Of a stretch of 64,000 nt of DNA, positions 1-64,000 are shown piece by piece; the stretch's first letter is position 1; each line of letters starts with the position of its first letter. The notes beneath the pieces were generated by a model. That model did not search any database, was not told the DNA's origin, and worked only from the letters and a program-made list of their open reading frames with translations. The position numbers and the translations under genes were made by a program. Source of the DNA: a virus; IMG/VR virus record IMGVR_UViG_3300033571_022960, positions 1 through 64,000 of that record; one strand, given 5' to 3'.

Positions 1-2
1 TA

Positions 3-77
3 TTAACTGTAAGTGTTGATAAGGAAAAAGAAGAAACCATAATTAATGTAATTAAAAAAGAATTAATTGAACAATAA
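3..77 (+). CDS. C-terminal fragment of an upstream protein
   Basis: The window opens inside a reading frame that ends at a TAA at 75-77. The visible 24 residues are charged and helix-prone, ending KKELIEQ. No family can be recognised from so short a tail, and the start lies outside the window. The next gene begins 55 nt later on the same strand. Confidence 0.5.
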   Translation, partial: LTVSVDKEKEETIINVIKKELIEQ

Positions 78-132
78 TACTTTTAAGTGGGTTTCTAATA
101 GTAGGTGTGGGTTTTAACGAAAATTTGATAAA

Positions 133-348
133 ATGGAAGAAGATAAAAATTTAGAACAGAATTTGGATAAGAGTAATGAAAAATTACATATATCTGATGT
201 TAGTTTATTTGATAGATTAAAAGAGGTGATTAATGAGTATTGTTCACTAAATGACGCAACTTCAGTGGAGGTTGAGTTAAATTATCATATAAAAATTTAT
301 GAAGAACGTATTAAAAATGGAAAAAACGTTATTATAAATTATCACTAA
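133..348 (+). CDS. small acidic protein of unknown function
   Basis: Frame of 71 residues with an ATG at 133 in an A-rich context. The N-terminal 20 residues are highly charged (Glu, Asp, Lys, Asn); the rest looks alpha-helical. I recognise no domain. It lies in a run of small same-strand genes (to about 2.4 kb) of the type usual in accessory regions of T4-like phages. The 83 nt after it hold no convincing element. Confidence 0.5.
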   Translation: MEEDKNLEQNLDKSNEKLHISDVSLFDRLKEVINEYCSLNDATSVEVELNYHIKIYEERIKNGKNVIINYH

Positions 349-431
349 ACTTATTCTTGGACAGATAAAAAAGGGAATTAATGTGAGTTAGTTTAATCAG
401 ATAACGAACAAAAATTTTAAATGAAAAATAA

Positions 432-776
432 ATGAAAAATTTAAAAACTAAAGAAGAATTAGAAGAACAATACTACTTAGTCTATGGTGGAAAAAATATT
501 AAAACTCCACCATTTAATGTAGGTGATATTATTAAACAAAAATACAGTTTAGATGATAATGATAATATAATTGAAGGCAAATCCAAATTTGAATTTGTTG
601 GTATGAAAGGTGATATGATGTTATTAAAGACTCTAAATATATCTGCTGCATACTCAGAGGATATTATAAATAAAATGGTTCTTAAACAAGTGAAGAATGC
701 TGGATATAAGCCAGAAATTGGACAAACACTACAACTACATTATATGTATGCTGATAGATATGAAATAATAAATTAA
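432..776 (+). CDS. conserved-looking hypothetical protein, 114 aa
   Basis: The N-terminus (about 1-25) is charged and helical. It is followed by a beta-rich part with 'PPFNVGDIIKQKYSL', where a G-D-I-I turn resembles the first strands of small SH3-like barrels. I cannot assign a function. It is unrelated to its neighbours at sequence level and shares their strand. Confidence 0.55.
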   Translation: MKNLKTKEELEEQYYLVYGGKNIKTPPFNVGDIIKQKYSLDDNDNIIEGKSKFEFVGMKGDMMLLKTLNISAAYSEDIINKMVLKQVKNAGYKPEIGQTLQLHYMYADRYEIIN

Positions 777-817
777 TATTTTTTAATTGAAATGTTGATT
801 AGAATTTTAGATAAATC

Positions 818-1123
818 ATGGACAGAGAAAAGGCACAACAGATTTTAAAGTTTTATGGTAGTCCTAATTTTAAAATTGGGAATACTAACGTAGTTCTTTC
901 AAGACAAACAGAAAAAGATTTAAGTGAAATAGAATCTAAAACTAATGATGAACTAATAGAACATTGGAAAAGTTTAGTTTGGATGAATGAAATTTATGGT
1001 CAAGTTTCATTAAATGAAATGCAAAGAATATCGTTAATAGAATTAGAAATGGATGACAGAAAAATTTCATCCGAACCTTTAAAAACTTGGTATGAAAGTG
1101 AATTTGATAAATTTGACAAGTAG
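818..1123 (+). CDS. hypothetical protein, 101 aa
   Basis: Mostly helical, charged protein without Cys and with no recognisable catalytic motif. It ends 7 nt before the preferred start of the next gene, so the two are probably co-transcribed. No family recognised. Confidence 0.5.
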   Translation: MDREKAQQILKFYGSPNFKIGNTNVVLSRQTEKDLSEIESKTNDELIEHWKSLVWMNEIYGQVSLNEMQRISLIELEMDDRKISSEPLKTWYESEFDKFDK

Positions 1124-1130
1124 GTTTTAT

Positions 1131-1436
1131 ATGAGAAAATTAATTTTAGAAATTGATATAAGTGATGATGCATTTGAATTACTTAAAGATAATAGGAACA
1201 AATATTTAGAATACAGAGATTCAGAATATGAAACTTTAGAGGATTTTAAAAAATCTGATTTATTCACTGCATTAGGTAAAACAGAAGAATGGTTCTTATC
1301 AAGAAATTCTAATGGAACTTTGTATTTAATTAAAGAATTGGAAAAGTATGATTTAGTTGATACGTGTCTTAATTCTTGGCACTCAACTTTTTATGTTACT
1401 GAATTAGGTAAAAAATTTATTGAGCAAAATGAATGA
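1131..1436 (+). CDS. hypothetical protein, 101 aa (winged-helix-like size)
   Basis: I choose the ATG at 1131 (MRKLILEIDIS) over an in-frame ATG at 1092, which would overlap the preceding gene by 32 nt and add an unconvincing N-terminus. A helical middle is followed by 'NSWHSTFYVTELGKKFIEQ', which resembles the wing and last helix of small winged-helix proteins. That resemblance is weak and no function is claimed. Its stop overlaps the next start. Confidence 0.5.
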   Translation: MRKLILEIDISDDAFELLKDNRNKYLEYRDSEYETLEDFKKSDLFTALGKTEEWFLSRNSNGTLYLIKELEKYDLVDTCLNSWHSTFYVTELGKKFIEQNE

Positions 1437-1671
1437 AACTGAATTTAAAGTATTGATGTATTGTGGAATTTATGTAGATATAAATTTACTTGAAAAAGGT
1501 ATTTATTATACTGAAAAACCATATCTTTTTTCAAAAAATGATACCATTGAAAATATTATAAAACACAATAAAACTTTTTTTAAGGATAAAAAAGGGAATT
1601 CTTTTTTAAAAGATGAATATTTTGAAAATATAAGTAAATGTGAGTTAGTTCCTATAAAAATTCAATTTTAA
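1420..1671 (+). CDS. hypothetical protein, about 80 aa
   Basis: Overlaps the end of the preceding gene. Two in-frame ATGs are possible, 1420 and 1429; the latter (MNETEF) gives a shorter overlap and is at least as likely. Lys- and aromatic-rich, no recognised domain. The stop overlaps the next start (TAATG), a translational-coupling arrangement seen repeatedly in this genome. Confidence 0.5.
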   Translation: MSKMNETEFKVLMYCGIYVDINLLEKGIYYTEKPYLFSKNDTIENIIKHNKTFFKDKKGNSFLKDEYFENISKCELVPIKIQF

Positions 1672-2426
1672 TGTTCTGGCAAATAGAAGAAGTAAAAGAG
1701 GTTAAAAAAGAATTACCAATTACCACATTAAAAAGTGATGATTTTTGGTATTATTCTCCAAGTACAGGACTGTACATTGGTTCAAATATGGATATTATAA
1801 TATATAAAGATTTAAGTAATGGTACTTATTTTTCAAGTGTAACTGATATTGAAGTTAAAGGAAATTTTATTTTTTGGGATAAAAAAATACAGAATGGTAA
1901 ACAAAAATGTAGAATATCAATTCTTGATTTAGAAGAAATTGATATTAAAAAATTACCTTTTGTTCCACCAACAAATATTAAATCAAATAAAGAAGAAGGT
2001 TGGTATTATAATACATTTTATTTTAATGATAATAAAAAAGATGGTTTTTATTATATTTATTTTAAAATTATTAATAATGAATTAGTTGCAGTTTATAGTC
2101 AAAAAGGTGAAAGATTCATTGATAAAACTAAATATTTAGAAACATTTAAAAAAACTAAAAAGTATAAAGTTGATTCAAATAATACGATTAATTTCTTAGA
2201 AAAAAAATTAACTGAATATTTAAAAATAAAAGAAGATGGTTGGTATAAAAATGGAATATTTTATTTTAAAAGTTTGAATAATGAATTAGTTGCAGTTTAT
2301 TCTGAAAGAATAAATTCTTTTATAGATATAACAAATTACCAAGATATATTTAAAAAATTAGATAATGATGATAAAATTAATTCACCTAATTTAATTAATT
2401 TTTTACAAAAAAAATTAACCGTTTAA
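1671..2426 (+). CDS. MFWxIE-family protein with internal duplication
   Basis: 251 residues beginning MFWQIEEVKEVKK. This N-terminus recurs in two proteins at 32.6-33.7 kb, so the three form a paralogous family. The C-terminal two thirds carry a tandem duplication of about 75 residues: 'GWYYN.FYF' then 'NNELVAVYS....FID' then 'NFLEKKLT', repeated as 'GWYKNGIFYF', 'NNELVAVYS', 'NFLQKKLT'. It is rich in Trp, Tyr and Phe, and both repeats should be beta-strand rich. Function unknown. The gene converges on gp6, overlapping its 3' end by 4 nt. Confidence 0.6.
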   Translation: MFWQIEEVKEVKKELPITTLKSDDFWYYSPSTGLYIGSNMDIIIYKDLSNGTYFSSVTDIEVKGNFIFWDKKIQNGKQKCRISILDLEEIDIKKLPFVPPTNIKSNKEEGWYYNTFYFNDNKKDGFYYIYFKIINNELVAVYSQKGERFIDKTKYLETFKKTKKYKVDSNNTINFLEKKLTEYLKIKEDGWYKNGIFYFKSLNNELVAVYSERINSFIDITNYQDIFKKLDNDDKINSPNLINFLQKKLTV

Positions 2427-4234
2427 TTCTTCACTCTAATTGAAATATCAGTTAGGAATTTTATCTCATACAAAGAATTTGGTTCACCAAATAAAGTAAA
2501 TTCACTTACATCAATTTCTTTAGTTACATTATCTTTATAAGGTTGTGATGATTCATTTAAAGAATAATTACCACCAACTTTTGCAAAAATTCTAATACCA
2601 AGAACGTTTAAAACTCCATTAATATTATTAATTTCCTCAATTAAACTACCCAAAAATATATTTTCACCCATTTCATATTTAGTTGTTGAAAAAAAACTAT
2701 TAATTCTATTAATTGCAGTTAAAATGATTTCTGATTGATTAGATTTGTCAGTATATAAATCCACTTCTACACCTATATTTAATATTTTACCATCATTAAT
2801 GAGTACATAATCATTAATCATACGATAATCTGATAAGTATTCTGATATATTTTCCTTTAAAGTATTTGTTGAAGTATTATTTAATTTACCTGCAGAATCC
2901 AAACCCAATATATAAATTAAAATTTTATTTTGAGATTCTTTAATACCAACTTTATAAGGTAAACCAAAACGTGAAGGAATTTTATAAATTTGTGTTAAAT
3001 AATCCCTAATTGTAACACAACGATTTTGTGAAGAAAAATTCCATGCAATTAATTTTCTTATTTGTTCTATTGAAGGTTCATCCACACCACCAATTGCAGG
3101 TATTGGATTATTAACTACTAAAGAATTTCTTACTGCATTATTTAATGTTGAATTTTGACCACTTATTAAAAAATTTACCTGACCTATTTGTGTTAATGTA
3201 TTTGGTCCTACATTGGATAAAGAACCACCACCAATTCTATATCTTATAAATAAAGTATTTCCTGCAGGTGGAATTTCACCCAATGATATGTTATTTAAAA
3301 AATCACCAATTCTTTGTTGGAAATTATTATTAATAAAATCACCTATATAATCATTACCAGTACCACTACCGAATGTTATTTTACAAAATCCTAAATCAGT
3401 ATATTCTTTTATAAATTTCTTTGTTATTCTAATATATTTTCCTGGTCTAACATTTGGTGAATCTGAAATTCTTGTTGTATCTTCAATAAAAACTTTATCT
3501 TCTGCAAGTGTATCAACTTCCCACCATCTATTATTTTGATTTAAAAAATCATCTATTGTTGGGTTTGTTGTAATGTTTGTTCCTTGTATATTAATTATTT
3601 GTTCTATTGATAATACATTTTGTTCAGGTAAAACTACTTCTAAAAAAGGGATGACATCATTATCTCTTATAATTCTCCTAAAAATTCTTGTTGTTCCTGC
3701 AACTACCAATTCCCTTTTTGTTATATTATATGATACAATTTGACCTGATGAATTAATATTTGGTAAAATTGTTCTATTTGGAACTCCACCAGTTGTAAAA
3801 GGTGATTTAAAATCTATATCATCAAGTAATTCAAAAGTTTGTCCACCACCTTGAACTTGAGAACCTTGTCTTATTGTTGGACAATATGAAACATCAAATG
3901 TATCTGCAAGTGTTGGTACTGTAACTGTAAAATCCACAAGTGTTATTGCAGGTCTTTTACCAGGTACTTTTAATCCATACGTTCTTGCCAAAGAAAGTAA
4001 GGATTTTCTTTGTTGAGCATAGTCTAATTGAGTTTCATTAAATACCCTATCTGTATGAAAAGATAGAATATCTACTGAACCTGCCATTAAATCAAGAAAT
4101 AATGAACCAATTGATGCATCAGAAAAATCTTGTAATATATCTGGGTAATATCTTTGTATAAAAGTAATTAATTCCCCTTTTACACCAAGAAAATCACGAG
4201 AAGTATAGTTTATTTGTTTGTTTATGTTTGACAT
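2423..4234 (-). CDS. 6: baseplate wedge subunit, T4 gp6-like (baseplate J family)
   Basis: 603 residues. The N-terminus (NYTSRDF, then 'ITFIQRYYPD', 'DFSDASIGSLFLDLMAGSVDILSFHTDR') is the characteristic start of gp6-type wedge proteins; a baseplate-J-like core and a C-terminal domain with 'INSFF' and 'INNINGVLNV' follow. Gp6 dimers form the inner ring of the contractile-tail baseplate. Length is close to T4 gp6 (660 aa). It lies 1 nt downstream of a KSRA-family gene on the same strand, so both probably share the late promoter near 4700. Confidence 0.9.
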   Translation of the reverse strand: MSNINKQINYTSRDFLGVKGELITFIQRYYPDILQDFSDASIGSLFLDLMAGSVDILSFHTDRVFNETQLDYAQQRKSLLSLARTYGLKVPGKRPAITLVDFTVTVPTLADTFDVSYCPTIRQGSQVQGGGQTFELLDDIDFKSPFTTGGVPNRTILPNINSSGQIVSYNITKRELVVAGTTRIFRRIIRDNDVIPFLEVVLPEQNVLSIEQIINIQGTNITTNPTIDDFLNQNNRWWEVDTLAEDKVFIEDTTRISDSPNVRPGKYIRITKKFIKEYTDLGFCKITFGSGTGNDYIGDFINNNFQQRIGDFLNNISLGEIPPAGNTLFIRYRIGGGSLSNVGPNTLTQIGQVNFLISGQNSTLNNAVRNSLVVNNPIPAIGGVDEPSIEQIRKLIAWNFSSQNRCVTIRDYLTQIYKIPSRFGLPYKVGIKESQNKILIYILGLDSAGKLNNTSTNTLKENISEYLSDYRMINDYVLINDGKILNIGVEVDLYTDKSNQSEIILTAINRINSFFSTTKYEMGENIFLGSLIEEINNINGVLNVLGIRIFAKVGGNYSLNESSQPYKDNVTKEIDVSEFTLFGEPNSLYEIKFLTDISIRVKN

Positions 4235-4235
4235 C

Positions 4236-4688
4236 TTATTTATAATTATTTAAAATTGATTTTATAAAATTAAAAAAACTTTTAAATCCAAACCAGGGTA
4301 ACGTTTTTCCATCATTCCATCGGATGGTGTTAACAGATGGTTCTTTTGTTCTAATTGTAAAAAAATCTTTAGGAAAAGTACGTATTTTTAAAATATCATG
4401 AATGTTATTATTATTATTATCTATTTGATATATTTGGTATATACTATCTTCATTTTCTTCCATAAATAACTTATAGTTATTATTAATATATTCTTTTAAT
4501 TTCATCATTAATTTTTTTAATTGTTCTTCATTTAACATTTCCATTCTAAAATCACCGATTTCTTCGATTGGTTTTTTTAATAATTCATTAATATATTCCT
4601 CCCTTTGTTTTTCCTGCTCACTTGCACGAGATTTTAAATTCAAACCCTCAATTAATTTTAATTGTTTTTCAGTAATTATATATTTCAT
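4236..4688 (-). CDS. KSRA-family protein with capsid-targeting-like leader
   Basis: 150 residues. The leader MKYIITEKQLKLIE is followed at once by GLNLKSRASEQEKQ, the module-start motif repeated throughout the protein at 5599-9798. L-I-E matches the (L/I)-x-E consensus cut by the T4 prohead protease gp21, so a mature form of about 136 residues is predicted (inference). The body (KKPIEEI, then 'INTIRWND'-like C-terminal strands and a final helix) resembles module 4 of the large protein. It sits behind a late-type motif and directly upstream of gp6, which suggests late expression with virion genes. Function unknown. Confidence 0.75.
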   Translation of the reverse strand: MKYIITEKQLKLIEGLNLKSRASEQEKQREEYINELLKKPIEEIGDFRMEMLNEEQLKKLMMKLKEYINNNYKLFMEENEDSIYQIYQIDNNNNNIHDILKIRTFPKDFFTIRTKEPSVNTIRWNDGKTLPWFGFKSFFNFIKSILNNYK

Positions 4689-4691
4689 ATA

Positions 4692-4719
4692 TCATAAATA
4701 TTCCACCAATATATTTATA
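4692..4719. promoter_or_regulatory. divergent pair of late-type ATATTTAT motifs
   Basis: Reading left, the motif GGAATATTTATGA ends 3 nt before the ATG at 4688. Reading right, AATATATTTATA ends about 14 nt before the ATG at 4734. The same core recurs before most structural operons here and contains TATTTAT, the reverse complement of the T4 late box. Promoter function is inferred from recurrence only. Confidence 0.45.
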
Positions 4720-4733
4720 TATAAAATTAATTA

Positions 4734-5606
4734 ATGGCAACTGGAAATTACGGTATAAAGAAATTATCTGATGTAACACCAGATGATATGCAAATATTTT
4801 ATTCTTTTTCCCCAAATAGGGAAACACAATCAACAACATACGAAGAATTAAATGCAAATCAAATAATAACAGAATCAACGGATATTAATGGAAATTTTTT
4901 TCAAGGTTTATATAATTTACAATTACCAACATCAACATTTAATCAAAGAGGAATTTATACATTAGTTATAAAACCAAGAGAATATACAATTAATATAACA
5001 GATTGTGGTGTATTATCTGCAATACCTGATGTTAAAGGTATTGTTTTAGACAGTGCAGTATTACCACAAAATTTAGGAATAAATAATTCATTAGTTGGTT
5101 TTAGAATAGAATATTTTGATTCTTTGGGGAATAAAACAAGAAATCTTTTTAGGATTATAACTTCATCAAATAGATGCGAACCAGTAAATCAGAATCTAAC
5201 TAATACCATCCAAAAGGCAATAAGATATAGATTAACTGATTCAGGTAGTTTAATATTTTGTACTGTTACCCCATCATCTTCATCACAAGTAAAACCAAAT
5301 ATTTTACCTTTTATTGGTGAACCTGGTCAACAAATTGTTATTTCAAATACTTTTTTTGACCCAGTTGTTATGGAAATTGAATTGGTTGAGCATGATTTTA
5401 ATACACTTGCAAATGGTTTATTTGGAAATCAAATTAAGGATATTAGAAATGGTATTTATACAATTTATGATGAAAATAACAATATTTATAAACAATATAG
5501 TTTATATGTTGTACAATCACAAACTGATGAACCATTATATGAAGTAAGGGAAGAAAAAGATGTAATTGATACAACACAAGATTTTAATACAATTACGAAT
5601 GTCTAA
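4734..5606 (+). CDS. putative tail or baseplate structural protein
   Basis: 290 residues, beta-rich, with few charged residues. It begins MATGNYGIKKLSDVTPDDMQ; the central part (TLVIKPREYTINITDCGVL) and later segments look like stacked immunoglobulin-like or jelly-roll strands. It diverges from the gp6 operon and has its own late-type motif. The name rests on composition and neighbourhood, not on a recognised family. Its end overlaps the start of the polyprotein by 8 nt, so the two are probably translated from one late transcript. Confidence 0.55.
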   Translation: MATGNYGIKKLSDVTPDDMQIFYSFSPNRETQSTTYEELNANQIITESTDINGNFFQGLYNLQLPTSTFNQRGIYTLVIKPREYTINITDCGVLSAIPDVKGIVLDSAVLPQNLGINNSLVGFRIEYFDSLGNKTRNLFRIITSSNRCEPVNQNLTNTIQKAIRYRLTDSGSLIFCTVTPSSSSQVKPNILPFIGEPGQQIVISNTFFDPVVMEIELVEHDFNTLANGLFGNQIKDIRNGIYTIYDENNNIYKQYSLYVVQSQTDEPLYEVREEKDVIDTTQDFNTITNV

Positions 5607-8600
5607 TAAAATAAATCAAATATTAGGGAAATATGGAATTACTTTATCTTTGAAAGAAATTTTACAAAGATGGAATGAATCACATAGAGGTTATCATAAT
5701 ATTGAACATTTAAAGGATTTATTAAGACAAATTGGTAAAATCAATTCAAAAGAAAAGGAATTATTGGTTTTAATTTCACTTTTCCATGATATTATATATG
5801 AACCAAAAAATTCTGATAATGAAGAACAAAGTGCAAAATTTTTAATTAATAATGTTAAAGAAGTAACAGAAGATATTAAAAAAGTTTATCAATCAATAAT
5901 AGATACAAAAACACATAAATCATCAAACGAATTATCAGAAATATTTAACAAAATGGATATGAATATTGTAACAAGAAATTTTGATGAATTATTAAAGTGG
6001 GAACAAGGAATACGAAAAGAATATTCAGTTTTTTCTGATGAAGATTATAAAAAAGGAAGAATTAAATTTTTAACATCATTATTAAATGATTATCCTGAAA
6101 ATAAGGAAAATTTGATGAAATTAATTGATTATGTTGGTGGTTTAAATGAAGGATTGAGTGATAAGATTAAATCTCGTGCAAAACAACAAGAGATTCAATT
6201 AAAACAATATATTGATAATATTGACATAAATTCATATTTTGAAGATTCTCCGACAATAAAAGAAGAAAATTACAATAAATTAAAGAAGTTAATTAATAAC
6301 TTCCCAAACGAAGATTTGATATATAAAATTTTAAAAGATACGGATAAAAAATATAGAAAACAAATTAATTATTTATTTGAAGAATTTGCATATATAATTG
6401 GTGCAGAAAAAATTCAAGAATTTATTATTTACTTTATAAATGAAATGAAAGATGATTTGAATAATTATTCAATTGATAAAATAACAAGTAGAAGTATATG
6501 GTCAGATTTGGATAATAAATTAATTTTGAATAAATTAAAAAAATATAAAGATTCAAAATTAGTTGATGAAATTTATAATAAAAATTTTAGATATTACAAG
6601 AAATTTAAAACTATTAATGAAAATTTAAATCTTAAATCTCGTGCAAGTGAACAAGAAAAACAAATGAAACAATATGTTGATAATATTGATTTAAAAAATC
6701 TTTTAGAAAATGATTTGGATTCAGTTAAATTAAGGGAATTATTAGATAAATTCCCAAATCAGTATATGGTTGATAAAATTATAAATGATTTACCAAATGA
6801 ATTAAATAGGGTATTAAATTATGTAATTGGAAGAATTTATAATTATTCTGATGGTGAAAATACTTTATTAAAATTAATTAATAAATTAGGGGATAAATTG
6901 AATAAATATGGGGTTGGGACTTTAATAGATTTAACTTATTCACATTCACCCATTGAATTTTTTCCACAGTTAAACAAAGAAAAAATATATAATGAAATAA
7001 AAAAATATAAAGGAGAAGAATTTTTTAATGATATTTTTGAAAATAATTATTATGTTAGAAAAGAAGAATTGGACAAATGGATAAAAAAACAAAATGAAAA
7101 AAAAATTAAAGAATCATTAAATCTAAAATCTCGTGCAAGTGAGCAGGAAAAACAAAGGGAAGAATATATAAAAAACATTTTAAACAAACCTATTGAAGAT
7201 ATAACATATACTGATTTAAAATTATTAGATGATGAAAATATAGTTTCTTTATTTTACAAAATAAAAGAAAAATATGGTAATGAATTTGATGTTTTTTTGT
7301 TAAAATCTCAAATATATTGGAAAAAAAGTTATATTAAAATTTACAATAAAGAAAATGAAATATTAAATCTAACAATTTCACCTTTTAATTTATTATTTAA
7401 AGGAAATCCTATAAATACGATTGGTCATGGTTTAAAACTTATAAAAGGTAATTCTTTAAATGAAAGTTCAGAATCTAGAGAAGAACAATTTAAAATATTT
7501 GCAAAGAAAGTTGCAAAAAAAATGGGAATTCCTGAACCTCAATATCTTGATAGTGGTTTTTTCGGTTCTGCGTTTATAATAGATAATGATAGAATATTAA
7601 AAATAACAACTGATAAAAGTGAGGCATTAAATGCAAATAAAATAAAAAATAAAACCACACATTTTATTGCAAAAGTATTTGATGTTAGGGGATTTAAATT
7701 TAATGATAAAGAATATTTTTTTATTATATTGGAAAAAGTTAAAACAGATTTTGAATTTTTATATGGGATAATTGAAAATTTAATTTCTTGGTTTGATGAA
7801 AATTATGATGAAGATTTTGTTACATACATAAGTGAAGGTGAATTTAAAGATTTAAAACAACTGGAAAATAAATTATATAATGATAATAAACAACTATATA
7901 ATTTCTTCACAAATTTTGTTGAATTAAAAAAAGAATTAATGAAGTATAATATAACTTCCGCAGATTTTATAAATGCATCAAATTTGGGTTTCAGAGGTAA
8001 AAGAGTTGTTGCGTTTGATTTAGGAATTTCTGATGATAATGGTGATATTGAAAATGTTGATTTATTTGAGAATTTAAATTTAAAAAGTCGTGCAAGTGAA
8101 CAAGAAAAACAAAGAAAGAAATATATTAATAATATATTAAATAACAAAAATTTGGAAGATTTAACTTCTATTGATATAAGTAATTTAAAAAATTTATTAT
8201 CAATGGATGAATTTAATGATTTAATTGTTGGTTATTTAAAAACAACGATTGATAAACATTTTTTTGGTAAAGAAGATTATGAAAGTAAAATATCTACTGA
8301 TGCATTTGGATTTGATAATTTAAAAATGAAATTTAAATCAAGAAATAATCTATCTAATAAAATTAATATATCCATTGGTTTTGATAATATTAAAAATAAA
8401 CTTTATGTTCATAAATTTGATGGTATTGGTATAGATAATGGTAGGTACTTTAATAAATTAAAAGAATTAATTGATTATGTTATTAATGACCATAGAAAAC
8501 CTGTATATGAATCTTTAAATCTTGTTTCTCGTGCAAATCAACAAGAAGAACAAAGAAATGATTATATAAGAAAAGAAGGTATAAATGATTATACAATTAC

Positions 8601-9798
8601 TTTTTTATATGGTAAAAATCATAATGACTTGCCAAAAGATATACAACTAATGATTTTTTCTTTTTATGAAAATTTAATGGAAAACTTAATGAGAAGTGAT
8701 GATAATCATTGGCAAAGAAGGGTACTTAAAAATGAAATTAGTAGGGATATTTTTAAACTATTACCAGATGAATTTAAATCTGATATTATTGATTTAAGAA
8801 TTGATACTGATATGGGTTTAGATAAAAATCATTTTGATAGTGCATCTAATGAACAAAGGGATAAATATTTAAACAAGGCAAAAGAATATAGGCAAATCTA
8901 TACTTGGGAACAAAAATATTTAGATAGTCTTAATGAAAGTTTAAATTTAAAATCTCGTGCAAATCAACAAGAAAAACAAAGGGATGAATATGTTAAAAAT
9001 ATATTAAAAAAAGATTTATTTGATTTAAAACCAAATGATTTAGATTTTTTAAATAATAGAAAATATCGTACATTATTTAATAATAAAGTTAAAGAATATT
9101 TTTATAATATAGGTTTTTTATTTGATGATATTGATTTAACCGAAGATGGTAATTTTCCTGGTTTAATTTTAAAAAATGGTAATGAAAAATATAATAATAA
9201 TTTAATGTTTTTCCTTGTTAATAATGGTACTATAAAAGTTTATAAGAGTGATAACATATTAAAGTTTTATGATGGTAAATATTTTATAAGATATGTAACT
9301 AATATGTTAAAAAATTTAGATGAATCTTTAAACCTAAAATCTCGTGCAAATCAACAAGAAAAACAAAAACAAGAATATATAAATCAGATTTTAAATGGTA
9401 ATTCATTAGAAGAATTAACTCCAGAACAAAGAATAAAACTATTACAAATTGATTGGACTGTATTAAAACCTTTATTTGTTAAAATTAAGGAAATTTATGG
9501 GGAAAGAAATAAGGTTTATGGTTCAGTAGATACTGTTTTTGATAATAAAATATATTGTCATATTGGTCAAAATGTTAGTATTAAATTATCACCCACTAAT
9601 GGTTTATTTACTGTTAGTTGGGGATTGAAAAAATCTGATTTTAAATCATTTAAAGGAGTTTTAAAAAAGTTAGAAGAAATAAAGTCGGAATATCCTTTTT
9701 TAATTGAGAATTTTAATTTAAAATCTAGAGCAAAAGACCAAGAAAAACAGGCAATACAATATTACACTAATAAAATTAAAGGGGGGGGGGGTAATTGA
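5599..9798 (+). CDS. modular KSRA polyprotein: HD phosphohydrolase + kinase-like + small modules, with prohead-protease-type junctions
   Basis: 1399 residues from the ATG at 5599; an earlier in-frame start at 5566 would overlap the previous gene further. Residues 1-184 are an HD-superfamily phosphohydrolase (RGYHNIEH at 30-37, FHD at 62-64, NEEQSA at 74-79; COG4339-like). The rest is a chain of modules starting with (N/S)LNLKSRA..QEKQ or a degenerate form. Each is directly preceded by Glu in L/I/V-x-E: LNE184, INE341, IKE505, LNE622, LFE824, VYE971, LNE1113, LDE1242, LIE1370. Module 623-824 is protein-kinase-like: Gly-rich loop 653-659, Lys668, catalytic-loop-like 785-796, DLG at 807-809. Modules 2 and 3 are paralogous, and module 4 resembles the gene at 4236. 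T4 gp21 cleaves after (L/I)-x-E, so an internal head polyprotein is inferred. The frame closes just after an 11-G tract. Confidence 0.85.
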   Translation: MSNKINQILGKYGITLSLKEILQRWNESHRGYHNIEHLKDLLRQIGKINSKEKELLVLISLFHDIIYEPKNSDNEEQSAKFLINNVKEVTEDIKKVYQSIIDTKTHKSSNELSEIFNKMDMNIVTRNFDELLKWEQGIRKEYSVFSDEDYKKGRIKFLTSLLNDYPENKENLMKLIDYVGGLNEGLSDKIKSRAKQQEIQLKQYIDNIDINSYFEDSPTIKEENYNKLKKLINNFPNEDLIYKILKDTDKKYRKQINYLFEEFAYIIGAEKIQEFIIYFINEMKDDLNNYSIDKITSRSIWSDLDNKLILNKLKKYKDSKLVDEIYNKNFRYYKKFKTINENLNLKSRASEQEKQMKQYVDNIDLKNLLENDLDSVKLRELLDKFPNQYMVDKIINDLPNELNRVLNYVIGRIYNYSDGENTLLKLINKLGDKLNKYGVGTLIDLTYSHSPIEFFPQLNKEKIYNEIKKYKGEEFFNDIFENNYYVRKEELDKWIKKQNEKKIKESLNLKSRASEQEKQREEYIKNILNKPIEDITYTDLKLLDDENIVSLFYKIKEKYGNEFDVFLLKSQIYWKKSYIKIYNKENEILNLTISPFNLLFKGNPINTIGHGLKLIKGNSLNESSESREEQFKIFAKKVAKKMGIPEPQYLDSGFFGSAFIIDNDRILKITTDKSEALNANKIKNKTTHFIAKVFDVRGFKFNDKEYFFIILEKVKTDFEFLYGIIENLISWFDENYDEDFVTYISEGEFKDLKQLENKLYNDNKQLYNFFTNFVELKKELMKYNITSADFINASNLGFRGKRVVAFDLGISDDNGDIENVDLFENLNLKSRASEQEKQRKKYINNILNNKNLEDLTSIDISNLKNLLSMDEFNDLIVGYLKTTIDKHFFGKEDYESKISTDAFGFDNLKMKFKSRNNLSNKINISIGFDNIKNKLYVHKFDGIGIDNGRYFNKLKELIDYVINDHRKPVYESLNLVSRANQQEEQRNDYIRKEGINDYTITFLYGKNHNDLPKDIQLMIFSFYENLMENLMRSDDNHWQRRVLKNEISRDIFKLLPDEFKSDIIDLRIDTDMGLDKNHFDSASNEQRDKYLNKAKEYRQIYTWEQKYLDSLNESLNLKSRANQQEKQRDEYVKNILKKDLFDLKPNDLDFLNNRKYRTLFNNKVKEYFYNIGFLFDDIDLTEDGNFPGLILKNGNEKYNNNLMFFLVNNGTIKVYKSDNILKFYDGKYFIRYVTNMLKNLDESLNLKSRANQQEKQKQEYINQILNGNSLEELTPEQRIKLLQIDWTVLKPLFVKIKEIYGERNKVYGSVDTVFDNKIYCHIGQNVSIKLSPTNGLFTVSWGLKKSDFKSFKGVLKKLEEIKSEYPFLIENFNLKSRAKDQEKQAIQYYTNKIKGGGGN
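9781..9791 (+). repeat. poly-G(11) tract at the 3' end of the polyprotein gene
   Basis: Eleven consecutive G in an extremely AT-rich genome, encoding Gly-Gly-Gly-Gly before an early TGA at 9796. Loss of one G, or gain of two, opens a further 71 codons. Typical of slippage-prone contingency tracts, but also a classic place for sequencing or assembly indels. Confidence 0.9.
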
Positions 9799-10006
9799 TT
9801 ATAACATTTCAAACATATTACCTTATGAAATAAAAATACTAAATATTGAAAATATAATTGAAAAAATTAATTCTTTATCAGTAAAAGAATTTGATTTTGC
9901 ACCAGATTATTTAAAAATAAAATATATTAAAAAACGACTTAATCTTGGTTATGATTTACATAATAATGAAGAGAAGTATTATGAGGAAAATATTCATCTG
10001 TTTTAA
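9792..10006 (+). pseudogene. out-of-frame continuation of the last KSRA module
   Basis: If one G is removed from the tract, the frame continues GGG-VIDYNISNILPYEIK... to a TAA at 10004-10006. The continuation has the same Lys, Asn, Ile and Glu-rich helical character as the other modules. The last module, only 29 residues as given, would become about 98 residues, near the size of its siblings. So this is coding sequence separated by a frameshift (phase variation, ribosomal or polymerase slippage, or an assembly error). No independent start is convincing. Confidence 0.7.
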
Positions 10007-10031
10007 TACTTTAATTTTATTTTAATTACAT

Positions 10032-10040
10032 TATATTTAT
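10032..10040 (+). promoter_or_regulatory. late-type motif before portal gene
   Basis: TATATTTAT 17 nt upstream of the ATG at 10058, in the only non-coding gap before the portal gene. It has the same core as the motifs before sheath, fibre and KSRA genes. No Shine-Dalgarno sequence lies in the leader. Confidence 0.4.
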
Positions 10041-10057
10041 TATAATAATGCAAATTT

Positions 10058-11890
10058 ATGTCCAATAATAATCAAAAATTAACTACATATCAAAAATTAA
10101 CCAGACTTTTCAATAGTGGTATGCCAGTTCGTTCTACTTTTGAGATTCCTCAACAAGAACTAATTACTGCGAAATCAAGGGAAGAATTAGAATTTTTAAA
10201 ATTACAATCACAACAAAATAAATATGTAAGAGACCAATGGCAAAAAGTAGAAAATGATATGTACCAAAAGTCATTTAACTACCAAATGTCAAGGGTTGCA
10301 GTTTACTCTGATGCAGAAAATATGGAGGCATTTCCTGAGATTAGTAGTGCATTAAGCCTCTATTCTGCTGAGGCTACCACAACTGGAGAAGATGGTAAAG
10401 TAATGCAGATTTATTCGGATTCTGAAAGAATAAAATCTATATTGGAGGATTTATTCTTTAATAGATTGGATTTGAATTCAAACTTATATTCTTGGGCAAG
10501 GAATTTAATAAAACTAGGAGATAATTTTTTGTATCTCAAAATTGGTGGTGAAAAAATTGGTATTGTTGGTACATTACAATTACCGAATATTGAAATAGAA
10601 AGAGAAGAAGGTGATACTTACAGCGTAGTAAGTGAAGAAAAAAAACATACTAAATTCTTATGGAGAGGAAGAAATAGGGAATTTAATACATGGGAAATTG
10701 CACATTTTAGATTATTGGGTAAAGATTCTTTTTTACCTTATGGAACTTCACTTCTTAGTGACGCAAGACGTTATTGGAGGTTATTATTAATGTCAGAAGA
10801 TGCAATGTGTACATACCGTGTGTCAAGAGCATCAGAAAGAAGAGTATTTAAGATAAATGTGGGTAATATGAATGATGAAGATGTTGAGGCGTACATCAAT
10901 AAAATTGCAAATAAATTTAAACGTCAACCAATAGTTGACCCAAGAACTGGACAAGTGGATGTTAGATTTCACAATATGGATGTAACTTCTGATTTCTTTA
11001 TTCCTGTTAGGAATGATAATGCTGGAACTGTAATAGATACTTTACCAGGGGCTAATAATCTAGACTCAATTGCTGATATAGAGTATCTACAAAATAAACT
11101 TCTTTCATCAATGCAAATTCCAAAAGAATTTATCGGTTTTGATTCATCCACTGGTGAAGGAAAGAATTTATCAATGATGGATATTCGTTTTGCAAGAAAT
11201 GTAAATAGAATACAACAAGCATTAATACAAGAATTAAATAAAATTGCAATTATACATCTTTATCTTTTAGGATTTGAGGATGAATTATCAAATTTCTCAC
11301 TAAGACTTAATAACCCATCAACCCAAGCAGAACTTCTTAAATTAGAATTATATCGTGAAAGATTTGCTTTATATAGGGATGCAACTGCAAAAATGGATAA
11401 TGGATTTGCAATGACATCAATGACATGGGCAAAAAAGAATATTCTTGGTATGAGTGATGATGAAATCAAATTAGACTTACAACGTCAAAAAATTGAGGCA
11501 GTTGCCGCACAAGAATTAAATAATATTACAGGTCTTAAAACAGGTATTTTTGATGATATTGATAGACTTTATAAATCAGTATCAGGAGTACAAAATCCAC
11601 AACCAGTTGAAGGTAATTCAGGTAGTGGAGGTGGATTTGGTGGAGGAGGTGGTTTTACATCATCAACAGATTTAGGTGGTGAAACTGAAACCCCATTTGG
11701 TGAAGAAACGCAACCAACAGAAGAAGGTGGATTAGATTTGGGTGGTGAACAACCTACAACAGAACCTCAAGGTGAAACACAAGAACAACCAGAGGGTGAA
11801 ACATTTCCTGAATCTGTAAAGAAAAGAAATAATTTAATTACAGAAGATATTAATCAAATGATTGAACAAATTAATAAATTCATAAAGTAA
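10058..11890 (+). CDS. 20: portal vertex protein, T4 gp20-like
   Basis: 610 residues. The core blocks of the gp20 family are clear: 'YRVSRASERRVFKINVGNM', 'IANKFKRQPIVDPRTGQVD', 'DFFIPVRNDNAGTVIDTLPG', 'IPKEFIGFDSSTGEGKNL', 'DIRFARNVNRIQ'. The dodecameric portal forms the DNA-packaging vertex and seeds prohead assembly. After about residue 515 comes a low-complexity Gly, Glu, Thr and Gln-rich linker, then a charged C-terminal helix (NLITEDINQMIEQINKFIK) that is longer and more disordered than in T4. Single late gene with its own upstream motif; the next gene follows after a short gap with another motif. Confidence 0.95.
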   Translation: MSNNNQKLTTYQKLTRLFNSGMPVRSTFEIPQQELITAKSREELEFLKLQSQQNKYVRDQWQKVENDMYQKSFNYQMSRVAVYSDAENMEAFPEISSALSLYSAEATTTGEDGKVMQIYSDSERIKSILEDLFFNRLDLNSNLYSWARNLIKLGDNFLYLKIGGEKIGIVGTLQLPNIEIEREEGDTYSVVSEEKKHTKFLWRGRNREFNTWEIAHFRLLGKDSFLPYGTSLLSDARRYWRLLLMSEDAMCTYRVSRASERRVFKINVGNMNDEDVEAYINKIANKFKRQPIVDPRTGQVDVRFHNMDVTSDFFIPVRNDNAGTVIDTLPGANNLDSIADIEYLQNKLLSSMQIPKEFIGFDSSTGEGKNLSMMDIRFARNVNRIQQALIQELNKIAIIHLYLLGFEDELSNFSLRLNNPSTQAELLKLELYRERFALYRDATAKMDNGFAMTSMTWAKKNILGMSDDEIKLDLQRQKIEAVAAQELNNITGLKTGIFDDIDRLYKSVSGVQNPQPVEGNSGSGGGFGGGGGFTSSTDLGGETETPFGEETQPTEEGGLDLGGEQPTTEPQGETQEQPEGETFPESVKKRNNLITEDINQMIEQINKFIK

Positions 11891-11892
11891 TG

Positions 11893-11901
11893 CATATTTA
11901 T
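11893..11901 (+). promoter_or_regulatory. late-type motif
   Basis: CATATTTAT starting 3 nt after the portal stop and about 20 nt before the ATG at 11922. It shares the ATATTTAT core with the other late-operon motifs. Confidence 0.4.
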
Positions 11902-11921
11902 TTAGTAAACTTCTTTTAAAA

Positions 11922-12644
11922 ATGAAATTTAGTGTAATCAAATCAAACATCAATGAAACTTTAGTTAATTATTTTACTAATAAAAAAGATAATTATAGAA
12001 GTTTTAGTGTGGAATTTTTTAAATTATTAAGGGAAAATAAAGATATAAAAAAATTATTTAAATTCTATGATGATATTAATTCTTTAGAATTTAAAAATGA
12101 TTCAGTTGCACTTCATTTTATAAACGAAAATAAAAAAGGTTTAAATTATAAATCAAAACAAACTTTAGTAAATTTATTTAAAAAATGGAATATTCATCTA
12201 AATGAAAATATTAGTGTTAATGTTGTAGATTCAAATATTGATTTACTTTTTGAAAGTGAAGATGAACAATATTTTTATTCTAAAGATTTTTTGGTTGAAC
12301 ATCTTAAAAAACATAAATCAAAACAAGATGAAATAATAAATGAAAATTTGAATATACCACCTTCTGTTATGATTAATTTAATATCTGAAAAATTCAATCA
12401 GAAATATTCTGATAAATTAAATGAAACTGAAAAAGAAATTTTAAAATCAACCATTGAAGGTGAAACTAAGAAAATATTTGAAAGTTTAAAGGATAAGACC
12501 TTAAAATTGATTGATAATAAAAAATCAGATTTTGATAATGAAATGATAAGTGAGGTTGAAAATAAATTAAAAGGAATGGTTTATAATGAATCAACTTACA
12601 TTAAAGATATTTCTAAAATAACTGAATTGTTAAATTCTATTTAA
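11922..12644 (+). CDS. hypothetical helical protein downstream of portal (core/scaffold candidate)
   Basis: 240 residues, almost entirely helical and charged, with predicted coiled-coil character after residue 130 (ISEKFNQKYSDKLNETEKEIL). It follows the portal gene on the same strand with its own late-type motif. In T4 the prohead core genes 67, 68, 21 and 22 sit just after gene 20, so a head-core or scaffold role is plausible by position and composition only. No sequence family recognised. Its 3' end overlaps the convergent gene by 8 nt. Confidence 0.6.
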   Translation: MKFSVIKSNINETLVNYFTNKKDNYRSFSVEFFKLLRENKDIKKLFKFYDDINSLEFKNDSVALHFINENKKGLNYKSKQTLVNLFKKWNIHLNENISVNVVDSNIDLLFESEDEQYFYSKDFLVEHLKKHKSKQDEIINENLNIPPSVMINLISEKFNQKYSDKLNETEKEILKSTIEGETKKIFESLKDKTLKLIDNKKSDFDNEMISEVENKLKGMVYNESTYIKDISKITELLNSI

Positions 12645-12882
12645 TCTTTTTTAGGTTGTGTTTTTCTAAAAATTCTTTGGGTTCTGAAATTTCCATTATT
12701 GTTAATTCCCTTTTAGACAAAAGTTCATTTGCCTTATCTTCTGTTACTGCCATTGAGCAAAAATAATGTGTTACAGGTAATTCACCATTTGGTGAACATT
12801 CTATTTTTAGAATGTTATTGTTATTCATTTTTTCTCTTACTTGTGAAACTTTAGATTCTTCACATAAAATACAGATTCTCAT
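12637..12882 (-). CDS. small conserved-looking hypothetical protein
   Basis: 81 residues starting MRICILCEESKVSQVREKMN, with 'CSPNGELPVTHYFCSM'. Three Cys (plus one His) may bind metal, but the spacing fits no zinc finger I know. It is the last gene of the leftward operon that begins at 16161, so it is probably late expressed. Function unknown. Confidence 0.55.
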   Translation of the reverse strand: MRICILCEESKVSQVREKMNNNNILKIECSPNGELPVTHYFCSMAVTEDKANELLSKRELTIMEISEPKEFLEKHNLKKIK

Positions 12883-12898
12883 ATTATTTTTATTTTTT

Positions 12899-15442
12899 TT
12901 AATCTATTGGTTGTGTAATATATTCACTTATATAGAAATTACCATTTACAATCGCAATTAATCTATTAGTACCATTAAAATCTTTCTGAATAGTTTTATT
13001 ATAACTATCATATACCATTGGTATTGCGTTAAGAGAATCTACTGTTAAAATTAGATTTTCTGTACCACCAAATTCTGATGAATTAATAGTTATAGTATCA
13101 CCAACCTGATATAATTTCCCTGAATTTACAATATCAACACCACTAACAACACCACCTATTACTGTTATTGTAAATAATCCATTAACACCATTTCCAGAAG
13201 TTGTACCTCCCACACTTGAGTAAACCCCATCAACCCCATTAATAGAAGTAAATGATATTGTACCTATATTACCTAAATATTCAGTAAAATCAATACTATT
13301 TAAAGGTGTAATAACATTATTAAATTGGAAATAATCACCTATTGTATTAGAAGTAAAATTATCACTTATTTTATTATCGTAAAAATATTCCCCTATTGTA
13401 TTATTTGTAAAATTATTGCCAATTACATTTCCTCTGTATTGTCCCCCACCAAACCCAAAATCATCATCAATGATATTAGAATCAAAGTTCTCACCAATTT
13501 GGTTATTTTGAAAATACATACCAGTTTGGTTATTTTGGAAAAAATTACCGATTTGATTATAACCAAATTCATGACCGACATTATTACCTGAAAAATTATG
13601 ACCAATTTTATTATAAAGAATATCACCAAAGAAATTATTATCTATAACCACATTACCGAAAATATTATTACCACAATAACCACTCAATTCATTTCCAGAA
13701 AAACCATAACCAACTTTATTAAATTCAAAATTTTCACCACCATTTATTATATTGCCCTTAAAATCATTAAAAATTTCATTACTTATTAAATCATTATTTA
13801 TTGTGTTATTATTAAAATCATTACCTATAACATTTTCACTTACTTCTGAATTAATAATATTATTGTTAAAATTAACACTTATTTTATTTCTATAAAAATT
13901 ACTTGTTGGTTCAGTTAATGTACCATGATTATTATTTGAATAAAAATCATCAATCAAATTTTCAAAAAAGTTACAATAAATATCATTATCAGTAAAATTG
14001 TTTCCAATTAAATTTTTATAAAAATTTCCATTTATAATATTAAAATTCATACCACTTTCAATATTGTTTTCATAAAAGTGACTAATAATTTTATTATCAT
14101 TAAAATCATTACCTATTTTATTCTTATGAAAATCATCACCTGATAATACATTACTTCTAAAATTATTACCTATATTATTATCATAAAAACTATTTTGAAC
14201 AATATAATTGTTTATAAAATTATCACCAATTATATTATCTTGAAAATTTGCAGTAATTTTATTTCCATAAAAATAATTTCCAATAACATTATCATCAAAA
14301 TCATCATCTGTTATGTTATCATGAAAATAATTACCTATTTTATTGTTAGAACAATCATCAAAAAAAGTATTATTAAAACAAGAATCACCAAACGTATTAC
14401 TTACAAATCTATTATGAAAAACATTATTTGCCAAAATAAAATCATTTAAATTAGTTTCATATAAATTACCATAGTTACCTATGTAATTATTATAATTTTC
14501 ATTACCTTCAAAAGTATAATACTCTTCGTATTCAGAAACATCATCAACATTATTTTGGTGATAACTACTATATTCATCCCAATCTGAAAAATACATTCTT
14601 GTTCCTGCAACTAAAGAAGTGTTTGTTAAACCTGTAATTACCATTTCAGTATCATTTACTATATTTATTATTTCATAAACAAGATAGTTATTATCAAATC
14701 CAACCTTAGTACCCACATCAATACTAGTAAAATTAGTATCTGTACCTAAAACACTCATTTCTGTATCTGAAATAGTTGATACCTCAACAGTTCCCTGAAA
14801 AGGACTTGTTAAATTTATTTCATAATATCTGTATCTTTTAAATAATATAGTTCTATGGTCATAATCTGTTCTATTATTAAATTCATCAATTCTTTCTGTA
14901 ATTCTACCCTTTGCAGGTGAATTTGTTTTTTCAGTTAAATTAAAAAATATATCGTATTTTAATTTATCTTTTGGATAATTAGGTTGAAATGCATCTGGAG
15001 ATAAAGTTGAATTTGAAGTTGCAAAAACTATAATTGGGTCTATTTCTGCAGTTTTATAATTACCTGTTGTTATTGGTTGACGATTATAATCATAATCAGG
15101 TTGGTCATAACAAGTTTGAAAATCTGTTATTATATAATAAGAACCTTGATTTAAAGTTTCACCAGTCACCATATCATAAAGTTCAGAATATGTTGTTGAA
15201 ATAAAAGACCCACCACCTGTTGTTATTCCTGTTATTATTATGTTTTCATTATTACCTAATAAAGTTAAAGTGTTATTGTTAAAAGTACCACCTGTAATAA
15301 TTGATGGTGAAATAACTTCACCATTATTGGAAGTTTTTATTTTTACGTAATTATCATTAATGTCTAAAAAGAAATTTAAACTACCATTCTGGGGTGATGG
15401 TACTTCTGATGGTATTTGTGGTTCAAATTGTATGTATTGCAT
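12899..15442 (-). CDS. long beta-helix tail fibre / adhesin with NxIGxxFxxN repeats
   Basis: 847 residues. The N-terminal ~310 residues are beta-rich and non-repetitive, probably attachment and head domains. Residues about 310-700 are a dense array of 9-11-residue units of the type N-x-I-G-x-x-F-x-x-N (for example IGNNFTNN, IGEYFYDN, IGNFFQNN). Regular Ile/Phe inward positions and Asn ladders are what a right-handed beta-helix shows. The C-terminal ~145 residues are Gly, Ser and Thr-rich and may be a receptor-binding tip. It directly follows the BppU-like gene (5 nt gap) in one late operon, which supports a host-recognition role. No enzymatic motif seen. Confidence 0.75.
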   Translation of the reverse strand: MQYIQFEPQIPSEVPSPQNGSLNFFLDINDNYVKIKTSNNGEVISPSIITGGTFNNNTLTLLGNNENIIITGITTGGGSFISTTYSELYDMVTGETLNQGSYYIITDFQTCYDQPDYDYNRQPITTGNYKTAEIDPIIVFATSNSTLSPDAFQPNYPKDKLKYDIFFNLTEKTNSPAKGRITERIDEFNNRTDYDHRTILFKRYRYYEINLTSPFQGTVEVSTISDTEMSVLGTDTNFTSIDVGTKVGFDNNYLVYEIINIVNDTEMVITGLTNTSLVAGTRMYFSDWDEYSSYHQNNVDDVSEYEEYYTFEGNENYNNYIGNYGNLYETNLNDFILANNVFHNRFVSNTFGDSCFNNTFFDDCSNNKIGNYFHDNITDDDFDDNVIGNYFYGNKITANFQDNIIGDNFINNYIVQNSFYDNNIGNNFRSNVLSGDDFHKNKIGNDFNDNKIISHFYENNIESGMNFNIINGNFYKNLIGNNFTDNDIYCNFFENLIDDFYSNNNHGTLTEPTSNFYRNKISVNFNNNIINSEVSENVIGNDFNNNTINNDLISNEIFNDFKGNIINGGENFEFNKVGYGFSGNELSGYCGNNIFGNVVIDNNFFGDILYNKIGHNFSGNNVGHEFGYNQIGNFFQNNQTGMYFQNNQIGENFDSNIIDDDFGFGGGQYRGNVIGNNFTNNTIGEYFYDNKISDNFTSNTIGDYFQFNNVITPLNSIDFTEYLGNIGTISFTSINGVDGVYSSVGGTTSGNGVNGLFTITVIGGVVSGVDIVNSGKLYQVGDTITINSSEFGGTENLILTVDSLNAIPMVYDSYNKTIQKDFNGTNRLIAIVNGNFYISEYITQPID

Positions 15443-15447
15443 ATTTT

Positions 15448-16161
15448 TTAATTTATTATTCCTGTTCCAGTTATTGTTGAATTACCTGATAAAATTATTG
15501 CATTACCAACGGTTATTTCTCCATTATTTATGATATTACTATCAATTAACAATAAATATCCATCAATAAATATTCTTGCTCTTTTAATAAATTCTACTGT
15601 ACCAATTGTAATTTGTGTATTGGAAGATTCTAAAGTTAATGTACTTCCTGATAATACCATATTACCTTTAATTGATAAGGTTTCATCACTACCTAAAACT
15701 TCTTCTTTATTTTCTAACCAATGTTTTGTATAAAGATTATTATCACAATAAATTAAACATCCATCACTTTCTACTAAAGTGTTATTTTCCTCGATTTCTG
15801 ATTTTGTAAAAGAAGGTAAAATATTAATATATAATTTTTCTCTTACTGGTGCAATTATATAAGAACAATCATCTAAAAAGTCAATTCTAAATTGTCCTTC
15901 AAATTGTCCTGATTCTAATGTATCATTTATTGACCATTTATATTGTATATAATATTCTTTTGTTTCTACATTCTGAACTTCAACAATTTCACATTCTTTA
16001 TTAATGATTTTAAATGTTCCATTTTGGGTATTTTTCATTGAAAATGTTGCAGTTGCATTTTCAAGTAAATCATGGAATTTTTTATAATCTAATCTACCAT
16101 CCATATAAAGTTTCATTTTAAGGTTTGGTAGAACAGAGTTTTGTTTTATGTAGAAATTCAT
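15448..16161 (-). CDS. BppU-like baseplate/fibre attachment protein
   Basis: 237 residues. The first ~120 residues follow the pattern of BppU N-terminal domains: 'LPNLKMKLYMDGR', then 'ATATFSMKN', a short strand pair, then 'YIQYKWSINDTLESGQFEGQ' and 'RIDFLDD'. These domains anchor host-recognition devices to the baseplate. The C-terminal part (about 140-237) is a small beta-solenoid-like stretch (SIKGNMVLSGSTLTLESS, ILSGNSTITGTGIIN). It is first in the leftward late operon, ahead of the beta-helix fibre, and its promoter-like motif is shared with the divergent gene at 16192. Confidence 0.7.
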   Translation of the reverse strand: MNFYIKQNSVLPNLKMKLYMDGRLDYKKFHDLLENATATFSMKNTQNGTFKIINKECEIVEVQNVETKEYYIQYKWSINDTLESGQFEGQFRIDFLDDCSYIIAPVREKLYINILPSFTKSEIEENNTLVESDGCLIYCDNNLYTKHWLENKEEVLGSDETLSIKGNMVLSGSTLTLESSNTQITIGTVEFIKRARIFIDGYLLLIDSNIINNGEITVGNAIILSGNSTITGTGIIN

Positions 16162-16170
16162 TTAAAAGTT

Positions 16171-16191
16171 TAATAATAAATATTTATTATT
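16171..16191. promoter_or_regulatory. palindromic bidirectional late-type motif
   Basis: A perfect palindrome centred on AATAAATATTTATT lies between divergent genes. It gives an AAATATTTAT box ending 4 nt before the ATG at 16192 and, on the other strand, about 12-16 nt before the ATG at 16161. It would serve both operons if the motif is a promoter; the very short spacing to 16192 implies a leaderless or nearly leaderless transcript. Confidence 0.45.
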
Positions 16192-16404
16192 ATGAAATAT
16201 TTAATTACGGAAAAACAATTAAGATTAATTGAGGATTTGGAGTTAAAATCTCGTGCAAATGACCAGGAAAGAAAAAGGGAAGAATATGTTAATCAGATTT
16301 TAAAAAATAAAAATTTTAAAGATTTAAATTCTACTGGTAAAAGACTTGTAATTAATTTAAAACCAGAAATTTTAGACAAAATTGTTACTGAAATTTTTAA
16401 TTGA
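16192..16404 (+). CDS. KSRA-family protein, truncated by TGA
   Basis: 70 residues: leader MKYLITEKQLRLIE followed by DLELKSRANDQERKREEY, then about 35 residues of helix. As in its paralogues, L-I-E is a possible prohead-protease site. The frame ends at TGA (16402-16404) but stays open for a further 113 codons in the same frame, so the full gene looks interrupted by one stop codon. TGA ends several other genes here, so it acts as a normal stop. Confidence 0.6.
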   Translation: MKYLITEKQLRLIEDLELKSRANDQERKREEYVNQILKNKNFKDLNSTGKRLVINLKPEILDKIVTEIFN

Positions 16405-16746
16405 TTAAAAATTATTTACCCATCAAAAAAGGTAGAAATAGATAAAAATGATGATGATTATAATCTTATCACAAAAACTATACAAATATCATATAAATCA
16501 AGAGAAAAAGAAAGGTTTAATAGAATTAAAGGACAATTAAAATTATTAAACTCCAAAATCACAACAAAAGAATTGTATAAACAAATGCCTGAATATGAAA
16601 TAAGTATTAAAATTTATTTTGGGGTTGATATTACTATCATTTATAAGACTTCTAAATTTGTTTTTAATAATACTAAAGAATCTACCTACGATAATTTTTT
16701 TGAAGATTTAAATAACATTATTAAAGACCCATTTACAACTTGGTAA
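16405..16746 (+). pseudogene. remnant C-terminal part of the KSRA gene after in-frame TGA
   Basis: In the same frame as 16192-16404, the sequence reads LKIIYPSKKVEID... to a TAA at 16744. The translated part has the style of KSRA-module C-termini (EYEISIKIYFGVDI, FFEDLNNIIKD). Leader, module and this tail together give about 183 residues, comparable to intact paralogues. Either a nonsense mutation or low-level read-through; it fills an otherwise gene-free stretch of more than 300 nt. Confidence 0.6.
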
Positions 16747-16948
16747 TCAAAAATTTAATCCCTGATATGTTTATGTCAATAATATCTGGGTTCATTGTGA
16801 AATTTCCCCTATATTTGGTCATTAACTCAAAATTAAGGGAATTAAATTCATCTTTGGATAGTTGATACCTAATTTCCATTTTATTTGAAATAAACCCCTT
16901 TTCCGAAAGAATTAAAGATAATTTTAATATGTATTCCAAATTAACCAT
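16733..16948 (-). CDS. small hypothetical protein, 71 aa
   Basis: Leftward frame starting MVNLEYILKLSLILSEKG, with a hydrophobic helix and then beta segments. It overlaps the upstream leftward gene by 8 nt and the end of the KSRA remnant by 14 nt, a compact arrangement that favours a real gene. No family recognised. Confidence 0.45.
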   Translation of the reverse strand: MVNLEYILKLSLILSEKGFISNKMEIRYQLSKDEFNSLNFELMTKYRGNFTMNPDIIDINISGIKFLITKL

Positions 16949-17132
16949 TAAAAATTCGTTTTAATTTATCCCAAAAACCCAATTTTTTTATTTCTTTTGG
17001 TTTTGAATAATATTGTTTCATTTCAGAACCAATCTCAAATTTAATATCTTTTATGAATTTATTTTTTTCAGAATTTGTAATATGAGATTCTTCTTGATTA
17101 ATTTTATCCCAATCACGATAAATATGTTTCAT
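16941..17132 (-). CDS. small hypothetical protein, 63 aa
   Basis: Starts MKHIYRDWDKINQEES and ends with a basic amphipathic helix (LGFWDKLKRIFNG). Charged and without Cys. It is the first gene of a two-gene leftward unit; upstream is an AT-rich gap shared with the divergent KSRA gene. Function unknown. Confidence 0.45.
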   Translation of the reverse strand: MKHIYRDWDKINQEESHITNSEKNKFIKDIKFEIGSEMKQYYSKPKEIKKLGFWDKLKRIFNG

Positions 17133-17164
17133 GAAAATAAATATAATAAATTATTTGCAAAAAT

Positions 17165-17174
17165 AAATATTTAT
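17165..17174 (+). promoter_or_regulatory. late-type motif, 5 nt before ATG
   Basis: AAATATTTAT ends 5 nt before the ATG at 17180, the same arrangement as at 16178-16187 and 19535-19544. If it is a -10-type late box, the transcript would start at or beside the ATG. Confidence 0.4.
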
Positions 17175-17179
17175 CTTAT

Positions 17180-18073
17180 ATGAAATATATAATTACGGAA
17201 AAACAATTAAGATTAATTGAGGATTTGGAGTTAAAAAGTCGTGCTGGAGACCAGGAAAAACAAAGGGAAGAATATATAAATGAATTGTTAAATAAAAAAG
17301 TTGATAATAAAAATTTACTTACACTATATAATATTTTAAAATTAAAGGGTTTAAAGGTAGGATTAACAAATATTCATACAAATGATGAAATAAGGTTAGA
17401 AAAAAATAAAAATGATACAATTTTTATAAGGAATAATGTTACTTTTGGTTATGATGAAAAAATAAGTTTATCACATTTTAGTAATGGTAATATTAAAAGA
17501 TATTATGATATTTATTATTCTGAAATTAAAACCTATAAAGATTTATTAGAAGAAATAGAAAAATTCTTAATTAGGGAAAATATTAAATTAAAAGAAAACC
17601 TTAATCTAAAATCTCGTGCACCACAACAAGAAAAACAAAGAGAGGAATTTGTTAATAATATACTAAAAAAAGGATTTGAAAATTTAACTGGTGGTGATTT
17701 GGAAAATATACAAAAACTTGATACAGAAAAAACCGAAGAAATATTAAAACAAATTTGTGATAATTTAAAGGAATTTGAACCTGAAATAAAGAAATATGAT
17801 TTAATTAGTTATTATTTTTGGAAAATATATTTTAATAATATTAAACCAAAAAAATATAAAGATTTTAAATCAGAAAATTTTTTACATATTACAGATAAAT
17901 CAGCAATATCTTATGATGATACTTATTTTTACTTTTTTGAATATTGGTTATCTGAAAATAATAAACGTAGAGAACAAAAAAGAGTAATAGTTGAAACAAA
18001 AATATTTGAATTCAAAACCATAAAAGAATTAATAAAATACATAAAAGAACATAATGAACCTGAAATACAATAA
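17180..18073 (+). CDS. two-module KSRA protein with capsid-targeting-like leader
   Basis: 297 residues. Leader MKYIITEKQLRLIE (residues 1-14), then module A from 15 (DLELKSRAGDQEKQ) to 139, then module B from 140 (NLNLKSRAPQQEKQ) to 297. The residues before module B are L-K-E, again matching (L/I)-x-E, so cleavage after Glu14 and Glu139 would release two proteins of about 125 and 158 residues. This two-unit gene links the single-unit genes to the large polyprotein. No enzymatic motif seen in either module. Its 3' end overlaps the next gene by 20 nt. Confidence 0.75.
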   Translation: MKYIITEKQLRLIEDLELKSRAGDQEKQREEYINELLNKKVDNKNLLTLYNILKLKGLKVGLTNIHTNDEIRLEKNKNDTIFIRNNVTFGYDEKISLSHFSNGNIKRYYDIYYSEIKTYKDLLEEIEKFLIRENIKLKENLNLKSRAPQQEKQREEFVNNILKKGFENLTGGDLENIQKLDTEKTEEILKQICDNLKEFEPEIKKYDLISYYFWKIYFNNIKPKKYKDFKSENFLHITDKSAISYDDTYFYFFEYWLSENNKRREQKRVIVETKIFEFKTIKELIKYIKEHNEPEIQ

Positions 18074-19382
18074 TTTTGATGCAAAATTGGATACCCTAAA
18101 CTATTGGGATTTGGAAGTTACTTCTGATGAAGATGTTCAACAAGATTCCAAATGTGAAGGTATTGTCCAAAATAATTTGGTAATATGGATGGATTTAAAT
18201 AATAGTGGAACAACCACAGATTATTTAAATTTAACATCACTTATTTGTCAATCAATTGATTCAGGTATTACAATAAACGATATTGGTTTAACAGGTGTGG
18301 ATAATGGTTTTGTTAATAATTTAAGTGGTGAAACTTTAACATTTAGTGCAGGAACACAATGTTTTACCATGAAAAATGTAACAGGTGATACTTACAATTA
18401 TTCAATAATACCAACAAAAGATTTTTCTGGAAATTATGTTAATTTGGTTGGTGGATTTTATCAAGGATTTTTTAAATTGGAAGGTTATGATTATGAATTA
18501 TTTAAACCAAGAAACAATTCAGGATGGACATCAGAGATTTGGTTATCAAATCGTAATGATGAAACCGTTTCTGCAACAACCCTAAATCAAGTATATACAG
18601 GAAATACTGGTATGTTCTTTTATTTGGGTACTCGTGCAGAAAATAAATTTTGGAATATATTTTCAGGAGAAACTGGTTATACAACAACAGAAGGTATAAA
18701 TTTATCCCCTGATGAAGAAAAAGATTATAATTTGGATATATATGATAATTGTATTGGATTTTTATTAACCCCTGATGGAAGAATTGGTTATAGAAAAATA
18801 TATTTTAAAAATGAATGTATTGATGATGTTGTGGTAACTGGGTTAACCATTGAAGAAAAATATTCAGATTTTACAATATTAAGTGGAAATTGTTTTAATT
18901 CTTGGTTGCACATTGCAATAACATTTGACCCTTATTTGGATTTGGGTGATGATTGTGATTTTAAACTTGCAAGTAAACGTAAGGGGGTTTTAACCATTTG
19001 GGTTAATGGAAAAAGGATAATGAAAAATATTTATTTTGATGAGATTGTTCTTAAATCTTTGGATGATGATAAAAATAAACAATTGGGTGTTCCTTATACA
19101 ATTTCCGTTGGTGGTGGAACACAAGGGTTAATTGAATCAAAAATCTTTGGTGGTGATGATTTAATGGATAAAGAATTGGAGATTGAAAAGAATTTTGCAG
19201 GTTCTTTTTATGGTGGATTTAGTCAGTTTAGATTTTATACAAGGAAATTATCAGGGTTGGAAATAAGAAATAATTTCCGTTTTGAACAAAATAGATACCT
19301 TTTAAAAGATACTTTTGGTGGTAGAAAGATAATAATATCAGGAATTGATATTAACTGTTTTGGTCAGAATTTTGGGTGTTAA
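18054..19382 (+). CDS. LamG/concanavalin A-like virion protein
   Basis: 442 residues, beta-rich. Segments such as 'GWTSEIWLSNRND', 'NSWLHIAITFDP', 'GVLTIWVNGKRIMKN' and 'AGSFYGGFSQFRFYTRKLSGLEIRNNF' match the strand pattern of laminin-G / concanavalin A-like lectin domains (about residues 150-430). Such domains are common in phage tail and decoration proteins that touch surface glycans. The start at 18054 overlaps the KSRA gene, so the two are co-translated. Exact location in the particle is unknown. Confidence 0.65.
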   Translation: MNLKYNNFDAKLDTLNYWDLEVTSDEDVQQDSKCEGIVQNNLVIWMDLNNSGTTTDYLNLTSLICQSIDSGITINDIGLTGVDNGFVNNLSGETLTFSAGTQCFTMKNVTGDTYNYSIIPTKDFSGNYVNLVGGFYQGFFKLEGYDYELFKPRNNSGWTSEIWLSNRNDETVSATTLNQVYTGNTGMFFYLGTRAENKFWNIFSGETGYTTTEGINLSPDEEKDYNLDIYDNCIGFLLTPDGRIGYRKIYFKNECIDDVVVTGLTIEEKYSDFTILSGNCFNSWLHIAITFDPYLDLGDDCDFKLASKRKGVLTIWVNGKRIMKNIYFDEIVLKSLDDDKNKQLGVPYTISVGGGTQGLIESKIFGGDDLMDKELEIEKNFAGSFYGGFSQFRFYTRKLSGLEIRNNFRFEQNRYLLKDTFGGRKIIISGIDINCFGQNFGC

Positions 19383-19534
19383 TTAAATCTTTAATTACAA
19401 AATTTAAATCCATTATTTTTTAAAATCTTTCTTTCTTATTGTATTTTTCTTTTTTTAAAAATTTATTTTTTTTTATTAAAGGATGGTCTAAGTACATTCT
19501 AAATCGGATAGTAAGAATTTTAATTTTTCAATGC

Positions 19535-19544
19535 AAATATTTAT
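19535..19544 (+). promoter_or_regulatory. late-type motif, 5 nt before ATG
   Basis: AAATATTTAT followed by AGAAT and the ATG at 19550. It lies in the 167-nt gap after the LamG-like gene; the rest of that gap is T-rich and shows nothing else. Confidence 0.4.
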
Positions 19545-19549
19545 AGAAT

Positions 19550-19786
19550 ATGTTACTAAAAAAAAGAATTTTATCGGAAAAAATCATTTCAGAATACCAA
19601 AGTTCCAATATAATTGGTTCTGAATACTTTCCTTTAACAAAAAAACTAATTGTGGAATTTAAAGGAGGGAGAAAATATCAATATGATGATGTTCCACTTT
19701 CAATATACCTTGATTTTGAAGTTGCAACATCACAAGGTAATTATATTCAAAAACTAAAGAAATACAATCCTAAAAAAATTGTCTAA
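19550..19786 (+). CDS. KTSC domain protein
   Basis: 78 residues. 'SSNIIGSEYFPLTKKLIVEFKGG' followed by 'YQYDDVPLSIYLDF' and 'ATSQGNYIQKLKK' is the KTSC domain pattern (strand, G-x-x-Y turn, VP, then S-x-G-x-Y). KTSC proteins are small and of unclear function, found alone or beside nucleic-acid enzymes in phages and bacteria. The N-terminal ~12 residues precede the domain. It converges on the MTLEKT-family gene with a 17-nt overlap. Confidence 0.75.
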   Translation: MLLKKRILSEKIISEYQSSNIIGSEYFPLTKKLIVEFKGGRKYQYDDVPLSIYLDFEVATSQGNYIQKLKKYNPKKIV

Positions 19787-20036
19787 CAATTTTTTGTTTT
19801 GCATTAATAATTCTATAAGGTTTTCTTGAATTAATCCCTATTAAAACTATATTTTGTTTTAAAACATCAAAATATCTATCAACATTGAAATTTTTGGTAT
19901 TTTCGTAAATGTTGTAAATTTTATATTCTTTAAATGTTCTATTAAGAGTAGTATCAACACCAACATATATGGTGAAAATATTAAAAAAACCTTCTTTTGA
20001 TTTGCAAATATTTTTAAAAGTTTTCTCTAAAGTCAT
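19770..20036 (-). CDS. MTLEKT-family small protein
   Basis: 88 residues starting MTLEKTFKNICKSKEGFFN. This start recurs at 20563-20829, 21776-22117 and 57782-58027, so four small paralogues exist in the window with variable C-terminal parts. It directly follows the NusG-like gene on the same strand with no gap. Function unknown. Confidence 0.55.
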   Translation of the reverse strand: MTLEKTFKNICKSKEGFFNIFTIYVGVDTTLNRTFKEYKIYNIYENTKNFNVDRYFDVLKQNIVLIGINSRKPYRIINAKQKIVRQFF

Positions 20037-20534
20037 CTAAACGATTTTTACTTGATTAAAACTCAAATCAACTGGAGTACTTCTACCAAATATTTTAACA
20101 TCAACAACCATTCTTTCTTTATCATTATTTAAAGATTGAATTTTACCTTTAAAAGTTGTAAAGGGTCCATCACAAATTTCAACATCAAGACCAACAACAA
20201 AATCAAATAGTTTTTCATCTGAATCATATTCTTCAATATACATTTTAACTTCATTATCTCGCAAAGGTGTTGGTAATATATTTAATACATTTTTAATTCC
20301 TTTAAGATTTTGTTTAACCTCACCCATCATACCATCACCAATCTTAATTAATAAGTAACCTGGAATGGTAGGTTTTTCTTTTTGAATTCTTTTGTTGTTT
20401 TTATCAACACTAAAATATTTTTCTATGGGAAGAAAAATATCATCCATTTTAATTAATTCTTTATCTTTTCTTAATTTTTCAAAAGTACTTTTTTCTGTAT
20501 TAGAAACTACTTTTAATGTGTACCACTTACTCAT
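20037..20534 (-). CDS. nusG: NusG-like transcription elongation/antitermination factor
   Basis: 165 residues from the ATG at 20534 (MSKWYTLKVVSNTEK); a start 54 nt further upstream would add residues atypical of the family. The NGN domain covers about 1-100 (WYTLKV, then 'IFLPIEKYFSV', 'PTIPGYLLIKI', 'IKNVLNILPTPL'). A C-terminal KOW domain covers about 118-165 (VGLDVEICDGPFTTFKGKIQ). NusG binds RNA polymerase and affects pausing and termination. A phage copy suggests takeover of host RNA polymerase or late antitermination (inference). Flanked on both sides by MTLEKT-type small genes in one leftward unit. Confidence 0.85.
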   Translation of the reverse strand: MSKWYTLKVVSNTEKSTFEKLRKDKELIKMDDIFLPIEKYFSVDKNNKRIQKEKPTIPGYLLIKIGDGMMGEVKQNLKGIKNVLNILPTPLRDNEVKMYIEEYDSDEKLFDFVVGLDVEICDGPFTTFKGKIQSLNNDKERMVVDVKIFGRSTPVDLSFNQVKIV

Positions 20535-20562
20535 TTTTTTATTTTTATTAAAATATAATAAT

Positions 20563-20829
20563 TTATTCTGTAAAGTAAATTTTACCAATATAACCCAAAA
20601 AAAGATTACCGTATTTTAAACCTTTTTTAAAATATAATTCATTAGTTATATTATTTGAACATATTTGTTCTTTATCATAAATGATAAATTTAGTAAAATA
20701 TTTATAAGATTTATCATTAAAATGTATTCCTTTTCTTAAAACTTCTGAATAAACAGTTTTACCTAAAGGTATATTAAAAAACCTTGTTTTTGAATTTCTA
20801 ATATTATTAATGGTTTTATTTAAGTCCAT
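20563..20829 (-). CDS. MTLEKT-like small protein (MDLNKT variant)
   Basis: 88 residues starting MDLNKTINNIRNSKTRFFN, matching the N-terminal pattern of the MTLEKT family (K-T-x-x-N-I-x-x-S-K-x-x-F-F-N). The C-terminal half is aromatic-rich and differs from its relatives. It lies between a small membrane protein and the NusG-like gene on the leftward strand. Confidence 0.5.
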   Translation of the reverse strand: MDLNKTINNIRNSKTRFFNIPLGKTVYSEVLRKGIHFNDKSYKYFTKFIIYDKEQICSNNITNELYFKKGLKYGNLFLGYIGKIYFTE

Positions 20830-20974
20830 TATAAATTACTCTTAATAATATAAAAATTAAACTGAAATAACCAAAAATTAAAAAAATTGGTAAATTTTCA
20901 TATTTTTCGTTAAAAAGATATAAAGATAAAAGGTAACTCACAAAACCTATACCAAAATAAATTAAGTAAAACAT
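20816..20974 (-). CDS. small two-helix membrane protein
   Basis: 52 residues. Two hydrophobic segments (LIYFGIGFVSYLLSLYL, about 4-20, and IFLIFGYFSLIFILLRV, about 30-46) are separated by a short charged loop NEKYENLP. It overlaps the next leftward gene by 14 nt, which supports its reality. Probably an inner-membrane protein, with a role in lysis or superinfection exclusion possible but unsupported. The 80 nt upstream of it contain no recognisable element. Confidence 0.5.
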   Translation of the reverse strand: MFYLIYFGIGFVSYLLSLYLFNEKYENLPIFLIFGYFSLIFILLRVIYNGLK

Positions 20975-21054
20975 AAAATAAATCTAAATAAAATTTCTGA
21001 ATTAATCAAATTTCACTTTAAATTTTTTTCTTTTTAATTATATTATTTTACATT

Positions 21055-21771
21055 ATGGTTAGATTTGAACAAGAAAGGCATAAATATTTTCATACAGTTA
21101 CAGGTGAGGAATATAAATCAGTAACAACAATATTGGGTTTATATGAACCCCATTTTGATTCAGAAAATATTGCAAAGGCAGTTGCAAGAAAGGAAGGTAG
21201 AACAAAAGAAGATGTTCTTGCAGAATGGAAACATATAAATCATGTCGCAAATGATAAAGGAACTTATATTCATAATTTAATTGAAAACTATTTAAGAAGT
21301 AATCGTTTATATATACCAAAAACACCAAAAGAAAGATTAGTATTGCAGGGATTTCAAAGAACTGAAAATCTCATAGAATATGGTGAGGAATATTATCCTG
21401 AAATGATTCTTTGGAATGAAGAATTTAAGGTTGCTGGAATGAGTGACTTAATTGTAAAAATTGATGATGAATATTTCGATTGCATAGATTGGAAAACGAA
21501 TCGTAAGTTTAATTTTTATTCTCCATATAAAAATCATCTTATTGAACCACTATCACATTTGCAAGATTGTCAATATACAATTTATTCTTTACAATTATCA
21601 ATCTACGCTTATCTTTATGAAAAGATTTCAGGATTAAAATGCAGAAGATTAATGATAAATTATCTTGAGGATTCAGAAAATTTTATTTTTAAAATAATTC
21701 CAGTTTTTTATCTAAAAAACGATGTAGAAATATTATTAAATCATTATAAAGAAAATTATTTAAACCAATAA
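21055..21771 (+). CDS. PD-(D/E)XK family exonuclease (RecB/Cas4-like)
   Basis: 238 residues. The ordered motifs of the fold are present: 'GTYIHNLIENYL' (motif with H and E, about residues 64-75), 'VAGMSDLIV' (G-x-x-D), 'CIDWKTNRK' (D-x-K catalytic pair) and 'LQLSIYAYL' (Q-x-x-x-Y). Such enzymes act as phage exonucleases in recombination and end processing. It starts the rightward cluster with gp47, ligase and gp46, consistent with DNA repair and recombination. The start is the first ATG after an AT-rich gap. Confidence 0.8.
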   Translation: MVRFEQERHKYFHTVTGEEYKSVTTILGLYEPHFDSENIAKAVARKEGRTKEDVLAEWKHINHVANDKGTYIHNLIENYLRSNRLYIPKTPKERLVLQGFQRTENLIEYGEEYYPEMILWNEEFKVAGMSDLIVKIDDEYFDCIDWKTNRKFNFYSPYKNHLIEPLSHLQDCQYTIYSLQLSIYAYLYEKISGLKCRRLMINYLEDSENFIFKIIPVFYLKNDVEILLNHYKENYLNQ

Positions 21772-21775
21772 AATT

Positions 21776-22117
21776 ATGACATTAGAAAAAACATTCATTA
21801 ATTTAAAAAAAAGAAGGGGATATGGTTCATTAAATGAATCACCATTCCACAATCAACATTATTTAATTAATATTATTGAAACTTATCGAATGGTTAAAAA
21901 CCAAAAGGTTAATTACGGTCATACAAATACATATAATGGTACTACTGGCTTTGTTTATACACCATACATTCCAACATATATCACAGTCATGACCAACTTA
22001 ACAAGTTCTTCTGATTGGACAATATCATCAAGATATTCTAATCAAGTAAATAATTCTTATTACGGTACTGTTACCATAACATCAACATCATCAAATATCA
22101 CTTCATTAAATGATTAA
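21776..22117 (+). CDS. MTLEKT-family small protein
   Basis: 113 residues starting MTLEKTFINLKKRRGYGSLNES. After the family N-terminus the C-terminal part is Tyr, Thr and Ser-rich (TSSSDWTISSRYSNQVNNSYYGTV), unlike the other members. It overlaps the start of gp47 by 8 nt. Function unknown; co-transcribed with recombination genes. Confidence 0.55.
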   Translation: MTLEKTFINLKKRRGYGSLNESPFHNQHYLINIIETYRMVKNQKVNYGHTNTYNGTTGFVYTPYIPTYITVMTNLTSSSDWTISSRYSNQVNNSYYGTVTITSTSSNITSLND

Positions 22118-22895
22118 AAAAGTAATTCATTGTGGTGATATTCATATAAGAAATACACCCGAAAGAAATGATGAATATATTTCTGCATTTAATAAATTCT
22201 TTAATTATTGTAAAATCAATAAACCTGATAGAATTGTTATTTGTGGGGATTTGGTTCATAACAAAATAACAATATCACCTGAATCAGTTAGATTATTAAC
22301 CTACTTTTTAAGGGGTTGTGGTGATATTTGCAAAACAATTATTATACCAGGTAATCATGACTTCTTGGTTAATAACCATGATAGGATTGATGCAATAACA
22401 CCAATTGTTGAAGCAATACAACATCAAAATGTTCATTATTATCGTGATATGGGTGAATATGAGGATGAAAATGTTAATTGGATTGTTTATTCTCAATATC
22501 AAGGAAATAAAAGACCTGAATTTAATAAAGAAGAAAATAAAACTTATATTGGATTGTTTCATGGTGTTATCAAGGGAGCAAAAACTGATATTGGTTATGA
22601 TTTTGATAATGGTCATGGAATGGAAGATTTTACAGGACTTGATATGGTAATGTGTGCAGATATTCATAAACATCAAAATGTTGGTGATGAAAACCTACCA
22701 ATAGTTTTTTCTTCTTCAATGATTCAACAAGATTTTGGTGAAACCCCTAATAATCATGGATTTGTTGAATGGGATATTTTAACAAAAGAATATAAATTAA
22801 TCGAAATTGAAAATGAATGGGGATATTATACGTTTCAACCTACGGAGGAAGAATTAAAAGTAATTTTAGAAAAAGAAGAAATTAATCAAGAATGA
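22110..22895 (+). CDS. 47: gp47/SbcD-like recombination endonuclease subunit
   Basis: 261 residues. Calcineurin-type phosphoesterase motifs appear in order: HCGDIHI (about 7-13), 'ICGDLVH', 'PGNHDF', and a later 'FHG' plus 'CADIHKHQNV'. The Mre11-type nuclease pairs with gp46 to resect DNA ends for recombination-dependent replication. Length is shorter than T4 gp47 (339 aa), lacking much of the C-terminal region. It is separated from gp46 by DUF2283 and ligase genes, all on one strand with overlapping or near-overlapping ends. Confidence 0.9.
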   Translation: MIKKVIHCGDIHIRNTPERNDEYISAFNKFFNYCKINKPDRIVICGDLVHNKITISPESVRLLTYFLRGCGDICKTIIIPGNHDFLVNNHDRIDAITPIVEAIQHQNVHYYRDMGEYEDENVNWIVYSQYQGNKRPEFNKEENKTYIGLFHGVIKGAKTDIGYDFDNGHGMEDFTGLDMVMCADIHKHQNVGDENLPIVFSSSMIQQDFGETPNNHGFVEWDILTKEYKLIEIENEWGYYTFQPTEEELKVILEKEEINQE

Positions 22896-23062
22896 AAATA
22901 AAACATAATAAACAAACTGATACCATTTATATCAAATTTAACGGTAATAATGTTAACGAAAGTGAAACCATTAAAGAAGGTTTTATAATTGATTATGATG
23001 AAAATGGTAAAATAGTTGGTATTGAAATAATAAATGTATCTGAAAAAATTGTTATAGAATAA
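22892..23062 (+). CDS. DUF2283 family protein
   Basis: 56 residues: 'MKIKHNKQTDTIYIKF', then 'ESETIKEGFIIDYDENGKIVG' condensed to the family pattern D-x-Y-I-x-x, E-x-x-x-x-x-x-x-I-x-D-Y-D-x-x-G-x-I-V-G-I-E-I. It starts within the last codon of gp47 (ATGA overlap) and its stop overlaps the ligase start (TAATG), so it is translationally coupled to both. The role of DUF2283 is not established. Confidence 0.8.
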   Translation: MKIKHNKQTDTIYIKFNGNNVNESETIKEGFIIDYDENGKIVGIEIINVSEKIVIE

Positions 23063-23970
23063 TGTTAAATAAAGGAATATTTAAACCAATATTATCTGCA
23101 AAGGATTTTATTGAAGAAAAAATAAAATTTCCAGTTTATTGCACACCAAAATTAGATGGTATAAGAAGTTTTAAATTACCTGATAATGAAAAAATTTTAA
23201 GTCGTTCATTAAAACCTATACCAAACAAATATATCCAAAGTTTATCACACTTATTCCCAAATACAGTTGATGGTGAATTTATTTTAAAAAATGAAAATAA
23301 CATATTACCATTTAATGAAACAACATCATTTGTAATGAGTTTTGATGAACAACCATCAAAAGAAAAACAATTATATTTTGTTATTTTTGATTATGATATA
23401 TTATCAAATAAAAATTATCTTGATAGGATTGAATCATTAAAAGAGTTATTTTATAAAAATAATCTCATAGATTATAATTTTGATATCCTAATTCCAAAGG
23501 AAATAAATAATTTAAAAGAACTTTATTCTTTTGAAGAAAAATGTTTAGAAGAAAATTATGAAGGTGTAATATTGCGAAGTAATGGTAAATATAAATTTGG
23601 TAGGTCAACTGTTAATGATGGTTTAATGATAAAACTTAAACGTTGGTATGATGATGAAGGTATAATTGTTGATATGATAGAAAAATATAACAATACAAGT
23701 TCATTAATTAATGAATTAGGATATAAAGATAAAAATCATAAAAAAGAAAGTCTTACACCTGCAAATACTTTGGGTTCTTTAGTTTTGAAATATAAAGATT
23801 ACACATTTGAAGTTGGTTCTGGTTTTACAGATGAAGAAAGGGATGAATTTTGGTTTAATAAAGACAAATATTTTGGAAAAAAAATTAAATTTAAATATAT
23901 TCCATACGGAATGGTTGAAAAACCAAGAAACCCAATTTATTTGGGAATAAGAAATGAATTAGATTTATAA
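23062..23970 (+). CDS. lig: ATP-dependent DNA ligase
   Basis: 302 residues. Nucleotidyltransferase motifs: I at 'CTPKLDGIR' with Lys30 as predicted adenylation site, Ia-like 'SRSLKPIPN', III 'VDGEFI' (about 69-74), IV 'YEGVILRS', V 'MIKLKRW'. A C-terminal OB-fold with 'LGSLVLKYKDYTFEVGSGFTD' is present. This is the minimal T7/ChlV-type architecture, smaller than T4 gp30 (487 aa). It would seal nicks in phage replication and repair. Sits between gp47 and gp46 genes. Confidence 0.88.
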   Translation: MLNKGIFKPILSAKDFIEEKIKFPVYCTPKLDGIRSFKLPDNEKILSRSLKPIPNKYIQSLSHLFPNTVDGEFILKNENNILPFNETTSFVMSFDEQPSKEKQLYFVIFDYDILSNKNYLDRIESLKELFYKNNLIDYNFDILIPKEINNLKELYSFEEKCLEENYEGVILRSNGKYKFGRSTVNDGLMIKLKRWYDDEGIIVDMIEKYNNTSSLINELGYKDKNHKKESLTPANTLGSLVLKYKDYTFEVGSGFTDEERDEFWFNKDKYFGKKIKFKYIPYGMVEKPRNPIYLGIRNELDL

Positions 23971-23981
23971 AAAAATAGTTT

Positions 23982-26297
23982 ATGATAACAGAAAAAACGA
24001 AAATTAGGGTTATTTGGGAAGATTCACCAGAGAATTACACAAAAGAAGGTGAATCAAAAATAAAAAATTATTATAAGGAACAATATCCAACAAAGAATAT
24101 TCAAGTTGTTTTTAAACCAAAAGGAATAAAACAAAAAGATAAAGAAATTAATTTGGATATTTCTCAATCAATTGTTGATACCAATTATCAAAGACAACTT
24201 TTTAAACAATGGATGGAAGTTAATAAATCTGAAATTGATTATGACTTAATTTTAAGATTAGATGAAAAGGTAAATGCGAAACTACAATCAGAGGTAGAAC
24301 TTCCTGAACAATTTAAAAAATGGAAAATTAAAAAAGTTGAGTTTGATAATTTTTTATCTTATGGTGATGGGAATATTTTGGATTATACAAATTTAAGGGG
24401 TGGTGTTATTGTTTCAGGACAACCTAAAAATCAAACAGGTAAAACCACTTTATTAACTGATTTATTACTTTTCCTTTTCTTTAATCAAACTACTAAAACT
24501 GGTAAAGTATCAGAAATTTTTAACATATATAGACCAGAATGTGATATAGTTAAAGTTGTGGGTGAAATTGAAATTGATGGTCAAGATTATAAAATTGAGA
24601 GAATTCTTGAAAGAAAGAAAAAACGTAATGGTCAGGATTATAATGTAACTCAAAAATTAAATTTTTATAAATTAGGTGAGATTACCGAAAATTTGGAGGG
24701 TGAACACAGAATTCAAACTGAAAAATTAATTAAAGAAACTATTGGTAATGTTAATGATTTCATGTTAACCATTCTTGCAACATCCAATAATCTTGAATCC
24801 ATAATTGATGCAAAACAAACTGAAAAATCAACAACCCTAACAAGATTTTTGGGTTTGGATATAATGCAAATAAAAGAAGAAATTGCAAAAAAATTATATT
24901 CAGAATGGAAATTAACCAATAAATCAAGTAAAACAAATTCAGATACCTTAAAATCAAGAATTGATGAATTAAATGAATTGATTATAAAATCTAAAAATAA
25001 TATTGGTAATTTAATTGTTAATGAAACTGATTTAAAAAATAAAATAGAACTTTTAAATATTGAAAAAGAAGGATTATTAAATAAAAGACTTCCAGTGGAG
25101 GAATTTTTGGTTAAAATGAATTTGGATGAAGTTAAAAGTGATATTAAAAAAGTTGATAAATTATATTCTGATAAAGAACTGCAATTAAAAACAATAACAA
25201 CTGATTTATTGGAAGAAATATTCTTTAATGAAGAAGAATATAATGGAATTCTTAAAGAAGAAAAAGAATATATTAGAAAATCATCTGAATTATTAACTCA
25301 AAGAAACTCTATTATAAAACAAATAAAACAATTAAAAGAAGAAGGTATTTGCTCACTTTGTAAAAGACCTTTTGAACATGACCATACTGATGAAATCAAT
25401 AAATTGGAAAAGGAATATAAATTAATTAATGAACAAATTACTAATGTTTCAGAAACGGAAAATAATATAAAATTTAAAATTTCAGAATTTAATAACCTTA
25501 AATATAAAAGAGATGAAAAACAAAGAAAAGAAATATTAAGGGATAAATTTTCAGTTGAGTTGGAACAATTAAATTTAAAAAAAGATAAATTAAATTCACT
25601 TATTGAACGTTACAATAATAATGAAGAATCAATAAAAGAAAACAAAAAAATCAATCAAGAAGTTTTTGATATAAATTATAGAATTGATAGAATTAATGAT
25701 GAATTAAAAACATTAATAAAAACCATAACAAATGAGGAAAATTTCATAAAAAATTATGAAAAAGAACTTAATGAAATTAATTTAACAATAAAAGAACTTA
25801 AAAAAGAAGAAACCATCACAAAAGTTTTTAATTTATATTTGGTATTGGTTGGAAAGAATGGAATATCAAAAATTGTATTAAAAAACATAATACCGATTAT
25901 AAATACCGAAATTTATCGTTTAATTAATGATACAGTTGATTTTAATATAGAGATTGATATAAATGATAAAGATGAAGTAGAGTTCTTTATGATTGATTCT
26001 AAGGGTAAAAAACCATTATATTCTTGTTCAGGTTATGAAAGGGTGGTAGCATCAATTGCACTACGTGTGGTATTAAGTAAAATTAGTTTTTTACCAAAAC
26101 CTAACATAATTGTATTAGATGAAATAACTGGAAAAGTTGCAAATGAAAATATGGGTAATTTATTTAATATGTTAGAAAAAGTGAAACAAAATTTTGATAT
26201 TGTTTTTATGATTACTCATAATGATATTGCAAAAGAATGGGGCAATTTTATTTTAGAAATAAAAAAAGAAAACGATATTTCTTCTTTGGTTTACTAA
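23982..26297 (+). CDS. 46: gp46/SbcC-like recombination ATPase
   Basis: 771 residues. Walker A 'GQPKNQTGKTT' (about 146-156), long coiled coils, a zinc-hook CSLC at residues 457-460, ABC signature-like 'CSGYERVVAS', Walker B 'IIVLDEITGK', and an H-loop-like 'FMITHN'. An N-terminal extension of about 114 residues precedes the ATPase start (KIKKVEFDNFLSYG), which is not usual for gp46 (T4 gp46 is 560 aa). Rad50-type partner of gp47 in end resection. Twelve nt after the ligase gene on the same strand. Confidence 0.92.
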   Translation: MITEKTKIRVIWEDSPENYTKEGESKIKNYYKEQYPTKNIQVVFKPKGIKQKDKEINLDISQSIVDTNYQRQLFKQWMEVNKSEIDYDLILRLDEKVNAKLQSEVELPEQFKKWKIKKVEFDNFLSYGDGNILDYTNLRGGVIVSGQPKNQTGKTTLLTDLLLFLFFNQTTKTGKVSEIFNIYRPECDIVKVVGEIEIDGQDYKIERILERKKKRNGQDYNVTQKLNFYKLGEITENLEGEHRIQTEKLIKETIGNVNDFMLTILATSNNLESIIDAKQTEKSTTLTRFLGLDIMQIKEEIAKKLYSEWKLTNKSSKTNSDTLKSRIDELNELIIKSKNNIGNLIVNETDLKNKIELLNIEKEGLLNKRLPVEEFLVKMNLDEVKSDIKKVDKLYSDKELQLKTITTDLLEEIFFNEEEYNGILKEEKEYIRKSSELLTQRNSIIKQIKQLKEEGICSLCKRPFEHDHTDEINKLEKEYKLINEQITNVSETENNIKFKISEFNNLKYKRDEKQRKEILRDKFSVELEQLNLKKDKLNSLIERYNNNEESIKENKKINQEVFDINYRIDRINDELKTLIKTITNEENFIKNYEKELNEINLTIKELKKEETITKVFNLYLVLVGKNGISKIVLKNIIPIINTEIYRLINDTVDFNIEIDINDKDEVEFFMIDSKGKKPLYSCSGYERVVASIALRVVLSKISFLPKPNIIVLDEITGKVANENMGNLFNMLEKVKQNFDIVFMITHNDIAKEWGNFILEIKKENDISSLVY

Positions 26298-26346
26298 TAA
26301 TTTGATTTTTAAAGAAAAATTTATTAAATTTCTAAAAAAATCGTTT

Positions 26347-26553
26347 ATGTATAAATTAAGATTACACAAAAAAAGTCAATTTCATACTGGTTTAACTACT
26401 GATTATTCATTTGCAGTACCTTTAAAAAATATTTACCAAACTTTAATTGAAAAAACATTTGAAAAAATTGATGTTTTTAATCAAACTGACTATGGTTGTA
26501 CTAATATAATCTTAACGATAAATAAAAATTATTTATGTCAGAATACACTATAA
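26347..26553 (+). CDS. small hypothetical protein, 68 aa
   Basis: ATG at 26347 (MYKLRLHKKSQFHTGL) is preferred; an in-frame TTG at 26302 would add 15 residues. Basic N-terminus and mixed beta/alpha body. Overlaps the next gene by 19 nt. No family recognised. Confidence 0.45.
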   Translation: MYKLRLHKKSQFHTGLTTDYSFAVPLKNIYQTLIEKTFEKIDVFNQTDYGCTNIILTINKNYLCQNTL

Positions 26554-26741
26554 TTAAAAAATATTATAATGATGTTAATAGGCGTTTTCCTTGTGAAACT
26601 AAAATTGATTTATATAAAAACTTAATAGAAAAGGATAGTGTTTATTATTTTCGTTTAATAAGGAAAAATGGTAATGTATTGAAAAATATGTCAGTATATA
26701 AAGGTAATTTTGAATTTGTATCAGAATCAATAAAGGATTAA
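26535..26741 (+). CDS. small hypothetical protein, 68 aa
   Basis: Starts MSEYTIIKKYYNDVNRRFP and has an 'FRLIRKNGNVLKNMSVYKG' beta-hairpin-like segment. Last gene of the rightward recombination unit; it converges on the leftward virion-type operon with a 4-nt overlap. Function unknown. Confidence 0.45.
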   Translation: MSEYTIIKKYYNDVNRRFPCETKIDLYKNLIEKDSVYYFRLIRKNGNVLKNMSVYKGNFEFVSESIKD

Positions 26742-27751
26742 AAACCCAAATCTTTTAAAGAAATTTCATCGTATCCTTCATCACCCCTTTCATATTCATT
26801 TATTTCGTTATTAATTTTGTTGGCAATTTTTTGAAGTTTCTTCTTACCATTAATATTGTCATTTACTAAATCATTCATAAATTGATTAAATTCATTTGCT
26901 GGCATTTGAACAATTTCATGATATAATAATGGCATAATATCATAATCATTTGCATCAATTGAATCCAAGAATTTTTTCCATATTGCAGGACCCACTCTTA
27001 AATCCCAAAATTCTGATTCAAAAAAATCTGATTTAGAAACAACATATTCTCTATCTTCTTTATCTTTAGGTAAACCATGTTGACTCATTAATTCCATAAC
27101 ACCTTTAGTCATTTCGTGTAATAATACAGGTAAATTAATACCTTCTGCAATAATAACAGGTATATTACCTTTATATTTAATTTTCATAAAACCAATATGA
27201 CCAACACCTTTAACCCCTTTTAAGGTTAAATCATCATTATCCCAATAAAACATTGATGATTGACCAAGAAAATTTTTATATAAATTAGGTAAGTAAGAAT
27301 CCAAAGATTTAACTTTATCTAAATCTTTAAAAAACATTTTTTCACCAAATCTTGCACTACCTTGTGTCATAGAATTTAATATTCTTCTTTTATTTATTTC
27401 ATCAGTTAAATCTTTATTTTGTGGATGTTTTATTTTACTTACTTCTTCTTCACTTTTAAATCCACTTTTTTGGATTTGATTAGGTGGTAATATCCTTACT
27501 TGAAATTGAATATCATCACCTATCTTAAATTCATCTTTAATTAAATTTATTGCAAGACGTTCTAAATCTTTTTCATTACCTCTTTCATGTTTTGAAATAT
27601 CATTTAATAAACCCATCATATATTGTGGGTCATAATAACCAGAATCAATACTATTGTATTCATCAACAACTAAATCAGTTAATTTATTACCTAATATCTT
27701 TGCATGTTGATAATTGTTATTTTCTAAGGATTCTATATTTTTTGGGTTCAT
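26738..27751 (-). CDS. putative virion-associated protein, 337 aa
   Basis: Mixed alpha/beta protein with 'INLPVLLHEMTKGVMELMSQHG'. The HE pair inside a helix, followed by a later His, recalls zincin peptidases, but no HExxH motif is present, so a peptidase call is not justified. Charged N- and C-terminal tails. Second gene of the leftward operon behind the late-type motif near 29020, so a virion or assembly role is likely. No family name. Confidence 0.6.
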   Translation of the reverse strand: MNPKNIESLENNNYQHAKILGNKLTDLVVDEYNSIDSGYYDPQYMMGLLNDISKHERGNEKDLERLAINLIKDEFKIGDDIQFQVRILPPNQIQKSGFKSEEEVSKIKHPQNKDLTDEINKRRILNSMTQGSARFGEKMFFKDLDKVKSLDSYLPNLYKNFLGQSSMFYWDNDDLTLKGVKGVGHIGFMKIKYKGNIPVIIAEGINLPVLLHEMTKGVMELMSQHGLPKDKEDREYVVSKSDFFESEFWDLRVGPAIWKKFLDSIDANDYDIMPLLYHEIVQMPANEFNQFMNDLVNDNINGKKKLQKIANKINNEINEYERGDEGYDEISLKDLGF

Positions 27752-27766
27752 AATTTAATTTATTTT

Positions 27767-28996
27767 TTAGTCAGGAAAATTAAAAAATATAAGATAAACA
27801 TCATCTTCTCTAAAATTATTAGAAATCAATGCACCATCCATATCATCCCAATTTTCTCTGTCTAATCTATCATATTTAGTAATAACTAAAGGTCTTTTTT
27901 CACCATGTTTTGTTGTTATTATTGTTGTTCCATCATCAGAAATACCTGTTTTACCTTTTAACATAAAAGGAATAGGATAACTCATATACATTGAACCTTT
28001 ATCATAACCTTCATTTTCTAAATATTTTTCTGCCTTAGTTATTGCAGAAAAATCATCACCCTTAGTAAATTTTTTTGCATAAGTTATTACCTTATCCGAT
28101 ATTTTATTAATACCTTTGACATTAGGGAAAACATCACCAATTTTTTTACCTATAATAGAATTATCAGTTTCTTGTTCAGTTAAATTCTTTTTTTCACCAA
28201 CAATTTTATCAAAATTTTTACCTAAATTATGTACTTTACCATCTTTATAACAAGTATAATTTCCATCATTTCTTACTTTATAAATAAAATCACCTTTTTT
28301 ATAATATTTACAATCAGGATTGTATTTTATACCTTGTTTTTCCAATTCAGATTTAGATAATTTAATTTTATTTTCTATCAATGCCTTTGCAGGTGTTGGT
28401 TCTGAATCTGGTTCAATATGTTCAGGTTTTGTGAAAGGTCTTTTTCTTGGGTCTTGTCTTTTTGGAGAATCAGTATCAGGTTTAATTTGTGGTTTAACAT
28501 CAGGTTTCACTTCAGGTTCTGCAATTTCTGGTTGTTCATTTAAAGTGATTTTATTATCGTTAATAAAGTTATCCATTTCTTTTTTAACAATATCACCATT
28601 AGAATCCAATTTATTAAGTAAATCCAAACCTTGTTTTTTAACCCTAATATTATCAGTTTTTTTAACAATATTTGTTATTTCATCTTTATATTCATTAATA
28701 GATTTATCTTTATCCAAAGGTAATTTAGACCACATCAAATCAATATCTTCATTTAAATTAACACCTTTAACTGTTTTAGGTTCTTTATCAAAATATTTTT
28801 CACACCATATTTTCACCCCATTTTCATCTATTTCATTTCTAAAGGTTTTTCTAACAATTCTACCATCATAGTCTATATCCCAAGTTTTATATTTTTCACT
28901 TATTGTTTCAAGTAATTTTGGGTTTACACTATTTTTTTTGATTGTATGTTCAATCAATTCAATTAATTTAGATTCACTTAATTGATATTTTTTCAT
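27767..28996 (-). CDS. virion-type protein with LIE leader and Pro-rich linker
   Basis: 409 residues. The N-terminus MKKYQLSESKLIELIE resembles the KSRA leaders and ends in L-I-E. Around 160-205 is a Pro, Asp, Glu and Lys-rich linker (PEVKPDVKPQIKPD). The C-terminal ~130 residues form a folded domain (KGDDFSAITKAEKYL, then 'GKTGISDDGTTIITTKHGEKRPLV' condensed here, ending DDVYLIFFNF). Further possible prohead-protease sites are LNE, LIE and LTE. First gene of the leftward operon. Probable internal or structural head protein, by inference. Confidence 0.6.
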   Translation of the reverse strand: MKKYQLSESKLIELIEHTIKKNSVNPKLLETISEKYKTWDIDYDGRIVRKTFRNEIDENGVKIWCEKYFDKEPKTVKGVNLNEDIDLMWSKLPLDKDKSINEYKDEITNIVKKTDNIRVKKQGLDLLNKLDSNGDIVKKEMDNFINDNKITLNEQPEIAEPEVKPDVKPQIKPDTDSPKRQDPRKRPFTKPEHIEPDSEPTPAKALIENKIKLSKSELEKQGIKYNPDCKYYKKGDFIYKVRNDGNYTCYKDGKVHNLGKNFDKIVGEKKNLTEQETDNSIIGKKIGDVFPNVKGINKISDKVITYAKKFTKGDDFSAITKAEKYLENEGYDKGSMYMSYPIPFMLKGKTGISDDGTTIITTKHGEKRPLVITKYDRLDRENWDDMDGALISNNFREDDVYLIFFNFPD

Positions 28997-29003
28997 CTGT
29001 ATT

Positions 29004-29024
29004 TATATTTATATAATAAATATC
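29004..29024. promoter_or_regulatory. divergent late-type motifs
   Basis: TATATTTAT at 29004-29012 faces the gene at 29032, and GATATTTATTA on the other strand (29014-29024) faces the gene starting at 28996. Both lie in the 35-nt gap between divergent genes. Confidence 0.4.
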
Positions 29025-29031
29025 ATAAAAT

Positions 29032-29415
29032 ATGAAAAAAATTAATTTAGATAAGAGTTCTATGGTTGCACTTATGCAAGAAGTTTACTTTGAATCAATT
29101 GAACAAAGAAAATTGGCAATTAATAAAATTAAAGACCAAGAAATAAAATCTCCAGAAGATGTTGCAATGGTTGGTAAATTTGTTTCAGATATGATGAAAC
29201 ATGTATCAGATTCTATTGATAAAAAAATTCAGTTATTAAAAATTCAGGCAACTTATATTGATGGTGAAAATAAGAATACCAGTTTTATAAATCCAGAAGA
29301 TGTTAAAATAACTGATGACCAAAAGAAATCAATTCTTGATGCAATAAGAAATCAAAAATTATTGGGTGAAATCAAAAAGGATGAAAATATACAAAAATAT
29401 GATATTGATATTTAA
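29032..29415 (+). CDS. hypothetical helical protein, 127 aa (late)
   Basis: All-helical, charged: MKKINLDKSSMVALMQEVYFES, a central 'DMMKHVSDSIDKKIQLLKIQ', then a C-terminal 'ITDDQKKSILDAIRNQKLL'. Size and helicity are compatible with a small terminase or chaperone-type protein, but I see no diagnostic motif and do not assign one. It has a late-type motif upstream and a strong terminator right after it, so it is a single-gene unit facing the sheath gene. Confidence 0.55.
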   Translation: MKKINLDKSSMVALMQEVYFESIEQRKLAINKIKDQEIKSPEDVAMVGKFVSDMMKHVSDSIDKKIQLLKIQATYIDGENKNTSFINPEDVKITDDQKKSILDAIRNQKLLGEIKKDENIQKYDIDI

Positions 29416-29436
29416 AAAATAATTTATTTTAATGAA

Positions 29437-29472
29437 CAAAAAAGGTGGTTAAAATAATAACCACCTTTTTTT
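29437..29472. terminator. bidirectional intrinsic terminator
   Basis: A-tract, stem AGGTGGTTA, loop of about 6 nt, stem TAACCACCT, then T-tract. It lies between the convergent genes 29032-29415 (+) and 29492-31936 (-), with A and T tails that suit termination in both directions. Confidence 0.9.
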
Positions 29473-29491
29473 ATTTTAATTATAATTGTTA

Positions 29492-31936
29492 TTAAACATT
29501 TGCAAAAAATGCACCATTTTGTGTGATATTAAATGTTACATTTATTACTTCTAATGCTCTTGTAGGTCTAATGTATATTTGACCATTTAATTCATTAGTA
29601 TCTAATGCTTCAGGAGAATCATCCAATATAACTCTGAAATCTAATAAACCTCTTTGACGTTTAATATCTTCAAGAATAGGATTTACTTGAGATAAGAATT
29701 GATTTCTTACAACAATATCATTTTGTTCAAATAACAATCTTTGACCAACTGCAGAAATTAAAACCCTTGCCCTTAATAACAATCTACGAACATTAATTCT
29801 ATCTAGTGCAGATTCTCTAACTTGTAAAGTTTTTTGTCCATAAATAGTTACATTAGTGTCAGTAAATGTTGCAATTGGATTAATTCTTGCTGCATATAAC
29901 TCATCTCTTTGTGCTTGAGTTAATTTAATTCTTGCTCTAACTGCATTTGTAACACCACGATTTTTACCTGCTGGACTAAACCAGGGTGCAGAAATTTTAT
30001 CAGTTAATGCCATTGTTCTCATTACTGCAACAGTAGGTGGTAAATAAATATTTACACCATTTTCAACATCTCTCCATTGTATCCAGGGGAAATAAGTTGC
30101 AACATAAGAAGAATCCAAATCTGTATTGTTTAAAATATCTATTGCTTCTTCTATATCTGCATCTGGATTAGTCACTACACCACCATTAACATCAGGTGCA
30201 GTAACAACATATAAACAATCACCCCTACCATTACCTTGACTATCACCCTCAACCATAGAAACAGTTTCATTTACAAGTGCAGATTCATTAAAATAATCTA
30301 AACCTGGGGTTGCCAATAAATTAATAGATGTAGATTCAGGATTAGAAAATTCTAAAATACCATTTAAAAATGCATAGTAATCAGAATTACCACCGTTTTC
30401 TACATTAGATAATGTTATTTCATCAAAACCACCAAAATTAGAACCACCAACACGATAAGTATCACCTTTAGTTCTATTATTTTGATACACATCCCAACCA
30501 TCAAATCCACCTGCAACAGTTAAAGTAAATTTTCTTAAACGTTTATTGGTAAAAATATTATTTGGGTCATTTATATCAGTAACATCTTTAAGACTATAAT
30601 CAGTTGTTTGGAAAGTAACAGAAGTTTCACCATCTACTGTTGAAACTGTTGCATCAACATCCATGTGGAATGCGTCAGTTGTTACAGTCCATTCATCACC
30701 ATTACTTTGTAAACCTTTAAAATCAAAGAAATCTTGGTCTAAACCTCTTCTATCAGTTAAACCAAAATACCATTTAGATGGTTGTAAAGGTGGTGTATAT
30801 TCTGTTAAATATTTAATTTTCGGTCTTGTTAAAGAATTGTATTGTCTTTGTTTAAAACCTAAGAAACCACATGCAAATGCATCATTAGGATGTTCAGTAT
30901 TCATTTCTAATGTAATATAAGAAGATTTTTGTTGAAATTCACCATCCAATGTACCAATTCTTTTTGCAATGTAACTTGGTTGTGTTCTATTCATGGAACA
31001 TCTTCTAAATGTTTCTAATACACTTATTGAATTATCTGTGTCATTAAAATTACGTACTATGACATCAAACTCTTTTAATTCTGGGTCAATATTTTCAATA
31101 GTTATTTTTATTTCTTTATTTGCATTATCTCCATCAGAAATGGAAATAAATTTAAATAATTTAAATATTTCAGAACCACGTACTTCTGATAATATCCAGG
31201 GTGATTCTGGAGTTCTCCATTGTGTTTTATAATTACTGATAGTAGAAATAGAACTTAAAGAAGATACTGTTAAACCACTAATAAAACCAGATGCATTAAA
31301 ATAAGATAATGATTCAGGATAAATTTCTTCTACCCAAAGTGCAGTATTTTTACCTTTTGGTGTATCACCTAATACATTTACAATATATGAACTTGAATCC
31401 TTATCTAATGATACTTGATATGTTTTTTGTCCATCAACTGTATTTGCAACTAATTGAAAATCATTTAAAACATTTGTTGTTACACCACTAAATGTTGAAC
31501 CTGTTACATTTATTGTTAAACTTGTTGTATAACAAATACTAGGTGAAGTTAATCTACGACTTCTTAAAACTGCAACCACTTGATTATTATAACCAGTAAC
31601 ACCTGATACACTAATAACCCAACCATCACATGTTTCTTCATAACCTGAATAACCTAAAACCCTTACTACAAAAAGTTGATTTGATTCTGCCAAATATTCT
31701 CTGGCAATATAAGGTAATTCATATCTTGGTCTGCCATCACCATATTTTTCTGTGTTTTGACCACCAAAAAGTGTTTGAAATTGACCGTAGTTTTCAACAA
31801 ATATTGGTTCAAATGCAGGACCTTTAACAGTTTCACCTACTAAACCTAAAGTGGTTACACCAATATTTCTTGTTACAAAAGATAAGTCATTTTCTTTGAA
31901 ATAAACCCCTGGGGATACTTTAATTAAATTTGCCAT
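29492..31936 (-). CDS. 18: contractile tail sheath protein, T4 gp18-like
   Basis: 814 residues. The N-terminus 'ANLIKVSPGVYFKENDLSF' followed by 'GLVGETVKGPAFEPIFV' and 'FQTLFGG' is the classic sheath start. The C-terminal core has 'YGQKTLQ', 'INVRRLLLRARVLISAVGQRLLFEQND' (condensed) and 'FRVILDDSPEALDTNELNGQIYIRPTRA'-type segments, the conserved sheath domain. The middle (about 130-560) is a larger variable insertion than in T4 (659 aa). It forms the contracting outer tail layer. Single leftward gene with late-type motif and a terminator after it. Confidence 0.95.
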   Translation of the reverse strand: MANLIKVSPGVYFKENDLSFVTRNIGVTTLGLVGETVKGPAFEPIFVENYGQFQTLFGGQNTEKYGDGRPRYELPYIAREYLAESNQLFVVRVLGYSGYEETCDGWVISVSGVTGYNNQVVAVLRSRRLTSPSICYTTSLTINVTGSTFSGVTTNVLNDFQLVANTVDGQKTYQVSLDKDSSSYIVNVLGDTPKGKNTALWVEEIYPESLSYFNASGFISGLTVSSLSSISTISNYKTQWRTPESPWILSEVRGSEIFKLFKFISISDGDNANKEIKITIENIDPELKEFDVIVRNFNDTDNSISVLETFRRCSMNRTQPSYIAKRIGTLDGEFQQKSSYITLEMNTEHPNDAFACGFLGFKQRQYNSLTRPKIKYLTEYTPPLQPSKWYFGLTDRRGLDQDFFDFKGLQSNGDEWTVTTDAFHMDVDATVSTVDGETSVTFQTTDYSLKDVTDINDPNNIFTNKRLRKFTLTVAGGFDGWDVYQNNRTKGDTYRVGGSNFGGFDEITLSNVENGGNSDYYAFLNGILEFSNPESTSINLLATPGLDYFNESALVNETVSMVEGDSQGNGRGDCLYVVTAPDVNGGVVTNPDADIEEAIDILNNTDLDSSYVATYFPWIQWRDVENGVNIYLPPTVAVMRTMALTDKISAPWFSPAGKNRGVTNAVRARIKLTQAQRDELYAARINPIATFTDTNVTIYGQKTLQVRESALDRINVRRLLLRARVLISAVGQRLLFEQNDIVVRNQFLSQVNPILEDIKRQRGLLDFRVILDDSPEALDTNELNGQIYIRPTRALEVINVTFNITQNGAFFANV

Positions 31937-31953
31937 ATTTTTTTTATTTATCT

Positions 31954-31986
31954 AATAAATATCTTAAATTTATGCAAAATATTTAT
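31954..31986. promoter_or_regulatory. divergent late-type motifs (sheath / 32001 gene)
   Basis: On the minus strand GATATTTATT (31954-31963) lies about 17 nt before the sheath ATG. On the plus strand AAATATTTAT (31977-31986) lies 14 nt before the ATG at 32001. Confidence 0.45.
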
Positions 31987-32000
31987 ATAATAAAAAAAAT

Positions 32001-32597
32001 ATGAAATTTATTGTAAACAAAAATGAAATTACAGGAAATACCATTAATTTTAAATTCCCACTAAAAAGAAAAACAAATAATTTAGGACTTTACTCAACAA
32101 TTGAAGGAACTATTGTTTTTACAGAATTAATAAAAATAAGTGAATATTTTAAAAATGAATGGTTAATTAATGACACCACAAAAGATGTAACAGGAACAAC
32201 TGTAAATAAATTATCAGATGTTAAAGGATATGATATTAATAACCCTTATAAAATAGGTATAATTGGAGATAAAGAAATTGTATCCATTAATAATGGTATT
32301 GTGAAATATAAATTTATTGCAGATGATTCAAATCAATCAATTATATATGAAACTGATTTAAACACTTTGTTTACCGAATTTATGTTTAAAACTTATGGAT
32401 TAAGTGTTAGTTTTAATAATCCACCGCAGTTAACAACTGGTAATAGTTTATTAAGTGGTATTGTAATGGAGGATAAAAATATTGGTTTTGTTGAAAAACC
32501 TTTAATAAAGGGTAATGTTAATATAGAAAGGGGTAAAACAAAACCTTATGAAAAACATTTTGATATGCGTAAAATAAGTAAAATAAGTGATTTTTAG
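32001..32597 (+). CDS. putative structural protein, 198 aa
   Basis: Beta-rich protein (MKFIVNKNEITGNTINFKFP, several amphipathic strands, C-terminal 'KPYEKHFDMRKISKI'). It diverges from the sheath gene behind a late-type motif, so a tail-associated role is likely from context. No family recognised. Its end overlaps the convergent MFWxIE gene by 4 nt. Confidence 0.55.
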   Translation: MKFIVNKNEITGNTINFKFPLKRKTNNLGLYSTIEGTIVFTELIKISEYFKNEWLINDTTKDVTGTTVNKLSDVKGYDINNPYKIGIIGDKEIVSINNGIVKYKFIADDSNQSIIYETDLNTLFTEFMFKTYGLSVSFNNPPQLTTGNSLLSGIVMEDKNIGFVEKPLIKGNVNIERGKTKPYEKHFDMRKISKISDF

Positions 32598-33148
32598 AGT
32601 TTAAATTTAACAATTCTTTTTGGGTTATCCAAATCTTCAAAATCAAATTCAGACCAAGAAAATATTAAGTTTTCCATTTGTCTTGTTTTTATATTTATCA
32701 ATACAAATTTAATTCCTTCGGTTGTTTTTGAGAATTTGTCTATTTCGTAATTATTTTTTATAAAAGTTCTTTCTTCACGATTAAAATTTAATTTTGTAAT
32801 TAAATCAAATCCAAACAAATATCTCTTAGAACCATAAGGGTCTATAAACTCTTCATTAACAATAACAAAAAAATTAGTATATTCAGTATTTTCTCTTATT
32901 AAAACCAAATTACCAAATAAAAATACAAATTTATGTTCTGTTGGGTGTTTTAGAATAAAAAAATCATTTACACCTTCCCAATAACAATTTATTTCACCAA
33001 TTTTCTCAAAAATAAATTTTATTTTTTTGATATACCTTTCATCAAAGTAATCTTCTTTTTTCTGAACCCATCCAGAAAAATAATCAAAAGTAAATTTGTT
33101 TTTATCTTCTATTTTAACTTCTTTAATTTCTTCTATTTGCCAGAACAT
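32594..33148 (-). CDS. MFWxIE-family protein
   Basis: 184 residues starting MFWQIEEIKEVKIEDKNKF, nearly identical at the N-terminus to the protein at 1671 and related to its upstream neighbour. The body is beta-rich with many aromatic residues, and lacks the NNELVAVYS repeat of the 1671 copy. It starts 16 nt inside the end of the upstream paralogue, a tandem pair. Function unknown. Confidence 0.55.
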   Translation of the reverse strand: MFWQIEEIKEVKIEDKNKFTFDYFSGWVQKKEDYFDERYIKKIKFIFEKIGEINCYWEGVNDFFILKHPTEHKFVFLFGNLVLIRENTEYTNFFVIVNEEFIDPYGSKRYLFGFDLITKLNFNREERTFIKNNYEIDKFSKTTEGIKFVLINIKTRQMENLIFSWSEFDFEDLDNPKRIVKFKL

Positions 33149-33660
33149 ATATTCTCTATTTTTTTATAGACTTCTTCGGTAAAAAACGGTAAAAAGTCGA
33201 ATGTTTTATAACAAAGAAAAATTGGGAATTGTGATTTTGTTGAAAAATAAATTCCTTCTTTTGTTTTTTCAATACCAACAATATCAATACCACAACTTTT
33301 CAATAAAATGTTTAATAAATGAGATTCCATCATAAAAAAATTAGATATGATTAACATTTTTTTGGTGTGATAATATTTTGTAATATCTAAGTTATTATTA
33401 GTTATTTCAATTTTATCAAAAAAAGTATAACCTTTTTTAGATTTATGTAAAGTAATTATATCTTCTTCATCATAGTAAATAAACCTATCTTCTTTTTCTT
33501 CAAAATATGTATGAACACCAGTATAAAAATTTGATATATACGTGAATAAAATATAACCAAGATAAAGGTTATCTTCAAAATTAATTGAAGAATTAAAAGA
33601 TTTAGGTTTAGAAGGAACAGGTATTTTTTTTTCTTCTATTTTTTCTATTATCCAAAACAT
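33133..33660 (-). CDS. MFWxIE-family protein
   Basis: 175 residues if started at MFWIIEKIEEKKIPVP (ATG at 33660), which aligns with the two paralogues; an upstream in-frame ATG at 33696 would add a Phe-rich extension. Beta-rich, aromatic. First of the leftward tandem pair. Function unknown. Confidence 0.55.
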   Translation of the reverse strand: MFWIIEKIEEKKIPVPSKPKSFNSSINFEDNLYLGYILFTYISNFYTGVHTYFEEKEDRFIYYDEEDIITLHKSKKGYTFFDKIEITNNNLDITKYYHTKKMLIISNFFMMESHLLNILLKSCGIDIVGIEKTKEGIYFSTKSQFPIFLCYKTFDFLPFFTEEVYKKIENICSGK

Positions 33661-33746
33661 ATTTTTAAATTTAAAGAAAAAAAATGACATTTTCAACTTT
33701 ATTTTTAAAAAATATTGTTTATTATTATTAAAAAAATAAAAAACTT

Positions 33747-34151
33747 ATGAAATTTGAAGAAATCTTTAACGAAACAGACAATCTTTTTAAGGAAGTATTA
33801 GAAAAAACATCAATACCAAAATTTGTGAAATTTAAGGTTGTTGGATGTCAAGAACAAAAAGAAATTTATAAATTATCAAAAACAAATCCTTTAGTACACT
33901 ATATTACTGGAATTGATATTTTAATTACTTTAAATGAGGATATTTTTTCACAACTTAATGATTTGCAACAAAAGGTTGTATTACAAGAATGTCTTGCACA
34001 AGTATATTATGATATGGATAACGATAAATTAAAATTATTAAAACCTGATGTTAGTACTTTTTCTAGAATATTGGAACAATATGGTGTTAAAGAATACATG
34101 GAATTAAAAGAAGTTATTTCTGCTATTCAGAATCAGAAGGAGGAAAAATAG
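33747..34151 (+). CDS. hypothetical protein, 134 aa (degenerate zincin-like fold possible)
   Basis: 'KFVKFKVVG' start of fold, 'DILITLNEDIFSQL', a helix 'QQKVVLQECLAQVYYDMDNDKLKLLKPDVSTF' (condensed) and a C-terminal helix. The layout recalls phage metallopeptidase-like proteins in which the helix carries HExxH. Here it reads QECLAQ, so no catalytic site is present, and the match is tentative. It immediately precedes the attC-like array. Confidence 0.5.
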   Translation: MKFEEIFNETDNLFKEVLEKTSIPKFVKFKVVGCQEQKEIYKLSKTNPLVHYITGIDILITLNEDIFSQLNDLQQKVVLQECLAQVYYDMDNDKLKLLKPDVSTFSRILEQYGVKEYMELKEVISAIQNQKEEK

Positions 34152-34189
34152 TATCTTGAATAGATATGAAAAATATAGAATTTAGAGAA

Positions 34190-34212
34190 CTGATACACCT
34201 TGTTAGGTGCAG
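34190..34212 (+). other. attC-like 3' half site (L'-R')
   Basis: ATACACCTTGTTAGGTGCAG: an L'-like ATACACC, then TT, then an R' box GTTAGGT (34202-34208) that fits the GTTRRRY consensus. The left part ATACACCTTGTTA is identical to the 3' half of the full site at 34612-34712. No matching 5' half lies upstream, so it is the left boundary of the array. Confidence 0.6.
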
Positions 34213-34235
34213 TAAATTTTTAAAAGAAAAACAAA

Positions 34236-34361
34236 ATGGGCAGAAAATTAACAAGTTATAATGGTGAAGATTGTATCTATACACCAAGAGAAATGGCAAA
34301 GGCTATTGTAGAAAAGTTAAATCCACAAGGAATTATATTAGAACCTTTTAATCGGAATTAA
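34236..34361 (+). pseudogene. truncated N6-adenine DNA methyltransferase fragment
   Basis: 41 residues: 'YTPREMAKAIVEKLNPQG' and 'ILEPF', the start of type I or phage-type adenine methyltransferases that would continue with the AdoMet-binding motif I (EPF-x-G-x-G). Here it breaks off as EPFNRN and a stop. Its position at the start of cassette 1, before a second ORF, suggests a deletion joined a methyltransferase cassette to another one. It cannot be active. Confidence 0.6.
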
Positions 34362-34372
34362 AATTTAATAAA

Positions 34373-34609
34373 ATGAGAAAATACAGAATTAGAGAAGAAA
34401 AGTTTGAAGATGGTAGAAGTGAATTTATACCTCAATTTGAAGAAGATGGTCAATTTCATGATTTCTTTTATTTATCAGGATTAAATAAAGATAGACCACC
34501 AATGATTTCAAGACGTTTTAAAACTTTTGAGGGTGCGAAGAGTGAAATTGACAACGATAAGTTAAAATCAATGAAACCAATTGAGGTAAAAATTCACGAT
34601 GTAGATTAA
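34373..34609 (+). CDS. cassette 1 ORF, hypothetical protein 78 aa
   Basis: Starts MRKYRIREEKFEDGRSEFIPQF, with 'SRRFKTFEGAKSEID' and a C-terminal 'KPIEVKIHDVD'. The pattern 'Y-R-I-x-x-E-x-F-x-D-G-x-S-x-F-x-P-Q' is familiar from small hypothetical proteins in bacteria, including mobile-gene settings, but no function is known to me. It ends 2 nt before the attC-like site, the usual tight packing of a gene cassette. Base composition looks less AT-rich than the phage genes around it. Confidence 0.6.
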   Translation: MRKYRIREEKFEDGRSEFIPQFEEDGQFHDFFYLSGLNKDRPPMISRRFKTFEGAKSEIDNDKLKSMKPIEVKIHDVD

Positions 34610-34611
34610 AT

Positions 34612-34712
34612 TGTGTATAACGGATGGGTGTATGAGAAGGTTTGCTTAGATGAACTTTCAAATTAACTACAACTGATGATAGCAAACTTTCTTATACACC
34701 TTGTTATACACA
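34612..34712 (+). other. attC-like site 1 (full)
   Basis: Outer arms TGTGTATAAC (34612-34621) and GTTATACACA (34703-34712) are perfect inverted repeats. Inner arms at 34627-34646 and 34681-34700 pair at 18 of 20 positions. The left spacer is 5 nt (GGATG) and the right one 2 nt (TT), the asymmetric layout of R''-L''/L'-R' in attC sites. The central loop is about 34 nt, within the size range of known attC sites. Confidence 0.7.
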
Positions 34713-34771
34713 GTACGGTTTATTAAGGTAGAATGTTGATACGAAGAAAGAATAAAACTTTTTAAAAATGT

Positions 34772-34781
34772 GAATATTTAT
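34772..34781 (+). promoter_or_regulatory. late-type motif inside cassette 2
   Basis: GAATATTTAT about 23 nt before the ATG at 34805. The same core precedes phage late operons, so this cassette carries a phage-type promoter motif. Confidence 0.4.
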
Positions 34782-34804
34782 ATATAAAATAAAAACATAA
34801 AACT

Positions 34805-35143
34805 ATGAGTACAGAAATAAGACAAATGATTGATAAGGTTAAAAATTTTAAACAATTTCTTAATGAACAACGTGATGTTTCATTAAGAAATGATATATGT
34901 AAAATAATTGATGAATTTACAAATAAATATGGTAAAACATTAGCGGCACATTCTCATATTAAACGTGTTGAAAATGATGCGTTAGGAATACTTGCTGAAA
35001 AAATAGATAATTTTTTGAATTACGGTGATTATAGAAAAATATGGTCAATCTTAAATGATTTCACAAAAAATGATGCACTATTTGATGATAATAATATGGG
35101 ATTAAGTGAAACTATATTAGATAAATTAAACTTGGGTAGATAA
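34805..35143 (+). CDS. cassette 2 ORF, phage-like hypothetical protein 112 aa
   Basis: Helical protein starting MSTEIRQMIDKVKNFKQFLNEQ. The first 20 residues look like a T4 internal-protein leader: amphipathic helix ending F-L-N-E, a possible (L/I)-x-E cleavage site. Unlike the other cassettes it has a late-type motif upstream, so it looks like a phage gene lying within the cassette array. Its stop is 54 nt before the R'' box of the next site. Function unknown. Confidence 0.6.
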   Translation: MSTEIRQMIDKVKNFKQFLNEQRDVSLRNDICKIIDEFTNKYGKTLAAHSHIKRVENDALGILAEKIDNFLNYGDYRKIWSILNDFTKNDALFDDNNMGLSETILDKLNLGR

Positions 35144-35194
35144 TTTTTAAAAAGTTTTTATCACAAATGTTAAATCGAAGTACTTTGGTAGCAT

Positions 35195-35254
35195 TGTGTA
35201 TAACGGCTGCAAATAAAACATCGTTTTAATGTGTTTTATTTGTTGTTATAAGTT
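35195..35254 (+). other. attC-like site 2 (full, short)
   Basis: R'' box GTATAAC (35198-35204), spacer GGCTGC, arm AAATAAAACA (35211-35220), short loop, arm TGTTTTATTT (35232-35241; perfect 10 bp), spacer GTT, R' box GTTATAA (35245-35251). Total near 60 nt, as in the shortest integron attC sites. Its R'' (TTGTGTATAAC) is complementary at 10 of 11 positions to the R' start of the same cassette (GTTATACACAG at 34703). Confidence 0.7.
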
Positions 35255-35290
35255 GTATTATTTTTGTTTTACCTTATAAAAAATTAAATT

Positions 35291-35566
35291 ATGGAAAAAA
35301 TTGTAGAAAAAAAGAAATTATCTTGGAATATTGAACGTACAGAGCTTCAAGGATTCAATTGTAAATACAATTATAAATTTTCAACACCACAATGGTTAGA
35401 AAGTGTTGATAATCCAGAGTATTTTGGGATTTCACACAATGATATGAAAGAAAAAGTTATTGAAAATTTAGTTAGTGAATTTAGAATAGCGTTAAACAAT
35501 GTTATATTTGGAGACCCTGCTGGTAGAGAATATGTGGAACATTTAGAAAATTCAAAACAAAAATAA
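35291..35566 (+). CDS. cassette 3 ORF, hypothetical protein 91 aa
   Basis: Starts MEKIVEKKKLSWNIERTELQG; central 'NYKFSTPQWLESVDNPEYFG' and a C-terminal amphipathic helix 'VIENLVSEFRIALNNVIFGD'. No family recognised. It ends 5 nt before the R'' box of the next site. No late-type motif upstream; like cassette 1 it looks foreign to the phage late programme. Confidence 0.55.
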   Translation: MEKIVEKKKLSWNIERTELQGFNCKYNYKFSTPQWLESVDNPEYFGISHNDMKEKVIENLVSEFRIALNNVIFGDPAGREYVEHLENSKQK

Positions 35567-35567
35567 T

Positions 35568-35668
35568 ATTACTTATAACGCTTGGCAATATATGTAGTTG
35601 CCTTGTAGGAATTTAAAAATTAGTATAAACCTTAATAGGCAATTACATATATTGCTTGTTAGCAAACG
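35568..35668 (+). other. attC-like site 3 (full)
   Basis: R'' region CTTATAAC (35572-35579), spacer, inner arm 35585-35602 pairing with 35638-35655 at 17 of 18 positions, spacer TT, R' box GTTAGCA (35658-35664). The left spacer is again longer than the right. R'' (ACTTATAAC) is complementary to the R' start of its own cassette (GTTATAAGT at 35245). Confidence 0.7.
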
Positions 35669-35675
35669 TTCCTTT

Positions 35676-35963
35676 ATGAGTGAGATTATTAAAAAGTTAG
35701 AAGAAAATCAGTTTCAAACTGTTAAAAAATCAAATGTAAAATGTCCAATATGTGATGGTGATTTATACACTGTTGATAATTGGATGATGGTAGTTATGGA
35801 TGGTAATACTGTTTATCATTGTGAAAATGTTGAAGAACATAAATTTTGGAATCATCCGTTTGAAGATAATAACATTTTACATTTGAATAAAAATGCAAGT
35901 GAAACTGATTGGACAACAGAGCAAGATTATAAGTTGGTAGATGGTTCTTGGAATGTTTGCTAA
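35676..35963 (+). CDS. cassette 4 ORF, zinc-ribbon-type hypothetical protein 95 aa
   Basis: From the ATG at 35676 (MSEIIKKLEENQFQ); an in-frame earlier start at 35598 would lie inside the attC-like site and is rejected. 'VKCPICDGDLYTVDNW' gives one CxxC knuckle; 'YHCENVEEHKFWNH' may supply further Cys and His ligands, so a small zinc-binding fold is plausible. Function unknown. The stop codon lies inside the R'' box of the terminal half site, typical of tight cassette packing. Confidence 0.6.
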   Translation: MSEIIKKLEENQFQTVKKSNVKCPICDGDLYTVDNWMMVVMDGNTVYHCENVEEHKFWNHPFEDNNILHLNKNASETDWTTEQDYKLVDGSWNVC

Positions 35964-35985
35964 CTATTGTATATATCTAACTACC
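35954..35985 (+). other. attC-like 5' half site (R''-L'')
   Basis: TGTTTGCTAAC (35954-35964) is complementary at 10 of 11 positions to the R' start of the same cassette (GTTAGCAAACG at 35658). A 5-nt spacer and a TATATAT arm follow, but no 3' half is found downstream. It marks the right end of the array. Confidence 0.55.
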
Positions 35986-36082
35986 CATAACTAATTGATT
36001 TTCAATATGAAAGAAACTAACTATTACGAAATTTGATTTTCTAAGGAATTATTCTTATATTTAAATATCTTACTTATTATTG

Positions 36083-36092
36083 GAATATTTAT
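36083..36092 (+). promoter_or_regulatory. late-type motif
   Basis: GAATATTTAT 18 nt before the ATG at 36111, marking the return to ordinary phage sequence after the cassette array. Confidence 0.4.
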
Positions 36093-36110
36093 AATAAACC
36101 ATTATCCAAA

Positions 36111-36641
36111 ATGAGTAAATTATTTGAAACCTTAAAAATTAAAAAACTCATGGGAATCATACTAGAAAATGAGGAACTTGATAGATTGTTGGATAAAATA
36201 TCTGAATTAGGTATGGAATCATTATCTAATGAAGAAAAAAAATATCTTTATTCATTAAATAATCCTGATGAAGAAAAAGAAGAATTTAATTTTGAAGAAG
36301 ATAAGTATATAGAAAATCATTATAATGATACAATTTCTTTAATGAAACAACTGGGTTATAATAAAGATAATTGGAATCTTTCAATAGAAAAAGATGATAA
36401 AGGTAGGGAAATACCAATATTTTCATCAGTTACAGAAAAAATAATAATTGCACCTTATTGGAATAATAAAAAAATGATTTTAGTATCATCTTTTGATAAA
36501 AGATATTATTTTACAGAACCTATGGGTGTTAATTTGGAAACAATAGGTGATTTAAAGGGTTGGATTATAACAGAATTTTTTGATTCACTTGTTCCTGAAT
36601 TAATAGATAGATTTGAGGAAAGATTTTACGTTAGAGTTTAG
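36111..36641 (+). CDS. hypothetical late protein, 176 aa
   Basis: MSKLFETLKIKKLMGIILENE leader-like helix, then 'LDRLLDKISELGMESLSNEEKKYLYSL', a helical motif common in Bacteroidetes proteins (for example at the C-terminus of some rhomboid-family proteins). The rest is alpha/beta with no catalytic motif. Late-type motif upstream; the GNAT gene follows after 3 nt on the same strand. Possibly a virion-internal protein given the leader, but this is inference. Confidence 0.55.
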   Translation: MSKLFETLKIKKLMGIILENEELDRLLDKISELGMESLSNEEKKYLYSLNNPDEEKEEFNFEEDKYIENHYNDTISLMKQLGYNKDNWNLSIEKDDKGREIPIFSSVTEKIIIAPYWNNKKMILVSSFDKRYYFTEPMGVNLETIGDLKGWIITEFFDSLVPELIDRFEERFYVRV

Positions 36642-36644
36642 TTT

Positions 36645-37256
36645 ATGTTATCAAACGGTAAAAAAGTTTTATTAAAAATGGTTCAAGATAAGAATCTGTT
36701 AGAACAAAATTCTCAATATACAGATGAAGAAATAATGAATCTAAAATCAATATATTCTTTAGATAAAGATTTTTGCATATCAATTTTTAAAGAACTTTTT
36801 AATAATGAAACTGATAAAGAATCAATTAAACGTTTTCTTATAATTGATTTTGAAGAATCACTTAAAAATTTTATAAGTAAATTAAATAATCCTGGATATG
36901 AGGAAATATTTTTTATTTATTTGGAAGATAAAATAATTGGTTATTGCTCATTTTTTCCTTATAGATTCTCAAAAGATTGGAAATGGTCAAATGACCTTGA
37001 AATGGGTATTTTTATTAAAAATGAATATAGAGGTCAAGGAATTGGAGAAAGTGTCTTAAAACACCTTGAAAATGATTATATTAACCCTTTTTATTCTGAT
37101 TTAAATAAAAATATTAGAAGTGGGAAGAAATTAATTCTTGCACCAACATTCGATAATCCTTCGATTAAACTTTATGAACGTCTTGGATTTAAAAAAGTTG
37201 ATGATAAACAATATAATAATGATGGGTTATTTAGAATGGAAAAAATATTGGATTAA
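36645..37256 (+). CDS. GNAT family N-acetyltransferase
   Basis: 203 residues. The acetyl-CoA pyrophosphate-binding segment 'IKNEYRGQGIGESVLKHLE' (R-x-x-G-x-G) and the terminal 'NPSIKLYERLGFKKV' are diagnostic. The N-terminal ~75 residues are helical and outside the core fold. Substrate unknown; phage GNATs may modify host proteins, tRNA or phage DNA. It is co-transcribed with 36111 behind a late-type motif and overlaps the convergent gene by 4 nt. Confidence 0.8.
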   Translation: MLSNGKKVLLKMVQDKNLLEQNSQYTDEEIMNLKSIYSLDKDFCISIFKELFNNETDKESIKRFLIIDFEESLKNFISKLNNPGYEEIFFIYLEDKIIGYCSFFPYRFSKDWKWSNDLEMGIFIKNEYRGQGIGESVLKHLENDYINPFYSDLNKNIRSGKKLILAPTFDNPSIKLYERLGFKKVDDKQYNNDGLFRMEKILD

Positions 37257-38356
37257 TTCCCCAACACCAATTTTACAAAGTCACCTTTGGTAATAGTTGG
37301 TTTTAAATGGTTTTCAACCATTTCTTTTATTTCCTTTTTTATTTCTTCTTTGGATTCATTTTTCCAAATTTCACCTCTTCTACACCTCACTATTGCACCA
37401 GAACGATATGCTGAGTTTTTATCATATTTTCTTTTTGCAATATTATAACACCTATCTTTTTTTCCTTCAACCAATTCTTCACCTTCCAAATTTCTTAATT
37501 CCTCAATACCCTTATCAGTCCATTCAACTTGTGTAACTGATGGTCTAAATAACCATTTCATTTTAACACCAAAATTAATAATATTATTTATTAATTTATC
37601 TTCATACCAAACAATAACATTTTTCTTACGAACCAAATTTCTTTCATATTCATCTACAATATCCATTGCAGTAGAAACATCTTCTATATCAAAAGAAAAA
37701 CTACCTTCCAACTGACCTTCTGGATTAACTGATAAATTTTCTTTTGTTAATTCAACTGGTATATCTTTTTGTAACATATCTTTAACTGCATCAACATTTT
37801 TTGTATCTTTTAAATCATCTGGTGTGACTTTTATTGATTGTTCAGTTTCTTCTATATTTTCACTCTTTTTACCCCAAGTTTCACCTTTACCTTTGGTTTT
37901 ACATGCAGAAGGTGTTGGTCTGCATGCAGGATATTTACTTCTTTTTTCACCTTCTTCTCTACCACAAGGTTTGCATTTTGTTTTTCCTTCTGAATCTTTT
38001 CTGCAAGTATTACAATCAACCCACCCTTTTGAACCATCACCACCTCTTCTTGAAAACCAACCATGTAATCCACTTTTCTTTTCTTTGGAATAATCTGTTT
38101 TTTCCTCAATTTTAGTTAATCTTGAATAATAATCTGGTAATTCATAAAGATGGTCAAGGGAAATTTCTTTTGCAATTTTTTCATCATTTGTGTGTTCCAA
38201 TTCAACCTTAATACCTTTATCCAATTGTTTTTCAATTTCTGAAACTGAAACCCCATGTTTTTTTGCAATATCCTCAATTGTTTTATTATCTGAAAGACCA
38301 CCTTTTATATTATTGGTTAATTTATCCAATTGTTCTTTTGTTAATTTGTATCTCAT
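37253..38356 (-). CDS. virion-type protein with DUF5661-like and Cys-rich domains
   Basis: 367 residues. N-terminal leader-like 'MRYKLTKEQLDKLTNNIKGG', a DUF5661-like part (VELEHTNDEKIAKEISLDHL, then 'PDYYSRL'), then a Cys-rich domain from about 95 to 160 ('GLHGWFSRRGG', 'GWVDCNTC', 'KCKPCGREEGEKRSKYPACR'). The C-terminal part has 'KKDRCYNIAKRKYDKNSAYRSG' and 'VRCRRGEIW', a second small Cys-containing unit. Such modules recur in phage virion proteins. Last gene of the leftward operon starting at 39963. Function unknown. Confidence 0.65.
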   Translation of the reverse strand: MRYKLTKEQLDKLTNNIKGGLSDNKTIEDIAKKHGVSVSEIEKQLDKGIKVELEHTNDEKIAKEISLDHLYELPDYYSRLTKIEEKTDYSKEKKSGLHGWFSRRGGDGSKGWVDCNTCRKDSEGKTKCKPCGREEGEKRSKYPACRPTPSACKTKGKGETWGKKSENIEETEQSIKVTPDDLKDTKNVDAVKDMLQKDIPVELTKENLSVNPEGQLEGSFSFDIEDVSTAMDIVDEYERNLVRKKNVIVWYEDKLINNIINFGVKMKWLFRPSVTQVEWTDKGIEELRNLEGEELVEGKKDRCYNIAKRKYDKNSAYRSGAIVRCRRGEIWKNESKEEIKKEIKEMVENHLKPTITKGDFVKLVLGN

Positions 38357-38751
38357 AATTCTATTTTGTCTGGTTTTTTAAGGATTAAATCCCTTTCATA
38401 AAGTCTATCATTCACTTGGTTTTTTGAATCCCCATATCTGAAAACCAATCTTTTATAAATAGTTTCATCTTCATTATCTTTTGACCAACCAAGTGCAATA
38501 ACACCATCAATTGCATCAAACATTCCGAATGAATCTGAATTTTGAATTAATTCCAATTCAACATGAGTTTTTAAAATCCCAACTTCATCAATATATTCCA
38601 AATCTGGTGGTTCAGGTTTACCATTTGCAGGGGATTCATCCCAAAATTCACCATCAATTTCAATTATATCAAGTCTATCTGAAAAAATAAATTCATAAAG
38701 AAATTCCCCCTTATGATTTTTTCCTACTTTATTTATGTATATTAAATTCAT
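38353..38751 (-). CDS. conserved-looking hypothetical protein, 132 aa
   Basis: Beta-rich, acidic: MNLIYINKVGKNHKGEFLYEF, 'IDGEFWDESPANGKPEPPD', 'HVELELIQNSDSFGMFDAID' and 'YKRLVFRYGDSK'. The Pro-rich PEPPD turn and the acidic character resemble small assembly or completion proteins, but no family is recognised. Middle gene of a three-gene leftward late operon; it overlaps the next gene by 4 nt. Confidence 0.6.
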   Translation of the reverse strand: MNLIYINKVGKNHKGEFLYEFIFSDRLDIIEIDGEFWDESPANGKPEPPDLEYIDEVGILKTHVELELIQNSDSFGMFDAIDGVIALGWSKDNEDETIYKRLVFRYGDSKNQVNDRLYERDLILKKPDKIEL

Positions 38752-38766
38752 TTTAATCTATTATTT

Positions 38767-39963
38767 TTAAAAATCCACAAAAGAAGGTTCTGTTTTATTT
38801 GGTTCAATATTACATTTATTATTATAATTCTTATATTTTCTTGCCCTTTCATATTCATCCCTATCTTCTTCATCTCTAACCCATTTACTAACTGTTTCAA
38901 ATAAAAAAGTTTTTCCACCAATTTTTATTTTCGGTAATCCTTTTTTTGATTCAGTAATTTCACCCCTATCAACCATATTTGCAAGTTCATGAGATAACAA
39001 AGAAATTTCAACATCATCATCTATTCTCTTAAAATTATGTGCAGCTCTACCACTCATTCCAATATATTCATATTTAACACCCCAAATTAAATATATTTTT
39101 CCCTTAATTAATTTAATTTCATTACCTTCAACTAATTTTTCATTTAAATCTTCTGATTCACCAATAGGTTGTTGTTGCATTTGTGGTTGAGGTTCACCTT
39201 GAACTGGTGGTTGTTCTTGTGGAACTTCCTGATTTTGTTCTGGCATTTGATTAATTCTATTAACCAAACTTTCTTTTACTTGTGGATTAACATTTTCAAA
39301 ACGAATTGCAGATATAATTGAATTCATTACATATTTAACCATTTTATCATCAAAACCTTCTTGTGAATTATAAGAATCTCTTATTTTTTGACCCAATTTA
39401 CCAGTTAATCTTTGTACTTGTCTTATTACTGAATCTTCATCATCTTCAAAAGAAGGTTGTGGTTCATCCATTGGAACATCTTCCATTGATTCAGGTTGAG
39501 GTTCTTGGAATTGTTCTCCTTGAGGTTGTGGTGCAGGTGCAGAAGTAGGTTGAGGTAGAGTTTGAGGTTCAGGTTGTCTTAAAACAAATCTATCATTTTC
39601 CAAAATCACATATTCTTTTTTTGAATCCAAAGATTCTTTAAGATTATATAAAAATGTATTTAAACCTTTAAGTGCATCTGCAAAAGAATTATATTTATAT
39701 TTTTGGTTATAACGAACACCACCAATATATTGAAAATCTTCTTTTAATAATTTTTCTTTTGAATCAGAAATTTTAATAAAATAATGAGAATTTTCTTTTA
39801 CAATTGCATAATTTTTTCCATCAACACCTTCTTTTACCAAAAAATCACTATCTACTTTATCTTCTTTTGATTCATTTAAACCTTTATAGGTTAATTCAAG
39901 TATTCTTTGAAGTTTTTCTTTTCCCTCAAGTTTTTCACTTCCAACTGGTTTTTGTTTTAACAT
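38767..39963 (-). CDS. virion/head-type protein with Pro-Gln-rich linkers
   Basis: 398 residues in three parts. About 1-125 is charged alpha/beta; two low-complexity Pro, Gln and Glu-rich linkers (about 130-170 and 240-270) flank a helical block (VIRQVQRLTGKLGQKIRDSY). The C-terminal domain has 'GKIYLIWGVKYEYIGMSG' and 'LSHELANMVDRGEITESKKG'. Possible prohead-protease sites (LNE, ITE) occur. Late operon leader, with a motif upstream shared with the divergent 40017 gene. Structural or internal head protein by context. Confidence 0.55.
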   Translation of the reverse strand: MLKQKPVGSEKLEGKEKLQRILELTYKGLNESKEDKVDSDFLVKEGVDGKNYAIVKENSHYFIKISDSKEKLLKEDFQYIGGVRYNQKYKYNSFADALKGLNTFLYNLKESLDSKKEYVILENDRFVLRQPEPQTLPQPTSAPAPQPQGEQFQEPQPESMEDVPMDEPQPSFEDDEDSVIRQVQRLTGKLGQKIRDSYNSQEGFDDKMVKYVMNSIISAIRFENVNPQVKESLVNRINQMPEQNQEVPQEQPPVQGEPQPQMQQQPIGESEDLNEKLVEGNEIKLIKGKIYLIWGVKYEYIGMSGRAAHNFKRIDDDVEISLLSHELANMVDRGEITESKKGLPKIKIGGKTFLFETVSKWVRDEEDRDEYERARKYKNYNNKCNIEPNKTEPSFVDF

Positions 39964-39978
39964 AATAAATTTTTTAAT

Positions 39979-40004
39979 ATAAATATTCTACTTTTTATAT
40001 TTAT
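39979..40004. promoter_or_regulatory. divergent late-type motifs
   Basis: Minus strand: GAATATTTAT (39979-39988) about 15 nt before the ATG at 39963. Plus strand: TATATTTAT (39996-40004) 12 nt before the GTG at 40017. Confidence 0.4.
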
Positions 40005-40016
40005 TTAAAAAAGTTT

Positions 40017-41843
40017 GTGGAAAATTTAAGAATTAGAACAGATATTGGATTAAATAATGTTTATTTAAAATTTAAATTAGAACAAAATTTTGAAAATCTT
40101 GAAATTCTTTCTTTAAAAATTGAACAAGATAGATTATACCAAAGATTTTGTTCTGATTATGGTGTTGTTTGTGGTAGGGTAATAACAAATGATGGTTTTG
40201 GTGTTGCAAATGCAAAAATATCTGTATTTATACCAATTTCAGAAGATGATGAATTAAGGGATGAAATATTTGATATATATCCTTTTAAAACACCTTTTGA
40301 TAAAAATGAAATAACAAAAACGAGATATAATTTATTACCTGAAAATAAACAAAGACCTATTCATCAACCTGTTGGTACTTTTCCTGTAATAAATAAAATA
40401 ATAACAAATGAAAATTATTTGGAAGTACATGAAAAATATTATAAATTCACTACAAGAACAAATTCTGCTGGGGATTATATGTTATTTGGTGTACCAACTG
40501 GATTACAAACTATTCACATGGATATGGATGTATCTGATATTGAATCACTTTCATTAAACCCAGAAAATTTTATTGCAAATGGTTTTCCAGAAGAATTTTT
40601 TGAATCAATTAATGGTGTAACTCAATTTAAAGTATCAACAAATTTGGATGAACTACCACAAATTATAACACAAAATATTTCAGTAAATGTACAACCATTA
40701 TGGGGTGATATAGATAATTGTGAAATTGGCATAACAAGACAAGATTTTGATATTACAAATCAATTAATAATAAATCCAATTGCAGTTATTTTTGGTAGTG
40801 CAATAAGTTCAATTTTCCCAAAAAGTCAATATACTACTGAAAGTGGTAATCAATCATTTACAAATGGTTGTAATTCTAGTTGGGCAAACTACAATGGACT
40901 TTGTGAGGGTAAATATGGTTCTTATCATATTAATAAAGGTAATGTTAGTGTTTCATGTGATGTTTATAATAGTGATAGAAATTTTTATAAGACATTTACT
41001 TTTGATGATGGTAAGATATTAATTTCATTACCAATGAATACTGAAAGATATATTACTGATGAAATAGGTAATCCTGTTTTATCACAAAATCCAAATGTGG
41101 GTATTCCTACTAAATCAAATTATTATTTTAATTTTTATGTTAATAAACTTTTTGGTGAAGAATTTAATACTGCAAGGGTTAGTAATAATTCATTAGTTAG
41201 ATGTGCAAATTACATATCATATCAACCAATTACTTTAGAATATGATATTTTTAATAAACAAATACAATTTTATACATTAGGAACTTTCTTTAAAAGAAAT
41301 CCAAATGTTGTACCACAATTAGAAACAATTAATAGTCAAATATTTTTATATTATAATCTTAATAATGCAAATATGGGAGACCCCTGGGAAGTGTTAAGTT
41401 TTTATGATAATGTACCTTTACCTTCATTTAATCAATTACCTGTTAATACTGATAATGTAGATGTTAATAGGGGTTCAGGAATAGACTACAAACAATGTTT
41501 TTTTAATAATTCTTTAAATGGTGTATTATATTTCCATACTTTTGAATTAAAAGATAATGGTGATTATTCTGTAAAAGTTGCATTAAATAAAAGTTTATTT
41601 TTAAATGGAATTCCTAATACACCAAATTATGATTTTGAATTTATTTATAATCTTAATAATTTGGATATTGTATTAACTAACAGTACAAATGATTTAAAAA
41701 ATGGTTTAACTGAAAGTTCTAAAACCAATTTTGGTGTTTTACCATCTAATAATATTTTTTCGGGTAAATATTATTATTTTGGGAAAGAAAAAAATCAAAC
41801 AGTATTACAAAAATTAAAACAACAATTCGATGGACAGATATAA
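40017..41843 (+). CDS. large tail/baseplate-type protein with transthyretin-like domain
   Basis: 608 residues from a GTG start (GTGGAAAATTTAAGA); no in-frame ATG lies nearby. 'YGVVCGRVITNDGFGVANAKISVFIP' (about 45-70, condensed) is a carboxypeptidase-regulatory / transthyretin-like fold often found in phage structural proteins. The remainder is beta-rich with low charge. First of three overlapping large genes (40017, 41830, 44345) that form one late operon and probably encode one assembly. Which T4 baseplate component it replaces is not clear. Confidence 0.65.
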   Translation: MENLRIRTDIGLNNVYLKFKLEQNFENLEILSLKIEQDRLYQRFCSDYGVVCGRVITNDGFGVANAKISVFIPISEDDELRDEIFDIYPFKTPFDKNEITKTRYNLLPENKQRPIHQPVGTFPVINKIITNENYLEVHEKYYKFTTRTNSAGDYMLFGVPTGLQTIHMDMDVSDIESLSLNPENFIANGFPEEFFESINGVTQFKVSTNLDELPQIITQNISVNVQPLWGDIDNCEIGITRQDFDITNQLIINPIAVIFGSAISSIFPKSQYTTESGNQSFTNGCNSSWANYNGLCEGKYGSYHINKGNVSVSCDVYNSDRNFYKTFTFDDGKILISLPMNTERYITDEIGNPVLSQNPNVGIPTKSNYYFNFYVNKLFGEEFNTARVSNNSLVRCANYISYQPITLEYDIFNKQIQFYTLGTFFKRNPNVVPQLETINSQIFLYYNLNNANMGDPWEVLSFYDNVPLPSFNQLPVNTDNVDVNRGSGIDYKQCFFNNSLNGVLYFHTFELKDNGDYSVKVALNKSLFLNGIPNTPNYDFEFIYNLNNLDIVLTNSTNDLKNGLTESSKTNFGVLPSNNIFSGKYYYFGKEKNQTVLQKLKQQFDGQI

Positions 41844-44361
41844 AACTCTTTTACCAAGTGATAAAAATAAAAATGCAAATAATTCTGATTTATTTGTTTC
41901 TTTTAAATTAGATAATTCTAATGTTTTGAATGGATATGATAATATTATATCAATACTTGATGTAGAAGAACAATTCAATAAAGAAAGGCAAAAATCAGAT
42001 TTATATAGAATTTCTGGTAAGATAAATTTCTTACATGCAGATGCAGACGATTTAAAAAGTTTTTCATTAACTAAACAATATGATGAAAAATTAAAACTAG
42101 ATGTTAATTCAACTAATGTTTGGGGTATTACAAATTGGAAAAGTATTCAGTATAATATAAATGATGAGTATTCTTGTCCAGTACCTAATAATAATGTAAC
42201 AATGAAATATTGGGATGTTAATCCACTAGATGGATTTTTTCCTATTATAAATTCAACCCAAATTGGATTAGATAATGGAATACAAATTTTACCAACTAAT
42301 AATCAATCTGTTGATACTTTAAGATTTAAATGGTTAGGTGATACAGGTACTTATAATATAACATTTAATTTAATAATAGAATCAAGAGGTAGAGTTACTG
42401 GGAAAGGTAAAAAAACTGGTGGTACTTTATATATTGATTTAAGAGAATACAATAGTACTTTTATTGACCAATATGAAGTTGAAATCATTGAAAGAAATCC
42501 TCAAACTTTACCTATTCAATATACTGATACATACATAGTAAATGATGATATAACATTAGAAAAAAATAAAGAATATCAATTTTTAACACAATATTATGAA
42601 GATTCTACCTATGTAAATTGTTATGGTACTGATTTTAATTTAGCGCAACAATATGACCCACTAACTGAAACATTTAGTGGTCAATCTTATCCTTCATCTG
42701 CAATTAATTGGGATAGTGGTTTAAATTTATTTGTATTAGACCAATATCAAGGTAAAGAAAGTTTTATTTCTATTTCATCTAAAAATTCTATACAAAATCC
42801 CAATATAATTAATACTAATTGGTTTGGATTTAAACCAACAAAAAATGATTTTTCTTTTTTACCACAAGATAAAAATTGGTTATTACAACTAACAATACCA
42901 AATGGTATAATTGAAAATTATCCTTTACAGGGTAATTCCATACCTATTGATAGGGGTTTTAGATATATTTTAACTGGATTTACTTATAATAATAAAAATA
43001 CTATTGCATTAAAAACTGAATTAATAAATAATATTGATGTTGGTGATTATGTTTATTGTGAACATATAGAATTCCCAAATTTAGTTGGTAGGGAAGAAAT
43101 TAATGGTATTCATAGGGTTATTTATAAAGGTAATCCAATAAACGGAGAAGATTCTGATACAATATTAGTTTTAGATTTAAATAATAGTTTAGATTTAATT
43201 CCTTTTGCAAACAAGTATGGTATTATAAAGAAAATTACCTCACCTTCTTTAAATGACCAATTAAAAACAAATTATTTAACAACAATAGAAAGATTATATT
43301 TAAACCAAAATAATAAACAATGTATTGAATTTAATCAAGAACATAATTTAATTGATGGAGATTTTATATCATTAAAAGGTTATTTATTACCAAATATATC
43401 ACCAACTTTTACAGGAATACATAGGATTAAATATATTGATGATTTTAATGTTGAACTTTATTATAATTTTCAAAATAATCAAAATAACACACTTGTATCT
43501 ATATTTCCTGAATTGAAATGGAAAAGATTGGATGGTTGTCCATCACAATACTTTATGCGTTCTTTTGAAATTATTACATCTAATTATATAGACATTACTT
43601 TACCTAAAAGGGATTATGATTTATACCAAAGTGGTTATGAGGTTGATATTTTTAATAGGGAAAAATATCTTTTTAATTTTAAAGAAATAGATATTTCAGA
43701 ACATAAAGATTATTTGGGAAGAAATATTAGTGATATTTATTTGACATTTATTAAAAGACCTGGAGAAAGTCCAAAAAATTTTACATCAACTGATGTTTTC
43801 TTTTATGATTATTCTTTAAAGTCAGGTGGTAGTGGTTTAAAACTTAAATGGGTTGATAATAATAATGAATTAGTAACAAATTATAATTCAAATTCAGAAA
43901 ATATAAATACTAACAAAATAAAAAATAAAGGTGATAAATATTTTGGTGATATAGTGGAATATTTAGTTTCAAATTTAGAAGAGAATATTATTATAGAACC
44001 AATTTTTAGATTTAATACTAAAGAAAGGGACGATAATTTAGAAACAAATGGGTTTATTTATAAACCACATCATAGAATACCAATAAGGAAATTTTCTACA
44101 TCAATAGAACAATTTGATTTTTCTGATGTTGCAGAATTCCCAAATTATGCAGAATCTTATAAAGGTAAATTTTTATGGAGGGATTTATTAGATAAAGGTT
44201 TTATTGAAGATACTGTAAATGGTGTTGATTACCCTTTTTTAAATAATAATCATTATATATTTAATGTATTTAATTTAACATTAAAACCACAAAATCCTGA
44301 ATTAATTGATGGTTTCATCATAAACGAAGATATAGTAAATAATTTTGAAAATGAGTGTTAA
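41830..44361 (+). CDS. large tail/baseplate-type structural protein, 843 aa
   Basis: Beta-rich, Asn, Asp and Tyr-rich protein. It overlaps the previous gene by 14 nt and the next by 17 nt, so the three are translationally coupled. Segments such as 'NVTMKYWDVNPLDGFFPI' and 'KGKKTGGTLYIDLREYN' look like all-beta structural folds. No enzymatic signature and no recognised family. A large baseplate or tail-fibre network protein is the best guess from size, composition and context. Confidence 0.6.
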   Translation: MDRYKTLLPSDKNKNANNSDLFVSFKLDNSNVLNGYDNIISILDVEEQFNKERQKSDLYRISGKINFLHADADDLKSFSLTKQYDEKLKLDVNSTNVWGITNWKSIQYNINDEYSCPVPNNNVTMKYWDVNPLDGFFPIINSTQIGLDNGIQILPTNNQSVDTLRFKWLGDTGTYNITFNLIIESRGRVTGKGKKTGGTLYIDLREYNSTFIDQYEVEIIERNPQTLPIQYTDTYIVNDDITLEKNKEYQFLTQYYEDSTYVNCYGTDFNLAQQYDPLTETFSGQSYPSSAINWDSGLNLFVLDQYQGKESFISISSKNSIQNPNIINTNWFGFKPTKNDFSFLPQDKNWLLQLTIPNGIIENYPLQGNSIPIDRGFRYILTGFTYNNKNTIALKTELINNIDVGDYVYCEHIEFPNLVGREEINGIHRVIYKGNPINGEDSDTILVLDLNNSLDLIPFANKYGIIKKITSPSLNDQLKTNYLTTIERLYLNQNNKQCIEFNQEHNLIDGDFISLKGYLLPNISPTFTGIHRIKYIDDFNVELYYNFQNNQNNTLVSIFPELKWKRLDGCPSQYFMRSFEIITSNYIDITLPKRDYDLYQSGYEVDIFNREKYLFNFKEIDISEHKDYLGRNISDIYLTFIKRPGESPKNFTSTDVFFYDYSLKSGGSGLKLKWVDNNNELVTNYNSNSENINTNKIKNKGDKYFGDIVEYLVSNLEENIIIEPIFRFNTKERDDNLETNGFIYKPHHRIPIRKFSTSIEQFDFSDVAEFPNYAESYKGKFLWRDLLDKGFIEDTVNGVDYPFLNNNHYIFNVFNLTLKPQNPELIDGFIINEDIVNNFENEC

Positions 44362-45097
44362 TAAATTGCAAATTCTAAGAATCACAACAGGTGAAACAAG
44401 AAACATTGTTATACCTTTAAACTTAACTTTTAAACCAATTGATAAATGGGAATTAATTGAAAATTTAATTGATAAAGAAAAAGAAAAAAAAGTTAATAAA
44501 ATTGTTGATTGGGATTTATGGGATTATTATCCTATTGATAGTAATGATAAAAAAATTAATACAATAGAATATAAATTTTATTGGAATATAAATGGAAGTT
44601 TATCAAATAATTATTCAGATTTCTTAATTAAACAATTTGGAGGAACTTTGGGATTATCTTTAAATAAAATTAAAGAAAAGAATTACTATAAAAGAAGTTT
44701 TATTAGATTAAATTATTATGATTCACCTGATGTTAATAATCAAAAATTATTATTAACAGAAGATTTAAAATTAAGTGATACATTACCAAATACAACCAAT
44801 GAAACAAGATTTATATATCAAGTAAATGAGAATAAAGTGGGTTATTTTATTTCATGGTTAAAAAATGATAACATAACAAATGGTGAAATTTACATGAAAC
44901 CAATTTTCTTCAATGCAAAAAATGGCAGAAGTTTTGAATTAATTAAATATCAAGGAAACATTATTGATATTAACACTTTAAACCAAAATTACTCTGATAT
45001 TAATTATGTTAAAATAATTTTAAATAAACAAGATTTGGTTTATAATGTGGATGGTTTTAATTATGTAATGATTTTTCAATACAACAGATTAGATTAA
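44345..45097 (+). CDS. putative structural protein, 250 aa
   Basis: Starts MKMSVNKLQILRITTGETRNI; the ATG at 44351 (MSVNKLQ) is an alternative. Beta-rich, with 'NKIVDWDLWDYYPID' and 'FYWNINGSLSNNYSDFL'. Last gene of the three-gene late operon. Converges with a 9-nt overlap on the gene at 45089. No family recognised. Confidence 0.55.
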   Translation: MKMSVNKLQILRITTGETRNIVIPLNLTFKPIDKWELIENLIDKEKEKKVNKIVDWDLWDYYPIDSNDKKINTIEYKFYWNINGSLSNNYSDFLIKQFGGTLGLSLNKIKEKNYYKRSFIRLNYYDSPDVNNQKLLLTEDLKLSDTLPNTTNETRFIYQVNENKVGYFISWLKNDNITNGEIYMKPIFFNAKNGRSFELIKYQGNIIDINTLNQNYSDINYVKIILNKQDLVYNVDGFNYVMIFQYNRLD

Positions 45098-45595
45098 ATT
45101 AAAATCTTTAATTAAATCTTTACCTTTAGGACAATTTTTAATGGCAGAAATTAATTCTTTTAACTCCACATTAAAATTATCATCTACTATTGTGTTAAAA
45201 ATTTCCATAAATTCATTATAAGTACTTTCATTTCTATAATTAAAACCACAATAATCTATTGTTGGTTTTTTAAATTCATAATTATTTAATAAAAAAACTA
45301 TATAGGTATCATTTTTTTTATATACTATTTTAGTTTCACCATCATTTTCAAATAAGTTATCCCCAACACCCCAAAACCTAATTTTTATATTATTACATCT
45401 TTGAATATATAATGAATCCCATTTTAATGAAAAATCACTAATTGTTATATTTGAATTATCTGATAATATTTCACCATCTTTTTTAAGTGAAATGAATAAG
45501 TTTTTATAGTAAGAAAAAAAATATTCTTCTATTTCTTTTTCTACTTTAGAAATTTTATTTTCTAATACTTTTAGTTTTTTAATTAATTTTTCCAT
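45089..45595 (-). CDS. hypothetical protein with N-terminal coiled coil
   Basis: 168 residues. Residues 1-28 (MEKLIKKLKVLENKISKVEK...) form a coiled coil; the rest is mixed, with aromatic strands. A Cys at 'DYCGF' and one near the end at 'KNCPKG'. Function unknown. Single leftward gene between the tail operon and the polymerase gene; the 80 nt upstream are AT-rich with no late-type motif. Confidence 0.5.
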   Translation of the reverse strand: MEKLIKKLKVLENKISKVEKEIEEYFFSYYKNLFISLKKDGEILSDNSNITISDFSLKWDSLYIQRCNNIKIRFWGVGDNLFENDGETKIVYKKNDTYIVFLLNNYEFKKPTIDYCGFNYRNESTYNEFMEIFNTIVDDNFNVELKELISAIKNCPKGKDLIKDFNLI

Positions 45596-45679
45596 TGTGT
45601 TTAATTTTTACACAAAATTACAAAATAAGTTTTATTTTTTTCATGCAAACATTATATTTAGACAAAATTAAATTTGTTT

Positions 45680-48397
45680 ATGGTAAGTGCAGAAAAGATA
45701 AAAGAGTTTTTGGAAGGAAAAGATTCAGAAGAATTTATTGTTGGAATTGAAATATATTCATCATGGACAAAAGATGATTCAAATGACATCTATTTAATAA
45801 TTGACCATCCAGAAAAGGGAAAATACATAAAAAAAGAACAAATTACACCTTTTTGTTGGGTTAAAAATTTATCCAAAACAGGATTTTATAATAATGATAG
45901 AGAATTATTAGAAACTGCAATAAAAAAATATGGTATAGTTTCAAAAAAATTAAATATAGGAAATCAAAAAAGATTAGAAGAAGGTCATTCACATTTAGTT
46001 AAAACAACAGGAACATATAGGGATTTAATTAATTTCTTTAAAAAGGGTGGTATTAATCCTTTTAAGGATAGGGATAAAGTTTTGATGTTATCACCACAAG
46101 AACAATATTTGGTGCAAACTGGTAAACGTTTATTCAAAGGAATTGATGATTACACAAAAGTTCACAAATTAGTATTTGATATAGAAACAACTTCTTTATT
46201 ACCCAAAGATGGACACATATTTTTAATTGGTATTAAAGATAATAAAGGTTATCAAAGAATACTTTCTTCTTATGATGAAAATGGTTATAATGAAGAATTG
46301 GAAAAAGATATTATAATAAAATTTTTTGAATCCATAAATAACTTAAAACCAACAATAATAACAGGTTATAATTCGGAGAATTTTGACTTTCCATATATTT
46401 TTGGTAGGGCAGAAATATTAGGATTAAATATAACCCAAATAGTTAAAACAAGACACCCAGAAGTTAAATTAATTCGTAGAGAATCAACACTAAAATTGGG
46501 TGGTGAAATGGAAACATATACACAAAATTTAATTTGGGGTTATAATGTAATGGATACATATCATGCAGTTAGACAAGCACAGGCAATTAACTCTGATATA
46601 AAAGAAGCAAACCTAAAATACATTGCACGTGAAGCAAAAGTCATAAAACCAAATAGGGTTTATATTCCAGGTAATTTATTGGGAAAAATGTGGATAGAAA
46701 ACAAAAATTATTGGTATAATCCCGAAAATGGTAGATGGAAAGAAGAATTTGAAGAAGGATATGTTGAAAAAACTGGTCGTTGGTTAATAGAAGAATATCT
46801 TATTGCCGATTTGGAGGAAACCGAAAAAGTTGATAATATATATAGACAATCCACTTTCTTAATAGGTAAAACTATTCCTACAACTTTTATTAGAGTTGCA
46901 ACTATGGGAACTGCAGCAATGTGGAATGCAATTATGCAAGCATATTCTTATGAATCAGAATTGGCGATACCAAAAAAAGTGGAAACAAGACAAATAGTTG
47001 GTGGTTTAAGTAGATTATTCAGAACTGGTTATAATAAAAATGTAATTAAAATTGATTATAGTGGACTATATCCATCTATTGAAATAACACATGATGTATT
47101 TCCTGATTGTGATATTAATGGTGTTTTAAAAGGTTTGTTAAGTTATTTTTATAATGAAAGAAATATATACAAATCTTTAATGAAAAAGGCAAAGAAAGAA
47201 GGTGATGAAGAAATGGAACAATTCTATGATAGAAAACAATTACCAATTAAAATATTAAATAATACACTTTTCGGTTCATTATCTGCACCAAATGTATTTT
47301 ATTGGGGTGATATGGATATGGGTGAAATGATTACTTGTACTGGTCGTCAATATTTGAGATTAGTTATAAAATTTTTTGAAACAAGAGGTTATAAATCAAT
47401 AGTTTGCGACACAGATGGACTAGATGTGGCAGTTCCAGAAAATATTAATGAAAGAATTTATATTGGAAAAGGTTTACATCACATGGTTGAAAAAGGAAGG
47501 GAATATAAAGGTTATGATGCAGATATTGCAGAATTCAACGAAAGATTTATGTATGGTGTAATGGGATTAAGTTTGGATGGGGTTTATTCATCATCAGTTA
47601 ACTTTGCAAGAAAAAATTATGCAGATAAAAAAATTGATGGAAAAGTAAAACTGGTTGGAAATACAATTAAATCAAAAACAATTCCAAAGTATATTGAAAA
47701 ATTCTTGGATAAAGGAATAGATTTATTATTAGATGGAAAAGGTTCAGAATTTATTGAACATTATTATCAGTTAATTGAAAAATTATATAACCAACAAATA
47801 CCTTTAATAGAAATTGCAAATAAAAGTAAGGTAAAATGTTCTTTGGATGAATATTTAAATAGAGGTTCAGATAAAAATGGTAAAGATAAGGCATCACAAG
47901 CACACATGGAGTTGGTAATAAAGGAAGGTTTACAAGTTAATTTGGGTGATGTAATTTATTATGTTAATAATGGAACAAAAAAATCTCATGGTGATTTTAG
48001 TCTTAAAACTTTAAAAGATGGTACAAAAGAAAAAGTATTTAATTGTTATTTAATTCCACAGGAAGATATTGAAAAGAAAACTGACTTAAAAGGTGAATAT
48101 AATGTTGCAAAATATATTGATATGTTAAATAAACGTATTGAACCACTTATGGTTTGTTTTAATCCTGAAATCAGAAATAAAATATTGGTTAATAATCCAG
48201 AAGAAAGAAATTATTTTACTGATGAAGAAATGAAATTGGTATCAGGTATTCCTATGGAAGAAGGAGACCAAGATAATTTAGAAAAAGAATTAATTCCAGA
48301 AGAAAGAGAATTGGAATTTTGGAAAAATATGAATATTAATCCTGAATATATGATTAAAGATAGATTTGAGGAAAAGGTAGTTGAAAATATTTATTAA
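45680..48397 (+). CDS. 43: DNA polymerase, family B (T4 gp43-like)
   Basis: 905 residues from the ATG at 45680. Exo I 'FDIETTSLL' (from about 166), Exo II 'GYNSENFDFPYIFGR', motif A 'IDYSGLYPS' (Asp459), motif B 'KILNNTLFGSLSAP', motif C 'VCDTDGLDV' (Asp577, Asp579). Motif C has Gly after the second Asp where T4 and most family B enzymes have Ser. Proofreading and polymerising domains are complete and the length matches T4 gp43 (898). It replicates the phage genome with gp32 and gp41, encoded nearby. No intein or homing endonuclease insertion is seen. Confidence 0.95.
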   Translation: MVSAEKIKEFLEGKDSEEFIVGIEIYSSWTKDDSNDIYLIIDHPEKGKYIKKEQITPFCWVKNLSKTGFYNNDRELLETAIKKYGIVSKKLNIGNQKRLEEGHSHLVKTTGTYRDLINFFKKGGINPFKDRDKVLMLSPQEQYLVQTGKRLFKGIDDYTKVHKLVFDIETTSLLPKDGHIFLIGIKDNKGYQRILSSYDENGYNEELEKDIIIKFFESINNLKPTIITGYNSENFDFPYIFGRAEILGLNITQIVKTRHPEVKLIRRESTLKLGGEMETYTQNLIWGYNVMDTYHAVRQAQAINSDIKEANLKYIAREAKVIKPNRVYIPGNLLGKMWIENKNYWYNPENGRWKEEFEEGYVEKTGRWLIEEYLIADLEETEKVDNIYRQSTFLIGKTIPTTFIRVATMGTAAMWNAIMQAYSYESELAIPKKVETRQIVGGLSRLFRTGYNKNVIKIDYSGLYPSIEITHDVFPDCDINGVLKGLLSYFYNERNIYKSLMKKAKKEGDEEMEQFYDRKQLPIKILNNTLFGSLSAPNVFYWGDMDMGEMITCTGRQYLRLVIKFFETRGYKSIVCDTDGLDVAVPENINERIYIGKGLHHMVEKGREYKGYDADIAEFNERFMYGVMGLSLDGVYSSSVNFARKNYADKKIDGKVKLVGNTIKSKTIPKYIEKFLDKGIDLLLDGKGSEFIEHYYQLIEKLYNQQIPLIEIANKSKVKCSLDEYLNRGSDKNGKDKASQAHMELVIKEGLQVNLGDVIYYVNNGTKKSHGDFSLKTLKDGTKEKVFNCYLIPQEDIEKKTDLKGEYNVAKYIDMLNKRIEPLMVCFNPEIRNKILVNNPEERNYFTDEEMKLVSGIPMEEGDQDNLEKELIPEERELEFWKNMNINPEYMIKDRFEEKVVENIY

Positions 48398-48398
48398 T

Positions 48399-48920
48399 AT
48401 GAATTTTACAGAAATTTTAAAAGAATTAATTGAGGAAAACAGAATAAAATTATTATTGGAAGTTTTTAATAAAATTGGTGAATTGCCAGATAATTTAAAA
48501 CAAGAAGGAAATACATTTTATTTTACAAATGATGGTATTGATTATTATGTTGAATTTAAGGAATTTAATGAAAACTATAAATTAAGTAGAACAATTACTG
48601 ATGATAATAAAAAAATAATTGATAAAATTCCAAATGGAAAATATATTGTTGAGTTTGGAGTTGTAATTAATAATAAATTCATTTCTAATATTGATTTAAA
48701 AAATTCAAAATCAATAAGAGTATTAAATTATATAATTTCTATAATTAATTATTTTATAAAAGAGAATGATGTAAATCTAATTTCTTATTTTGCAGAATCA
48801 AAAAGATTAAATATATACTCAAACATTTTTGAAAAACTTTTTTCTAATAATTTTAATCAATTAGATAATGGTAATAATGGTATGAGTAACATAATCTATG
48901 TTAAAAGAAATTTTTTATGA
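48399..48920 (+). CDS. MNxxEIxKExI leader protein, 173 aa
   Basis: From the ATG at 48399, just after the polymerase stop: MNFTEILKELIEENRIKLLLEV. This start resembles that of the protein at 60273 (MNLSEIFKEIINESR) and has L-I-E in the position where T4 internal proteins are cut. The body is alpha/beta with a long hydrophobic helix 'SIRVLNYIISIINYF'. Function unknown; a head-internal role would be inference from the leader alone, and no late-type motif is present. Confidence 0.5.
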   Translation: MNFTEILKELIEENRIKLLLEVFNKIGELPDNLKQEGNTFYFTNDGIDYYVEFKEFNENYKLSRTITDDNKKIIDKIPNGKYIVEFGVVINNKFISNIDLKNSKSIRVLNYIISIINYFIKENDVNLISYFAESKRLNIYSNIFEKLFSNNFNQLDNGNNGMSNIIYVKRNFL

Positions 48921-49318
48921 AAAGAAAAATTAAAGAAAGATTAAGGAAAAAAAAATTAATATGGGAAAATTTATGTTTATCTTATGACTATAATAAAAAA
49001 TGGATTTACTTATGGGGTGATGATAGTGGTATTGATTTAACAATTAAAGGTTATTATAAAGATGATATTCTTTGTTTAGTTAATAAACATATTTCATTTT
49101 TTCTTTATCCATTAAATTGTAAAATTCCTTTTACTTTTTTTAAAAAATTCATTCTTGAACCAACAATGGAAGGATTGGAAAGAATAAATTTTAAGGGAAA
49201 TGTTGGTTTTGAAAAAATGGAATTTGAACAACTTAATAACTATATTAGAATAATGTTAAAAAGAAATAACATCCAATTCCAGGAGAATGAAAAATATATT
49301 TATGCAGAAATAAAATAA
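48917..49318 (+). CDS. hypothetical basic protein, 133 aa
   Basis: Starts with a very basic helix (MKRKIKERLRKKKLIWENL), then beta segments 'YLWGDDSGIDLTIKGYY' and a helical end. Overlaps the preceding gene by 4 nt (ATGA). The basic N-terminus could bind nucleic acid, but nothing specific is seen. Confidence 0.5.
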   Translation: MKRKIKERLRKKKLIWENLCLSYDYNKKWIYLWGDDSGIDLTIKGYYKDDILCLVNKHISFFLYPLNCKIPFTFFKKFILEPTMEGLERINFKGNVGFEKMEFEQLNNYIRIMLKRNNIQFQENEKYIYAEIK

Positions 49319-49413
49319 TTCACAAAAATACTTTACAAAATAAAAACTTTTATTAAGTTTCATTTACATTAAAAAAACAAGTTTAAAAAACATTAAAAAT
49401 TAAAAACAAAATT

Positions 49414-50247
49414 ATGAGTAACAAAGTATTAGATGCGATTTTAAATCAGTACGAGAACGCAAAAACACCAGAAAAGAAAAACACAGTAGATTTAACAAAG
49501 TATTTTTCAGCAACATTACGTGAAGGACAAAAAACAGGTCAAAAAAGATTCAGAATTATTCCAACCAAAGATGGTTCACCTTTTCAAGAAGTTTATTTCC
49601 ATGAGATTCAAGTTAAAGGAAAATGGAGAAAATTTTATTGTTTAAATCACAATGATGGTGAAGATTGCCCTCTTTGTGAAGTTGAACAAAAATTAAGAGG
49701 TGGTGATGAATTAGATAAGAAAATTTCTAAAACATATAAACCAAGAAAATTTTATGTAGTTAAAGGTATTGACCGTGATAACGAAGGTGAAGGGGTTAAA
49801 TTCTGGAGATTTAAACATAACTATAAAGGTGAAGGTATTTTTGATAAAATTTTCCCTTTATTTACAAACTACGGAGATATTACAGATATTAAAGAAGGTA
49901 GAGATTTGATTATATCTTTAGGTCGTGATGATAAAGGTTATACTAAAGTTAATACCATTATGGTTACAGATAAATCACCTATATCTAACGCAGAAAATGC
50001 AAAGGCATGGTTAACTGACCCAATTAAATGGCAAGATGTATATTCTAAAAAACCTTATGAATATCTTGAAATAATTGCAAAAGATGAAGAACCTGTATGG
50101 AATGAAGAATTGCAGAAGTTCGTTGCAAAAGAAGAAAATTGGAAACCTGAAAATTCTAATAAACCCACAAAACAAGATTTTTCTTCTTCTGAATTAGAAT
50201 TGGGTGGTTTAGATGACTTGGATTCATTAAATGACCTCCCTTTTTAA
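49414..50247 (+). CDS. 32: single-stranded DNA-binding protein, T4 gp32-like
   Basis: 277 residues. The N-terminal basic/helical region (VLDAILNQYENAK), OB-fold core with 'FRIIPTKDGSPFQEVYFHE', a zinc-binding subdomain with 'YCLNH' and 'CPLC' as likely ligands (Cys and His in gp32 layout), and an acidic C-terminal tail ending DLDSLNDLPF for protein contacts. It coats ssDNA in replication and recombination with gp43, UvsX and gp41. Preceded by an A-rich leader without Shine-Dalgarno and followed by a long structured RNA element that may control it or uvsX. Confidence 0.93.
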   Translation: MSNKVLDAILNQYENAKTPEKKNTVDLTKYFSATLREGQKTGQKRFRIIPTKDGSPFQEVYFHEIQVKGKWRKFYCLNHNDGEDCPLCEVEQKLRGGDELDKKISKTYKPRKFYVVKGIDRDNEGEGVKFWRFKHNYKGEGIFDKIFPLFTNYGDITDIKEGRDLIISLGRDDKGYTKVNTIMVTDKSPISNAENAKAWLTDPIKWQDVYSKKPYEYLEIIAKDEEPVWNEELQKFVAKEENWKPENSNKPTKQDFSSSELELGGLDDLDSLNDLPF

Positions 50248-50269
50248 TTTTAAATAAAATATAGTGGGC

Positions 50270-50422
50270 AAAAAGTAAAGGTGATAATATAAGAGAAAGA
50301 GTCTTTTTGACCTTTGAGTTCTTTTTTGATAATACATTTGATTTTGTTGGAGTTGTTGTAGTGATACATAATTCCAGAATGTAGTGAACGAAATTTTTAT
50401 TATATTATCACTTTTACCTTTT
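50270..50422 (+). ncRNA. long-stem structured RNA element between gp32 and uvsX
   Basis: The 23-nt arms at 50270-50292 and 50400-50422 pair with one mismatch and one G-U pair. Between them, AAAG-A-GTC pairs with GACCTTT to give a small hairpin (about 50296-50316). TGGA/TCCA enclosing TGTA-GTGA-TACA gives another (about 50348-50375). The 3' arm ends in a T-run, so it may also terminate gp32 transcripts. No ORF of note lies within. Plus-strand orientation is favoured because the mismatch set includes a G-U pair. It matches no RNA family I can name. Confidence 0.6.
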
Positions 50423-50443
50423 TTTAAAAAATAAATAAAAAAT

Positions 50444-50617
50444 ATGAAAGATAAAATTTTAATAGGTTTACTAAGTGAACTTGTTCTTAAAAATAGAAAT
50501 GAAGAAGAACAAGATATTGAATTCTTTAGAATATGTAATGAATGGAAAGATAAAGGTTATTACGTACAATCTGGAGAAGGTACTAAAATAGATGAACTTT
50601 GGGCAGTTAAAAAATAA
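50444..50617 (+). CDS. small acidic protein, 57 aa
   Basis: MKDKILIGLLSELVLKNRNEEEQDIEFFRICNEW is condensed here as a helical N-terminal half, followed by 'KDKGYYVQSGEGTKIDELW'. It starts right after the structured RNA. Its 3' end runs into the 5' extension of the uvsX frame. No family recognised. Confidence 0.5.
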   Translation: MKDKILIGLLSELVLKNRNEEEQDIEFFRICNEWKDKGYYVQSGEGTKIDELWAVKK

Positions 50618-50678
50618 CAACGTGAGTTTAATAGACATTAAATTTAATCAAAAACAAATGATTGAAAACAATAAAATT

Positions 50679-51671
50679 ATGGCAAAAAGTAAAACATTAG
50701 ATAAAAAACAATTTGATTTTAATTCCTTAAAGGAAAAATTCTCTTCTAAGGCGAAATTTAAACCTGATAGGTATTTAAATTGTGGTGAGGCATTTTATAA
50801 ATCCTGTGGTGTTCCCGGACCTGCAGTTAATGCGATTAATATGTTCTTGGGTCACAGTAATACTTCTAAAACAACTGCGTTGGTACTTGCGGCAGTGGAT
50901 GCTCAGAAACAAGGAATGTTACCTGTATTTTTAATAACAGAAAACAAGTGGTCGTTTCCACATGCGAAGGAATTGGGTTTAGATTGCAACCAAAATGAAG
51001 ATGGGGAATGGGATGGGTTTTTCTTATTTAGAAATGACTTTGATTATATTGAGCAGATTACAGATTACATTAATAGTTTGATTGATGCTCAAGAAAAAGG
51101 GGATTTACCTTACTCTTTGGTTTTCTTTTGGGATTCAGTAGGTTCTATACCTTCTCAAATGACTTTTGAAGGGAGGGGTTCAATAATGAAAAATGCACAA
51201 GTATTGGCAGAAAAAGTTGGAATGGGAATTCACGGAAGGATTACCAAAACTAAAAGATTTGATTCACTTTATGATAATACAATGGTTATAATTAATCAAG
51301 CCTGGGTGCAGATGCCTGATAATCCATTCAGTCAAGCTACAATTAAGGCTAAAGGTGGTGAGGCATTGTGGTTAGCAAGTTCCTTAATTTTTCTATTCGG
51401 TAATCAAAAAAGTGCAGGTGTTAGTTATATAACTGCAACTAAAGGTGGAAGAACTGTATCTTATGCGACAAGAACAAAAATAACAGTTTTAAAAAATCAT
51501 ATTACAGGTTTAGGTTATAAAGATTCAAAAATATTAGCAACACCTCATGGTTTTATATTAGATAGTAAAGAAGAAGTAGAAAAATATAAAAAAGAATATT
51601 CTCAATACTGGAACGGAATTTTAGAAGGTTCAGGGGAAATAGTTTATGGTGAAGAAGAAGGTGAAGATTAA
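50679..51671 (+). CDS. uvsX: UvsX/RecA-like recombinase
   Basis: 330 residues from the ATG at 50679 (MAKSKTLDKKQ). An in-frame ATG at 50592 lies inside the preceding ORF and adds residues unlike the family. Walker A 'GHSNTSKTT' (about 58-66), Walker B-like 'SLVFFWDSVGS', and later 'VIINQAWVQM' and 'GGEALWLASSLIF' follow the RecA core order. It performs strand exchange for recombination-dependent replication with gp32, gp46/47 and gp41. The acidic C-terminus (GEEEGED) is typical. Next to gp32 across the structured RNA. Confidence 0.92.
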   Translation: MAKSKTLDKKQFDFNSLKEKFSSKAKFKPDRYLNCGEAFYKSCGVPGPAVNAINMFLGHSNTSKTTALVLAAVDAQKQGMLPVFLITENKWSFPHAKELGLDCNQNEDGEWDGFFLFRNDFDYIEQITDYINSLIDAQEKGDLPYSLVFFWDSVGSIPSQMTFEGRGSIMKNAQVLAEKVGMGIHGRITKTKRFDSLYDNTMVIINQAWVQMPDNPFSQATIKAKGGEALWLASSLIFLFGNQKSAGVSYITATKGGRTVSYATRTKITVLKNHITGLGYKDSKILATPHGFILDSKEEVEKYKKEYSQYWNGILEGSGEIVYGEEEGED

Positions 51672-51674
51672 TTT

Positions 51675-51779
51675 ATGTGTAAAAAAGTTTGTTCTAAATG
51701 TGGTGAAGAAAAACCTTTAGAAGAATTTAATAACAATAAAGGTAAAAAATATAATAAATCAAGTCAATGTAAAAATTAA
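51675..51779 (+). CDS. short zinc-knuckle peptide, remnant of HNH-type protein
   Basis: 34 residues: 'VCSKCGEEKPLEEFNNNK' and a terminal 'SSQCKN'. The pattern C-x-x-C-G-E-x-K-P-L-x-E-F-x-x-x-K is the N-terminal zinc module of many phage HNH endonucleases, normally followed by C-x-x-C and the nuclease. Here it stops after one Cys of the second pair. Either a decayed homing endonuclease remnant or a tiny zinc peptide. Confidence 0.5.
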   Translation: MCKKVCSKCGEEKPLEEFNNNKGKKYNKSSQCKN

Positions 51780-51797
51780 AAAAGGAAATAAAATTTT

Positions 51798-52346
51798 ATG
51801 AAAAAATATTTATATATTCAAAATAGGCAATCAGGTAAAACTACTTTAGGATTATACGAACATCTTAAAAATCCAGAAAAATCTTTATTTATTTTATTAA
51901 AAAATGAAATGTGTGATAATATTATTAGACAACATAACCTTTCTTTAATTGAAAGAAAGAATATTATATCAATTGATAGATTTCCGTATTTTATATGTGG
52001 TAAAGAATTTAATAAAATAATTATAGATGAATACTTCTTTTTTAATTTAGAACAAAGAAAAAGTTTATACTCTGTATTTCCAAATCTATCAGATAATAGT
52101 GAAATTTATTTATTCTCAACCCCAAATAAAGTTTATTCTGTTTCAGATATAGAAAGAATAAAAGAAATGAAAGAAAATAAAGAAAAACCAAATTCAGATG
52201 ATGAAGATTTGTATTATAATTTTTTAACTGATTCAGATGTTATTATATACCATAATAAATTTTACAATAAAAACATTTATAATCAATCTTTTTTATTATC
52301 CGATAATCGAATTGAAACAGAAATAAAAGGTAATTATGTAAATTAA
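51798..52346 (+). CDS. small P-loop ATPase (terminase/helicase-like fold)
   Basis: 182 residues. Walker A 'NRQSGKTTLG' (about 9-18) and Walker B 'KIIIDEYFFF' (about 71-80) with the alternation of a RecA-type ATPase core, then a short sensor-like 'IYLFSTPNK'. It is the size of an ATPase domain only, without nuclease or accessory domains, so it is not a terminase large subunit. Between uvsX and a tail-tube-like gene. Role unknown. Confidence 0.6.
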   Translation: MKKYLYIQNRQSGKTTLGLYEHLKNPEKSLFILLKNEMCDNIIRQHNLSLIERKNIISIDRFPYFICGKEFNKIIIDEYFFFNLEQRKSLYSVFPNLSDNSEIYLFSTPNKVYSVSDIERIKEMKENKEKPNSDDEDLYYNFLTDSDVIIYHNKFYNKNIYNQSFLLSDNRIETEIKGNYVN

Positions 52347-52358
52347 AATAAAAAAAAT

Positions 52359-52802
52359 ATGAATAACGAAAACAATAATATAGAAATATTGCAAATACCA
52401 AATCATAACTACGAACCTCAAATGTCTAATAGATTTATAATTGAATTCCCTGAAAATTTTGAATCTTTATCATATTCTGTACATTCTTTTAATAGAGGTG
52501 GTAAATTTGGTGGTACGTGGGATTTTATGTCAATAACTTTTAACAATATAATTCACCCATCAACAACAATACTCATTAATGATTTATTAAATCAAGATAA
52601 TTTTAATTTAAAATTAAAGGTATTAGACCCAACAGGTTTAGTAGTTGAAACTTGGTTAATAAGAGTAGAATCACAAACTCTAAGTGTTAGTTATGGGACA
52701 GTTTCTTATGATGATAATGGTATAATAAAAACATGTATTAGTTTTAGACCTTCAAACATAATTTTTAATCCAAATCTAAATGAAATTAACCAAAACCCTT
52801 AA
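52359..52802 (+). CDS. tail tube-like protein (T4 gp19-type)
   Basis: 147 residues. 'PQMSNRFIIEFP', 'GTWDFMSITFNNIIHPSTT', 'LKLKVLDPTGLVVETWLIR' and 'VSYDDNGIIKTCISFRPSN' follow the strand order and W-x-I pattern of tail-tube / gp19-family proteins. It is isolated from the other tail genes, among replication genes, so it could be a diverged paralogue or a gene moved by genome shuffling. No late-type motif upstream, which is odd for a tail gene. Confidence 0.5.
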   Translation: MNNENNNIEILQIPNHNYEPQMSNRFIIEFPENFESLSYSVHSFNRGGKFGGTWDFMSITFNNIIHPSTTILINDLLNQDNFNLKLKVLDPTGLVVETWLIRVESQTLSVSYGTVSYDDNGIIKTCISFRPSNIIFNPNLNEINQNP

Positions 52803-52910
52803 CAACATAAAACTAACAAATAAAGGAATATTTTTTAACAATGGATTGTTTATTTTAAATTATAAACTATTTAAAATACTTAAAAAAACAATACCAAAAC
52901 AATACTTACA

Positions 52911-53912
52911 ATGCTCAGAACTTTAGTAATAGATGGTAATTCTCTACTAAAAACTTCTTATCACGGAATTAAAAATCTTTATTGGAAAGATATTCATATT
53001 GGTGGAATGTGTGGATTTATGCGAATCACGCAAAAACTAATAAAAGAAAATTATATCAATCGAGTAATTATATTTTGGGATTCTCCCCAAAGTGGTAAAT
53101 TAAAATCAGATTTATATCCACTTTATAAGATAACAAGAAATAATAGATTTATTAAAAACCCAAATGAAAAAGAAGAAATTTGGTTACAAAAAGAAAGATT
53201 AAAACAATATTTTGAAGAACTTTATTGGAGACATTATGAAGATGTTTATGCAGAATCAGATGACTGTATAGGTCATTATTGTACAAACCTAAGAAGTAAT
53301 AATGAAACAATAATTATTGTATCAGGTGATAAAGATTGTTTTCAATTAATTGATGATAAAGTTTCACTTTACTTTTTACCAAAAAAACTTATAATTACCA
53401 AAAATAACTATAAACATTATTTAAATTATCATTATAAAAATTCTTTCTTGGTTAAAGTAATTGAAGGTTGTCAATCTGATTGTATATCTGGTATTCAAGG
53501 TATTGGTGAAAAAACCCTTATAGACCTATTTCCTGAACTCATTAAAGAAGAAAAATCTTTTGATTGGATAATGGAACGTTCAAAAGAATTAATCAAAGAA
53601 AAGGGGTTAAAATCACTTCAAAATATAATTGATGGTAAAACCAAAAATGATGAATTTTGTGGTGAAAAATTTTGGGAAACAAACAAAAAAATAATTAATT
53701 TGCGTAATCCTTTAATTTTGGATGAAACAAAAGAAAATGTTGAAACAATTACCAAAACACCTATTAACCCTGATGGTAGGGATATAAAGAATTTTTTAAA
53801 GTTAATTAATGAAGATGGATTTATTAATTGCATAAATCAAGAATATACAGAATTTATTAAACCCTTTTTAAATATAATAAAAAATGAACAAAATTATGGA
53901 AAACAAAATTAA
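52911..53912 (+). CDS. rnh: 5'-3' exonuclease / RNase H (FEN-like, T4 Rnh-type)
   Basis: 333 residues. 'TLVIDGNSLL' (Asp of the first metal site), 'RVIIFWDSPQSGK', 'AESDDCIGHYC' (Glu and Asp cluster), 'VSGDKDCFQLI' and 'GIQGIGEKTLIDLFPE' (helix-hairpin-helix) follow the FEN/5'-nuclease layout. T4 RNase H (305 aa) removes RNA primers from Okazaki fragments. The 108 nt upstream of the start are AT-rich with no recognisable element. Confidence 0.85.
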   Translation: MLRTLVIDGNSLLKTSYHGIKNLYWKDIHIGGMCGFMRITQKLIKENYINRVIIFWDSPQSGKLKSDLYPLYKITRNNRFIKNPNEKEEIWLQKERLKQYFEELYWRHYEDVYAESDDCIGHYCTNLRSNNETIIIVSGDKDCFQLIDDKVSLYFLPKKLIITKNNYKHYLNYHYKNSFLVKVIEGCQSDCISGIQGIGEKTLIDLFPELIKEEKSFDWIMERSKELIKEKGLKSLQNIIDGKTKNDEFCGEKFWETNKKIINLRNPLILDETKENVETITKTPINPDGRDIKNFLKLINEDGFINCINQEYTEFIKPFLNIIKNEQNYGKQN

Positions 53913-54420
53913 AAAACCAAAATTTTCTTTGGTTCTAAGAACTGGAGAAGGTATTATTATTGAAAGATTTTTCAATGTAAGAAATTTTAACCCTGAAACA
54001 ATTCATTCACTTGATTTAACTTTCACATGTGATTGGATAAAAGATTCAATTCTTTATCACTTAAAAAAAGAATCAATGAAATTTATGTGGTCAAACTATA
54101 ATGAATATGCAGAACCAAATTTAAATAATAAAGTTGAAATAAAACAAGAAAGAAAGTTTTATTTGGAATTAAAATATGGTAGAACTCTTATAAATATAAG
54201 GGAATTGGATGTAACACTTTTTCCAAAAGAAACTCTTGAAAATGTATTTCTAAAAGATGAATTCCCAAAATACATACAAGAATTAAATGATGTTCTTGCA
54301 ATTGAAAATAAACAATTAACAAGAAAATATTTAAACCAAAAATTGTATGATATTCCAAGTCATATCAAAACTGATTATAGAAAAATTAAAACAACTGTAA
54401 ATAACTTTAAAAATGAATAA
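53884..54420 (+). CDS. hypothetical protein, about 175 aa
   Basis: Two in-frame ATGs, 53884 and 53896 (MENKIKKPKFSL); the latter shortens the overlap with the exonuclease gene. Alpha/beta protein with 'LVLRTGEGIIIERFFNVRNFNP', 'SLDLTFTCDWIKDS' and a charged C-terminal helix. No family recognised. Overlaps the next small gene by 8 nt. Confidence 0.55.
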   Translation: MNKIMENKIKKPKFSLVLRTGEGIIIERFFNVRNFNPETIHSLDLTFTCDWIKDSILYHLKKESMKFMWSNYNEYAEPNLNNKVEIKQERKFYLELKYGRTLINIRELDVTLFPKETLENVFLKDEFPKYIQELNDVLAIENKQLTRKYLNQKLYDIPSHIKTDYRKIKTTVNNFKNE

Positions 54421-54637
54421 AGAAAAAACTATAAAATTTATTTGTTTTTTACTTTTTACACCTGTTTATTTATGGTTTATTTTTGGTTTATTCTTATATG
54501 GAATTTTACTACCAATACCACAAGTTTTAGTGGATAAATTTTTGGAAAAAAGAGGTAAAAAATATTCATTCCAAAGATTTTTTAAAAGTTATGTATCAAA
54601 TATTAGTGGATTATTTAAATCAATTTTTAGGGTATGA
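54413..54637 (+). CDS. small membrane protein, 74 aa
   Basis: One long hydrophobic stretch (IKFICFLLFTPVYLWFIF and GLFLYGILLPIPQVLV, about 7-40, one or two helices) followed by a basic C-terminal tail (KRGKKYSFQRFFKSY). Positive-inside rule suggests the C-terminus is cytoplasmic. Overlaps the next gene by 4 nt. Function unknown. Confidence 0.55.
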   Translation: MNKEKTIKFICFLLFTPVYLWFIFGLFLYGILLPIPQVLVDKFLEKRGKKYSFQRFFKSYVSNISGLFKSIFRV

Positions 54638-54867
54638 TTAAAAAAGAATTAAAGAAAAAGATAGAAGAAGAAGTACTATTTAGGGAGTTAAATAGTGATG
54701 AAATCTTAATTATTGATTCATGTTCTGACATTATAAAACGTTATGTTAATGATATTAATGATTTGGAAAGAGAAATTTATGGTCTAAATGTTAGACTAAA
54801 AAATAAAAATATTGAAATAGAAAGTTTAAAACAAGAATTAAAAGATGAAAGAAATAAAAGGCAGTAA
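54634..54867 (+). CDS. coiled-coil protein, 77 aa
   Basis: Charged helical protein; residues about 38-77 have a clear heptad pattern (INDLEREIYGLNVRLKNKN, then 'IEIESLKQELKDERNKRQ'). No domain otherwise. Overlaps the methyltransferase start by 23 nt. Function unknown. Confidence 0.5.
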   Translation: MIKKELKKKIEEEVLFRELNSDEILIIDSCSDIIKRYVNDINDLEREIYGLNVRLKNKNIEIESLKQELKDERNKRQ

Positions 54868-55441
54868 TAGTCTTTACAAAACATTGGGTGCAAGTAATCA
54901 TACAGATAAAGAAAGGGAACAAAACGATTTTTATGCAACAGACCCTAAGGCAGCAAAATTATTATTGGAAATAGAAGAATTCTCCAATAATATATGGGAG
55001 TGTAGTTGCGGAATGGGTCATTTAAGTAAGGTATTTGAAGAAAATGGTTTTAATGTTAAAAGCACTGATTTAATTGATAGGGGTTATGGTGAAACTGGAA
55101 TTGATTTTTTAAAATATGAAGGTGGTTATCATGGGGATATAATTACAAATCCACCTTATAATTTGGCAGAAGAATTTATAAGAAAAGGTTTGGAAATAAT
55201 ACCAAATGGAAATAAAGTTGCAATGTTCTTAAAAGTTCAATTTTTGGAAGGAAAAGGAAGGAAAAAACTTTTTCAAGAATTTCCACCAAAAACAGTTCAT
55301 GTTTCAAGTTCAAGAATATTATGTGCAAAAAACGCAGAATTTGAAAAAATGATTGCAGGTGGTGGTAGTGCAGTTGCGTATGCATGGTATGTATGGGAAA
55401 AAGGTTATAATGGTGTAACACAATTAAAATGGTTCAACTAA
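54845..55441 (+). CDS. phage-type adenine-specific DNA methyltransferase
   Basis: 198 residues. AdoMet-binding motif I-like 'WECSCGMGHLSKVFEENG', acidic 'STDLIDRGYG', and catalytic motif IV 'ITNPPYNLAEEFI' (NPPY). This is a compact N6-adenine methyltransferase of the kind often carried by phages as an orphan, without a restriction partner nearby. Likely to modify phage DNA against host restriction (inference). Starts inside the coiled-coil gene and its end overlaps the next small gene. Confidence 0.8.
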   Translation: MKEIKGSNSLYKTLGASNHTDKEREQNDFYATDPKAAKLLLEIEEFSNNIWECSCGMGHLSKVFEENGFNVKSTDLIDRGYGETGIDFLKYEGGYHGDIITNPPYNLAEEFIRKGLEIIPNGNKVAMFLKVQFLEGKGRKKLFQEFPPKTVHVSSSRILCAKNAEFEKMIAGGGSAVAYAWYVWEKGYNGVTQLKWFN

Positions 55442-55668
55442 TGGATTATATAATAAAATATTGGGAAACAGAAGAAATGAGAGATATGGGTATATCAGAA
55501 ATTTTTTCTATTGAGAAAGATTTAAATGAAACGATTAATAAAGTTAATAAACTTTTTAATGATGAAAATTTTAGTTGTATTGAGATAGAAAATGAAAATG
55601 GTGATACTTTATATCACTTATCAAATGACAATATAAAAGGGGAATTTTATGAAATACATGGGAAGTAA
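55441..55668 (+). CDS. small hypothetical protein, about 75 aa
   Basis: I prefer the ATG at 55441 (MDYIIKYWETEEMRDMG), directly at the end of the methyltransferase; an ATG at 55429 is in frame too. Acidic alpha/beta protein with 'SCIEIENENGDTLYHLSND'. No family recognised. Overlaps the next methylase gene by 20 nt. Confidence 0.5.
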   Translation: MDYIIKYWETEEMRDMGISEIFSIEKDLNETINKVNKLFNDENFSCIEIENENGDTLYHLSNDNIKGEFYEIHGK

Positions 55669-56359
55669 ATTAAGGTTTGCAAAAGATTTGTTACCTATAA
55701 TTTTAAAAAATAGAAAAGAAAATCAATATTATGTAGAACCTTTTGTTGGTGGTTGTAATATGATTGATAAAGTTTATGGAAAACGTATTGGTTGCGATAA
55801 TAATAAATATTTAATTGCACTTTGGAAAGGTTTACAACAAGAAAGAGAATTAATACTGGATATTCCAAAAGAACTTTATGATAAGGCAAGAAATCAATAT
55901 AATGAAAGGGAAAATCATGGATTTGATGATTTTACAATAGGATGGATTGGTTTTATGGGTTCTTTTAATGGTAGATTCTATGGTGGTGGTTATTCTGGTA
56001 AACATGGTGGTAGAGATTATCCACAAGAACAAATCAAAAATACTTTAAAACAAAAAGATAAAATAAAGGATATTGATTTTTATTGTTGTGAATATTATGA
56101 ATTACAAATACCTGAAAATAGTATTATATATTGTGATATTCCATATCAAGGAACAAAAGAATATGACAATAAAAATAAATTTAATCATGATAAATTTTGG
56201 GATTGGTGTAGGGAAGTTTCACTTTATAATGAAGTTTTTGTTTCTGAATATAATGCACCAAATGATTTTGAATGTATATGGGAAAAACAAGTAAATGTAT
56301 CAATTAGACCTAATAAAACATTAAATCAAACAGAAAAACTTTTTAAACTAAAAAAATAA
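55649..56359 (+). CDS. dam: D12-class (Dam-like) adenine methyltransferase, DIPY variant
   Basis: 236 residues. N-terminal 'MKYMGSKLRFAKDLLPII', motif I 'YVEPFVGGCNM', and motif IV 'IIYCDIPYQGT', where the family usually has DPPY. Ile in place of the first Pro may reduce or alter activity. A Gly-rich loop (GGGYSGKHGG) may be a target-recognition or DNA-contact loop. The enzyme would methylate adenine in a short site. Second of three methyltransferase genes in 5.4 kb. Confidence 0.8.
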   Translation: MKYMGSKLRFAKDLLPIILKNRKENQYYVEPFVGGCNMIDKVYGKRIGCDNNKYLIALWKGLQQERELILDIPKELYDKARNQYNERENHGFDDFTIGWIGFMGSFNGRFYGGGYSGKHGGRDYPQEQIKNTLKQKDKIKDIDFYCCEYYELQIPENSIIYCDIPYQGTKEYDNKNKFNHDKFWDWCREVSLYNEVFVSEYNAPNDFECIWEKQVNVSIRPNKTLNQTEKLFKLKK

Positions 56360-56365
56360 TATAAA

Positions 56366-57751
56366 ATGAAAGAAAATAAAGATTTGGGTTATCTTGGAAC
56401 AAACTTCCAAATAAGATTAATTAATCAAATATTAAGGGATAAGAATTTTGGTGAATCAATAATAACTTATTTACAACCAGGTTATTTTGATAATCAATAT
56501 TTTAGACTTATAATTGCAAACATAAAGAATTACTTTCAAAAGTATGGTGCAACACCTGGACTGAATACTTGTGAAGAATTTATTAGGGCAAATGTTTCTG
56601 ATGATGGTACGATAAAATATGTAGATGATATTTTCAGAGAAATTAAAAATCAAAATGATGAAGATTTTCAATGGATTCAACAACAATCAATAAAATTTTG
56701 TCGTCAACAAGAAATTAAAAAGGCAATAACTGAAATCAGTTCAGTTATTAAAGGTGGTGATGAAAGTAAATATGATAAAATTGAAGATATTTTTAAGAAG
56801 GCATTAGACGTTGGTTCTGATAAAGAAGAGGGTATTGAGGTATTTCATTCTTATGATGAAGTATTGAGAGATGATTATAGAGAACCAATTCCTACTGGAA
56901 TAAGTGGACTTGATGATAATATGGGTGGTGGTCTTGGTAGAGGAGAATTGGGTTTATTTATTGCTAGTCTCGGAACAGGAAAAAGTTCTTACTTAACAAA
57001 AGTTGCAAATACTGCATATAATGAAGGTAAAAATGTTGTACAAATTATATTTGAGGATAATCCAAAGGCAATACAAAGAAAACATTATGCATGTTGGACT
57101 GGAATTGAATTAAACGAATTGGGTAGGAATAAGGAAAAGGTAATTGAAAAATTAATGGAATTCAAAGATAAGAAAAATAAACTTATAATTAAGAAATTTC
57201 CTTCTTATGGTGTATCAACTAGTACAATTAAAAAATACTTAAAAAATTTAGTTAAAAAAGGTATTAAACCTGATATGGTCATCATTGATTATGTTGAATG
57301 TTTAGTGGGTGAAAATCAAGGTGGTGAGGAATGGCAAGGTGAGGGTAGAATAATGAGACAAATTGAATCTATGTCTAATGAAATGAATTTTGCATGTTGG
57401 GTTGCATCTCAAGGTGGTAGAAGTTCAATTTCTTCTGATGTTGTCACAGTTGATAAAATGAGTGGTAATATTAAAAAGGCACAAATTGGTCACTTTATTG
57501 TGTCAGTTGCAAAATCCTTAAAACAAAAAGAATTAGGTTTGGGTACTATGGCAATTCTTAAATCTCGTTTTGGTCGTGATGGTTTAATTTTTAAAGATTG
57601 TGTTTTCGATAATGGTAGAATGATTATTGATACAACTGATTGTGTTTCCTTTATGGAATTTGAGGAAGAAGAAAAAGAAAACCTTAATGAAATAAGAGTA
57701 AACCGAGCAAAACAAATTTTGCAACAGAAAAAACAATTAGAAACAGTTTAA
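56366..57751 (+). CDS. 41: replicative DNA helicase, DnaB/T4 gp41-like
   Basis: 461 residues, near T4 gp41 (475). N-terminal helical domain to about 150; a RecA-type ATPase from about 175 with 'IPTGISGLDDNMGGGLGRGE', Walker A 'ASLGTGKSS' (about 200-208), Walker B 'PDMVIIDYVE' and a Gln/His sensor 'WVASQGGRSS'. Hexameric 5'-3' helicase at the phage replication fork. No separate primase (gp61) is seen in the window. Seven nt after the Dam-like gene. Confidence 0.92.
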   Translation: MKENKDLGYLGTNFQIRLINQILRDKNFGESIITYLQPGYFDNQYFRLIIANIKNYFQKYGATPGLNTCEEFIRANVSDDGTIKYVDDIFREIKNQNDEDFQWIQQQSIKFCRQQEIKKAITEISSVIKGGDESKYDKIEDIFKKALDVGSDKEEGIEVFHSYDEVLRDDYREPIPTGISGLDDNMGGGLGRGELGLFIASLGTGKSSYLTKVANTAYNEGKNVVQIIFEDNPKAIQRKHYACWTGIELNELGRNKEKVIEKLMEFKDKKNKLIIKKFPSYGVSTSTIKKYLKNLVKKGIKPDMVIIDYVECLVGENQGGEEWQGEGRIMRQIESMSNEMNFACWVASQGGRSSISSDVVTVDKMSGNIKKAQIGHFIVSVAKSLKQKELGLGTMAILKSRFGRDGLIFKDCVFDNGRMIIDTTDCVSFMEFEEEEKENLNEIRVNRAKQILQQKKQLETV

Positions 57752-57781
57752 TTTTCTTAAAAATCAACTATATTTTTGATT

Positions 57782-58027
57782 ATGACATTAGAAAAAACAT
57801 TAGAAAATATAAAAAAAACAAATAAAGGACACTTTAATACTGAAATTAAATTAGTTCAGGGTTCAGATTCAAAATACCATTTTTATAATACTGATATTGA
57901 ATATCAAGAGTTATTTATTAATGATGTTTATAAGAATTATTTAAATTGTATTTTAAACTATAACTCTTTAGAAAGAAAATATTATCTTACCAAAGATAAT
58001 GGTATTTTACTTTTCAGACCATTTTAA
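57782..58027 (+). CDS. MTLEKT-family small protein
   Basis: 81 residues from the ATG at 57782 (MTLEKTLENIKKTNKGHFN). Family N-terminus as at 19770, 20563 and 21776. The C-terminal part ends 'YYLTKDNGILLFRPF', resembling the 19770 copy (GINSRKPYRIINAKQK) only loosely. Function unknown; next to the helicase gene. Confidence 0.55.
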   Translation: MTLEKTLENIKKTNKGHFNTEIKLVQGSDSKYHFYNTDIEYQELFINDVYKNYLNCILNYNSLERKYYLTKDNGILLFRPF

Positions 58028-58028
58028 T

Positions 58029-58259
58029 ATGATTAAAGGAAATGTAATAAAAGAAAATGATAAACTTCTTATTGAATATAAGAAAGATTTATTTGATGGA
58101 ATATTTTTTTATTATGATTATTATACAAAAAAAATTGAAATTAAAGAAAATAATATTGATTTAAAAGAAGGGGATAAGGTTTTATTTGAAATTGAAACCA
58201 TTTCTGATGGAACTTTCCTTATAGATAAGGATATTGCAAAAATAATTACTAAAATTTAA
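58029..58259 (+). CDS. small hypothetical protein, 76 aa
   Basis: From the ATG at 58029 (MIKGNVIKENDKLLIEY), 1 nt after the previous stop. Beta-rich, with 'LKEGDKVLFEIETISDG' that looks like a small barrel (SPT/KOW- or AbrB-like strands). No assignment. Confidence 0.5.
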   Translation: MIKGNVIKENDKLLIEYKKDLFDGIFFYYDYYTKKIEIKENNIDLKEGDKVLFEIETISDGTFLIDKDIAKIITKI

Positions 58260-58264
58260 AAATT

Positions 58265-58984
58265 ATGAATTTTAAAGAATACTTAGAACAAAGTGAAAAA
58301 ACAATTTCAAATCAATTTAACATTGATACTGAAAGAGAACAAAAAGTTTTACATGCAATAATTGGTATGTTAACAGAAGTTGAAGAAATAATGGATTCAA
58401 AAGATATTGTTAACTTAAAAGAAGAAATATCAGATATTTTTTGGTATTCTGCAATTATATATAGGGAATATGAAATTGATTTTACTTATGAGTATGTTAA
58501 AACAGAAAAAAATATTATAGAGTTCTTAAAAAGAAATATTACACTTCTTGATATGTTTAAGAAAAAAATATTTTATAATAAAGAAATTGATTCAGTAAAA
58601 TTTGTTTCTTTATTCAAAGAAACAATGAATTATATAATTTCTTTATGTGCAGATAATAACTTTGATATAGAAGAAATTTTTGAATTAAATATTCAAAAAT
58701 TAAAGAAAAGATATGGAAATAAATTCAGTTCAGAAAGTGCAATAAATAGGGATTTAGAAGGTGAAAGAAAAGTCATGGAAGAAAATGAAATTATATTACA
58801 AGTTATAGAATTAACTGAATATGGTGTATCAGTATTTAACGAAATTGATAAATTTGAATTATGGATGAAAAAACCTAACAAAGAGTTAAATAATGATATA
58901 CCTGAAAATTATTTAAATTCAATAGAAGGAATTGAAAAAATAAAAAATTTATTAAACAAAATAGAACACGGAATTTTTATTTAA
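58265..58984 (+). CDS. MazG-like NTP pyrophosphohydrolase fused to DUF2384 (ParS/Xre antitoxin) domain
   Basis: 239 residues. Residues about 25-170 are MazG-like: 'LTEVEEIMD' (Glu38, Glu41), 'NLKEEISDIFW' (Glu54, Asp57) and the closing 'NIQKLKKRYGNKF' with 'NRDLEGER'. Residues about 175-239 match the DUF2384 toxin-binding antitoxin domain: 'ELTEYGVSVF', 'FELWMKKPNKEL', 'IPENYL' and the end 'GIEKIKNLLNKIEHGIF'. DUF2384 antitoxins neutralise RES-type toxins. MazG enzymes hydrolyse (d)NTPs or alarmones. The fusion is unusual; an anti-toxin or anti-abortive-infection role is inferred. No toxin gene is nearby. Confidence 0.75.
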   Translation: MNFKEYLEQSEKTISNQFNIDTEREQKVLHAIIGMLTEVEEIMDSKDIVNLKEEISDIFWYSAIIYREYEIDFTYEYVKTEKNIIEFLKRNITLLDMFKKKIFYNKEIDSVKFVSLFKETMNYIISLCADNNFDIEEIFELNIQKLKKRYGNKFSSESAINRDLEGERKVMEENEIILQVIELTEYGVSVFNEIDKFELWMKKPNKELNNDIPENYLNSIEGIEKIKNLLNKIEHGIFI

Positions 58985-59000
58985 AAAAAAAACATAAATC

Positions 59001-59432
59001 ATGAAAAATATTTTAATAGTATTAATGTTATTACCAATTACTTTATTTTCACAAATAAAGGTTACAACAACAAATTATACAACAGTTCATTTAAGAATTG
59101 ATAAGAAAAACAATATATTAAATTTTAATGTTGAGGGAATTTATGATGATAATAATATCCTAAAAAAAGAAAAACCAAAAACTTTAAGATTAATTTTTGA
59201 TAATAATATGTTTATTGAAACCGAATTAATTGATGATAATTTCTCTTATTCAGAAGAAACTTTTGAGTATAATGCAAATTTCCAAATCAATAACAATGAT
59301 AAAAATTTATTGGAAACATTTTTATTAAAAAAATGGACTTTAAGTTTCAAATATTTTCAGGTCACAGAAAACATAAAAACAAAAAATTCAAAAAAATTCT
59401 ATTATTATATAAATTCAAAATGTAATGAATAA
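59001..59432 (+). CDS. secreted protein with signal peptide
   Basis: 143 residues. N-terminus MKNILIVLMLLPITLFSQ is a clear type I signal peptide of the flavobacterial style (cleavage near FS-Q). Mature part about 125 residues, beta-rich with 'LNFNVEGIYDDNN' and a C-terminal 'KKFYYYINSKC'. Export to the periplasm is predicted; a role in superinfection control or envelope remodelling is possible but unsupported. Overlaps the next gene by 8 nt. Confidence 0.6.
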   Translation: MKNILIVLMLLPITLFSQIKVTTTNYTTVHLRIDKKNNILNFNVEGIYDDNNILKKEKPKTLRLIFDNNMFIETELIDDNFSYSEETFEYNANFQINNNDKNLLETFLLKKWTLSFKYFQVTENIKTKNSKKFYYYINSKCNE

Positions 59433-60240
59433 AATACAAAAACCAATTTCATTCTTCGGAGGTAAAACCGAAATGGCATATAAAATAATTGAACATTTTC
59501 CAAATTTCAAAGAAAATAATATAACAACCTATGTTGAACCTTTTGGTGGTTCTTATGGTGTGGGTTTAAAATTAAAAGAAATACCAGAAGTTGAGATATA
59601 TAATGATTTATGGTCAAATGTATATTCTTTATATAAAGTTTTGGGTGATAAAGAAATGTTTAATGAGTTTAAAGATAAATGTGATTTAACTCATTTTTCA
59701 GAAGAACTTTGGAAAGAATATAAACAACTTTTAAAAAGGGAAGATTTAACTATTGTTGAACGTGCATTTTATTATTTCTATGTTAATAGAACAAGTAGAA
59801 ATGGTGTCGGAGGGTTTACTACCAATTTAGTTGTACGTAGAAAAATGGGTAAATCCATATCAGATATGTTATCATCTATTGATGGTATGTATGATTTACA
59901 CCAAAGATTATCCAAAATTACCTTTTTAAATAGGGATGCAAAGGATGTTATTAAAAAATTTGATTTACCTTTTGTTTTTCAATATCATGACCCACCATAT
60001 CATCATTCAACAAGAACAAGTGCAAGATATTCTGTTGATATGGACAATGAACAACAAAAAGAATATTTAAATTTACTTTTATCTTTAGAAAACACAAAAG
60101 TTTTGGTTTCAGATTATGCATGTGATGAATATAAAATTTTGGAAGAAAATGGTTGGGAACGTATAGATTTTGAGGTAAAAACTGTAAGTGGAACAAATGA
60201 AAGAAAAATAAAAATTGAGAGTTTATGGAAGAATTATTAA
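59425..60240 (+). CDS. dam: D12-class (Dam-like) adenine methyltransferase
   Basis: 271 residues. 'PISFFGGKTEMAYKII' (N-terminal motif X), motif I 'YVEPFGGSYGVGL', and catalytic motif IV 'QYHDPPYHHSTR' with canonical DPPY. 'EIYNDLWSNVYSLYKVL' is the N-D-x-x motif region. Complete and probably active, unlike the DIPY copy. Third methyltransferase gene; no cognate restriction enzyme in the window. Confidence 0.85.
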   Translation: MNKIQKPISFFGGKTEMAYKIIEHFPNFKENNITTYVEPFGGSYGVGLKLKEIPEVEIYNDLWSNVYSLYKVLGDKEMFNEFKDKCDLTHFSEELWKEYKQLLKREDLTIVERAFYYFYVNRTSRNGVGGFTTNLVVRRKMGKSISDMLSSIDGMYDLHQRLSKITFLNRDAKDVIKKFDLPFVFQYHDPPYHHSTRTSARYSVDMDNEQQKEYLNLLLSLENTKVLVSDYACDEYKILEENGWERIDFEVKTVSGTNERKIKIESLWKNY

Positions 60241-60259
60241 TTTCTAAATTGAAAAAATA

Positions 60260-60269
60260 GATATTTATT
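60260..60269 (+). promoter_or_regulatory. late-type motif, 3 nt before ATG
   Basis: GATATTTATT followed by AAC and the ATG at 60273. Same close spacing as at 16192, 17180 and 19550. Confidence 0.4.
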
Positions 60270-60272
60270 AAC

Positions 60273-60824
60273 ATGAATTTATCGGAAATTTTTAAAGAAA
60301 TTATAAATGAATCAAGATTAGATTATTCCTTAAAATTACTTAATTCTATTGATGAAATAGAAGGAATTAAAAAAATTGAAATAAAATTTTTCGATAATGG
60401 TGCATGTGGAATTTTTAAATTTAATGAACCTAATATAGATAAAACAATAGGTTATTATGAAATAATTGTTTCTCCAGGAAGTGTTATAGGTGAAGATATT
60501 GATATATCATTTAATTATGAATTCAAAACACCAAAAAGTAATAAACTAACTACATATACAGGGGAAATTTTAAGTAAAATATCTAAAAAACCAGGTTTTA
60601 AAGTATTATCTTGGTTTACCTTTGCACAAGGTCAAATTGCTCTTTTTAAATACTCTGATGGTAATGTTTACCAAATAATTGTTAGACCTTCTGATATGAT
60701 TGGAAGGGATTATCCTTTAGGACAATTTAAGGACTTATTCGGTAATGTCCTTAAAAAAAAAGGAAAATATGTTGATGGTGTCAGATTAAAAGATATTGAT
60801 ATATCTGACATAACCAATTTTTAA
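60273..60824 (+). CDS. MNxxEIxKExI leader protein, late type, 183 aa
   Basis: Starts MNLSEIFKEIINESRLDYSL, like the protein at 48399, with I-N-E as a possible cleavage context. Body: 'GACGIFKFNEPNIDKTIGYYEI', 'SWFTFAQGQIALFKYSDGNVYQ' condensed, and a C-terminal beta part. It has a late-type motif although it lies among early genes, which with the leader suggests a head-internal protein (inference). The following gap (60825-60891) has a small hairpin TCGATTT-ATA-AAATCGA before the thioredoxin start. Confidence 0.55.
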   Translation: MNLSEIFKEIINESRLDYSLKLLNSIDEIEGIKKIEIKFFDNGACGIFKFNEPNIDKTIGYYEIIVSPGSVIGEDIDISFNYEFKTPKSNKLTTYTGEILSKISKKPGFKVLSWFTFAQGQIALFKYSDGNVYQIIVRPSDMIGRDYPLGQFKDLFGNVLKKKGKYVDGVRLKDIDISDITNF

Positions 60825-60891
60825 ATTAGTTCAGAAATGAACATTATTTTTTTTCGATTTATAAAATCGAGGTAGATAAACTTATCTAAAA

Positions 60892-61176
60892 ATGAAAGAA
60901 ACTATTGAAAAACTAAATAACGAAGGAAAACCTTTTATGGTTAAATTTACTGCAAATTGGTGTGGTGGATGTAAACAAATTCAACCTACACTTGACATTT
61001 TAAAAAATGATATTAATATTGTTGAATTCGATGTTGATAGTGATATTGATTATCCTAAATCTTTAGGAATTAGGTCAATACCAACTTTAATAATTTTTAA
61101 GGAAGGTATAGAAAAAGAAAGATTAATTGGTATTGTTAGTAAAGAACAAATTTTAGAAACATTTAATAAAAATTAA
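60892..61176 (+). CDS. thioredoxin
   Basis: 94 residues. Active site 'ANWCGGCKQIQP' (CGGC instead of the usual CGPC), the cis-Pro region 'IRSIPTLIIF', and 'EFDVDSD' are those of the thioredoxin fold. Probably reduces the adjacent class Ia ribonucleotide reductase, as T4 NrdC does. First of three closely linked genes (thioredoxin, nrdB, nrdA). A hairpin lies in its upstream leader. Confidence 0.88.
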   Translation: MKETIEKLNNEGKPFMVKFTANWCGGCKQIQPTLDILKNDINIVEFDVDSDIDYPKSLGIRSIPTLIIFKEGIEKERLIGIVSKEQILETFNKN

Positions 61177-61180
61177 AAAT

Positions 61181-62128
61181 ATGGAAAAAATTTTACAAGA
61201 AAATCCTAATCGTTTTGTTATGTTCCCAATTGAACATCAAGATTTATGGAAATTTTATAAAAATCATAAAGATGCCTTTTGGACTGCAGAAGAAGTAGAT
61301 TTATCAGAAGATATTAGAGATTGGGAGGAAATGAATGAAAATGAAAAGTTTTTCATTAAAAATATACTGGCATTTTTTGCGGCAAGTGATGGTATTGTTA
61401 ATGAGAATATTGCGATTAATTTTATTAATGAAGTTCAATATCCTGAAGCAAAATCATTTTATGGTTTTCAGGTTATGATGGAAAATATTCATTCTGAAAT
61501 GTATTCTCTTTTAATAGATACATATATAAAAAACCCTAAAGAAAAGTTAGAAACTTTAAGGGCATTAGAAAATTTACCACCAGTTAAGAAAAAGGCAGAA
61601 TGGGCATTAAATTGGGTTAAACACCCATCATTTGTTCATCGTTTAATTGCATTTATTGCTGTTGAGGGTATCTTCTTTTCTGGAAGTTTCTGTTCTATAT
61701 TTTGGTTAAAATCCAAAGGTAAAATGAAAGGATTGTGTGATGCTAATGCATTGATAATGAAAGATGAACATTTACATTGTGATTTTGCAATACATTTATT
61801 TAATAATCATATAGATGATAAAATATCAGAAAAAGAAATAAAAGAAATTTTATTATCTGCCCTTGAAATTGAGAAGGAGTTTATTACTGAATCATTACCA
61901 GTTTCTTTAATAGGTATGAATCAAAATCTAATGAAACAATATTTGGAATTTATAGTTGATGGTTTATTTATAAAATTAGGTTTATCTAAAGAATTTAATG
62001 TGGAACAACCATTTAAATTTATGGAACAAATTGCAATAGAAACAAAAGGTAATTTTTTTGAGGGTAGAACAGTAGAATATCAAAAAGCAAAACTAAACGA
62101 ACAAATTAAGTTCATTGATGAATTTTAA
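61181..62128 (+). CDS. nrdB: ribonucleotide reductase class Ia, small subunit NrdB
   Basis: 315 residues. Metal and radical site residues in order: 'AASDGIVNENI' (Asp), 'ENIHSEMYSLL' (Glu, His and the radical Tyr), 'VEGIFFSGSF' (Glu), 'DEHLHCDFA' (Glu, His). The C-terminal tail binds NrdA. It supplies the tyrosyl radical for dNTP synthesis. Somewhat shorter than T4 NrdB (388 aa) but all ligands are present. Four nt after thioredoxin and 12 nt before nrdA. Confidence 0.93.
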   Translation: MEKILQENPNRFVMFPIEHQDLWKFYKNHKDAFWTAEEVDLSEDIRDWEEMNENEKFFIKNILAFFAASDGIVNENIAINFINEVQYPEAKSFYGFQVMMENIHSEMYSLLIDTYIKNPKEKLETLRALENLPPVKKKAEWALNWVKHPSFVHRLIAFIAVEGIFFSGSFCSIFWLKSKGKMKGLCDANALIMKDEHLHCDFAIHLFNNHIDDKISEKEIKEILLSALEIEKEFITESLPVSLIGMNQNLMKQYLEFIVDGLFIKLGLSKEFNVEQPFKFMEQIAIETKGNFFEGRTVEYQKAKLNEQIKFIDEF

Positions 62129-62140
62129 AAAAAAAATAAT

Positions 62141-64000
62141 ATGTTAACAATAATAAAAAGAAATGGTGAAAAAACATCATTCCATCCTAATAAAATTTAT
62201 AATAGAATAAAAAAATCATCAAAAGGTTTAAATATTAATCATGATGAAATTTTTATTAAAGTTATTACTTCTGTACCAACAGAAGGTGAAGTTACAACTA
62301 AAGAATTGGATAATTTAATATCCCAAATTTCAGCATCTTATACATCTTCTCACTATGATTATAGTAAATTTGCTGCAACAATTGCAATATCTTCTTTTCA
62401 TAAAGAAACAAGTAATTCTTTTTATGAAACTATGAAAAAATTAAATAGTGAGGGTGTTGTTAATAGTAAATTAATAGAAATAATAGAAACTTATGGTATT
62501 GAAAAAATTGATTCTTTAATAAATCATGATATGGATTATGATTTTGATTATTTTGGTTGGATTTCACTAAAAGAGATGTATTTACTAAAAACCTCTAAAG
62601 GTATTACAATTGAAAGACCACAATATATGTATATGAGAGTTGCTCTTTGGGTAACTAATTCATTAGAAGAGGCAATAGATTATTATTTTTCTTTATCAAA
62701 TAAATTAGTTTCTAAGGCAACACCTATAATGATTAATGCTGGAACAAAAATTCCACAATTAGCATCATGTGTATTAAAATATAATGAAGGTGATTCAAGG
62801 GAAGATTTACTTGCAACTTTAAAAGATATATCAGTATATTCAGCAGATGCAGCAGGTATAGGTTTATGTATGTCAAACATAAGAAGTAAAGAAAGTAAAA
62901 TTTCTACTTCTGGTGGTAATGCTGGAGGTTTATTGAAATATCTTAAAATAGTCAATGAAAGTCTTAGGTTTTTTAATCAACAAGGTCGTAGACCAGGAAG
63001 TGCTGCCATATATATTGAACCTTGGCATAAAGATATTTTTGATTTATTGGATATAAAGAAAAATACAGGAGCAGAAGAATTAAGGGCAAGAGATTTATTT
63101 ACTGCAATTTGGGTTCCAGATAATTTTCTAAGGGCAGTAGAAGAAGATGGTGATTGGTATTTATTTTGTCCTAATGATATTATTAAAAGTGGTTTAAAAC
63201 CATTACAAACAATTTATGGTGAAGAATATGAGGAAGAATATAACAAGGCAGTAAAATTAGGAATAGGTAAAAAGGTTAAAGCACAAGATATTTGGTTTAA
63301 AATTGTAGAATCACAAATAGAAACTGGTGTTCCTTATTTATTATCAAAAGATAATGTTAATAAAAAATCTAACCATAAAAATATTGGAACTATTAAACAA
63401 TCTAATCTTTGTGGAGAAATCGTACAACACACAGACGAATCATCAACTGCAATCTGCACTCTATCATCTTTAGTTTTAAAGAATTTTGTTAAAAACAAAA
63501 AATTTGATTTTAATCTATTATTATCTGAAACAAGAAAAATAGTTAGAAGTTTAAATAAAGTTATAGATATTAATTCTTATTCTACCGAAAAAGGTAAAAA
63601 AGGTGGTTTAGAACAAAGAGCAATAGGAATAGGTGTTCAAGGTCTTGCTGATACTTTCTTTTTGATGGATTATATTTTTGATTCGGAAGAGTCGAAAATA
63701 TTAAATAAAGAAATATTTGAAACAATTTATTATGCATCTATATTAGAATCAATGAATTTATGTAAAGAAGGTAATTATAAACCATATAAATTTTTTAAGG
63801 GTTCACCATTTAGTGAAGGAATTTTCCAATTCGATATGTGGGGATTGAAAAAAGAAGATTTATCTGGTATGTATGATTGGGATTCTTTAAAAGAACAAGT
63901 TAAAAAATATGGTGTATGTAATAGTTTACTAACTGCAATAATGCCTGTAGCAAGTTCTGCGAAGGTAACTGGAAGTTATGAAATGGTTGAACCTGCACAT
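62141..64000 (+). CDS. nrdA: ribonucleotide reductase class Ia, large subunit NrdA (runs off the right edge)
   Basis: Frame open from the ATG at 62141 through the window end, 620 codons. N-terminal ATP-cone 'TIIKRNGEKTSFHPNKI', redox Cys at 'LASCVLKY', the central 'SNLCGEI' (Asn-x-Cys-x-Glu active site) and the second redox Cys at 'AICTLSS'. 'GLADTFFLMD' and the terminal 'MPVASSAKVTGSYEMVEP' match the radical-transfer and substrate region. The C-terminus, including the mobile CxxC tail, is missing because of the window edge. No intein or intron is seen in the visible part. Confidence 0.93.
   Translation, partial: MLTIIKRNGEKTSFHPNKIYNRIKKSSKGLNINHDEIFIKVITSVPTEGEVTTKELDNLISQISASYTSSHYDYSKFAATIAISSFHKETSNSFYETMKKLNSEGVVNSKLIEIIETYGIEKIDSLINHDMDYDFDYFGWISLKEMYLLKTSKGITIERPQYMYMRVALWVTNSLEEAIDYYFSLSNKLVSKATPIMINAGTKIPQLASCVLKYNEGDSREDLLATLKDISVYSADAAGIGLCMSNIRSKESKISTSGGNAGGLLKYLKIVNESLRFFNQQGRRPGSAAIYIEPWHKDIFDLLDIKKNTGAEELRARDLFTAIWVPDNFLRAVEEDGDWYLFCPNDIIKSGLKPLQTIYGEEYEEEYNKAVKLGIGKKVKAQDIWFKIVESQIETGVPYLLSKDNVNKKSNHKNIGTIKQSNLCGEIVQHTDESSTAICTLSSLVLKNFVKNKKFDFNLLLSETRKIVRSLNKVIDINSYSTEKGKKGGLEQRAIGIGVQGLADTFFLMDYIFDSEESKILNKEIFETIYYASILESMNLCKEGNYKPYKFFKGSPFSEGIFQFDMWGLKKEDLSGMYDWDSLKEQVKKYGVCNSLLTAIMPVASSAKVTGSYEMVEPAH

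Follow-up and report, generated by a model that had tools for sequence, protein, structure and literature searches.

Integrons are usually regarded as bacterial platforms defined by the integrase IntI, and complementarity between the R'' box of a site and the R' box of the previous site is a classical signature of their gene cassettes. Xer proteins resolve chromosome dimers at dif, and are not known to occur beside cassette arrays; mobile stem-loop cassettes (PeSLs) have been reported from T4-type phages. The I2 helix is held to have made hairpin attC recombination possible, and a (partly) viral origin of integrons has been mentioned as a speculation (PMC7790495). Qi et al. 2023 (PMC9892861) described virulent phages with clusters of attC, Polaribacter phage P12002L among them, and assayed attC with IntI1; they also reported canonical components of integrons in four temperate phages. 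Other flavobacterial phages with related sites have been published on account of a temperate integrase, Bartlau et al. (PMC8776804) having taken the integrases of Freya, Leef and Ingeline as evidence of temperate potential; a text search of that paper found neither 'integron' nor 'cassette'. The literature searched contained no report of a phage recombinase, an attI, reversed polarity or isolate-level cassette turnover.

The window, the whole stretch of 64,000 nucleotides that was analysed, corresponds to positions 1-64000 of an IMG/VR virus record that is 133,435 bp long (G000). Its 34.2-36.0 kb region contains four small ORFs with three hairpin sites between them, which a preliminary description had read as an integron-type array in a T4-like phage. 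This reading is strongly supported by hairpin covariation, by the match between R'' and the previous R', and by cassette-sized mosaicism that breaks at the sites. We put at roughly 85% the probability that the array belongs to a phage-encoded, integron-like cassette system of Bacteroidota phages and is one of at least three arrays of its phage. Sequence comparison shows the sites, their covariation, the box complementarity, the invariant layout of array, attI and integrase, and the gain and loss of units at YYYAAC in phage Freya.

The window array and its phage

The record derives from a T4-like phage, with matches to portal, tail sheath, UvsX, DNA polymerase, gp46-like protein and DnaB helicase, and it encodes a gp21-type prohead protease (PF03420). 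A second record (G048) has 6,904 bp in common with it at one end, with a single mismatch, and an exact 43 bp at the other ends (both records: loci L310-L318), and the two joined give a circular-mapping sequence of about 299,945 bp. Their core genes are complementary, with sheath and gp21 protease found only in G000 and TerL only in G048. The sequences indicate that the records are probably halves of one ~300 kb phage genome; recombining relatives are a possible other explanation of the overlap. G048 holds an intact cassette-integrase gene (L288) and, because of the overlap and the complementary core genes, the window's phage probably has an intact cassette integrase. CALINs are set apart by the absence of an integrase from the element's genome: none is present in G000, and an intact one lies on G048, its probable other half. 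The preliminary description had found no integrase in the window, and profile searches (PF00589 and TIGR02249) of the 133 kb record likewise gave no match, but a nine-codon 5' fragment of such a gene is present (Table 1).

Table 1. Features of the array and its flanks in the window (CM, covariance model)
Feature	Position	Strand	Evidence and remarks
PhageMetallopep (PF18894) gene, flanking the array	33747-34151		
Decayed attC right half (L'-TT-R', GATACACC-TT-GTTAGGTGCAG)	34190..34212	+	sequence; left end of the array
41-aa ORF remnant MGRKLTSYNGEDCIYTPREMAKAIVEKLNPQGIILEPFNRN	34236..34361	+	sequence
Cassette ORF 1, 78 aa	34373..34609	+	no Pfam or PHROG match
attC-like site 1, 88-nt class	34612..34712	+	CM R1 E=7.9e-15; core 34618-34706; inner arm 20 positions, arm score 17
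Cassette ORF 2, 112 aa	34805..35143	+	N-terminus MSTEIRQMIDKVKNFKQFLNE↓Q, T4 capsid-targeting-like
attC-like site 2, 48-nt class, ATCGTTTTAATGT loop	35195..35254	+	CM R2 E=2.4e-17, R1 E=2.1e-5; core 35201-35248; inner arm 11 positions, arm score 11
Cassette ORF 3, 91 aa	35291..35566	+	no function assigned from Pfam and PHROG searches
attC-like site 3, 88-nt class	35570..35667	+	CM R1 E=4.1e-14; core 35576-35661; inner arm 19 positions, arm score 17.5
Cassette ORF 4, 95 aa	35676..35963	+	weak PHROG matches (best E=0.002); no Pfam family above cut-off
attI-like element (R box TTTGCTAAC + TATTGTATATATC..., end GAAATTTG)	35953..36035	+	common to the second array and the G048 integrase locus
Cassette-integrase gene 5' fragment, MKETNYYEI then TGA	36007..36036	+	start same as the intact L288/G048 recombinase, MKETNYYEICVQKLK...
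GNAT acetyltransferase gene, further on from the array	36645-37256		

Site 1 consists of R'' GTGTATAAC, a spacer of 5, the arm, a spacer of 2 and R' GTTATACAC, and the unequal spacers described earlier were confirmed, being 5/2 in all three full sites. The R'' of site 2 is complementary to the R' of site 1, and that of site 3 to the R' of site 2. At the left end, the half site seen previously is a lone right half (L'-R') whose left half is gone, and it is below the size for the scanner or the models. Its R' (GTTAGGTGCA) and the next R'', that of site 1 (TGTGTATAAC), are not complementary; cassette 1 has therefore probably arisen by fusion or deletion, and its sequence looks like a fusion with the remnant ORF. 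Judged by eye, this remnant may be the truncated N-terminus of a DNA methyltransferase.

A second array was located by the scanner at 131,924-133,435 of the record, on the minus strand (L004). It carries a copy of site 1 (133112-133015, minus, 97/98 identical) between other ORFs, and ends with the same attI and integrase start as the window array. One of its cassette ORFs (MEEEQKLNEPPKLDIFGVIHS...) begins within the attC loop and reads through R'. An Rfam search of the window gave no match and a tRNA search found none; a nucleotide search of the array region against named phages and a search of IMG/VR for relatives of cassette 4 were likewise negative.

Hairpin sites and the cassette unit

A scanner for the pattern YAAC, spacer, arm, loop, arm, spacer, GTTR returned exactly the three reported sites at 34.2-36.0 kb, at the coordinates first given for them; no site with 5/2 spacers and an arm score of at least 10 arose in 20 Markov (dinucleotide-model) sequences generated for the entire 133,435 bp record. 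Covariance models R1 and R2, made from 33 and 18 sites of other phages only, with the window's phage left out, recovered sites 1, 3 and 2 at E = 8e-15, 4e-14 and 2e-17. Lengths of scanner sites group near 48, 88 and ~125 nt. Pattern scans found the short class in at least 120 viral stretches and the 88-nt class in 86, and the site families are present in well over 100 IMG/VR stretches. The earlier impression that few or no such arrays exist in phages of this type has to be revised, attC clusters in virulent phages having been published in 2023 (PMC9892861).

Across 33 diverse sites of the 88-nt class, none of them from G000, 95.8% of paired cells were standard pairs (69.5% when shuffled) and both sides had changed in 185 cells (54 when shuffled); the short class showed compensatory change at 13 of 19 pairs. 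As in integrons, these are attC-type hairpins with R and L boxes in which structure is kept over sequence. The arms of the phage sites contain no conserved bulges or extrahelical bases in the two alignments (A3 and A4) and instead carry an invariant G.T wobble, present in 33/33 sites of the 88-nt class (A4 columns 30/81). On the opposite strand this pair is a C.A mismatch, a possible strand mark in place of extrahelical bases.

The box complementarity of the window is general. Among 411 neighbouring pairs of sites in viral contigs, the first three outside bases of R'' were the reverse complement of those of the previous site's R' in 76%, compared with 9% against the site's own R' and 8% against shuffled partners. 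Just this match is left behind when a circular cassette is opened at G↓TT. Within the window, sites 2 and 3 and the right end show it, and cassette 1 does not. Cutting at G↓TT and an R'' complementary to the core at the cassette's other end are as in integrons; with reference to the strand of the ORF, the cut falls at the R'' side.

The polarity of the unit is not that of integrons, in which the ORF precedes its attC and is read away from the integrase. In the phage arrays attC lies 5' of its ORF and the ORFs read toward the integrase; the units of ORF followed by attC that were initially described have to be redrawn, each attC belonging to the downstream ORF. Among 38 pairs of homologous ORFs, the upstream site was kept at ≥0.8 identity in 14 and the downstream site in 5, an excess partly due to sites overlapping the beginning of the ORF; of 120 long sites, 61 contain the start of the longest downstream ORF. 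Blocks common to different phages break at sites, oftener at R'' than at R'. The opposite polarity, with attC after the ORF, was tried first and was dropped on the evidence of block breaks, upstream-site conservation and the Freya junctions. This polarity has exceptions: in other phages, three of the ORF blocks held in common start at R' and not at R'', and would need use of the opposite strand or attC exchange.

Most cassette ORFs are small and without known function; some are methyltransferase-like by eye, and one matches an RNA ligase. A capsid-targeting-like leader, of the form MSKEIRxMIDKVKNFKQFVNE↓Q or xRKFIATTIREYLNE↓Q, was found in 34 of 366 cassette ORFs, including window cassette 2, compared with 7.2 expected by shuffling; a few of the 34 are chance matches. 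The leader family recurs across the cassette ORFs of other phages, and a gp21-type protease is encoded by most records tested. The idea that attC itself supplies the leader was dropped because the leader is not enriched among ORFs starting inside attC (2/109), as opposed to those starting after it (32/257, enriched). In T4, a capsid-targeting sequence sends diverse anti-restriction proteins into the head (PMC3012670), and the leader sequences suggest that some cassettes may encode head-packaged proteins injected with the DNA.

The attI-like element, the recombinase and phage Freya

The right end of the window array (35953-36036), part of which (35954-35985) had been taken for a second half site, is not a broken attC: it consists of a conserved attI-like element and, after it, the initial nine codons of the integrase, MKETNYYEI-stop. 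The element, YTAAC-TA(T/G)-N-TATATA, is found upstream of the recombinase and also in related phages; as in integrons, the attI adjoins the integrase gene. Its R box matches the R' of the last cassette in 14/16 cases (shuffled mean 2), and in the window it is complementary to the R' of site 3 at 6/6 positions. The window block shares 77/78 positions with the second array, and each of the three arrays compared (window, second array and G048) finishes with this block, up to GAAATTTG. Both stub arrays, the second at record position 131,998 (-), stop at the identical integrase-gene base; this common end is perhaps a functional attI boundary or a copied attI.

A recombinase match to the IntI profile (TIGR02249) was obtained in 22 of 50 array-bearing viral records, with 0/50 above the cut-off. 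The protein, a tyrosine recombinase of ~270 aa, is the last gene of the array and on the same strand in all 20 mapped loci, near-identical records included, with no sites beyond it in the stretch examined. At least 12 of the integrase-bearing records match TerL and/or tail sheath. The recombinase combines PF13495 (SAM-like N-domain) and PF00589; its best NCBIfam profile is archaeal XerA (NF040815) and its best PDB sequence match 4a8e. It aligns with Vibrio cholerae IntI4 in two pieces, and the IntI I2 region is deleted in 17/17 aligned phage proteins; no integrase with the I2 helix and a score above the TIGR02249 cut-off, as integrons have, was found. In a tree shown without support values, the phage recombinases group with Bacteroidota and flavophage recombinases and not with IntI. 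An AF2 model had good local confidence (pLDDT 83) and uncertain domain packing (pTM 0.59), and Foldseek was therefore used for fold class only. One further array (L287, G061) is rich in methyltransferase-like ORFs and has a more divergent recombinase, 38% identical to that of L286.

In Bacteroidota genomes with phage-type sites, the closest recombinases are 40-46% identical to the phage proteins. The idea of a bacterial reservoir of cassettes found no support in the ~1.5 kb fetched around Bacteroidota recombinases, which contained no array save two overlapping scanner hits in one locus (L242). The Bacteroidota loci (L239-L248) carry Xer/IntI-like recombinases, several of which lie at the end of a contig, as though next to repeated DNA.

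Cassette turnover can be followed in a cultured relative, Polaribacter phage Freya, which has an integrase 38% identical to the query recombinase. In the region compared, seven published Freya genomes, all from one host, are the same except directly upstream of the integrase, where they differ by whole attC+ORF units; all of the junctions lie at YYYAAC. The series comprises F1 (base), F2 (+842 bp), F5 (+902), F6 (F5 plus a further ~470 bp unit), F8, which is without the 902 bp unit only (a single internal loss of attC+ORF), F9 and F10. In the four F10 segments, the contained R' complements the terminal R'' over nine bases in 3/4 and over six in the fourth. These isolates document how cassettes are gained and lost in nature. 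The scanner also found sites of similar architecture in P12002L and P12002S. Freya, Ingeline, P12002S and P12002L (L291-L294), published as carrying a temperate integrase (PMC8776804) or as CALIN (PMC9892861), have related sites with loops of 200-400 nt, able to hold a whole ORF.

Competing explanations and known systems

In the proposed mechanism, a phage Xer-like tyrosine recombinase of ~270 aa without I2 would recombine attC hairpins, presumably as folded single strands, with each other and with the attI upstream of its own gene. The mobile unit would be attC with its downstream ORF, as far as the next YYYAA↓C, which reads G↓TTRRR on the reverse strand, with chemistry and register the same as in attI; new cassettes would consequently enter beside the integrase and all ORFs would read toward it. 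The window array would be served in trans by the integrase of G048, the presumed other half of the genome. Several points count against this explanation: the integrase in G000 is a nine-codon stub and supply rests on joining two metagenomic contigs; the I2 helix, to which hairpin attC recombination is currently tied (PMC7790495), is missing from this recombinase; and Freya has an integrase only 38% identical to the query and is not T4-like.

The preliminary description had named a host-encoded IntI as the likely agent, which would make the array a CALIN of canonical bacterial cassettes captured by the phage. The sites do resemble attC, phage attC including one of P12002L recombine with IntI1 (PMC9892861), and the 133 kb record has no integrase profile match. 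The invariable phage recombinase at the array end, however, with its co-varying attI and without I2, speaks against a host agent, as do the lack of an extrahelical bulge and the reversed ORF orientation. A search of ~85,000 genomes turned up the short-site pattern in only 35 stretches, many of which are short MAG contigs, against at least 120 in viral contigs, and among 21 genomes with short-type sites only one had a match above the IntI cut-off. In 300 Flavobacteriaceae genomes, R2 matches mostly scored 39-57 bits, usually one or two per genome, with >65 bits in two genomes, and are probably for the most part chance hairpins. Mobilisation by a host IntI is given little credence.

An ordinary lysogeny integrase with attP beside its gene, the hairpins being unrelated terminators or PeSL-like promoter/stem-loop cassettes that promote homologous recombination, would fit the temperate potential read from Freya, Leef and Ingeline and the stem-loop cassettes of T4-type phages. 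We regard it as highly improbable: complementarity of R'' with the previous R' and co-variation of the attI R box are unexpected of terminators, the Freya junctions have only the box bases around YYYAAC in common, and T4-like or very large phages account for many of the array-bearing records. It is unlikely that the window array is a decaying relic on which no recombinase is active, although the integrase is cut off after nine codons, the left half site is degraded and the R boxes of cassette 1 are mismatched; complementary boxes are retained at sites 2, 3 and attI, site 1 is nearly identical in the second array, and an intact integrase lies on G048.

Beyond the phage-encoded cassette system itself, the sequences would allow a bolder reading, to which we give slightly less than even odds: a separate integron class native to Bacteroidota phages, in which an I2-less Xer-like recombinase acts on folded attC hairpins with the invariant C.A/G.T as strand mark, either convergent or a surviving pre-IntI stage, and which reshuffles host-takeover proteins, some of them head-packaged and injected. 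Judging by the sequences, these phages seem to possess their own machinery for shuffling genes. Such a system with an I2-less recombinase makes the idea of a viral origin directly testable and would explain the continued exchange of small accessory genes by large phages; Freya, whose isolates already differ by whole cassettes, is a ready culture model.

With the T4 internal proteins the system shares leaders ending (F/Y)(L/V)NE↓Q on some cassette ORFs and a gp21-type protease in most tested records; it differs in that the leader-bearing genes sit in recombinase-defined cassettes. Archaeal XerA and other Xer proteins have the same minimal domain layout without I2. The phage CALINs (PMC9892861) are likewise attC clusters in virulent phages, and the P12002L sites have the same arm pattern. 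Bacterial integrons have in common with the phage arrays the head-to-tail cassettes, R''-L''-L'-R' hairpins with unequal spacers, the G↓TTRRR core, the R''/R' match within a cassette, a simple attI beside the integrase gene and a PF13495 + PF00589 tyrosine recombinase. In contrast, the phage recombinase is phage-encoded, lacks I2 and falls below the IntI cut-off, the phage sites have the invariant G.T (C.A on the other strand) instead of an extrahelical base, and attC lies 5' of ORFs that read toward the integrase. By the features compared in these sequences, the phage system works like an integron but lies outside the IntI-defined family.
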